From an uncultured Croceitalea sp. (GTDB lineage Bacteria; Bacteroidota; Bacteroidia; Flavobacteriales; Flavobacteriaceae), in NCBI GenBank assembly GCA_937969515.1, contig CALBVX010000077.1, positions 1 through 33,215 of the forward strand: 33,215 bases of DNA. Reading direction: 5' to 3'. Positions 1 to 33,215 of this stretch are shown one piece after another. Below the pieces are notes generated by a model. It ran no database searches, was not told where the DNA came from, and worked only from the letters and a program-made list of their open reading frames with translations. The translations under genes were made by a program, and so were the position numbers. Numbering within the stretch: position 1 is the first letter of the stretch; each line of letters begins with the position of its first letter.

Positions 1-1
1 A

Positions 2-760
2 ATACGAGAAGAGACTTTAGGAGAACTTTCTGCCAAACAGTTAGACATTGTAGATATGCTTCCTTCAGAAACGGGGGTGTACTATATGCACGACAAGAAT
101 GGAGAAATACTTTTTATTGGGAAGTCAAAAAATATAAAAAAGAGAATAAATCAACATTTCACCAATGTTGGTTCACTTGCCAGAAAACTGCAAAAAGAAA
201 CCAAGAAAGTCACCTTTGAAAAGACTGGAAGTGAACTTGTTGCCCTACTCAAAGAGCATCATGAGATCAAAAAAAATAGTCCGACTTATAACGACAAAAG
301 AAGACGTAAGGGATTCTCACACGGCATTTATGCATTCGAGAGTGCCTCTGGCCTTCTATCATTAAAACCTGAAAGGGCCAATGGCCAGGCCAAGCGTTTA
401 GGGAGTTTCAATAGCATGCGGGCTACACAAAATTTTTTGGTTAAAGTCATTGATGAATTCGAGTTGACCGAAATACGAGATAATAATAAAGTCATAGAGG
501 CCTTTGAAAAATACAGTATCGACAATAGAGATATTATCGTTTTAGACAGAGGGCGAGAACTTGGCGAACAAAGTGCAATCTTAATTAAGAACGGTTGTTT
601 GAGCGGTATTGCATTTGTAGATTTAAATCATCAACTAAATAATATTCATATCTTAGAATCCATAATTACTCCAATGCAAGGCGATGAATATTCAACTTTC
701 ATCATAGAGTCTTATTTGCGCAAGCGGAACCGAATAAAAATTATAGAACTAAACCAATAA
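2..760 (+). CDS. GIY-YIG nuclease domain protein, 5' end missing (probable DnaQ-type exonuclease/GIY-YIG fusion)
   Basis: The frame is open from base 2, so the gene starts before the window; the first internal ATG is at 56. Just after that ATG comes a GIY-YIG nuclease domain: GVYYM (residues 7-11 from the ATG), the LFIG version of YIG (19-22), the catalytic-type Arg in KKR (R30), and Glu67 in ALLKEHHEIKK, matching the metal-binding Glu of UvrC. The remaining 150 residues have no motif I recognise. In Flavobacteria this arrangement is usually the C-terminal half of a protein whose N-terminus is a DNA polymerase III epsilon-like 3'-5' exonuclease; that half is not visible here. The role is probably DNA repair or processing. 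The stop lies 3 bases before the next start, so the two genes are probably co-transcribed. Confidence 0.85.
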   Translation: MREETLGELSAKQLDIVDMLPSETGVYYMHDKNGEILFIGKSKNIKKRINQHFTNVGSLARKLQKETKKVTFEKTGSELVALLKEHHEIKKNSPTYNDKRRRKGFSHGIYAFESASGLLSLKPERANGQAKRLGSFNSMRATQNFLVKVIDEFELTEIRDNNKVIEAFEKYSIDNRDIIVLDRGRELGEQSAILIKNGCLSGIAFVDLNHQLNNIHILESIITPMQGDEYSTFIIESYLRKRNRIKIIELNQ

Positions 761-763
761 TCA

Positions 764-1606
764 TTGAAAGAACACAAGGTACAATCTGGATGGCGGCATA
801 GGCTCCATGAGGTAATTTATGAAGCTGATACTCCTGCCGGTAAATACTTTGATATTGTATTGTTCTTTTTAATTATTGTGAGCGTTTTACTGGTAATGCT
901 TGAGAGTGTTGACGAGATTGATGCAAAATACCATAGTCTCTTAGCGACTTTTGAATGGATAATTACCATCTTCTTTTCTTTTGAATATATCGCAAGAATT
1001 ATAAGCATTAAAAAGCCTTTTAAGTACATCTTTAGTTTTTATGGTATAATAGATTTTATCTCGACCATACCGCTATATCTTTCTTATATTTTCGCCGGTT
1101 CGCAAGTTTTATTGGCTGTCAGGGCTTTTAGACTATTACGTATATTTCGTATTCTAAAATTAGTTAAGTTTTTAGGGGAGGCTTCCCAACTTAATGCTGC
1201 CTTAAAGGCCAGTAGGGCTAAAATTGCTGTTTTTATCTATGTTGTTTTGATTCTTTCTGTAATTATGGGTACGGTCATGTATCTTATTGAGAGTGACGAA
1301 GCGGGATTTACTAGCATTCCAAGAAGTATTTATTGGACCATTGTTACTCTGACCACGGTTGGCTATGGTGATATTGCACCGCAAACTAATTTGGGTCAGT
1401 TCATTGCCACTATTATTATGATTTTAGGTTATGGCATTATAGCAGTACCCACTGGTATTGTCACTGTTGAGTTTTCAAAACATGGCAAAAAGAACAAAAA
1501 TAACATGAGTGTCGTGCATACAAATACGCAAGCATGCCCAACGTGCACCGCTGAAGGTCACAGAGATAATGCCAAGCATTGCTATAATTGCGGAGATGAA
1601 TTATGA
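764..1606 (+). CDS. Voltage-sensor type potassium channel (ion transporter family) with C-terminal zinc ribbon
   Basis: This 280-residue protein has six predicted membrane segments. S4 carries positive residues every third position (R120, R123, R126, R129, K132, K135), as in a voltage sensor. The pore loop holds the K+ selectivity filter TTVGYGD (197-203). S6 follows, then a short cytoplasmic tail ending in CPTC (258-261) and CYNC (273-276), a likely zinc ribbon. It should form a tetrameric K+ channel in the inner membrane. The start is a TTG 3 bases after the previous stop; it gives the N-terminus expected for the family (GWRHRLHEVIYEADTP) and no upstream in-frame ATG exists. The end overlaps miaA by 4 bases (ATGA), which suggests translational coupling. 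The ligand or voltage dependence cannot be read from the sequence. Confidence 0.9.
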   Translation: MKEHKVQSGWRHRLHEVIYEADTPAGKYFDIVLFFLIIVSVLLVMLESVDEIDAKYHSLLATFEWIITIFFSFEYIARIISIKKPFKYIFSFYGIIDFISTIPLYLSYIFAGSQVLLAVRAFRLLRIFRILKLVKFLGEASQLNAALKASRAKIAVFIYVVLILSVIMGTVMYLIESDEAGFTSIPRSIYWTIVTLTTVGYGDIAPQTNLGQFIATIIMILGYGIIAVPTGIVTVEFSKHGKKNKNNMSVVHTNTQACPTCTAEGHRDNAKHCYNCGDEL

Positions 1607-2526
1607 GCACCAAATTATTGATAGCTGTTATTGGACCAACAGCAATAGGAAAAACAAAACTCGCTATTGCCCTAGCACAGCATTATAATACGGAGATTTT
1701 ATCGGCAGATTCCCGACAGTTTTTTAAAGAAATGCAAATCGGAACTGCGGTTCCGTCCTTCGAAGAACTAGAAAGCGTTAAACATCATTTCATTCAGCAT
1801 AAAAGTATTTTCGAACCATATTCCGTTGGAGATTTTGAGCGGGATGCGCTGGAATGTATAAATCAGCTGTTTCTCACCAAAGACGTAGTTGTTCTTGTAG
1901 GGGGCAGCGGACTTTATGTTGATGCCGTAGTCAATGGACTTGATGATTTTCCGGAAGTGCATCATGACATACGTAAAGTACTTAAAACAGACCTCGAGAA
2001 CAAAGGAATAAAGTATTTACAGAATAAATTGAAGGAGTTAGATCCTGATTACTATCAAAAAGTAGATTTAGAAAATCCTCATCGATTAATTCGTAGTCTT
2101 GAAATATGTATCGGTGCAGGAAAACCATACTCCTCATTTTTAAAACAAAAGAAGAGTGAACGCCATTTCAAAACGGCTTATATCGGTATTCTTGCTGAAC
2201 GAGAGGTAATCTATGATAGAATCAATAGAAGGGTAGATTCAATGATGCAAGAAGGATTGCTAAAGGAAGCCGAATCGTTGCATGCACACAAAAACCTTAA
2301 CGCCTTACAAACTGTTGGTTATAAAGAACTTTTCGATTTTATGGATGGTAAATATTCTTTGAATAAAGCTGTTGAAGAAATCAAAAAAAACACGAGAAGA
2401 TTTGCCAAGCGCCAGCTTACATGGTATCGTAAAAATACCAGTATATTTTGGGTAGCCATTGATGCTGAACAAAATGCTATTTTAGATAGTTTTAAAAAAC
2501 ATTTAAAAGCAGTCTTTCATGCGTAA
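1603..2526 (+). CDS. miaA: tRNA dimethylallyltransferase MiaA
   Basis: MiaA transfers a dimethylallyl group from DMAPP to N6 of adenine 37 in tRNAs that read UNN codons; this modification supports accurate decoding. The 307-residue length is normal. Residues 11-18 (GPTAIGKT) are the P-loop. The SADSRQ segment (34-39) holds the catalytic Asp36; the following residues are FF where many MiaAs have a Tyr. GGSGLYVDAVVNGL is the typical substrate-binding segment, and the C-terminal KNTRRFAKRQLTWYRK is the tRNA-contacting signature. It starts inside the channel gene's stop (ATGA) and overlaps the gluconokinase gene by 8 bases, so it belongs to one tightly packed transcription unit. Confidence 0.97.
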   Translation: MSTKLLIAVIGPTAIGKTKLAIALAQHYNTEILSADSRQFFKEMQIGTAVPSFEELESVKHHFIQHKSIFEPYSVGDFERDALECINQLFLTKDVVVLVGGSGLYVDAVVNGLDDFPEVHHDIRKVLKTDLENKGIKYLQNKLKELDPDYYQKVDLENPHRLIRSLEICIGAGKPYSSFLKQKKSERHFKTAYIGILAEREVIYDRINRRVDSMMQEGLLKEAESLHAHKNLNALQTVGYKELFDFMDGKYSLNKAVEEIKKNTRRFAKRQLTWYRKNTSIFWVAIDAEQNAILDSFKKHLKAVFHA

Positions 2527-3007
2527 AACCATATTTTTTGTGATGGGTGTCTCGGGAACAGGAAAGACAACGATCGGAAAACTCTTGGCAAAAGAAAACC
2601 ATATGCCCTTTTTTGATGGGGACGATTACCATCCAAAGGAAAACATAAAAAAAATGGCCTCTGGCAATGCACTAAATGATGATGATAGATTCAATTGGTT
2701 GGCCGAACTTAATAAACTCGCCATAGAGAATAAAACACGAGGGGCAGTAATAGCCTGTTCCGCCTTAAAGGAAAAATATAGAAAGCAATTACGCAATGGT
2801 ATTGAGTCGGAAACGGTCTTTGTATACTTAAACGGAACCTATGCGGAGGTGAAATCAAGACTTGAAAATCGGAAAGGGCATTTTATGCCGCTTGAACTTC
2901 TAAAATCTCAATTTGCGACCTTAGAACCTCCAACAAATCAAATTGTTGTAGCCATAAGCAAACGACCAGAGGAAATTATAAAGGATATTTTAAATCAACT
3001 ACAATGA
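2519..3007 (+). CDS. gntK: Gluconokinase
   Basis: The 162-residue enzyme phosphorylates D-gluconate with ATP to 6-phosphogluconate in the cytoplasm. It has a P-loop GVSGTGKT (10-17), the family-specific substrate region FFDGDDYHPKENIKKM (31-46), the LNDDDRFNWL segment (52-61), ACSALKEKYR, and the lid region GHFMPLELLKSQ. Length and motifs are standard for the GntK subfamily of P-loop kinases. The start overlaps miaA by 8 bases and the end overlaps the permease gene by 4 bases (ATGA). The permease downstream supports gluconate as substrate. No GntR-type repressor is visible in this window. Confidence 0.95.
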   Translation: MRKTIFFVMGVSGTGKTTIGKLLAKENHMPFFDGDDYHPKENIKKMASGNALNDDDRFNWLAELNKLAIENKTRGAVIACSALKEKYRKQLRNGIESETVFVYLNGTYAEVKSRLENRKGHFMPLELLKSQFATLEPPTNQIVVAISKRPEEIIKDILNQLQ

Positions 3008-4341
3008 TAGAAACCAACTTGATTTTAGCTGTGCTGACAGGCATTGCCATTCTTTTGTTTTTAATTCTAAGGTTAAAAATCAATGCATTTATAGCTTTGT
3101 TGGTGGGTAGTATAGTTGTTGGTCTAATAGCTGGCCTAGATGCTTCTCAGATTATAAAGACGATACAAGAAGGAATGGGGGACACACTTGGTTTTGTTGC
3201 GACCGTTGTTGGTTTAGGCGCAATGTTCGGAGCCATTCTAGAAGCTTCTGGTGGTGCAAAAGCTATTGCAAATTTTATGATTTCGAAATTCGGAATTAAA
3301 AACGCCCCTGCCGCAATGGTAGTTTCGGGATTTTTAATTGCCATTCCCGTATTTTTTGATGTCGCATTTATCATTTTAGTTCCGATGATTTATGCCTTAC
3401 AGCGCAAAACAGGAAAGTCTTTATTGCTTTACGCTATTCCGCTTTTAGCAGGTTTGGCAATTACACATGCATTTATACCCCCTACTCCCGGTCCAATAGC
3501 AGTAGCCGATATTATAGGCGCTGAACTCGGTTGGGTTATCTTGGTAGGTTTTATAGTAGGCATACCCACGGCTTTGGTTAGTGGTTTAATTTTCGGAAAA
3601 CGCATTTCAAAAAAAATACATGTTGAAGCTCCAAAAGAAGTTGTTAAAGATGAAAATGTGGCATTACCGAATATTGGATTAACACTGCTCATTATAGCCA
3701 TACCTATTTTTTTAATTCTTCTTAATACGGTATCTGCCAGTGGTATTCTCGGTACAGCACATAAAAGTGTTTTAAATTTTATAGCACTTGTTGGGCATCC
3801 TTTTTCTGCACTTATCATTGCAAATTTTTTGGCTTGGTATTTTTTTGGTATTAGAAGAGGATACACGAAGGAGCAATTATTTAAAATTACGGGAAAGTCG
3901 TTAGCACCGGCAGGCACCATTATTCTCTTAACGGGTGCAGGGGGTGTTTTTAAACAGGTATTGACCAATACTGGGGCCGGAGAACTCTTAGCTACTTCAT
4001 TGAGCAATGTAGGTTTTCCGATTCTGGCATTTGCCTTCGTTAGTGCGGCAATTGTTAGAATAATTCAGGGGTCTTCTACGGTGGCAATGATAACTGCTGC
4101 AGGATTAGTGTCCCCTTTATTGATAAACGCAGATTTAAGCTCTATTCAATCAGCATGTATGGTAATTGCCATTGCTTCTGGAGCAAGTATATTCTCTCAT
4201 GTAAACGATAGTGGTTTTTGGCTTGTTGGCCAATACCTTGGAATCTCTGAAAAACAAACCTTTAAGTCTTGGACGATGATGACTACGATTTTAGCTGTGA
4301 CGGGAATGGCGGCAGTTTCACTTCTTTATATGATAGTATAA
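3004..4341 (+). CDS. Gluconate:H+ symporter, GntP family
   Basis: This 445-residue integral membrane protein has about 12-14 hydrophobic segments. It matches the GntP/GntT permease family: the GLGAMFGAILEASGGA stretch near the N-terminus, FDVAFIILVPMIYAL, HAFIPPTPGPIAVADIIGAE, and GASIFSHVNDSGFWLVGQYL near the C-terminus. It should import gluconate, or a related aldonate, with protons across the inner membrane for the kinase encoded just upstream. The 4-base overlap with gntK argues for coupled expression. A hairpin terminator follows immediately. Substrate specificity within the GntP family (gluconate, idonate, fructuronate) cannot be settled from sequence; gluconate is inferred from the kinase. 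Confidence 0.93.
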   Translation: MIETNLILAVLTGIAILLFLILRLKINAFIALLVGSIVVGLIAGLDASQIIKTIQEGMGDTLGFVATVVGLGAMFGAILEASGGAKAIANFMISKFGIKNAPAAMVVSGFLIAIPVFFDVAFIILVPMIYALQRKTGKSLLLYAIPLLAGLAITHAFIPPTPGPIAVADIIGAELGWVILVGFIVGIPTALVSGLIFGKRISKKIHVEAPKEVVKDENVALPNIGLTLLIIAIPIFLILLNTVSASGILGTAHKSVLNFIALVGHPFSALIIANFLAWYFFGIRRGYTKEQLFKITGKSLAPAGTIILLTGAGGVFKQVLTNTGAGELLATSLSNVGFPILAFAFVSAAIVRIIQGSSTVAMITAAGLVSPLLINADLSSIQSACMVIAIASGASIFSHVNDSGFWLVGQYLGISEKQTFKSWTMMTTILAVTGMAAVSLLYMIV

Positions 4342-4343
4342 AA

Positions 4344-4363
4344 AAACCGCCTTTTGGCGGTTT
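4344..4363. terminator. Bidirectional intrinsic terminator between gntP and the response regulator gene
   Basis: The arms AAACCGCC (4344-4351) and GGCGGTTT (4356-4363) form a perfect 8-bp stem around a TTTT loop. A run of A precedes it (4341-4346) and a T-rich tract follows, so it can stop transcription from both strands. It sits between convergent genes ending at 4341 and 4389. Confidence 0.9.
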
Positions 4364-4388
4364 CTTTATTTAAAATTAAAATCCTGTT

Positions 4389-5102
4389 TTATTCGCCTTC
4401 CACTTTCACCACTAAACGGAATCCTTCACCGTGAATATTCAAAATCTCAACAACATCGTCGCGTTTTAGGTATTTACGAAGCTTGGCGATATAAACATCC
4501 ATACTCCTAGAAGTAAAGTAGTTATCGTCTCTCCATATTTTAGTCAAGGCCAATTCTCTAGGCATCAAATCGTTTTCATGCAAAGCCAAAAGTCGTAATA
4601 ACTCATTCTCTTTAGGTGAGAGCTTAATAGGCTCTTCTTCTTTGTATTTTAGAAAACGAAGTTTAGAATTCAAATGAAAGTTTCCAATTTTAAATTCGAA
4701 CTGCTTGCTATCTGCTAGGGTATTAGAGGCTTTTCGCTGAAGTATCGCTTTAAGTTTCATCAATAATACCTCAGAGTCAAATGGTTTATTTAAATAATCA
4801 TCCGCGCCCGCCTTATATCCTTTAAGAACATCTTCTTTCATTGTTTTGGCGGTCAGAAATACTATAGGCACATTTTCATTCTTTTCTCGAATCTCCTTAG
4901 CTAGTGTAAAACCATCTTTATAAGGCATCATAACATCTAAAATACAGACATCATAATTATCTTTCTTGAATTTTTCAAAACCCTCCATTCCGTTTTTTGC
5001 AAGAACAACATCAAAATCATTCATCTGCAAATAATCTTTCAAAACGATTCCAAAGTTTGGATCGTCTTCCACCAAAAGTATTTTCTTGTTTTCCGTTTCC
5101 AT
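4389..5102 (-). CDS. OmpR/PhoB-family response regulator, RprY-like
   Basis: The 237-residue protein has an N-terminal receiver domain and a C-terminal winged-helix DNA-binding domain. In the receiver, the acidic pair is E12/D13, the phosphorylated Asp is D56 (in CILDVMMP), the switch Thr is T84 and the conserved Lys is K106 (in LNKPFD). The C-terminal half (about 130-232) has the LSPKENELLRLLALHEND and SRSMDVYIAKLRKYL segments of the OmpR family. It is encoded 6 bases after its probable cognate kinase, and the two resemble the RprX/RprY system of Bacteroides. Target genes are not known from this window. It reads toward gntP and shares its terminator. Confidence 0.94.
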   Translation of the reverse strand: METENKKILLVEDDPNFGIVLKDYLQMNDFDVVLAKNGMEGFEKFKKDNYDVCILDVMMPYKDGFTLAKEIREKNENVPIVFLTAKTMKEDVLKGYKAGADDYLNKPFDSEVLLMKLKAILQRKASNTLADSKQFEFKIGNFHLNSKLRFLKYKEEEPIKLSPKENELLRLLALHENDLMPRELALTKIWRDDNYFTSRSMDVYIAKLRKYLKRDDVVEILNIHGEGFRLVVKVEGE

Positions 5103-5108
5103 ATTTTT

Positions 5109-6689
5109 TTAAATTAAAGGTAGTTTAATATAAAAAGTGCTTCCTTTTCCTTTTTCACTCTCAACATAAACCTCACCTTGGTGATCATCAATTATTTTCT
5201 TCACATATGCCAAGCCTAAACCATGACCCTTTACATTGTGTATATTACCTGTGTGTTCTCTATAGAACTTTTCAAAAACTTTTTTTAACACGACCTTACT
5301 CATACCTGAGCCTTGGTCTTGTACTTTTATTATAATGCTATTTTTCGCCTTTTCTGTAAAGACGTCTATTTTTGGTGCCTCTGGAGAATATTTAACCGCA
5401 TTGTCCAATACATTGACAATTACATTGGTAAAATGCATTTCATTTGCCAAAACATCAGACCTTTCTGCCTTTAAATGCGTTTTCACATAACCACCCCTAT
5501 CTTCAACAATCAATTCTACATGGGCTATGGCATCATTTATTATGTCGTGGGCATCTACCCTATCTTTACTAATGTCCAATTGATTTTTTTCAAGCTTGGA
5601 TATTCGTAATACATTTTCCACCTGGGCATGCATTCTTTTATTCTCATCTCTAATCATCCCAAGATACCTCAGTACTTTATCTTTGTCATCAATCGACTTC
5701 GGGTTTCTTATCGCCTCAACAGCCAAGTTAATCGTAGCAATAGGCGTTTTAAACTCATGTGTCATATTATTGATGAAATCAGATTTTATTTCAGATATCT
5801 GCTTTTGCTGTATCAATTGATAAATGGCACTTGAATAGGCAATTATGATTACCAAAACAAAAATCAATGACAACACGGCCATGGTCATAATGCTACCCAT
5901 TAAGAATTTCTTTTTATTAGGAAAAGAAATCAATAATGCAAAATCTGTAACGCCTTCACTATCCCTAAAAATAGGTGTGTCGTAAATCGCCGTATTCTTA
6001 AATTTGAATTTTTTAGATTTTACCTTAGTGGGAAAACCACTGCTGTAAACTCCATATTCAAAATCAATATCGATACCTCTATTTTCAAGCTCTCTGTTCA
6101 ATAAAAGTTCGATTTCTTGCTTAGATACCCTATCATGTATTGGTACTTTTTTGGCCCTCTCCCTAAAAACATCATCAAAGGCAGCTTTCTCCATTTGGGT
6201 AAGCCCCCCTATTTTTTCCATTTTTTGGATTGGCGTCAAGGCATATCTTTTACCGTCCAAACCAAATTCTTCTTTAAGGACCGTTGTTGTTCTTTTACTC
6301 GATAAATTTATTATCGAGGTAGAGTCGCTATCTCCAGAATTGTCAAAGAACATTGAAGAGGTTCCATAATCCTCTTCTAAAATTCCATGAGAATAAAATC
6401 TAAGCTCATCAGAATTTAAATCTCGGTCAACAAAAAAAATGCTTTTATACTGCGACGACCGAGGCACCTTGGCGCTATCAACGTAGGTTGCTACTCTATC
6501 ATTATAATCCCTTCTCTCCCTGCTTTCTACCCTATCCGCAACCTTATCTAAGACATCTTCAACCGCATTCGAAAATTGCTCTTCCTTATCTTCAACAGAC
6601 TGCTTGATCCAATAGACCTGAACAGAGATGATTCCAATAAGCGAGAGGCTCATTAAGATGACGAGAAGAACAAAACGCTTCTTGTTCAT
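5109..6689 (-). CDS. Membrane sensor histidine kinase, RprX-like
   Basis: The 526-residue kinase has a first membrane segment at about 7-27, a periplasmic region of about 230 residues with no domain I can name, and a second membrane segment at about 264-288. Next come HisKA with the phospho-accepting His311 (MTHEFKTPIA) and HATPase_c with the N box NVLDNAVKYS (426-435), G1 box DQGSGM (458-463) and G2 box GHGLGL (488-493). It autophosphorylates and passes the phosphate to the regulator encoded next. The signal is unknown. The periplasmic region is rich in charged residues and may contain helical hairpins. Spaced TTAAC repeats lie just upstream and may be sites for autoregulation. Confidence 0.94.
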   Translation of the reverse strand: MNKKRFVLLVILMSLSLIGIISVQVYWIKQSVEDKEEQFSNAVEDVLDKVADRVESRERRDYNDRVATYVDSAKVPRSSQYKSIFFVDRDLNSDELRFYSHGILEEDYGTSSMFFDNSGDSDSTSIINLSSKRTTTVLKEEFGLDGKRYALTPIQKMEKIGGLTQMEKAAFDDVFRERAKKVPIHDRVSKQEIELLLNRELENRGIDIDFEYGVYSSGFPTKVKSKKFKFKNTAIYDTPIFRDSEGVTDFALLISFPNKKKFLMGSIMTMAVLSLIFVLVIIIAYSSAIYQLIQQKQISEIKSDFINNMTHEFKTPIATINLAVEAIRNPKSIDDKDKVLRYLGMIRDENKRMHAQVENVLRISKLEKNQLDISKDRVDAHDIINDAIAHVELIVEDRGGYVKTHLKAERSDVLANEMHFTNVIVNVLDNAVKYSPEAPKIDVFTEKAKNSIIIKVQDQGSGMSKVVLKKVFEKFYREHTGNIHNVKGHGLGLAYVKKIIDDHQGEVYVESEKGKGSTFYIKLPLI

Positions 6690-6707
6690 TATGGTAAAAT
6701 TAGAAAT

Positions 6708-6757
6708 TTAACATTTAGACCATTTCCCGTTTAACCTAACCTTAACAAAAATGTTAA
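6708..6757 (-). promoter_or_regulatory. Spaced TTAAC repeats and a small inverted repeat upstream of the histidine kinase gene
   Basis: On the + strand TTAAC occurs at 6708-6712, 6731-6735 and 6742-6746, with a CTAAC at 6736-6740. The spacings are 23 and 11 bases, roughly two helical turns and one. The last copy starts a 16-base inverted repeat (TTAACA, AAAA, TGTTAA; 6742-6757). OmpR-family regulators usually bind direct repeats spaced about 10-11 bases, so this could be the pair's own control region. The function is inferred, and AT-rich chance matches are possible. Confidence 0.35.
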
Positions 6758-6767
6758 AATTCTGCGG

Positions 6768-7352
6768 TTATTTGGCTTCCGCCAGTAGTTGGTCGTGAAT
6801 TTGTTTTATACTTTCAGAAGTCTTTTTTAAATCAATATTTTCAACAAGATAATCGGCCATTCCGCTTTTTTCTTCATCGGTCAATTGATTGTGTATTCTA
6901 TCTAAAACGGCACTTTCATCTACTTCATCCCTATCCATGACCCTTGCTATTCGAACAGACACGGGGGCGGTAACCAATATTATTTTATCATAATTATCTT
7001 GGGCCTTATTCTCAAAAATGAGCGCCGTTTCTTGTATTACGTAAGGGGCGTCTTGTTCTGCACACCAATCTTTAAAATTCTTTTTTACCTTAGGATGAAC
7101 AATTGCATTAAGTTGAGATAGTAGATTGTCATCTTTGAAAACCTTACTTGAAATATAATCACGATTCAATACTTTTCCCTTGTAAGCTTTTTTCCCTAAC
7201 AGCTTTATTAAGGAATCCCTGATGGGTTTCGAAGTATTCATTAGGTTTTTAGCCTCTTTATCAGAATCATATACCGGAACTCCCAATTCCTTAAAAAGTT
7301 TGGCTATCGTACTTTTTCCACTTCCAATACCTCCTGTCAAACCTACAATCAT
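6768..7352 (-). CDS. coaE: Dephospho-CoA kinase
   Basis: This is the last step of coenzyme A synthesis: ATP phosphorylates the 3'-hydroxyl of the ribose of dephospho-CoA. The 194-residue length is normal. The P-loop is GLTGGIGSGKST (4-15). PVYDSDKEAKNLM carries the conserved Asp of the substrate site. HPKVKKNF is the family segment after the first lid helix, and the VTAPVSVRIARVMDRD region forms the lid and adenine contacts. The start overlaps the stop of the YbbR-like gene by 4 bases (ATGA), so the two are probably translationally coupled. Confidence 0.96.
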   Translation of the reverse strand: MIVGLTGGIGSGKSTIAKLFKELGVPVYDSDKEAKNLMNTSKPIRDSLIKLLGKKAYKGKVLNRDYISSKVFKDDNLLSQLNAIVHPKVKKNFKDWCAEQDAPYVIQETALIFENKAQDNYDKIILVTAPVSVRIARVMDRDEVDESAVLDRIHNQLTDEEKSGMADYLVENIDLKKTSESIKQIHDQLLAEAK

Positions 7353-8305
7353 AGTTTTTCTAAAACAAATTCAACTTTGCCGGTCAATAATTGTACCGAA
7401 TAGATGTTCGCAGGTGTTCGCTTAAGCTGAACGTTTAGGTATTTTGATTCTTTACTTAATAAAGAATTGTAATCGACGACTACCTCAAAGTCAGAAAGTT
7501 TCATAGTTTTTAAACTTTCTAAACTTGCCTTGCATACCAGTTCTATTTTATTTGGAAAGGTTTTAATTCGATAGCCCTCTGGGATATTAACCGAACTTAA
7601 AGGAATCTCGAAGGCTCTTTCTGAAAATTCTACAATCTTACCTGAAACCTCAACGACTTCTTGAAGCAATATGGTATTATCGGTAGTCTCAGGCTTTATC
7701 AACAGCAGTTTCTCCGAAAAATCATTTGACAATCCTGTTAAAACCAATGGGGCGGTAAAAACCTCGTTTATTTTAGCAATTTCGTTAGCAGGGCCTTTAA
7801 TGGAAACCGTTTCAGGTTCTAAAATTAATCCTCCATCTAAAATATGGTTTGAAGCTACCTCAATAGTGATGTTCGGGTTAATGGCCACTTCTTTTGTCGC
7901 TACCTTATACAGATCAATGAAAAAAGTATCTTTTTCAAGTTCTAGTAAAGATACGGTGTTCGAAAGCTGACGTTCAAACTGTACTTTTAATTCCGTGTCC
8001 GTTAAAAAGTAATCATTTTCTTCATTGTTCACTTCTTGCAGGTTAACTCTAATTTTTCCCTTGGTAATACCATATCCCAAAAACTGAAATCCGCTCGCCC
8101 TAATTTTAGCGACCACATAATCAGTTTCCTTTGTATTTAATAAAAGGGAGTCTGGAAATTTTGTATACACCAATTCGAAATTTGCACGGGACTCGTACGA
8201 CTCGGATAACTTGCTAATACTCCAAGCTAAAGTAGAACATGCCAAAAACAAAAGGAATATTTTCACCTTTCTCTGATTAAGACCTCCTAGGATTTTTTTT
8301 AGCAC
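7349..8305 (-). CDS. YbbR-like (CdaR-family) protein
   Basis: The 318-residue protein has one N-terminal membrane anchor (about 15-31: IFLLFLACSTLAWSISK) followed by an extracytoplasmic part with repeated beta-rich units typical of YbbR domains. Examples are the EPETVSIKGPANEIAKINEV segment and the FEIPLSSVNIPEGYRIKTFP segment. In Firmicutes, YbbR/CdaR proteins regulate the diadenylate cyclase CdaA; no cyclase gene is visible here, so that role is only a possibility. The start is GTG at 8305, 4 bases after the stop of the glycosyltransferase gene; no better in-frame ATG is present. The end overlaps coaE by 4 bases. Confidence 0.85.
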   Translation of the reverse strand: MLKKILGGLNQRKVKIFLLFLACSTLAWSISKLSESYESRANFELVYTKFPDSLLLNTKETDYVVAKIRASGFQFLGYGITKGKIRVNLQEVNNEENDYFLTDTELKVQFERQLSNTVSLLELEKDTFFIDLYKVATKEVAINPNITIEVASNHILDGGLILEPETVSIKGPANEIAKINEVFTAPLVLTGLSNDFSEKLLLIKPETTDNTILLQEVVEVSGKIVEFSERAFEIPLSSVNIPEGYRIKTFPNKIELVCKASLESLKTMKLSDFEVVVDYNSLLSKESKYLNVQLKRTPANIYSVQLLTGKVEFVLEKL

Positions 8306-8309
8306 AACT

Positions 8310-9320
8310 TTATTGTTTCTTAAAGAATAGCTTTGGAAATAATTCCTCCGCCGGTTTAGTGATAAAGTTAAGCAAGAAGGTCGACTTTAAAAAACCCCAA
8401 CCATAACCAAAAAACTGGATTAGAGTTGCAAAAATTGAAAGTAATGCAATTGCTAAATTGCGATTCTTTACAAGAGAATCTATAAAAATTAAAGCGAAAT
8501 AGATACTATAACACCATAAAGGCCATGAAAACGCCATGGCGTAAAGTATAATTGAAAACAACAATCCTAGAATAAAAAAAGTTGGAAACCAATAGGTCAA
8601 CTTAGCAGTGCCTGGATGCCATTTATTTAGAATCGGTCGAACCATTCCGAACTTATGAACTTGTTTATAAAACTTGCTCCAATCTATTCTGCGCTTATGA
8701 TACACGAATGCCTCAGGAAACAAACGTGATGTATAGCCCGCTTTCCAAATTCTAAATGTTAAGTCTGGGTCTTCACCTGGATGAATATTACCGAAACCTT
8801 GTGTCGCCTCAAAAGCTTCTTTAGAAATACCCATGTTAAAACTACGCGGTTGAAACTTATCCAGAGCTTTTTTGTTACCGCGAATACCACCAGTAGTAAA
8901 CAATGAGGTCATTACGTAATTTATTGCCTTCTGAACTAATGAAAATGACTCATGCGCGGCATCTGGCCCACCGTAGCAATGCACAAATTCATCTTCGAGC
9001 TCCTTCATTGCTTCTCTTAAATACTGTGGAGGAATAATACAATCTGAATCTAAAACAATAAAATAATTGCCTTTTGCATGTCGCATACCGTGGTTTCTAG
9101 AATCTCCAGGACCGGTATTATTCTTTTCATAATATGAAATCTGAAGCTGCTCTTTAAAGGACTCTATAACATTGGCAGAACTTAATGTAGAACCATCTTC
9201 AATTATGACAACTTCGAAAGAGCGGTCAAAATCTTGCTTTGAAAGGCTCTCCAGTAATTCTTGAACCTCCTCAGGTCTATTGTAAACAGGAATGATGAAT
9301 GAAAAACTTAAATCAAGCAT
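8310..9320 (-). CDS. Membrane-associated family 2 glycosyltransferase
   Basis: The 336-residue protein has an N-terminal GT-A domain: FIIPVYNRPEEV (8-19) opens the nucleotide-sugar fold, EDGS (41-44) follows, DSD (91-93) is the DxD-like metal site, and GEDPDLTFRIW (182-192) holds the probable catalytic acidic residues. The C-terminal third has two or three membrane segments (about 242-265, 268-283, 289-312). It should transfer a sugar from an activated donor at the inner membrane, perhaps to a lipid or surface glycan. Donor and acceptor are unknown. It lies downstream of fabI across a 59-bp gap containing a hairpin, and 4 bases before the YbbR-like gene. Confidence 0.9.
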   Translation of the reverse strand: MLDLSFSFIIPVYNRPEEVQELLESLSKQDFDRSFEVVIIEDGSTLSSANVIESFKEQLQISYYEKNNTGPGDSRNHGMRHAKGNYFIVLDSDCIIPPQYLREAMKELEDEFVHCYGGPDAAHESFSLVQKAINYVMTSLFTTGGIRGNKKALDKFQPRSFNMGISKEAFEATQGFGNIHPGEDPDLTFRIWKAGYTSRLFPEAFVYHKRRIDWSKFYKQVHKFGMVRPILNKWHPGTAKLTYWFPTFFILGLLFSIILYAMAFSWPLWCYSIYFALIFIDSLVKNRNLAIALLSIFATLIQFFGYGWGFLKSTFLLNFITKPAEELFPKLFFKKQ

Positions 9321-9334
9321 ACGTATATAAATAC

Positions 9335-9362
9335 GAAAGCCATCCTATTCTGGATGGCTTTC
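9335..9362 (-). terminator. Strong stem-loop after fabI (partial terminator or attenuator)
   Basis: The arms GAAAGCCATCC (9335-9345) and GGATGGCTTTC (9352-9362) pair perfectly over 11 bp around a 6-base loop. On the minus strand it follows the fabI stop and precedes the glycosyltransferase start by 14 bases. The long T tract (9363-9369 as A on the + strand) lies before the stem in the transcript. After it comes only the loosely U-rich GTATTTATATAC, so it is not a textbook terminator. Confidence 0.55.
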
Positions 9363-9379
9363 AAAAAAATTAAATCGTA

Positions 9380-10192
9380 TTATTCAGTGAACTCGTCAAT
9401 AACCTCTTGACTAACGCCAGTGTTAGAAAAACCTCCATCATGAAACAAGTTCTGCATGGTCACCTTTTTGGTTAAATCAGAGAACAAGGAAACAGTATAA
9501 TCTGCACAATCACCTGCAGTGGCATTACCTAGAGGAGACATTTTTTCGGCATAACTGATAAAGCCATCAAAGCCTTTAACACCTTGCCCAGCAGTTGTTG
9601 GTGTTGGCGATTGAGAAATTGTATTAACGCGCACCTTTTTCTCTTTACCAAAAAAGTATCCAAAGCTACGTGCCACAGACTCTAAATAAGCCTTGTTGTC
9701 AGCCATATCGTTATAGTCAGGAAAAGTGCGTTGCGCCGCCATATAGGTCAAGGCCACTATGCTACCCCATTCATTCATAGCATTTGCTTTGTAGAGTGAT
9801 TGCATCACTTTATGAAAGGAAAGTGCAGAAACATCCCAACCCTTGGTTGTAAAATCATATTTTTCATCTGTATATGCACGTCCTTTTCTAACGTTGACAG
9901 ACATACCAATAGAATGTAAAACGAAATCCAGCTTACCTCCTAAAATTTCCACCGATTTAGAAACCAAATTTTCTAAATCTTCTTCATTGGTAGCATCAGC
10001 CGGAATAATTTCTGAGCCCGTTTTTTCCGCTAAAGCCTTTATTTGACCCATTCGCATAGCGATTGGCGCATTGGTCAAAACAAAAGTACCACCTTCTTCA
10101 TGAACTCGTTCAGCGGTTTTCCATGCAATAGAATTTTCATCTAATGCTCCAAAAATGATTCCTCTTTTTCCTTTTAACAAATTATACCCCAT
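9380..10192 (-). CDS. fabI: Enoyl-[acyl-carrier-protein] reductase (NADH), FabI
   Basis: FabI reduces the trans-2 double bond of enoyl-ACP in the last step of each fatty-acid elongation cycle. The 270-residue protein is a short-chain dehydrogenase of the FabI type: the nucleotide-binding GIIFGALDENSIAW (11-24), DFVLHSIG (89-96), and the catalytic Tyr150, Tyr160 and Lys167 in the YMAAQRTFPDYNDMADNK stretch. SQSPTPTTAGQGVKGFDGF is the substrate-loop region, slightly divergent from proteobacterial FabI but typical of Bacteroidota as I recall. The ATG at 10192 has a TATCTTTG -7 element 26-33 bases upstream. This gene probably leads the run toward coaE. Confidence 0.96.
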   Translation of the reverse strand: MGYNLLKGKRGIIFGALDENSIAWKTAERVHEEGGTFVLTNAPIAMRMGQIKALAEKTGSEIIPADATNEEDLENLVSKSVEILGGKLDFVLHSIGMSVNVRKGRAYTDEKYDFTTKGWDVSALSFHKVMQSLYKANAMNEWGSIVALTYMAAQRTFPDYNDMADNKAYLESVARSFGYFFGKEKKVRVNTISQSPTPTTAGQGVKGFDGFISYAEKMSPLGNATAGDCADYTVSLFSDLTKKVTMQNLFHDGGFSNTGVSQEVIDEFTE

Positions 10193-10217
10193 GTATTTTT
10201 ATTGTTGGTTTAGGCGG

Positions 10218-10225
10218 CAAAGATA
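10218..10225 (-). promoter_or_regulatory. Bacteroidota -7 promoter element for fabI
   Basis: Reading the minus strand, TATCTTTG matches the TAnnTTTG -7 consensus of the Bacteroidota primary sigma factor. It ends 26 bases from the fabI ATG, which allows a leader of about 20 bases. No clear -33 TTTG was found at the usual spacing. Confidence 0.55.
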
Positions 10226-10275
10226 ACAATTTGGGTATTGATTTAGTAGCTGTGAGAAACCAAATAATGGTTAGA

Positions 10276-11937
10276 CTAACTATTAGACTCCAACAACTCC
10301 CTTGCATGGGCTATAGCAGAACTAGAAAGAGATTTTCCTCCTAGCATTTCTGCCAGCTCACTTACCCGCTCTTCTTGGCTTAACCGTTTCATATGCGTTG
10401 TTGTGCTAGCGTCACCTTCTTCTTTAAAAACTTTAAATTGATACACTCCTTTAGACGCCACTTGAGGAAGATGAGTAATAGAGAATACCTGCATGTTTGA
10501 ACTCATTTCTTGCATGATTTCGCCCATTTTATTTGAAATTTCTCCAGAAACCCCAGTATCAATTTCATCGAACATCAAAGTGGGTAAATGTTCATATTCT
10601 GCCAAAATTGATTTTATGGTCAACATTATTCGAGAAAGCTCACCTCCGGAAGCTACCTTCTTTAATTCACCATAGGTACTGCCCTTATTTGCGGAAAAAA
10701 GAAAGGTAAGCTCATCTTTACCGTTTGATTTGAAATTTTCAGCTGGTGTAATAGCAATTTTAAAGGTTGCCGAGGCCATACCCAAAGCCGCAAGCTTTTC
10801 TTGAAGCAATGATTTCAACTTCGGAATAATAGCATTACGCCTTTCACCAATTTCTTTGGCAATTGCATTTAAAGTGGTTTCACTTTCCGAAACAGCATTT
10901 TGCTTTTCTCTAATTCTAGACTCGATATTAACAGATGCATCAACTTTAAGTTCTAAATCTTCTCTTATTATCAGTAACTCTTCGACAGATGCAACCTGAT
11001 GTTTTTTAAACAAGTTATGTAATAACTGTAACTGGTTATTCACTTCTTCTAAGCGCATTGGGTTAGCTTCTACCGTCTCTTGCTGTAGTTCTAACTCACT
11101 GGCAATATCTGCAACTTCAATGGCAATTGATTGCACCCTTTCGTTTATCTGCTCGAACTGTTTTCCAAATCCTGTTAATTTTTGGGTTGCTTGCTGCAAT
11201 TGGGCAACACTGTTTAGTATGCCTACCTGTTCTGCATTCAAAAGTTGATACGCGCTGGATAATTGCTCGAGTATCGTTTCGACATTATTGAGCTGTTCAT
11301 ACTCCGTTTCCAAGGTCTCTTGTATTCCGGGTTGCAAAGGAGCACTTTCCAATTCTTTAAATAAGAAACTGTTGTAATCTAGTTCTTTGTCCGCATTGGT
11401 TTGAAAATCAAGCAATTCATGCAATTCCCTTAAGATGCTTTGATGGACTTTTAGTTTTGAAGAATAGTTTTCTAAGTCTTGGGCATTCTCCGCTAGGGCA
11501 TCGATAACTTTCATCTGAAAGTCATTTTCAGTCAAGCGCAAGGTTTGATGCTGAGAATGAACATCTACCAGGCGTTCTCCTAAACCAGAAAGGATATCTA
11601 AGGTAACGGGAGTATCGTTAATAAAAGCACGAGACTTGCCACTGGGCAATATCTCACGTCTTAAAATTGACTGATTTTCATAATCTAAATCATGAGTCTC
11701 AAAAAATGAACCCAGATTATAGCGCGCGATTTCAAAAGAAGCCTCGATGATACATTTTTCTTCTTTCTTTTTTAAAGAAGATAAGTCCGCCCTTTTTCCT
11801 AAAACCAATGAAAGTCCTCCTAAAAGGATAGATTTTCCAGCCCCTGTTTCACCGGTAATGGTAGTAAACCCTTTAGTAAACGAAACGTTTAAATCGTCTA
11901 TTAAAGCGTAGTTTTTGATAGAAAGGTGCGTAAGCAA
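10276..11937 (-). CDS. recN: DNA repair protein RecN
   Basis: RecN is an SMC-like ATPase used in double-strand break repair. The 553-residue length is normal. Walker A is GETGAGKS (29-36) after the family opening LSIKNYALIDDLNVSF. A long central coiled coil (about 155-380) is rich in Glu, Gln and Leu. Near the C-terminus are the ABC signature VASGGELSRIML and Walker B PTLMFDEIDTGVSG, then THLPQVAS. The start is TTG at 11937: an in-frame stop lies 12 bases upstream, no ATG gives the conserved N-terminus, and the family normally begins at this point. A TATCTTTG -7 element sits 20-27 bases upstream. The gene ends the minus-strand cluster that begins at 16790. Confidence 0.95.
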   Translation of the reverse strand: MLTHLSIKNYALIDDLNVSFTKGFTTITGETGAGKSILLGGLSLVLGKRADLSSLKKKEEKCIIEASFEIARYNLGSFFETHDLDYENQSILRREILPSGKSRAFINDTPVTLDILSGLGERLVDVHSQHQTLRLTENDFQMKVIDALAENAQDLENYSSKLKVHQSILRELHELLDFQTNADKELDYNSFLFKELESAPLQPGIQETLETEYEQLNNVETILEQLSSAYQLLNAEQVGILNSVAQLQQATQKLTGFGKQFEQINERVQSIAIEVADIASELELQQETVEANPMRLEEVNNQLQLLHNLFKKHQVASVEELLIIREDLELKVDASVNIESRIREKQNAVSESETTLNAIAKEIGERRNAIIPKLKSLLQEKLAALGMASATFKIAITPAENFKSNGKDELTFLFSANKGSTYGELKKVASGGELSRIMLTIKSILAEYEHLPTLMFDEIDTGVSGEISNKMGEIMQEMSSNMQVFSITHLPQVASKGVYQFKVFKEEGDASTTTHMKRLSQEERVSELAEMLGGKSLSSSAIAHARELLESNS

Positions 11938-11956
11938 TGTGTCTTAATTTAGAACG

Positions 11957-11964
11957 CAAAGATA
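11957..11964 (-). promoter_or_regulatory. Bacteroidota -7 promoter element for recN
   Basis: The minus strand reads TATCTTTG, a full match to TAnnTTTG, ending 20 bases before the TTG start of recN. It lies in the 48-base gap after the DUF4835 gene, so recN may have its own promoter as well as read-through from upstream. A -33 element at the expected distance was not convincing. Confidence 0.5.
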
Positions 11965-11985
11965 TATGTTCTAGGCAAAAAAATA

Positions 11986-12879
11986 CTAGTAGCTTATCTG
12001 ACTCCAAGTATTGGAATAAAATGGCGCTACATTATTCAGGGTTTCTTTAAGTTTCACAATATCGACCTTAGGACCATCAGAGAAAATATTTTGAATTTCT
12101 TCAGATTTAGCGTCAAAAAAGGTTTGAATCAAGAATGCATTAGGTCTTCTTTTGATAAGCGTTTCAAATAAACGCAAACTACCTGAAATCACCTGCTTAC
12201 CGGTACTATTATTGTCTCCTAAAATATCCATACCCTTTCGATGGTAATTGTACATGGCAATGCGATATTCCCTAAAGGTATTAGAAAGTAAATTATCCAC
12301 TAAATCAAAGCGGGTTCTATTATCTTGTGCGGATTGCGACCAACCTGCAAAATTACTGCCTTGAGCTTGGGTCACAATATTCTGTGCTTGTCTATAATAA
12401 TCGTCGCCACCTTGTAAAGAAAATGTATCAGCGTCTAAACCTAACATAATATAGACATAATACGAAATCACCCCCACCAAATTAGAATCAAAGCTATTGG
12501 TGTTAAATATTAGGGGTTGAAATTCTTGATACCTAAAGTTGAATGAATTGTCTTTATAATTGAAAATGGGTGTCTCATATGAAGTATTATAGACCGGTCT
12601 AGAGGATTGTAATTGTATCGTAGCATCAAAACGGTCACCTTCTCCTTTGGTAATGGTAATGAACATTCTGGAGTTCAACTTTTCGTTTTCTTTAAAAGTA
12701 CGATTGGTCCATTTTGTTTTGTTTACAAAATCGTTCAAAGAACGTTCGAGGGTTTTAAACACTTCCGGGCGTGTTTGTAAGACTTGGTCACCGTTTACGG
12801 TAATTTCACAGTTCAACTCTTGACCAATGACTATGGACGAAAAAAGCAAACAGTTCAAAAAGAAAAAATACCTACCCAT
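11986..12879 (-). CDS. DUF4835 family exported protein
   Basis: This is a 297-residue protein when read from the ATG at 12879. That start gives a clean signal peptide (about residues 1-19, ending ...SIVIGQ) followed by ELNCEITVNGDQ, the usual N-terminus of the family. A longer reading from 12918 adds 13 residues without signal character and was not used. The rest is soluble, with aromatic-rich segments such as DDYYRQAQNIVTQAQGSNF. The family is widespread in Bacteroidota and of unknown function; its constant position beside coaBC and recN suggests a core envelope role, which is inference only. It overlaps the end of coaBC by 8 bases. Confidence 0.9.
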   Translation of the reverse strand: MGRYFFFLNCLLFSSIVIGQELNCEITVNGDQVLQTRPEVFKTLERSLNDFVNKTKWTNRTFKENEKLNSRMFITITKGEGDRFDATIQLQSSRPVYNTSYETPIFNYKDNSFNFRYQEFQPLIFNTNSFDSNLVGVISYYVYIMLGLDADTFSLQGGDDYYRQAQNIVTQAQGSNFAGWSQSAQDNRTRFDLVDNLLSNTFREYRIAMYNYHRKGMDILGDNNSTGKQVISGSLRLFETLIKRRPNAFLIQTFFDAKSEEIQNIFSDGPKVDIVKLKETLNNVAPFYSNTWSQISY

Positions 12880-14077
12880 GAATTCTTGTAATGATTTCTG
12901 ACCAGATGTCTGTGGCAACTTCAGACTTTGTCTTTAATTCAAACGCTTTTACCTTAGAATTCTTATCAATGAAGGTTATTTTATTCGTGGTTCCGCCAAA
13001 ACCTGCTCCTTTGTCTTGTAAAGAATTCAAAACAATGGCATCTAAATTTTTACGTTGTAACTTATTTTTAGCGTTTGCCTCTTCATTTTCGGTCTCCAAG
13101 GCAAAACCGACCAAGTATTGATTTTTCTTTTGCTCGCCCATTGATAACAAAATGTCTTTTGTTCGCACTAAGTCTATCTGCAATCCTTCTCCTTGTTTCT
13201 TAATTTTTTGTTCTGAGATTGATTTAGGGCGATAATCGGCAACGGCAGCTGCACTTATCGCAACTTCTACTTCTGAATAATATTTATGAACTGCAGTATA
13301 CATTTCTTCAGCAGTTGTAACCCTAATCAATTCAATTCCATCGTGCGCTACTGATAAACTTGTTGGACCGGAAATCAAAAAGACCTGAGCACCCAAATCA
13401 GCTGCTCTTTTAGCCAATTCGAAGCCCATGGTGCCAGAAGAACGATTTCCTAAAAAACGAACAGGGTCGATGGCCTCATGTGTAGGCCCAGCGGTAATCA
13501 AAACTTTCTTGTTAGATAGCGGTAATCCTTCAGCTAGATGCTTTTGCAAAAAAGCAATAATATTTTCCGGTTCGGCCATACGGCCTTCGCCTACCAGTCC
13601 ACTTGCCAATTCTCCAGATTCAGCCGGAATCATCACATTTTCAAAGCTTTGCAGCTTGTCTAAAGAAGTTTTGGTCGAAGGATGCTTGTACATGTCCAAA
13701 TCCATCGCCGGAGCATAATAAACAGGACATTTGGCAGAAAGGTAGGTAGCAAGCAATAGATTATCACAGGTACCATTTGCCATTTTAGAAAGGGTGTTCG
13801 CAGTTGCCGGGGCAATTAAAAAAACATCTGCCCAGAGACCTAAGTCTACATGATTGTTCCATGATAGACTTCCGTCGGTTTCGTTTACAAAATCAGATAA
13901 AACCGGATTCTTAGAGAGGGTAGAAAGTGTTAGCGGAGAAACAAAAGAGCTGGCGCTTTGGGTCATTACAATTTTGACCGTAGCGCCAGCTTTTATAAGT
14001 AATCTAACAAGAAAGGTTGTTTTATAAGCAGCAATCCCTCCGGTAATACCTAAAAGGACATTTTTACCACTTAACAT
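12872..14077 (-). CDS. coaBC: Bifunctional phosphopantothenoylcysteine decarboxylase / phosphopantothenate-cysteine ligase
   Basis: CoaBC joins cysteine to 4'-phosphopantothenate and then decarboxylates the product, two successive steps in CoA synthesis. The 401-residue protein has the N-terminal flavodoxin-like CoaC half (GITGGIAAYK 10-19; catalytic-type His76; IAPATANTLSKMANG 88-102) and the C-terminal CoaB half (ITAGPTHEAIDPVRFLGNRS 194-213; AAVADYRP; KKQG). Two positions differ from the E. coli enzyme: the PAMN segment reads PAMDLDM (Asp126), and the Cys of the substrate clamp is Ser159 (LASGLVGEGRM). I recall these as common in Bacteroidota but cannot confirm it here. It lies 2 bases after rpoZ, and an rpoZ-coaBC adjacency is also known in Firmicutes. 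Confidence 0.95.
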   Translation of the reverse strand: MLSGKNVLLGITGGIAAYKTTFLVRLLIKAGATVKIVMTQSASSFVSPLTLSTLSKNPVLSDFVNETDGSLSWNNHVDLGLWADVFLIAPATANTLSKMANGTCDNLLLATYLSAKCPVYYAPAMDLDMYKHPSTKTSLDKLQSFENVMIPAESGELASGLVGEGRMAEPENIIAFLQKHLAEGLPLSNKKVLITAGPTHEAIDPVRFLGNRSSGTMGFELAKRAADLGAQVFLISGPTSLSVAHDGIELIRVTTAEEMYTAVHKYYSEVEVAISAAAVADYRPKSISEQKIKKQGEGLQIDLVRTKDILLSMGEQKKNQYLVGFALETENEEANAKNKLQRKNLDAIVLNSLQDKGAGFGGTTNKITFIDKNSKVKAFELKTKSEVATDIWSEIITRIHG

Positions 14078-14079
14078 AA

Positions 14080-14406
14080 CTAAGCGTCTTTCTCAGTGTT
14101 TCTATAATAAATTTTGTCTTCTAACCATTCGTGAACGGCAAGTGCATGTGGTTTAGGAAGTTTCTCATAGAACTTAGAGACTTCAATCTGCTCTTTGTTT
14201 TCAAAAACTTCTTCTAAACTGTCACTGTAAGTAGCAAACTCCTCTAATTTTTCTAAAAGTTCTTTCTTGATTTCAGAGTTGATTTGAATCGCCCTTTTAG
14301 AAGCTATAGAAATAGCTTCATATATGTTGTCGGTTTTCTCGTCGAACTCGTTTTTATTATGAGTTACAGTAGTAACCGGAGCTTTGGTGTTTTTTAAATC
14401 GTTCAT
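14080..14406 (-). CDS. rpoZ: DNA-directed RNA polymerase subunit omega, Bacteroidota type
   Basis: The 108-residue protein has the DNIYEAISIASKRAIQIN segment (about 27-44), which matches the conserved omega/Rpb6 helix that binds the beta' subunit and helps RNA polymerase assemble. The acidic middle and the C-terminal HEWLEDKIYYRN are typical of the Bacteroidota form and differ from proteobacterial omega. It follows bamD by 20 bases and precedes coaBC by 2 bases, so it is very likely co-transcribed with both. Confidence 0.88.
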   Translation of the reverse strand: MNDLKNTKAPVTTVTHNKNEFDEKTDNIYEAISIASKRAIQINSEIKKELLEKLEEFATYSDSLEEVFENKEQIEVSKFYEKLPKPHALAVHEWLEDKIYYRNTEKDA

Positions 14407-14426
14407 TTTATTTTCTATTATAAATC

Positions 14427-15245
14427 TTATTTGGCGTTCTCTTGAAAGCCTTCTAATTCTTTTGTTATCTTTTCGTAGAGGTTTGTAGCCTCTTTGTCAT
14501 ACTTTGTTTCAGGATAGGATTTCTTTAAGGCATTGTAGGCTTCCATTGCTTCTTTCAAACGTTCTTGCATACGCTGCGGTGTACTATTGAATGCCAAGTT
14601 AGCTGAGGCCTTTACCCTATAGTAAAAAGCATCTTCACGATACTCAGAACCTGGGTTATCAGCAATAAAATTATCCAAGGCAGCGATTGCCGAAACCAAG
14701 ATGGGGTAATTAAACTCCCCCAACTTATCAAACTGTTTTGCAATCTCTATCTCCTTCTTTTCTTTTTTCGTGGTCAATTCCTGCGCCATGGTGTTAGCAT
14801 CTGCAAAAAACTCAGATTCAGGATAGGTGTTTATAAACGTTTGCAGTTTACTAAGGGCTTTATCAGTGTCCGTTTGATCCAAACTATACTTAGGTGACAA
14901 CTCATAATAACTTTTAGCTCCTAAATAAGACGCTTCTTGAATTTTATCGCTCTTTGGATAGGATTTGATGAACCTCTCAAATTGGTAACCGGACAAGTAG
15001 TAATCACCTGTTTTGAAATACGTGTTGGCAAAGAAGAACATTACACGTTCCCCTTGGGGTTTACCTACGTATTTAGGTGCAATTTGTTCAAACAGTCTTT
15101 TAGCGCGTTTGTAATCCCCTTCATTATAGAACTTTTCGGCCATATCATATTTAGCCTTAATATCCGTGTTTTTGAGTACCTTTTGGTACTCATTACATGA
15201 AACTAAAAAGATAGCAGAAAAAAGTAAAGGTAAAATAGACCTCAT
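14427..15245 (-). CDS. bamD: Outer membrane protein assembly lipoprotein BamD
   Basis: BamD is the essential lipoprotein partner of BamA in the machine that folds beta-barrel proteins into the outer membrane. From the ATG at 15245 the signal peptide MRSILPLLFSAIFLVSC ends in a lipobox with Cys17. Tetratricopeptide-like repeats follow: NEGDYKRAKRLFEQIAPKYV, GDYYLSGYQFERFIKSYPKS, and the TYPESEFFADANTMAQEL region. The 272-residue length is normal. An upstream in-frame TTG at 15251 is a poorer start. It lies between dapA and rpoZ on the same strand and has a TAATTTTG -7 element 17-24 bases upstream. Confidence 0.93.
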   Translation of the reverse strand: MRSILPLLFSAIFLVSCNEYQKVLKNTDIKAKYDMAEKFYNEGDYKRAKRLFEQIAPKYVGKPQGERVMFFFANTYFKTGDYYLSGYQFERFIKSYPKSDKIQEASYLGAKSYYELSPKYSLDQTDTDKALSKLQTFINTYPESEFFADANTMAQELTTKKEKKEIEIAKQFDKLGEFNYPILVSAIAALDNFIADNPGSEYREDAFYYRVKASANLAFNSTPQRMQERLKEAMEAYNALKKSYPETKYDKEATNLYEKITKELEGFQENAK

Positions 15246-15261
15246 TGTCAAAAATATTTGG

Positions 15262-15269
15262 CAAAATTA
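15262..15269 (-). promoter_or_regulatory. Bacteroidota -7 promoter element for bamD
   Basis: TAATTTTG on the minus strand matches TAnnTTTG and ends 17 bases before the bamD ATG. It lies in the 109-base gap after dapA and suggests that bamD-rpoZ-coaBC have their own promoter. The rest of the gap is AT-rich, with only a weak 4-bp hairpin near 15316-15331. Confidence 0.5.
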
Positions 15270-15354
15270 GTGATTATCAACGGATATAAAAAAAATAGTT
15301 GCACGCACAAACATATGCCCTCAGAAAGGCAATACCAATAGTTTTAGCGAAGAT

Positions 15355-16254
15355 TTAACTATGCGAAACCTCAACGGTTTCCAAAGTATCTAAAAAGTGC
15401 TTGATTTTCACCTTTAATTCTGGGCTTGCATCCATCAATGGTAATCTCACATGAGCATCGCATATCCCCAAATGTTCAAATATGGTTTTAATTCCAGCAG
15501 GATTACCTTCTTCAAAAATTAGATGCATCCCATTGAGAAGGGCATGATGGATTTCATAAGCTGCATCCGAATTGCCTTGCAAACCATACCGAATCAATCT
15601 TGAAAAAGAATTGGGAAGTCCTTGCCCTAATACTGATATCACCCCTGCCCCACCTGCCAAAACAGTTGGCAAAGCGGTAAAATCATCGCCGGAAATCACC
15701 ATAAAATCAGTTAGTTTTTGCTCTAAAATGGCATCTATTTGTACCATATCACCACAAGCCTCTTTTATGGCTATAACATTATTACAGTCCCGTGCTATTC
15801 TTAGGGTCGTTTCGGGCAACATATTACTACCGGTTCTAGAAGGTACATTATAAAGAATTATAGGGATGGGAGATGCCTTGGAAATCGCCTTAAAATGTTG
15901 ATATATACCTTCTTGGGTAGGTTTATTGTAGTAGGGTGAAACAGAAAGTATCGCCATGAATTCTTCCAAATCGGATTCGGCCAATTCTTCAATAATTGCC
16001 CTAGTATTATTTCCACCTATACCAACAACCAAGGGCAACCTACCTGCGTTAGCGTTTATAACAGTCTTCTTAACGAGTTCTTTTTCTGTTTTAGACAAGG
16101 TCGCAGATTCTGCCGTGGTTCCCAAAACCACCAAATAATCTATACCTCCAGCGATGCAATGCTCAACAATACGTTCTAGAGCCCTAGTGTCTATTGAAAA
16201 ATCTTTTTTAAAAGGAGTAACCAATGCCACACCTGTACCCATCAATGCTTCCAT
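15355..16254 (-). CDS. dapA: 4-hydroxy-tetrahydrodipicolinate synthase
   Basis: DapA condenses pyruvate with aspartate semialdehyde, the committed step toward diaminopimelate and lysine. The 299-residue TIM barrel shows the Schiff-base Lys164 (AIKEACGDM), the catalytic triad Thr46/Thr47 (GTTAES), Tyr109 and Tyr135 ([10 protein letters not shown]), and Arg140 for the substrate carboxylate. The GTTAES loop has Ala where many family members have Gly. The ATG at 16254 lies 2 bases after the stop of the DUF6913-like gene; a second ATG at codon 5 is possible. The gene supplies peptidoglycan and lysine precursors within this cluster. Confidence 0.95.
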
Positions 16255-16256
16255 TA

Positions 16257-16790
16257 CTATAATTCGTTAAGAACCTTTAAATATTTTTTCAACTCTGCCC
16301 TAAACACATCAAAGTTGCTTACAGCGGTATCGAAAATTAAATCATTCAATTTCGTATCCACCGAAGGAAAACCAACTTTTATTCTAGCGTTTGTACGCGC
16401 CGTCAATAAGTTTAGTACAAGCTTATCATCTGTATAATAGTTAATAAGCACATCATATTCCCTATCAACAAACTCTGAAACAAACCCGTTTTCAATTGTA
16501 CCGTTCCATCCTAAATCTTTATCAGTGCAAAACTGAATTCCGAATGGCGAATGCGCGGCTTCATCTTTTTTATAGCCAATAATTTTTACCCCGTTTGGCT
16601 GTAATGAAAAATCACTTATCAACTTGTTGAATGCCTCAGGGTCAGGAAATTTATCCATATCAACGATGCATCCTATTGAGGTAACACCAGCTTTTCGACT
16701 ACTTAACGGTTTAGGTTTTTTTAATTCGTCTTCTAAATATTTAAGTCCGGATTTGACTTTAAATTTATCTTGAATTGCCCTGAATATCAT
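16257..16790 (-). CDS. Conserved flavobacterial protein, DUF6913-like
   Basis: The 177-residue soluble protein has no signal peptide and no membrane segment. Visible features are an N-terminal basic helix (residues 1-35), a region around 40-80 with alternating hydrophobic residues ([17 protein letters not shown]), and [20 protein letters not shown] in the second half. Genes of this kind are common directly upstream of dapA in Flavobacteriaceae and I believe are named DUF6913; function is unknown. The 2-base gap to dapA argues for co-transcription. Two TAnnTTTG-type elements lie upstream. This is the first gene of the minus-strand cluster that ends with recN. Confidence 0.75.
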
Positions 16791-16809
16791 TTGAACTTGC
16801 GCATTTACA

Positions 16810-16817
16810 CAAAGGTA
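16810..16817 (-). promoter_or_regulatory. Proximal -7 promoter element for the DUF6913-dapA run
   Basis: The minus strand reads TACCTTTG, matching TAnnTTTG, and ends 19 bases before the ATG at 16790. A second match lies farther upstream, so two start points are possible. Confidence 0.45.
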
Positions 16818-16841
16818 ATTAATATCCTAGCAATCTATCAG

Positions 16842-16849
16842 CAAAGATA
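16842..16849 (-). promoter_or_regulatory. Distal -7 promoter element for the DUF6913-dapA run
   Basis: The minus strand reads TATCTTTG, a full match to TAnnTTTG, 51 bases before the ATG at 16790. It lies next to the palindrome at 16860-16879, so a protein bound there could affect it. Confidence 0.45.
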
Positions 16850-16859
16850 ATTAACAATA

Positions 16860-16879
16860 ATTGTTTAAAAATAAACAAT
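16860..16879. promoter_or_regulatory. 20-base perfect inverted repeat, possible operator
   Basis: ATTGTTTA (16860-16867) and TAAACAAT (16872-16879) are exact reverse complements separated by AAAA. A further AACAAT half-site lies just to the left (16854-16859) and a TGTTTTA to the right (16881-16887). The cluster sits in the 224-base AT-rich gap between divergent genes (starts at 16790 and 17015). It may be a regulator-binding site; its AT richness means chance formation cannot be excluded. Confidence 0.35.
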
Positions 16880-17014
16880 ATGTTTTATTTATAACATTTA
16901 CCCATTCATCACTTACTCCCTTTCATACAAGTTTAACTTACAACTACACATTTTTGATATGATTCTGTACGATTATCATTAACTTAAAATTCTTAATTAA
17001 CAAAGCATTTGAAT

Positions 17015-17896
17015 ATGGCAGAAGTACCTATTTTTTGGGATCCCAAAGGCATTGAACTCAACCAACTGGGCAAGAAGAGTAAATCTGGGGATCCCGCGGA
17101 CGGAGATACCCCTTATGTTAGAATGCCCATTCGCATGTTGGGCATTGACACCCCAGAAACAAGTTATTTAGGGGGTGAGTCTACCGCAAATGCAAAATTG
17201 GGTGAGCTAAAAACCTTTTTGGAAAGCGGCAATTTTGATTCTTGGATAGATTCTGGGTTGAAGGCCCTATTGCTGCCAAAACTTACTAATGCTGGTACTT
17301 TACAGATTACACAAGGTCTTGCAGCCAAAGAGTTTTTTAGACAGCTCATGAACCAAAGATTACAAAAGCCAAACGGAACCAACCGTAGTCTTTTTGTACG
17401 ATCCGCAGATGAGCATTTTGATCGTTATGGCAGGCTTCTAGCTTACGTTGCCCCCAGTTATACCAAAACTGAGCTTTCATCGGTTACCGCGGATGAACGA
17501 AAAACATTCAATCTTTTATTGTTAGAGTCTGGCTGGGCCTCTTCCATACTAATTTACCCGAATCTGCCAAAGAATTCTGATCTACTTCTGGCGAGGTTAG
17601 GAACAAAAAATGCCTTTGAAAATAACCTAGGGGCTTGGGCCGATTCTAAAATGCTTACAGCATATGAATACAGAATGTGCATGAAACTGCATCAACAGTG
17701 TAAAAAGGCTAAAGCATCAGAAGGCTTTTTTATTAATGAAAGTAGCTGGGTGCAACGTTATTGTGTTGACATGACCAGCCTAAAAATCTATAATCCGCAA
17801 CGCTACTATAAAGTAAAACCTTATAATCGTTTGTTTATCTGGGGAGATGATGTTAGAAAAGCTGTTGGAGAATTAAATCTGCAGGCCGGAGAGTAA
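17015..17896 (+). CDS. SNase-fold (thermonuclease-like) protein with enlarged core and C-terminal extension
   Basis: The 293-residue protein, read from the ATG at 17015 (an in-frame TTG at 17009 is less likely), carries the whole active-site pattern of staphylococcal nuclease: DGDT (29-32), R40 five residues before D45, DTPE (45-48), and R140 in DRYGR (136-140) before LLAYV. NLLLLESGWA and NNLGAW match later SNase core segments. It differs in two ways: about 90 residues separate E48 from R140 (about 44 in the classical enzyme), and about 80 residues follow the core, including C-rich and Tyr-rich stretches. No signal peptide is seen, so it is probably cytoplasmic or exported another way. It is likely a Ca2+-dependent nuclease; the substrate is unknown. 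Confidence 0.75.
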   Translation: MAEVPIFWDPKGIELNQLGKKSKSGDPADGDTPYVRMPIRMLGIDTPETSYLGGESTANAKLGELKTFLESGNFDSWIDSGLKALLLPKLTNAGTLQITQGLAAKEFFRQLMNQRLQKPNGTNRSLFVRSADEHFDRYGRLLAYVAPSYTKTELSSVTADERKTFNLLLLESGWASSILIYPNLPKNSDLLLARLGTKNAFENNLGAWADSKMLTAYEYRMCMKLHQQCKKAKASEGFFINESSWVQRYCVDMTSLKIYNPQRYYKVKPYNRLFIWGDDVRKAVGELNLQAGE

Positions 17897-17920
17897 ATTT
17901 TAGCTACCGAGAAGATTAAA

Positions 17921-18220
17921 TCATTTCGATAAAAGTGCTTCTATAATTTCCTTAATTTCATCTTGAATAGATAGCCTAGGAAATGGTTTGCCAGCCTGCC
18001 TATACCAGTAATCGGCATTAAACTTATCTCCTTCTGCGCGGTGTAGATGAGCATGAATCCAACTACCTATCGGGGTATGAAGGTCTTGGGCAATATCATG
18101 AGATGCTTCCCAATCATTATTTGAGGCATACCAAAGAGATTGTAGTGCCAAAGGCCATTCTGTATCCGGCATTTCTTCGGTCAATGTTCTTGTAAAATCA
18201 TCGTAATTCTGAGGTGTCAT
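17921..18220 (-). CDS. Small conserved-looking protein of unknown function
   Basis: The 99-residue soluble protein is rich in Trp (five), His and acidic residues. It has no signal peptide, no membrane segment and no Cys. The stretch ALQSLWYASNNDWEASHDIA followed by HAHLHRAEGDKFNADYWYRQ has the spacing of one or two helical-hairpin (TPR-like) repeats, but this is a guess. The composition and codon use look like a real gene, and I think similar proteins occur in other phyla. It follows the M23 peptidase gene by 9 bases on the same strand. I do not assign a function. Confidence 0.7.
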   Translation of the reverse strand: MTPQNYDDFTRTLTEEMPDTEWPLALQSLWYASNNDWEASHDIAQDLHTPIGSWIHAHLHRAEGDKFNADYWYRQAGKPFPRLSIQDEIKEIIEALLSK

Positions 18221-18229
18221 TTTATAAAG

Positions 18230-18811
18230 TTAAGGCCGCAACCAAATATCAGGATTCAAATAAAATATTTTTTTCCAGCCTTGCACGGCATTATCGTCCC
18301 ATAAGGCAAAATATGGAAAGGGGGTCGTAATGGCGTAATGTAGATGTGGTGGCTTGCCCTTCGCGTTTCCGGTATCGCCAACGGCACCAATAACCGAACC
18401 CCTTTTCAAAGGTTTCAGAGGAAAAGTTTCAATTCTATCTAAATGTGCATAGTAATGAAATCGCCACTTGGGGCCTAGAACCATAACGGACTTCCCTCCT
18501 TTTCCACCGTCAAAGGTATACACTACAATTCCGTTAGTAGATGCTACAACTGGTGTTCCTTTTTCCGCAAAAATGTCAATCCCCTTATGCGTAATAGAAC
18601 TCCCCCACGGGTAGGCCCAAAAAGATTTTTCATCCCAACTTTTTAAATCGGCGTTCTCTACGGGAATTATCATTTTCTGAGGCACCACAAAACCCAAAAG
18701 TAAAATGAGCATCGGCGCCCAAAACCATTTTTTAAAATAACGATAGCGTACTAAAAAGGCAAAGCTTGATAGTAGTACATACCAAAATCTTCTTGTCGTG
18801 TTTGTAATCAT
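18230..18811 (-). CDS. M23-family (LytM-type) metallopeptidase, membrane anchored
   Basis: The 193-residue protein has one N-terminal membrane segment (about 30-45) and an extracytoplasmic LytM domain. The zinc ligands and catalytic residues are present: His75 and Asp79 (HKGID), His123 in FHYYAHLD, and HLH at 156-158 in GKPPHLHYAI. It is expected to cleave peptidoglycan cross-links, or to activate amidases if it is regulatory; all metal ligands are intact, so a catalytic role is favoured. The domain is short and begins soon after the anchor, with no coiled coil. The next gene on the strand encodes the 99-residue unknown protein, 9 bases away. Confidence 0.9.
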   Translation of the reverse strand: MITNTTRRFWYVLLSSFAFLVRYRYFKKWFWAPMLILLLGFVVPQKMIIPVENADLKSWDEKSFWAYPWGSSITHKGIDIFAEKGTPVVASTNGIVVYTFDGGKGGKSVMVLGPKWRFHYYAHLDRIETFPLKPLKRGSVIGAVGDTGNAKGKPPHLHYAITTPFPYFALWDDNAVQGWKKIFYLNPDIWLRP

Positions 18812-18869
18812 TTACGGTTGAAGGCTATTTTCATTTCAACTTCAAAAATCTTTCTCTAAATTAGGCGAT

Positions 18870-19892
18870 ATGATTCGATATTCGCTACTCCTTATTCTAT
18901 TTGTTATATTTCAATTCACCTCTTGTAAGACTTATGGTCCTTCTGCAACTTATAGCAGCCCTGAGGTTTTAGAAATTGACTACTCAAACCTGAATCACTG
19001 GGCCGCCCATCCAGATAAAAGGGATAACGCAGATAAAATTCCAGGGTCTGACAGAACTGCATCATCAAATTTGAAAGCAGATGTTTTTTTTATCCATCCA
19101 ACAATATATAGAAGTAAAGGGAAAAATCTTCCTTGGAACCCAAGTATATCAAATAAAGAATTAAATAACCAGGTCGATGCGTCTACCATTCTATTTCAAG
19201 CCAGCGCATTCAATGCTGCCGGACGTGTTTTTGCGCCGCGCTATCGGCAAGCACATCTGGTCAGTTATAGCACATCTGATAAAGAATCAGCAAAAAAAGC
19301 ATTTGCATTGGCCTATAACGATGTGAAAAATGCCTTTGAACACTACCTTAAATACTATAACAATGGTAGGCCCGTAATCATTGCGGGGCATAGTCAAGGA
19401 ACAACCCATGCAGGACCGCTAATCAAAGAATTTTTTGATAACACATCGTTACAGCAGCAATTAGTAGCTGCATACCTCATTGGTATGCCTGTGCCTAAGG
19501 ACTATTTCAAAACTATTTTTCCTTGTGAAAGCGCAACCGAACTGGGCTGCTTTATTTCGTGGAGAACCTTCAAAAGAAACTTCATTCCAGATGACAGACC
19601 TGTCGACGATTCTATTTTAGTCACCAATCCTTTAAACTGGACAACGGATACTACCTATGTTTCAAAAAACCAAAACTTGGGGGCTGTACTTAGAGATTTT
19701 AATCGAATACTTCCAAGACGTGTAGACGCTCAAGTTCGCGAGGGTATTCTATGGGCAACAAAACCAAAGTTTCCTTGGAGCTTTTTATATCGAAGTAAAA
19801 ATTACCATATCGCAGATATCAATTTCTACTACATGAATATTAAGGAGAATGCCGAAAGAAGAGTAAAAGTTTATCTAGACGCCAAAAACTAA
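18870..19892 (+). CDS. DUF3089 lipoprotein, alpha/beta-hydrolase fold
   Basis: The 340-residue protein has a lipoprotein signal ending in FTSC (Cys19). A DUF3089 domain follows, with ADVFFIHPTIY (70-80), APRYRQAHLVSY (122-133) and the nucleophile elbow GHSQG (173-177, Ser175). These suggest a serine esterase or lipase-like enzyme anchored in the envelope, perhaps facing the periplasm. No substrate can be inferred; some DUF3089 members lie beside cell-wall or lipid genes. The gene for an exported OmpA-like protein starts 2 bases after its stop, so the two are almost certainly co-transcribed. The divergent M23 gene begins 58 bases away. Confidence 0.88.
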   Translation: MIRYSLLLILFVIFQFTSCKTYGPSATYSSPEVLEIDYSNLNHWAAHPDKRDNADKIPGSDRTASSNLKADVFFIHPTIYRSKGKNLPWNPSISNKELNNQVDASTILFQASAFNAAGRVFAPRYRQAHLVSYSTSDKESAKKAFALAYNDVKNAFEHYLKYYNNGRPVIIAGHSQGTTHAGPLIKEFFDNTSLQQQLVAAYLIGMPVPKDYFKTIFPCESATELGCFISWRTFKRNFIPDDRPVDDSILVTNPLNWTTDTTYVSKNQNLGAVLRDFNRILPRRVDAQVREGILWATKPKFPWSFLYRSKNYHIADINFYYMNIKENAERRVKVYLDAKN

Positions 19893-19894
19893 CT

Positions 19895-21784
19895 ATGAAA
19901 CCTTATTACCTCAAATTAACGCTATTCTTTTTAGCACTAAGCACAAATGGTTTTTCGCAAGAAACTTTTGATATTCAATTTCCTCAAGGCGAGAGAAGCA
20001 TTGTTTGTCAACGGTGCTTTCAGGCCTTTGCCCAAAAACCCAAGGAAGTAGGTTTTTCAATTAAGATGGACAGAACCAATACGCTCTATTTTGAGGTGAA
20101 CGATAAGAAATGGTTTAACCTCTTGTTTAAAAACGCAGGTGATGGTATTGCCGTAGATGTCGTTTCAAAAGATAGGTATGGTTGTCTCGAAGTACTGCCA
20201 GAGTTACAGCAAATACGGGGTGAACTTCTAAAACCAGTTTACGCCCCTGAGTTAAAAAAAACCCTTCGCCCAGCTGAGAACAATAAATTTAGAGCTCGGG
20301 TCGGACGCTTGCCAGATTCATACAAGACTAAAGAAGTTGAATTTAACATCCTCTTTTTAACAGATAAGAACCTTTGTCAATACTACACTATTTTCAACCT
20401 AGAATCCTACCAATGGGATTTGTTGGATATGGGCATGTATCTAGACTCTATAACCTACAAGACCAAGTTAAGTGCCAAAGTGAAAGATGACCAGTATTCG
20501 CTCAAACAAAAAACACTCACGTTTACCATTCCTTTTGAAAAGAATAAATCTATCTATTCTCAAGAGGATATAAAACCCCTTTACGATTCGCTCAGATTGA
20601 CTGATTTCAATATCAAAAAAATTGATATAAAGGCTTATGCCTCAGTAGAAGGTAATGCCGAACGTAACCTAAAACTACAACAAGAAAGGGCATCAAGCAT
20701 AGTGAAAGCCATGCAGGCTTTTCAAGAGCCCACAATAGAAACCAAAGTTTCTACGTCTGAAAACTGGGTAGAGTTCTTGAATGATATTACCGGAACAAAC
20801 TTTGACTCTTTTAAATCGCTGACCAAAGCCGAGGTAAAACAAAAACTTACTGGCAGCACTGCACGAGAATTAGAGAAATACCTTCGAAACCATAGAAAAG
20901 CAGTTGTTCGTTTAGAATTGGAACGTATAGACAAGTATAAGGACATGGCTACAGAAGTCATTATTGGTTTATTTAATCAAGCAATTGGTGACGATAATCT
21001 AGACGAAGCAACTACCCTGCAAAACTCGATTTTTGAACGCTTAAAAGGCAAAGAAGCAAATCCAGATGTATTGTCTTCCATGGAAATACCAAGACAGTTA
21101 AAATATGCGCCATTTTTTAATAAAAACTCTGCTTTTAGGTATTTAAAGGATGAACGCAATCTGCTTATTGCTTATAAAGAACTCCAAGAGCTGGAAAAAT
21201 TAGCTCCAAAGGACAAACGAATTAAATACAATATTGCCGCCCTAAAAATGCGTATTTGGCGCTATAACGTAGAACCTGTAAAACAGGAAAATTTTAAGAA
21301 CGAACTCTTAAACCTAAAAAAGTACGGCATTAACCAAAGATTAATCAATCGTATGCTGGTGAACTATCACATTATTAAAAGTGAGTTGTACATGCGAGCA
21401 AGAGATTATGCCAACAAGGATAAATCCGTAGCATATATAGTGGCAAACTATAAAAACGTACCACTCCAAGATTATGATTACCTTAGTCTAGCCCAGTTTT
21501 TGACCTATTATGCCGACCTTAAGGCTGCCGAAAATTTACTACAACCAAAAATGAAGACCGTAGACGTTGATGAAAATCTGTTGTTTTACTATCTAAACCT
21601 TACATTGGTGAATAAGGAAATCATTCAAAATCCTGAGTATCGCACCATCATGCTCAATGCCATTAACCTAAACAAAGAACGATTCTGTAGGCTTTTCAAT
21701 GCATCCAATGAAGGTGGTGTAACCTTTCAGCTTTTGGAAGATGATTATTTACATGACACCTATTGTGAGAGTTGTGAGAACTAA
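19895..21784 (+). CDS. Exported protein with OmpA-like domain and C-terminal helical repeats
   Basis: The 629-residue protein has a signal peptide (about 1-22, ending NGFSQ). The mature N-terminus has IVCQRC (36-41) and a beta-rich region to about 200. A likely OmpA-type peptidoglycan-binding domain follows (about 208-345): FTIPFEKNKSIYSQEDIKPL, IKAYASVEGNAERNLKLQQE, then RASSIVKAMQ. The C-terminal 280 residues are helical, with TPR-like spacing (KELQELEKLAPKDKRIKYNI, YADLKAAENLLQPKM). The protein ends in CESC (624-627). The paired CxxC motifs at both ends are unusual for an OmpA-like protein and could form disulfides or bind metal. It is probably periplasmic and works with the DUF3089 lipoprotein encoded just upstream; the OmpA assignment is by pattern, not certain. 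Confidence 0.7.
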   Translation: MKPYYLKLTLFFLALSTNGFSQETFDIQFPQGERSIVCQRCFQAFAQKPKEVGFSIKMDRTNTLYFEVNDKKWFNLLFKNAGDGIAVDVVSKDRYGCLEVLPELQQIRGELLKPVYAPELKKTLRPAENNKFRARVGRLPDSYKTKEVEFNILFLTDKNLCQYYTIFNLESYQWDLLDMGMYLDSITYKTKLSAKVKDDQYSLKQKTLTFTIPFEKNKSIYSQEDIKPLYDSLRLTDFNIKKIDIKAYASVEGNAERNLKLQQERASSIVKAMQAFQEPTIETKVSTSENWVEFLNDITGTNFDSFKSLTKAEVKQKLTGSTARELEKYLRNHRKAVVRLELERIDKYKDMATEVIIGLFNQAIGDDNLDEATTLQNSIFERLKGKEANPDVLSSMEIPRQLKYAPFFNKNSAFRYLKDERNLLIAYKELQELEKLAPKDKRIKYNIAALKMRIWRYNVEPVKQENFKNELLNLKKYGINQRLINRMLVNYHIIKSELYMRARDYANKDKSVAYIVANYKNVPLQDYDYLSLAQFLTYYADLKAAENLLQPKMKTVDVDENLLFYYLNLTLVNKEIIQNPEYRTIMLNAINLNKERFCRLFNASNEGGVTFQLLEDDYLHDTYCESCEN

Positions 21785-21789
21785 AAAAA

Positions 21790-22185
21790 TCAATCAAAAT
21801 ATGGGGTATTATGATTCCTAATTAGGTCTCCTGTGTGAAAGAATAAAACAATGCAAGAGACAATAATAATTAAAGAAACTAATCTTATAACAAATCTTTT
21901 ATTATCAGAATATGCTAACATTTCTTTTAATATTTTTTGAGATTTTTCCTTAAAATAAAGATTGAAAAAATAATAAATTATTAACCCTGACACAAAAAAT
22001 AAATATTTAGAATAGTTTATTTTCGTTTCTACAGTGCTTAGCAAATACAATTTGAAAATCGAAAAAATAAAAAAATTAGTTATCAATGCCAATAGCACAG
22101 TAGAATAGAAATGTGGAGTGTCATATTTATACACTTTAATTTTTCTTTCGTAAAACCAATAAATTGAGTAATACAAGTACTTCAT
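21790..22185 (-). CDS. Orphan AT-rich small membrane protein
   Basis: The 131-residue protein has three predicted membrane segments (about 27-51, 61-78, 100-117) and Lys/Tyr-rich loops; I recognise no domain. The coding sequence is visibly more AT-rich than its neighbours and uses many Ile, Phe, Tyr and Lys codons, as expected of recently acquired or fast-evolving genes. The start at 22185 lies 15 bases after the ligA stop on the same strand, so it may be read from the ligA transcript. Its end is only 5 bases from the end of the convergent OmpA-like gene, with no terminator between. Function unknown. Confidence 0.6.
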   Translation of the reverse strand: MKYLYYSIYWFYERKIKVYKYDTPHFYSTVLLALITNFFIFSIFKLYLLSTVETKINYSKYLFFVSGLIIYYFFNLYFKEKSQKILKEMLAYSDNKRFVIRLVSLIIIVSCIVLFFHTGDLIRNHNTPYFD

Positions 22186-22200
22186 GCTATTAAAATAAAT

Positions 22201-24195
<1,995 letters not shown>

Positions 24196-24777
24196 TTACG
24201 TCTGTTCTTTGGTTAACCATTTTGGTACTGGAATTGGTTTGTAAGCAGCCATTTTATGCAATAAATCAGGAATTGTGCTTGCCACCAAAATCATATCAAG
24301 ATTGATTTGCTTTACAAATTCTTGGTGTACCATGTGTTGCATCATACTTAAAAGTGCATCATAAAACCCGTTTGTATTTAAAATGCCGATAGGATATTGG
24401 TGCAAACCTAATTGTGCCCATGTAAGCATTTCAAAAAACTCTTCTAAAGTTCCATATCCGCCGGGAAGCATTATGATTCCATCAGATAGCTCGTGCATCT
24501 TGAGCTTGCGCTCATGCATATCTAGGGTGACAATCAGCTCGGTCAGTTCAGGGTGATAAACTTCTTTTTTCATTAAAAACTTTGGAATTACTCCAATAAC
24601 CTCCCCCTTATTAGCTAGCGCACCTGATGCTACCTGGCCCATAATTCCGATTTTTGCGCCGCCATATATCAATTTGATGTTAGACTCAGCAAAAGCTTTA
24701 CCTAGCGCAAATGCATCTTGGGCGTACTTTTTATCGACTCCTTCACTACTGCCACAAAACACTACAACACTTTTCAT
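24196..24777 (-). CDS. LOG-family nucleotide phosphoribohydrolase (TIGR00730)
   Basis: The 193-residue Rossmann-fold protein has the family signature PGGYGTLEE (105-113) and the preceding Arg-Lys in MHERK (87-91), with VVVFCGSSEG (4-13) at the N-terminus. LOG proteins remove ribose 5'-phosphate from nucleotide monophosphates; the plant forms activate cytokinins, and bacterial members often act on AMP or related nucleotides. The exact substrate here is unknown. The N-terminus overlaps the prmC stop by 4 bases, and ligA starts immediately after. Confidence 0.93.
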   Translation of the reverse strand: MKSVVVFCGSSEGVDKKYAQDAFALGKAFAESNIKLIYGGAKIGIMGQVASGALANKGEVIGVIPKFLMKKEVYHPELTELIVTLDMHERKLKMHELSDGIIMLPGGYGTLEEFFEMLTWAQLGLHQYPIGILNTNGFYDALLSMMQHMVHQEFVKQINLDMILVASTIPDLLHKMAAYKPIPVPKWLTKEQT

Positions 24778-25637
24778 TGTTCTTTTTTTATACCACGAAG
24801 CATACGCGTGTTTTCAAAAATATCTTTTTTCAAGCTTACGTCACAAAAATTTTCATCTTCAAATAAATCCTTGGTTTCTTCAGCTAAGTATTGATTGAGT
24901 TCAGCATAAATTTTTCCGTTTCTCACCAAATGGGTATCCGAAAATTGAGCGATTGCTTTATAGAATATAAGGGCATTATTATCAGGCACGAACAAAGCTA
25001 AAGAAGGCTCGTGTTTTTTAACATTATTCTTAATCTCCTTTTTTTCAAGCTCTCGAACATAAGGCGGGTTGGAAACAATAATATCAAAGTTTGAATCGAG
25101 CCTGAGGCTCTCATCTAAAACATCACCTTGAACAAATTCAATTTCAACAGTATTTAATATCGCATTCTCTTGCGCTAAGGCTAGGGCCTCGAGTGAAATA
25201 TCTAAGGCCGTCACTTTAGCATGTGGTAAGGCTTTGGCAAGAGCAATTGCAATGCAACCGCTCCCAGTTCCAATATCTAAAATGTTGATATGTTCTAGGT
25301 TTAAGTTTTGTACGTCCTCTACTATCCAGGTTACCAGTTCTTCGGTCTCTGGTCTAGGGATAAGTACATTTTTATTTACTTTTAAGGTTACATCCATAAA
25401 GTACGCTTCCCCTAAAATGTATTGAATAGGTATTTCAAGTTTTAGTTGTGCCAACGCGTCAAAAAAAGGTTGTTCTTCTTCTTTACTAATAGCAAGTTGT
25501 GGCTGCATTACCAAGGCGAACCTTTCTAGTCTCAAATGTTTTTCTAACAAAAGGTAGAAAAAAGTGGCTACCTCTTCTTTAGGGTAAAGGGCATCCAATT
25601 CAAGATGAAATATGTTTTTGATTTCAGATAAGATCAT
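24774..25637 (-). CDS. prmC: Release factor glutamine methyltransferase PrmC (HemK)
   Basis: PrmC methylates the glutamine of the GGQ motif in release factors RF1 and RF2, which speeds translation termination. The 287-residue protein has the N-terminal helical domain, PRPETEELV (94-102), the SAM-binding DIGTGSG (121-127), and the catalytic NPPY (190-193). The start overlaps the GNAT gene stop by 4 bases and the end overlaps the LOG-family gene by 4 bases, so the run GNAT-prmC-LOG-ligA is tightly coupled. Confidence 0.96.
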   Translation of the reverse strand: MILSEIKNIFHLELDALYPKEEVATFFYLLLEKHLRLERFALVMQPQLAISKEEEQPFFDALAQLKLEIPIQYILGEAYFMDVTLKVNKNVLIPRPETEELVTWIVEDVQNLNLEHINILDIGTGSGCIAIALAKALPHAKVTALDISLEALALAQENAILNTVEIEFVQGDVLDESLRLDSNFDIIVSNPPYVRELEKKEIKNNVKKHEPSLALFVPDNNALIFYKAIAQFSDTHLVRNGKIYAELNQYLAEETKDLFEDENFCDVSLKKDIFENTRMLRGIKKEQ

Positions 25638-26122
25638 GTCAAGGTTTTAAGCATCCAAACAGGGCAGGAATAGTGACCAGTGTCCCCCAGTGGTTTTTCA
25701 ATATATTCAAAACCATTTTTTAAGTATAGTTTCTGAGCCGCTTTCATATAAGGCATGGTTTCTATGTAGCATTGTTCATAGCCAAAGAATTTTGCACGAT
25801 CCAAGCAGGTTTCAATCATTTGGGCACCTAAGCCCTTACCTCGTGCACTTTCTAAGAAATACATTTTTTGTAGCTCGCAGATATTGCCTTCATAATTTTC
25901 TAATTGTGCAATACCTGCACACCCGATGATAACGCCGTTTTCCTCTAAGACAAAATAAGTGGCTCTTGGTTTGTCGTAGGCCTCGAACATTGTGTCTAGA
26001 ATTTTATCGGCATACGCGGTACCAACTTTGGGCACACCTAAATCTTCTAAAACCTTACGGATTACTTTAGCAACTTCTTGGTTATCATTTAAAGTTATTT
26101 CCCGAATATTGACTGACTGCAT
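25634..26122 (-). CDS. GNAT-family N-acetyltransferase
   Basis: The 162-residue protein has the GNAT fold. Motif A is RGKGLGAQM (94-102), which binds the pyrophosphate of acetyl-CoA, followed by CLDRAKFFGYEQCYIET. LKNGFEYIEKPLGDTGHY is the usual C-terminal strand-helix. The acceptor is not evident. It is encoded ahead of prmC with a 4-base overlap. Its ATG lies 29 bases from the divergent ribD start, so any promoter must overlap one of the two genes; a TAAATTTC element on this strand (26126-26133) is the nearest -7-like sequence. Confidence 0.9.
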   Translation of the reverse strand: MQSVNIREITLNDNQEVAKVIRKVLEDLGVPKVGTAYADKILDTMFEAYDKPRATYFVLEENGVIIGCAGIAQLENYEGNICELQKMYFLESARGKGLGAQMIETCLDRAKFFGYEQCYIETMPYMKAAQKLYLKNGFEYIEKPLGDTGHYSCPVWMLKTLT

Positions 26123-26151
26123 TTTGAAATTTATTATGCTACTTTTATGCC

Positions 26152-27201
26152 GTGAATATAGATGAAAAATACATGTTGCGCTGTATCCAATTGGCCAAAA
26201 ATGGATTAGGCACTACAGCTCCCAATCCAATGGTCGGTTGCGTAATTATTCACAAAGAAAAAAATATCGGAGAAGGATATACCAGCCCTTATGGCGGGCC
26301 ACACGCAGAAGTGAACGCAATCAACGCTGTAAAAAATAAAGCAGTACTTTCTGCATCAACGTTATACGTCACCTTAGAACCATGTGCGCATTTTGGCAAA
26401 ACGCCACCTTGTGTTAATCTCATTTTAAAATATAAGATTCCTCGAGTGGTAATCGGACTTCAAGACCCGAACAAAAAAGTAGCTGGCAAGAGCATTGAAA
26501 TGCTAAGAGGTGCTGGTTGTGAAGTTAGCATTGGTGTTTTAGAAAAGGAATGCCGTGAGCACCATAAGCGATTTTTAAGTGCTCAAGAAAAACAAAGACC
26601 TTATATCATATTAAAATGGGCAGAAACCATAAATGGTTTTATCGCTCCGGTTAACGCCATCCGTAAAAAAGAACCCGAACCCTATTGGATTACCAATCCA
26701 TATTCCAAACAACTGGTGCACAAATGGCGCAGCCAAGAGCAGGCAATCTTAGTTGGAACAACTACCGTTTTAGCCGATAACCCAAAGCTCACTGCAAGAA
26801 CTTGGAAGGGTCAAAACCCTGTAAGGGTAGTTATAGATAAAGATTTAAAGATACCCGCTAATTATAACATATTCGATGGTTCTGTTAAGACCATTATTAT
26901 TACTACGATAGATGATACTTCAAAATTTATGGATAGTGTCTCATATGAAACTGCAACCTTTAAAAACTTACCAAAAGAAATTTGCGATATACTCTACAAA
27001 CATGAAATAAATAGTGTTTTTGTAGAAGGTGGTGCCCAGACATTACAAGCTTTTATTGATACTAATTTTTGGGATGAAGCCAGAATTTTTAAAGGAAATA
27101 TCACTTTTGCAAATGGAATTAAAGCTCCAAGTATAACAGGAAAACAGATAGCCGAAAAACGAATTTTAGAGGACAATTTGAGAATACTTAAAAATGATTA
27201 A
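26152..27201 (+). CDS. ribD: Riboflavin biosynthesis deaminase/reductase RibD
   Basis: RibD deaminates and then reduces the pyrimidine intermediate in riboflavin synthesis. The 349-residue protein has the N-terminal deaminase with zinc-site HAE (51-53), Cys78 and Cys87 (PCAHFGKTPPC), and the C-terminal NADPH-dependent reductase (LVGTTTVLADNPKLTAR). It starts with GTG at 26152; that gives the conserved N-terminus, whereas the ATG at 26173 would lose 7 residues. The end overlaps the HAD phosphatase gene by 8 bases, so the two are likely coupled. The HAD enzyme may act on a phosphorylated intermediate, but nothing shows this. Confidence 0.96.
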   Translation: MNIDEKYMLRCIQLAKNGLGTTAPNPMVGCVIIHKEKNIGEGYTSPYGGPHAEVNAINAVKNKAVLSASTLYVTLEPCAHFGKTPPCVNLILKYKIPRVVIGLQDPNKKVAGKSIEMLRGAGCEVSIGVLEKECREHHKRFLSAQEKQRPYIILKWAETINGFIAPVNAIRKKEPEPYWITNPYSKQLVHKWRSQEQAILVGTTTVLADNPKLTARTWKGQNPVRVVIDKDLKIPANYNIFDGSVKTIIITTIDDTSKFMDSVSYETATFKNLPKEICDILYKHEINSVFVEGGAQTLQAFIDTNFWDEARIFKGNITFANGIKAPSITGKQIAEKRILEDNLRILKND

Positions 27202-27802
27202 AAACCTGATACTTGATTTTGGCGATATTTTTATCAACCTAGACAAATCTGCGACGGCAAGGGCCATGAAAGCTTTCGGGTTTGAAGAAATAACCCCAGA
27301 ATTAGATACATTGTTCAAAGACTATGAAAAAGGCTTGATTACTACCGAGTCTTTCTTAAATACAACCCAACTGATATTTCCAAAAGCAAAAAGAGAAGAT
27401 TTAATAGACGCATGGAACGCGATTTTATTGAATTTTCCCGATTATCGTTTAGAATTTATTGAAGAATTGGCACAACTAAAAAAGTATCGCTTGTTTTTAT
27501 TGAGCAATACCAATGAACTTCATATTGATTATGTTAAACAACAGATGGGAGTCTCAAAATATAATAGCTTTAAAAACTGTTTTGAAGTTTTTTACCTTTC
27601 TAATGAAATGGGAATGCGAAAACCGGATGCTGAGATATTTCAATTTGTGTTGAAAAAGAACGGATTGATAACTGAAGAAACCTTTTTTGTAGATGACATA
27701 AAAGAAAATATAGATGCCGCCGCCGAATTAGGTATTAAAACTTGGCATTTAAATGTTGGTCAAGAAGATATTACTTCATTAAAATCGAAACTGCAATGTT
27801 AG
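27194..27802 (+). CDS. HAD-superfamily phosphatase, YihX-like
   Basis: The 202-residue protein has HAD motif I as LILDFGD (5-11, nucleophile Asp8), the LLSNTNE segment (102-108) as motif II, Lys143 in RKPDAE as motif III, and DD at 167-168 in FFVDDIKENIDAA as motif IV. The Gly at +2 of the nucleophile is as in YihX, a glucose-1-phosphate phosphatase, so that is the closest guess. It overlaps ribD by 8 bases and the EamA gene by 7, which could mean it supplies the missing phosphatase of riboflavin synthesis, but that is inference only. Confidence 0.85.
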   Translation: MIKNLILDFGDIFINLDKSATARAMKAFGFEEITPELDTLFKDYEKGLITTESFLNTTQLIFPKAKREDLIDAWNAILLNFPDYRLEFIEELAQLKKYRLFLLSNTNELHIDYVKQQMGVSKYNSFKNCFEVFYLSNEMGMRKPDAEIFQFVLKKNGLITEETFFVDDIKENIDAAAELGIKTWHLNVGQEDITSLKSKLQC

Positions 27803-28659
27803 ACCTTATTCTGAGCGTACTCTGCTCAAGCTTAATATTTGTGATCTTCAAGCTTTTCGATGTTTTTAAAATTCAGACGCTTTATGCCATAATCACCAAC
27901 TACATTGTGGCCAGCTGTACCGGACTATTCTTTTACGAAGAAAAAGTTAGTGTAACCCAGGTATACCATTCAGATTGGTTTTGGGGAACGCTTGCTTTAG
28001 GAGTACTTTTCATCATTGTATTTAACATCATGGCAAAAACTTCTCAGCAAGTAGGGGTGGCAGTAGCCTCTGTAGCTACAAAAATGTCATTGGTTATACC
28101 CGTTTTGGTGGGGATTTTAGCTTACAAAGAATCTTTATCCACCTTAAAAGTGATTGGTATTTTGTTAGCACTGGCAGCAGTTTATTTTGCATCGGTAAAA
28201 GAAAACACGATTTCGTTTTCAAAGAAAACGTTTTTGCTTCCTGTTTTAGTTTTCTTGGGCTCCGGGATAATAGATGCAAGTATCAATTATTTTAGGGAGA
28301 CCAAATTAAATAGTACCGAATTTCCGTTATTTTCTGCCACCGTATTTGCCGCGGCAGCCACTACAGGTTTATTATTTATTGTATTAAAGGCTGCAAAAGC
28401 TCCACTTAAAGTAAATTTTCGAAATGTTTTGGGAGGAATTGCACTTGGGATACCCAATTACTTTTCGATTTTCTTTTTACTAAGGGCACTGCAGAATGAC
28501 ACGCTCAATAGCGCATCGGTCTTTACCATAAATAATGTAGCTATTGTGATGTTCTCTACACTTTTAGGTATCGTGCTGTTCAAAGAGAAACTGAACCCAA
28601 AAAATTGGGGCGGAATTGTCTTAGCAGTCATTAGTATTTTATTGGTAGCGCTATTTTAA
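27796..28659 (+). CDS. EamA/DMT-superfamily transporter
   Basis: Read from the ATG at 27796 the protein has 287 residues and about 10 membrane segments in two related halves, the EamA pattern. A longer reading from a TTG at 27742 adds an 18-residue, Arg/Trp/Tyr-containing N-terminus that fits poorly with a membrane protein, so the ATG was preferred. The transported compound is unknown; metabolites and amino acids are common for the family. It overlaps the HAD gene by 7 bases and its stop overlaps the YigZ gene by one base (TAATG). Confidence 0.88.
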   Translation: MLDLILSVLCSSLIFVIFKLFDVFKIQTLYAIITNYIVASCTGLFFYEEKVSVTQVYHSDWFWGTLALGVLFIIVFNIMAKTSQQVGVAVASVATKMSLVIPVLVGILAYKESLSTLKVIGILLALAAVYFASVKENTISFSKKTFLLPVLVFLGSGIIDASINYFRETKLNSTEFPLFSATVFAAAATTGLLFIVLKAAKAPLKVNFRNVLGGIALGIPNYFSIFFLLRALQNDTLNSASVFTINNVAIVMFSTLLGIVLFKEKLNPKNWGGIVLAVISILLVALF

Positions 28660-29267
28660 TGGAGAAAGATTCTTATAAATCAGTAGCAAAAGCCTCAAAT
28701 GAAGTACTTTTTAAGGATAGAAAAAGTAAATTTTTCGGGTACGTATTTCCAATCAACACAGAAGATGAGGTGAAACCCATCATTACCGGTTTAAAAAAGA
28801 AATACCATACTGCCAATCATGTATGTTATGCATGGCAACTAGGTACTGATACCATATCATATAGAGCCAATGATGATGGAGAGCCGAATAACTCGGCAGG
28901 CATGCCTATTTATGGTCAAATTCAGACCTTTGAACTCACTAATGTGCTAGTGGCCGTTGTTCGCTTTTTTGGCGGAACTAAGCTTGGAGTTGGCGGATTA
29001 GTACAGGCCTATAAAACATCGGCACAATTGGCCATTGAATCAGCTTCAATTGTTGAAAAACTGATTGAAGTACAATTAAAAATTGTATTTGATTACCCCG
29101 AAATGGATATTGTAATGCGAATTTTAAAACAACATAACGTTCATATCCTATCTCAAAAGCTAGAACTAAATTGCGAATTACTTGTAACGGTTAGAAGAGG
29201 TGAGTATGAAATGATTCAAAAAAGATTTGATGAGCTTCATAAAATCTCCATTTCAAAAATTCGTTAA
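28659..29267 (+). CDS. YigZ/IMPACT-family protein
   Basis: The 202-residue protein has the IMPACT-family (UPF0029) signatures: DDGEPNNSAGMPI in the first domain and VVRFFGGTKLGVGGLVQAY shortly after, then a small C-terminal ferredoxin-like domain. The family is linked to translation control or binding of nucleic acids, but the bacterial role is not settled. The start forms a 1-base overlap with the EamA gene. The stop overlaps the convergent thioesterase stop by 4 bases, so the two transcripts must overlap. Confidence 0.92.
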   Translation: MEKDSYKSVAKASNEVLFKDRKSKFFGYVFPINTEDEVKPIITGLKKKYHTANHVCYAWQLGTDTISYRANDDGEPNNSAGMPIYGQIQTFELTNVLVAVVRFFGGTKLGVGGLVQAYKTSAQLAIESASIVEKLIEVQLKIVFDYPEMDIVMRILKQHNVHILSQKLELNCELLVTVRRGEYEMIQKRFDELHKISISKIR

Positions 29268-29662
29268 AAATCCAATTTATCGAGAATATAATCGGGACAT
29301 TTCATCGGTTTATTTTTCGCTTTATCCATAAAAGCTAAAACCGTATTTGCCTCAACTAACAATACCCTAGTTTCATTATAGATTTTATAGTCAAATTCAA
29401 TCTTCACCATAGGCTTTTTTCGCAGTGTAGTTTCTACTGTAATCAAATCATCATATTTGGCAGATTTTAAGTACTTTAATTGTAAGTTTATTACTGGTAA
29501 AAGTACTCCGTTTTCTTCCATTGATTTATATGTTACGCCCAAATCCCTTAGCCACTCTACTCTTCCCATTTCAAGGTACTGCGCATAGTTGCCATGATAG
29601 ACAATACCCATCTGATCTGTTTCACCGTATCGTACCCGAAAAGAAAGTTTGTGATTCCTCAT
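29264..29662 (-). CDS. Hot-dog fold acyl-CoA thioesterase, YbgC/FadM type
   Basis: The 132-residue protein has the hot-dog thioesterase motif YGETDQMGIVYHGNYAQYLE (12-31) with the catalytic Asp16, and the expected VEWLRDLG segment after it. It probably hydrolyses acyl-CoA; the chain length is not evident. It is divergent from dnaA across about 200 bases and convergent with YigZ. A thioesterase gene in this position beside dnaA is common in Flavobacteria, as I recall. Confidence 0.93.
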   Translation of the reverse strand: MRNHKLSFRVRYGETDQMGIVYHGNYAQYLEMGRVEWLRDLGVTYKSMEENGVLLPVINLQLKYLKSAKYDDLITVETTLRKKPMVKIEFDYKIYNETRVLLVEANTVLAFMDKAKNKPMKCPDYILDKLDF

Positions 29663-29862
29663 ATTTTTAACTGAAAAAGTATATATTTATAGGCTTTGAT
29701 TTCCTGACCGGAACATGCGAAAAAAAAAGTATAAATTCAACCTGTAATCATTTTTTTTTTAGGTTTTTTGTTCACATATTTGTCGCACCTATTTTTACAG
29801 GGAAACATCTAAAGTTTTTCTAAAACTTATAATACTAACCAACAAACAAAGGAACAATTTTT
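29663..29862. promoter_or_regulatory. dnaA upstream region; one DnaA-box-like site
   Basis: This 200-base AT-rich gap lies between the thioesterase and dnaA starts. It holds a run of 9 A (29720-29728), a run of 10 T (29751-29760) and TTGTTCACA (29768-29776), one mismatch from the TTWTNCACA box. CATATTTG (29775-29782) is one mismatch from the TAnnTTTG -7 element. It probably drives dnaA and may be autoregulated. The single box is too little evidence to call an origin. Confidence 0.4.
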
Positions 29863-31287
29863 ATGAGTGTTACTGCATCTTCCGTTTGGAACAACTGTTT
29901 GGCTTTTATCGAAGATAATATCCAACCGCAGGCATTCAAAACTTGGTTTTTACCAATAATTCCCGTTAGGTTAACCGACAACGCATTGAGTATTCAGGTG
30001 CCGAGTAAATTCTTTTACGAATGGCTTGAAGAACACTATGTTAAGCTTTTAAAAGTAGCATTGACCAAAGAGTTGGGTGCCAACGCCAAACTGGTTTACA
30101 TTATTAAGATGGAGAACAAGTATGGTAACAACGAGCCTTTTACCGAAAAAATACCAAGTTCAAATCGCTCAGCTATGGCGCCACAAGAACTTGATGTTCC
30201 TATAACTTCGAAAAATCCGGAATTGAAGAATCCGTTCGTGATTCCTGGCATACGAAATATTAAAATCGAATCTCAATTAAACCCTAATTATAATTTCGAG
30301 AATTTCTTAGAAGGTGATTCAAATAGGCTTGCAAGATCGGCTGGAATGGCCGTCGCCAACAAACCCGGAGGTACTTCATTTAATCCACTATTGATTTTTG
30401 GTGGGGTTGGGTTAGGAAAAACACATTTGGCCCATGCCATTGGTGTTGAAATAAAAGATAAATATCCCGAACGTACCGTTCTATACATTTCTGCGGAAAA
30501 ATTTACCCAGCAATATATTGAATCTGTAAAAAAGAATACTCGTAACGACTTTATACATTTCTATCAGTTAATCGATGTCTTACTAATAGACGATGTTCAA
30601 TTTTTATCAGGAAAATCGGGGACTCAAGACGTGTTCTTCCACATTTTCAATCATTTGCACCAAAATGGCAAGCAGGTTATCTTAACATCAGATAAGGCGC
30701 CGGTAGATATGCAAGATATCGAACAACGTTTACTGTCGCGTTTCAAGTGGGGGCTATCGGCAGAATTGCAAGCTCCGGACTATGAAACAAGGGTTTCTAT
30801 CCTTAAGAACAAGCTTTACAGAGATGGTGTTGAAATGCCCGATGACATTATTGATCATGTTGCCAAAAACATTAAAACCAACATCAGGGAGCTAGAGGGT
30901 GCCATTATTTCTTTAATTGCCCAATCTTCATTCAATAAAAGAGAAGTTACTCTTGAACTTGCACAGCAGGTCGTAGAAAAGTTCGTAAAGAATACAAAGC
31001 GTGAAGTTTCGATAGACTACATTCAAAAAGTAGTTTCCGATTATTTTGAAATGGATGTTGCCACGCTTCAATCAAAAACAAGAAAGCGTCATATCGTACA
31101 GGCGAGACAATTGGCCATGTTCTTTGCTAAAAAATTTACTAAAGCTTCTTTGGCAAGCATAGGTTCTCAGATTGGAAAACGTGATCACGCCACAGTACTG
31201 CATGCTTGTAAAACAGTTGACAATCTAGCTGAAACCGACAAGCAGTTCAGAAAGTACATTGAAGACCTTAATAAGAAGTTTACCTAA
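29863..31287 (+). CDS. dnaA: Chromosomal replication initiator protein DnaA
   Basis: DnaA binds 9-base boxes and opens the origin for replication. The 474-residue protein has the N-terminal interaction domain (WNNCLAFIEDNIQPQAFKTW, 9-28), a variable linker (about 85-135), Walker A GGVGLGKT (180-187), Walker B LLIDDVQFL (240-248), sensor and box VII arginines in the AAA+ domain, and the C-terminal helix-turn-helix signature IGKRDHATVLHACKTV. Length and order are standard. The downstream phosphatase and methyltransferase genes run in the same direction, an arrangement I recall from other Flavobacteria. Confidence 0.98.
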   Translation: MSVTASSVWNNCLAFIEDNIQPQAFKTWFLPIIPVRLTDNALSIQVPSKFFYEWLEEHYVKLLKVALTKELGANAKLVYIIKMENKYGNNEPFTEKIPSSNRSAMAPQELDVPITSKNPELKNPFVIPGIRNIKIESQLNPNYNFENFLEGDSNRLARSAGMAVANKPGGTSFNPLLIFGGVGLGKTHLAHAIGVEIKDKYPERTVLYISAEKFTQQYIESVKKNTRNDFIHFYQLIDVLLIDDVQFLSGKSGTQDVFFHIFNHLHQNGKQVILTSDKAPVDMQDIEQRLLSRFKWGLSAELQAPDYETRVSILKNKLYRDGVEMPDDIIDHVAKNIKTNIRELEGAIISLIAQSSFNKREVTLELAQQVVEKFVKNTKREVSIDYIQKVVSDYFEMDVATLQSKTRKRHIVQARQLAMFFAKKFTKASLASIGSQIGKRDHATVLHACKTVDNLAETDKQFRKYIEDLNKKFT

Positions 31288-31298
31288 TCACTTTAAGC

Positions 31299-31763
31299 AT
31301 GACCAAAGTTTTGATGGTGTGCCTTGGTAATATCTGCAGGTCTCCATTGGCCGAGGGTATATTACAATCAAAGACAAATGCTGCTACTGTTTATGTTGAT
31401 TCTGCCGGCACAGCTGGCTTTCACGTGGGTAACCGGCCAGACCAACGTTCAATAGCCGTTGCAAAAAAATACGGAATAGATATTTCAACCCAAACGTGCA
31501 GAAAATTCTCTTCAGCAGACTTTGAGATATTTGACCTTATTTATGTTATGGATGAGAATAATTATGCCAATGTAATTGCCAAAACTTCAAATGATAGTCA
31601 AAGGGATAAAGTAAAATTACTTTTGAGTGAAATTAATGGTGAACTAAAAGAGGTTCCAGATCCGTACTATGGCGGTTCCGATGGATTTGAAAATGTATTT
31701 CGACTTATTGAAGAAGCCTGCAATACCATAGCCGAAAAACTTGACGGAAATGCAAACAACTAA
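31299..31763 (+). CDS. Low-molecular-weight protein-tyrosine phosphatase
   Basis: The 154-residue protein has the phosphate-binding loop CLGNICRS (8-15; nucleophile Cys8, Arg14) and the general-acid Asp in VPDPYYGG. Both are required for activity and both are present. It removes phosphate from Tyr, or possibly from phosphoarginine. No tyrosine kinase gene lies in this window. It starts 11 bases after dnaA, and its end overlaps the methyltransferase gene by 14 bases if that gene begins at 31750. Confidence 0.94.
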   Translation: MTKVLMVCLGNICRSPLAEGILQSKTNAATVYVDSAGTAGFHVGNRPDQRSIAVAKKYGIDISTQTCRKFSSADFEIFDLIYVMDENNYANVIAKTSNDSQRDKVKLLLSEINGELKEVPDPYYGGSDGFENVFRLIEEACNTIAEKLDGNANN

Positions 31764-32478
31764 CCCAAATAGCACTTTTGGTAAACTATATTTAATTCCA
31801 AGCACCTTGGGAGACAGCCCTCCACTTGAAGTCTTGCCAATATCGATAAAAAGGGCAATAGAGAATATTGACCATTACATCGCCGAAAACGAAAAGACGG
31901 CAAGAAAGTTCATTAAGGCCGTGAGCGCCAACAAATCACAGCCAGAACTGCATTTTGAGACCTTAAATAAATTTACCGATCCCTCAGAACTCCCCAACTA
32001 TCTTAGTCCCTGTCTTCAAGGTTTGGATGTCGGACTATTATCGGAAGCCGGTTGCCCTGCAATTGCCGACCCTGGAGCAAATGTTGTGCGTATAGCCCAT
32101 GATAAAAAAATTCAGGTAGTGCCTTTAGTTGGGCCTTCTTCAATTTTGTTGGCAATGATGGCTAGTGGTATGAACGGGCAAAATTTTGCCTTTAATGGAT
32201 ATCTGCCCATAGACAACAGCGAGCGCAGAAGCGTTATTAAAAAATTTGAACGTAGATCAAAAGAAACTGGTCAATCTCAGATTTTTATAGAAACCCCTTA
32301 TAGAAACGATAAACTACTTACCGAACTACTAAAAGTACTTCAACCTCACACACAACTCTGTGTAGCGGCCGACATCAGTCTTCAAACCGAAACGATATAC
32401 ACCAAATCTATCGGCGATTGGCGAAAAGTAACGGTAGATTTGCACAAAAGGCCTACCATCTTTATTATTCAGGCATAA
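31750..32478 (+). CDS. SAM-dependent tetrapyrrole-methylase-fold methyltransferase (RsmI/YraL-like)
   Basis: The 242-residue protein, from the ATG at 31750, has the LYLIPSTLG opening and LLSEAGCPAIADPG, which matches the SDAGTPLISDPG signature of RsmI, the 16S rRNA C1402 2'-O-methyltransferase. VPLVGPSSILLAMMASGMNG and FIETPYRNDKLL are further family segments. It is shorter than RsmI and may be the related YraL-type enzyme, so rRNA as substrate is an inference. A TTG in frame at 31741 is an alternative start. It overlaps the phosphatase gene by 14 bases and is followed by a hairpin terminator. Confidence 0.88.
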   Translation: MQTTNPNSTFGKLYLIPSTLGDSPPLEVLPISIKRAIENIDHYIAENEKTARKFIKAVSANKSQPELHFETLNKFTDPSELPNYLSPCLQGLDVGLLSEAGCPAIADPGANVVRIAHDKKIQVVPLVGPSSILLAMMASGMNGQNFAFNGYLPIDNSERRSVIKKFERRSKETGQSQIFIETPYRNDKLLTELLKVLQPHTQLCVAADISLQTETIYTKSIGDWRKVTVDLHKRPTIFIIQA

Positions 32479-32511
32479 AAAATCCCAAAGCAAAAATTGC
32501 TTCAGGATTTT
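32479..32511. terminator. Bidirectional hairpin terminator after the methyltransferase gene
   Basis: Outer arms AAATCC (32480-32485) and GGATTT (32505-32510) enclose inner arms AAGCAA (32488-32493) and TTGCTT (32497-32502) around an AAA loop, with CA on each side between the two stems. A-rich sequence precedes it and TTTTCTATTGTT follows. It separates the + strand gene ending at 32478 from the convergent gene ending at 32531. Confidence 0.8.
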
Positions 32512-32530
32512 CTATTGTTCTCGTATCGCG

Positions 32531-33175
32531 CTAAATTTTCGGGTTATGTACCGATTTTATCATCGAAATATCATAACCATTGAATTTCTTCACATAATAA
32601 GCAATAGTGCTACCGTAAGCATCTGAAAAGTCTGTCTTTCCATAAGACCTAAGGTATTTTTTCACATTGCCAGCTCCGGCAAGGTGCGCTGCAGCTACAA
32701 TTCCCGATTCTGAAATAGTCGTTCCATTGATACGTTTTCCTACAAACCTTTTGATATCTCTTCTTAATATCCATTTGTTTCTGGAGACATTCAATTCAAA
32801 AACATTCTCTTGAAGAACTGGGTCGTTCAAAAACTTCTTGGTATCATGAACTCCTAACAGTTTTAATGTATTAGCACCAAATTGATACTTACCTAAGTAT
32901 CCTAGAGTATTAACAACACCATATTGTCCTTGTGATTCTTTAAAAGCGATAGCTTCTTTAAAACCCTGAAAACCGTTCTTTAAGAAAATGGTGTTTGTGT
33001 CATACGTCTCTGTTGATTCTTGCGCCTTAGGAAATGCTACATGAGTGTTCTCAACTACTCTTGCACTTTCCGGAAGCATAACAACTTCAACATTCTGATT
33101 AGTTATGTTTTTTCCAAAACTGGTCAAAACCACAATAATTACCAGATGACCTAAAAAACTGATCCATCTTTTCAT
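32531..33175 (-). CDS. Lytic-transglycosylase-like exported protein
   Basis: The 214-residue protein has an N-terminal signal or anchor (about 7-22: FLGHLVIIVVLTSFGK). The domain has the order of a goose-lysozyme-like (SLT) fold: FKESQGQYG (78-86, with probable catalytic Glu80), LGYLGKYQFG (91-100), and SGIVAAAHLAGAGNVKKYL further on, which resembles the AAYNAG region of lytic transglycosylases. It should cleave peptidoglycan glycan strands or bind them. Flavobacterial homologues are sometimes labelled peptidoglycan-binding/LysM, but no LysM repeat is visible. The upstream 40 bases show no clear promoter. Confidence 0.75.
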   Translation of the reverse strand: MKRWISFLGHLVIIVVLTSFGKNITNQNVEVVMLPESARVVENTHVAFPKAQESTETYDTNTIFLKNGFQGFKEAIAFKESQGQYGVVNTLGYLGKYQFGANTLKLLGVHDTKKFLNDPVLQENVFELNVSRNKWILRRDIKRFVGKRINGTTISESGIVAAAHLAGAGNVKKYLRSYGKTDFSDAYGSTIAYYVKKFNGYDISMIKSVHNPKI

Positions 33176-33215
33176 AATTCAAAATTTTAATTTCTACGGT
33201 AATACGCAGATTTAA

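Follow-up and report, generated by a model that had tools for sequence, protein, structure and literature searches.

What does a nuclease of the staphylococcal type do in a cell when it carries two additional segments and no visible signal peptide? This question is raised by a gene in a 33,215-nucleotide stretch of DNA (hereafter the window) from an uncultured Croceitalea sp. (contig CALBVX010000077.1 of assembly GCA_937969515.1). Staphylococcal nuclease (SNase) is among the best-studied enzymes. A preliminary description of the window had suggested that its SNase-fold protein could be a host-associated nuclease with a new regulatory or targeting domain, or an effector. The gene and its parts are as follows.

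17015..17896, + strand: whole gene, 293-aa SNase-fold protein, ATG to TAA
17099..17158, + strand: SNase core, N half, residues 29-48, with DGDT (D31), R40, D45-T46 and E48
17159..17308, + strand: insert, residues 49-98, lying between E48 and helix 1 of SNase and modelled as two helices, 55-71 and 80-90
17309..17638, + strand: SNase core, C half, residues 99-208, with YGR140LLAY and a final helix ending in GAW
17639..17893, + strand: C-terminal extension, residues 209-293, with helix 216-231, then strand-strand-helix-strand-helix
17753..17881, + strand: possibly Ada-like part of the extension, residues 247-289, with R248, D252, Y264 and R272 invariant and without the zinc-type Cys set

An in-frame TTG two codons 5' of the ATG is the mechanical start of the 17015-17896 ORF. 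Since a protein of the same size is conserved in other phyla, chance or a frame error is ruled out. The G+C content of the gene is 41.6%, compared with 37.1% for the window, which would fit acquisition, but the difference is small.

The SNase core

The window protein belongs to the SNase family, as judged from a profile match above cut-off, its active-site residues and an OB-fold match. The Pfam SNase profile (PF00565) matched residues 39-209 with 32.8 bits (E 1e-7, cut-off 21). In a profile alignment to the S. aureus enzyme, DGDT and R-x-L-x-x-DTPE were found in the N half and YGR-x-LAY in the second half. All five classical active-site positions named in the preliminary description are present, namely D31, R40, D45, E48 and R140, which we take to be D21, R35, D40, E43 and R87 in S. 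aureus numbering. We compiled a family set of 18 rows, which includes one of seven Vibrio plasmid matches and leaves out duplicates (L016, L018, L021, L045 and others). D31, R40, E48 and R140 are present in all 18 rows, and the position of D45 is occupied by D in 17 rows and by E in one. With the catalytic residues kept across these rows, the nuclease is probably active, as had been proposed.

Structural comparisons pointed in the same direction. In a profile search of the PDB, the best 60 of 256 matches were all staphylococcal nuclease entries; the single window protein had no PDB match by sequence up to E 10. The full-length structure model had a mean pLDDT of 69.7, and residues 1-50, which include most of the active-site residues, had values of 26-45. 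The best 50 of 146 Foldseek matches to this model (E up to 10) were all staphylococcal nuclease (prob 1.00), with modest numbers for the best one (E 3.6e-3, TM 0.22/0.45). VIA-align of the full model with SNase gave a Z of 6.4 and an rmsd of 3.7 over 118 aligned residues. As the full model is of middling quality, we base the assignment of the core on its sequence no less than on its structure.

The insert and the C-terminal extension

The segment from E48 to R140 had been described as about twice the usual length. It spans 91 residues in the window protein, compared with 41 and 42 in the two ordinary thermonucleases that were measured (L088 and L089), which confirms the description; the script did not parse two further controls, L087 and the ordinary SNase in L031. 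Across the 18 family rows the spacing is 91-102 (17 by script, L003 by alignment). In the full model, the insert does not consist of mere standard SNase loops but has helices at residues 55-71 and 80-90 in a block with a pLDDT of 74-92. Its mean pairwise identity is 0.46 (16 rows), and no Pfam match was found for residues 49-109. The flexible active-site loop of SNase is positioned where the insert follows E48, so a cap or gate is the natural guess for its function.

The extension begins after the GAW that closes the SNase fold and comprises 85 aa (residues 209-293), including all three Cys of the protein (222, 229 and 250), with no CxxC. The length and the three Cys reported earlier thus hold, but the strictly kept residues are others: E218, R220, R248, D252, Y264 and R272 are each found in all 18 rows, while C222 is kept in 15, C250 in 16 and C229 in two. 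CxxC occurs in two rows, near the N-terminus in L033 and in the tail in L055. L214 and the six strictly kept residues are retained even in the 25-26%-identical proteins of G291 (a distant Bacteroidota relative) and Vibrio. Mean pairwise identity over 16 rows was 0.82 for the DGDT-DTPE stretch, 0.65 for residues 247-289 and 0.55 for the C half of the core, making residues 247-289 the best conserved segment after the DGDT-DTPE motif; the whole tail and the second half of the nuclease core are about equally conserved (0.55 each). The conservation of charged residues in the tail speaks for function rather than filler. The tail had no Pfam match up to E 10 and no PHROGs match. Both the insert and the tail are kept in bacteria and archaea, in agreement with the earlier view of extra modules beyond the SNase core.

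Absence of a clear export signal

Within the first 40 residues, the highest Kyte-Doolittle mean of any 15-residue stretch was 0.31 for the window protein and ranged from -0.19 to 0.52 across the 18 family rows when read from the Met aligned with the family start, whereas it was 2.22-2.83 in four of four ordinary SNases. By hydropathy at the conserved start, none of the 18 family proteins has a clear export signal, and the earlier observation of no visible signal peptide is borne out. By this test, therefore, the window protein is not a secreted thermonuclease. It should be noted that upstream extensions exist in five of the 18 rows (window, L005, L032, L033 and L034). The frames of L030, L032, L033 and L034 were trimmed so as to begin at the Met that aligns with the start of the family, whereas for L005 a downstream Met was used. 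With the longest upstream starts, 17 rows had maxima of at most 0.71, and L034 reached 1.71, a moderately hydrophobic value.

An ordinary, signal-bearing SNase directly adjoins the extended one in genome G1204 (L031:9458-10015(-)); its best NCBIfam match was EcnA (E 2.6e-22, below the cut-off of that model). The presence of the two types side by side suggests that they have different jobs.

Distribution and phylogeny of the family

Species genomes contained eight full-length loci, 45-89% identical, in Croceitalea, Muricauda, three Gammaproteobacteria, and Asgard, Altarchaeum and 'Deltaproteobacteria' assemblies. A full-length relative with 34% identity is located on a linear plasmid of Nonomuraea. 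The distant Bacteroidota protein of G291 has the full design, and via this protein relatives were found on seven Vibrio plasmids, ~25% identical to the window protein. The preliminary description had allowed that homologues might be ordinary annotated thermonucleases of this size. In plasmid records they are not so annotated, and all eight relatives there are labelled 'hypothetical protein'.

The gene was found in 1/149 genomes of the bacterial family (the window's own genome only). In the phylum, 5/395 genomes were matched, with the full design only in the own genome and G291 and a match to the N half alone in three. The corresponding numbers were 2/227 around the Asgard genome, 3/398 around a gammaproteobacterial genome (one partial), 7/198 around the 'Deltaproteobacteria' genome (two partial) and 1/29 around Altarchaeum. 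These counts include the centre genomes, and the sets of 149, 395, 398 and 198 are even draws from larger groups. They indicate that the extended SNase is rare and scattered.

In the tree of the 18 rows, archaeal rows fell among bacterial ones. Altarchaeum paired with G1179 (88/89), and L007 and L029, the latter from the same phylum as the Asgard genome, both lay within an unresolved bush of 11 rows (95/99); the placement of the three long rows L010, L035 and L055 is unsure. This nesting reflects either transfer between domains or misplaced contigs, and family matches of a few other genes on the contigs do not settle the choice. With one design of ~295 residues recurring in bacteria and archaea that are not related, the protein appears to represent a nuclease family of its own and not an ordinary secreted thermonuclease.

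Between the window and L002, dS was undefined for SNase, dapA and DUF3089 and was 2.4 and 2.7 for DUF6913 and M23, while dN was 0.083 for SNase and 0.076-0.139 for the other genes. Since synonymous sites are saturated, no selection ratio is claimed.

Comparison of the tail with the Ada N-terminal domain

The predicted order of strands and helices in the tail may be that of the Ada N-terminal methylphosphotriester DNA repair domain (PF02805), and the two share weak profile similarity around P-x-NR-x-F. When the tail was modelled alone (92 residues, pLDDT 62.7), Foldseek gave seven matches with E <=10, of which two were Ada, the top one being N-Ada bound to DNA (E 1.7). Among 13 chains compared with the tail model, three had a Z of at least 2, and all three were Ada (4.0, 3.6 and 3.2). 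The best Ada chain, 1u8b, aligned 48 residues with an rmsd of 2.6 on this model of pLDDT 62.7, and its Z of 4.0 is weak, since unrelated folds can score that high as well. Taken by themselves, such values are no proof, and profiles were therefore compared.

The Ada set consisted of 25 of 28 PF02805 loci, leaving out L072 (wrong frame) and L074 and L086 (motif script), to which five plasmid proteins found via a hand-typed query (L087-L091) were added. The hhalign comparison of all 18 tails gave P 0.0062 against 30 Ada-like sequences and P 0.0042 against 16 short Ada-like sequences, and subsets of the core rows gave P 0.017 and 0.0015-0.0023 against the Ada-like sets, five comparisons in all. 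The hhalign probability was 3-17% with the Ada-like sets and <1% with the classical Ada set. Around 'KVKPYNRLFIW', the alignment pairs 'RYYKVKPYNRLFIW' with 'GKRMKRENRVFF' in a register close to the structural one. The tail-Ada score was reached by 0, 0, 4 and 0 of 200 column shuffles. In 34 comparisons of other parts of the family alignment with Ada, none came near the tail score (highest 11.2), and one of 96 comparisons using segments of unrelated proteins outscored the tail-Ada match (21.5). As a positive control, the classical Ada set was compared with the short one and gave a score of 78. When the tails of two deep relatives were compared with the core tail, the score was 19.7, roughly that of Ada, and on their own these tails gave no Ada match (P 0.08-0.14). 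The classical Ada set alone aligned with the tail over six residues only, out of register (P 0.12-0.13).

Ada domains of PF02805 have four Cys zinc ligands, whereas the tail of the window protein is without that set and hence has no zinc site and no methyl-acceptor Cys. Because these ligands are absent, the window protein is not a member of PF02805. In the Vibrio relative, by eye, C-A-P-C lies near the first Ada Cys pair and the second pair is absent. Taken together, we regard the Ada-like reading of the tail as a weak link, with a chance of being right a little below even.

In three thermonucleases, from Methanothrix (L087), Carboxydocella (L088) and Peptoclostridium (L089), the SNase domain is followed by an Ada-like tail of the zinc type. 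They resemble the window protein in having a small domain, possibly of the same fold, behind the SNase domain. However, they have a hydrophobic N-terminus and zinc-type Cys, both lacking in the window protein, and the cores of L088 and L089 are of normal length, half the E-R spacing seen here or less. In Carboxydocella, the next gene upstream of the nuclease (L088:495-785) encodes a stand-alone protein that is annotated 'Metal binding domain of Ada' and has a hydrophobic N-terminus. An apparently separate small family of Bacteroidota Ada-like motif proteins (L075-L077, L079, L080 and L082; open frames of 76-293 aa) has the motif 'LKIYG-x-L-x-C-x-SGKRMK...NRVFF...GYRPC-x-x-C'.

Gene neighbourhood, defence and phages

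An all-against-all comparison covered the neighbours in 17 stretches, the window plus 16 loci; the L030 member (G785) is absent from it because a longer overlapping frame masked this member, and its frame was read separately. No partner gene recurs in the 17 stretches beyond local synteny, which covers the Flavobacteriaceae (window, L002 and L003) and the related Gammaproteobacteria L005/L006. The sole other recurring pair links L029 8471-9136 with window 26152-27201, a deaminase-type match located far from the gene in the window. A chosen subset of neighbours was searched with Pfam, PADLOC or NCBIfam. Across the loci, genes for toxins, immunity or secretion were not seen repeatedly next to the extended SNase, and neither the host-associated role nor the effector role suggested earlier gains support from the neighbourhood. 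The Nonomuraea plasmid has Tad-pilus-type genes on the opposite strand, at a distance of 3 to 8 kb, and in the two Vibrio plasmids that were read the next downstream gene has a RICIN domain. Each of these is confined to a single lineage, so the negative result for an effector is not clean. The Asgard contig has a C5 DNA methylase ~6 kb from the extended SNase.

PADLOC gave no significant defence match for the window protein (best SNc+LTD, E 0.003, 14.7 bits, partial), and none of the neighbours scanned (6 own, 10, and 3 proteins) matched a defence family above noise. The only further matches were a partial one to GajA in one Asgard neighbour (E 9e-4) and a partial one to ZorB/MotB (E 3e-4) in the 629-aa protein of window 19895-21784(+), which has a weak OmpA/ZorB-like stretch around residues 222-284.

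Viral contigs contained no relative for P0001, alignment A1 or the Vibrio protein, and phage records had no match for the window, Nonomuraea or G291 protein. The deeper alignment A4 recovered two relatives from viral contigs, L057 and L058, which are ordinary-sized SNases of 168 and 193 residues. A PHROGs match to a phage 'nuclease' family covered the core only (residues 132-215, E 8e-5, 22.7 bits). The structure search against viral proteins gave nothing at E <=0.001, and its top rows include nuclease-like proteins at E 0.09-0.24.

Relation to known SNase-fold proteins

The window protein shares its fold and active-site residues with staphylococcal nuclease/thermonuclease (PF00565), but it has no signal peptide, ~50 extra residues after E48 and a tail of 85 residues. 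Plant CAN1/CAN2 are non-secreted, single-SNase, Ca2+-dependent nucleases with an insert of ~55 residues between two Ca2+-binding Asp residues, and an N-terminal motif is predicted to give them a lipid anchor (PMC3505149). The insert of the window protein, in contrast, lies after the second Asp and E48. The plant enzymes show that ~55 inserted residues are compatible with Ca2+-dependent DNase activity in an SNase that is not secreted (PMC3505149). Tudor-SN is also intracellular and has a domain added at an SNase domain, but it is eukaryotic and multi-SNase, and the inserted domain is Tudor (PMC7641849). There is no family model for the extended intracellular SNase in Pfam, NCBIfam, PADLOC or PHROGs, and no description of the family was found in the open-licence literature searched; it is a real variant of a known enzyme.

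A proposed function and its alternatives

We favour, at somewhat short of even confidence, a cytoplasmic, metal-dependent SNase-fold phosphodiesterase whose insert caps the active site and whose metal-free Ada-like tail selects the substrate, encoded by an accessory gene that crosses phyla. The enzyme would cut nucleic acid (DNA or RNA) by standard SNase chemistry, probably with Ca2+. The helical insert, at the position of the flexible active-site loop, may cap or gate the active site and so control access. The C-terminal domain would be an Ada-N-like DNA-binding fold that lost its zinc site or never had one, gripping the sugar-phosphate backbone through conserved Arg, Asp and Tyr residues (R248, R272 and their neighbours). 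By limiting the enzyme to particular substrates, we propose, the tail would let the cell tolerate the nuclease. The gene may be spreading between phyla as an accessory. The protein lends itself to asking how cells keep a potent, non-specific nuclease harmless or make it selective, and whether the DNA-binding fold of Ada can do without zinc and the reactive cysteine. We also considered a more specific version, a lesion- or modification-directed cytoplasmic nuclease in which the zinc-free Ada-like domain reads the backbone and positions the SNase site, with the insert as gate; its targets might be alkylated or sulfur-modified phosphates or unusual strand structure. We think this improbable, but if true, a single gene would both sense and cut, and this system would have been passed on between Bacteria and Archaea.

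Somewhat less probable than the favoured reading, and still a serious contender, is the same cytoplasmic nuclease with a family-specific tail unrelated to Ada, which would pack against the SNase core to stabilise it or to form dimers; the resemblance to Ada would then reflect a common small alpha+beta arrangement. The weakness of all the Ada statistics, the absent zinc Cys set and the failure of the classical Ada profile to match in register agree with it. However, no chain other than Ada reaches a Z of 2, the profile and structural alignments are close in register, and ordinary thermonucleases have an Ada-like domain in this slot of the architecture. A stand-alone defence nuclease, degrading invading or own nucleic acid once infection admits Ca2+ or a modification is sensed, seems unlikely. 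The rare, scattered occurrence in bacteria and archaea, the position at a junction that differs from genome to genome within the genus, and the plasmid copies in Nonomuraea and Vibrio would suit it, but no defence family matched the protein or the scanned neighbours above noise, no partner gene recurs, no homologue appeared in phage records, and the variable junction also holds peptidases. As the cellular role, defence is given a minor share, and repair or nucleic-acid turnover would share the rest.

The readings that place the enzyme outside the cell fare worse. SNases are typically secreted, and L034 would have a moderately hydrophobic upstream stretch if the longer start were used; both agree with a thermonuclease for nutrition or biofilms that is exported although it has no classical signal. 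We consider this very unlikely, given that all 18 rows are without a hydrophobic N-terminus at the conserved start by the hydropathy measure and that L031 has its ordinary signal-bearing SNase beside the extended one; a type IX substrate, too, would still need a signal peptide. Least probable, and only barely conceivable, is the effector of the preliminary description, a toxin delivered to other cells. The nuclease domain and the Tad-pilus-type and RICIN-domain neighbours are compatible with it, but Pfam detected no delivery domain in the window protein, no neighbour recurs beyond local synteny, and conservation spans the whole length and not a toxin tip alone. We prefer substrate recognition by an intracellular nuclease to the host-associated or effector reading.

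The DUF6913 junction in the genus

The marker DUF6913 is present in 8/8 genomes of the window's genus, and the extended SNase stands beside it only in the window and G1367; genome G446 has no copy of the extended SNase. At the Muricauda locus, the extended SNase lies between the same outer neighbours as in the window. The far side of DUF6913 varies, with Exo_endo_phos in L049, L050 and L051, a subtilase in L047 and an X-Pro peptidase in L052. Two ORFs separate DUF6913 from the Exo_endo_phos gene in L051, where DUF3089 was not seen. In L048, orf99 adjoins DUF6913, without an SNase. The 99-aa ORF downstream of the SNase in the window, 17921-18220(-), has no Pfam match above cut-off and is kept in L002 and L048 with 54-56% identity; in L048 it is this ORF that adjoins DUF6913. 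The Exo_endo_phos genes (342-350 aa, predicted nuclease/phosphatase) are the following.

L049:1836-2888, - strand: Exo_endo_phos gene
L050:7253-8281, + strand: Exo_endo_phos gene
L051:7885-8919, + strand: Exo_endo_phos gene

These genes, in 3/8 genomes of the genus, are on the side of DUF6913 that holds the SNase in the window; that the two genes replace each other there is only a guess. Two of the proteins have no signal peptide by eye, and the third is 72% identical over its length. Plasmids of proteobacteria, 20 in number and 17 of them from Sinorhizobium, encode proteins with 52-57% identity to the Exo_endo_phos protein, and three Vibrio plasmids encode distant ones.
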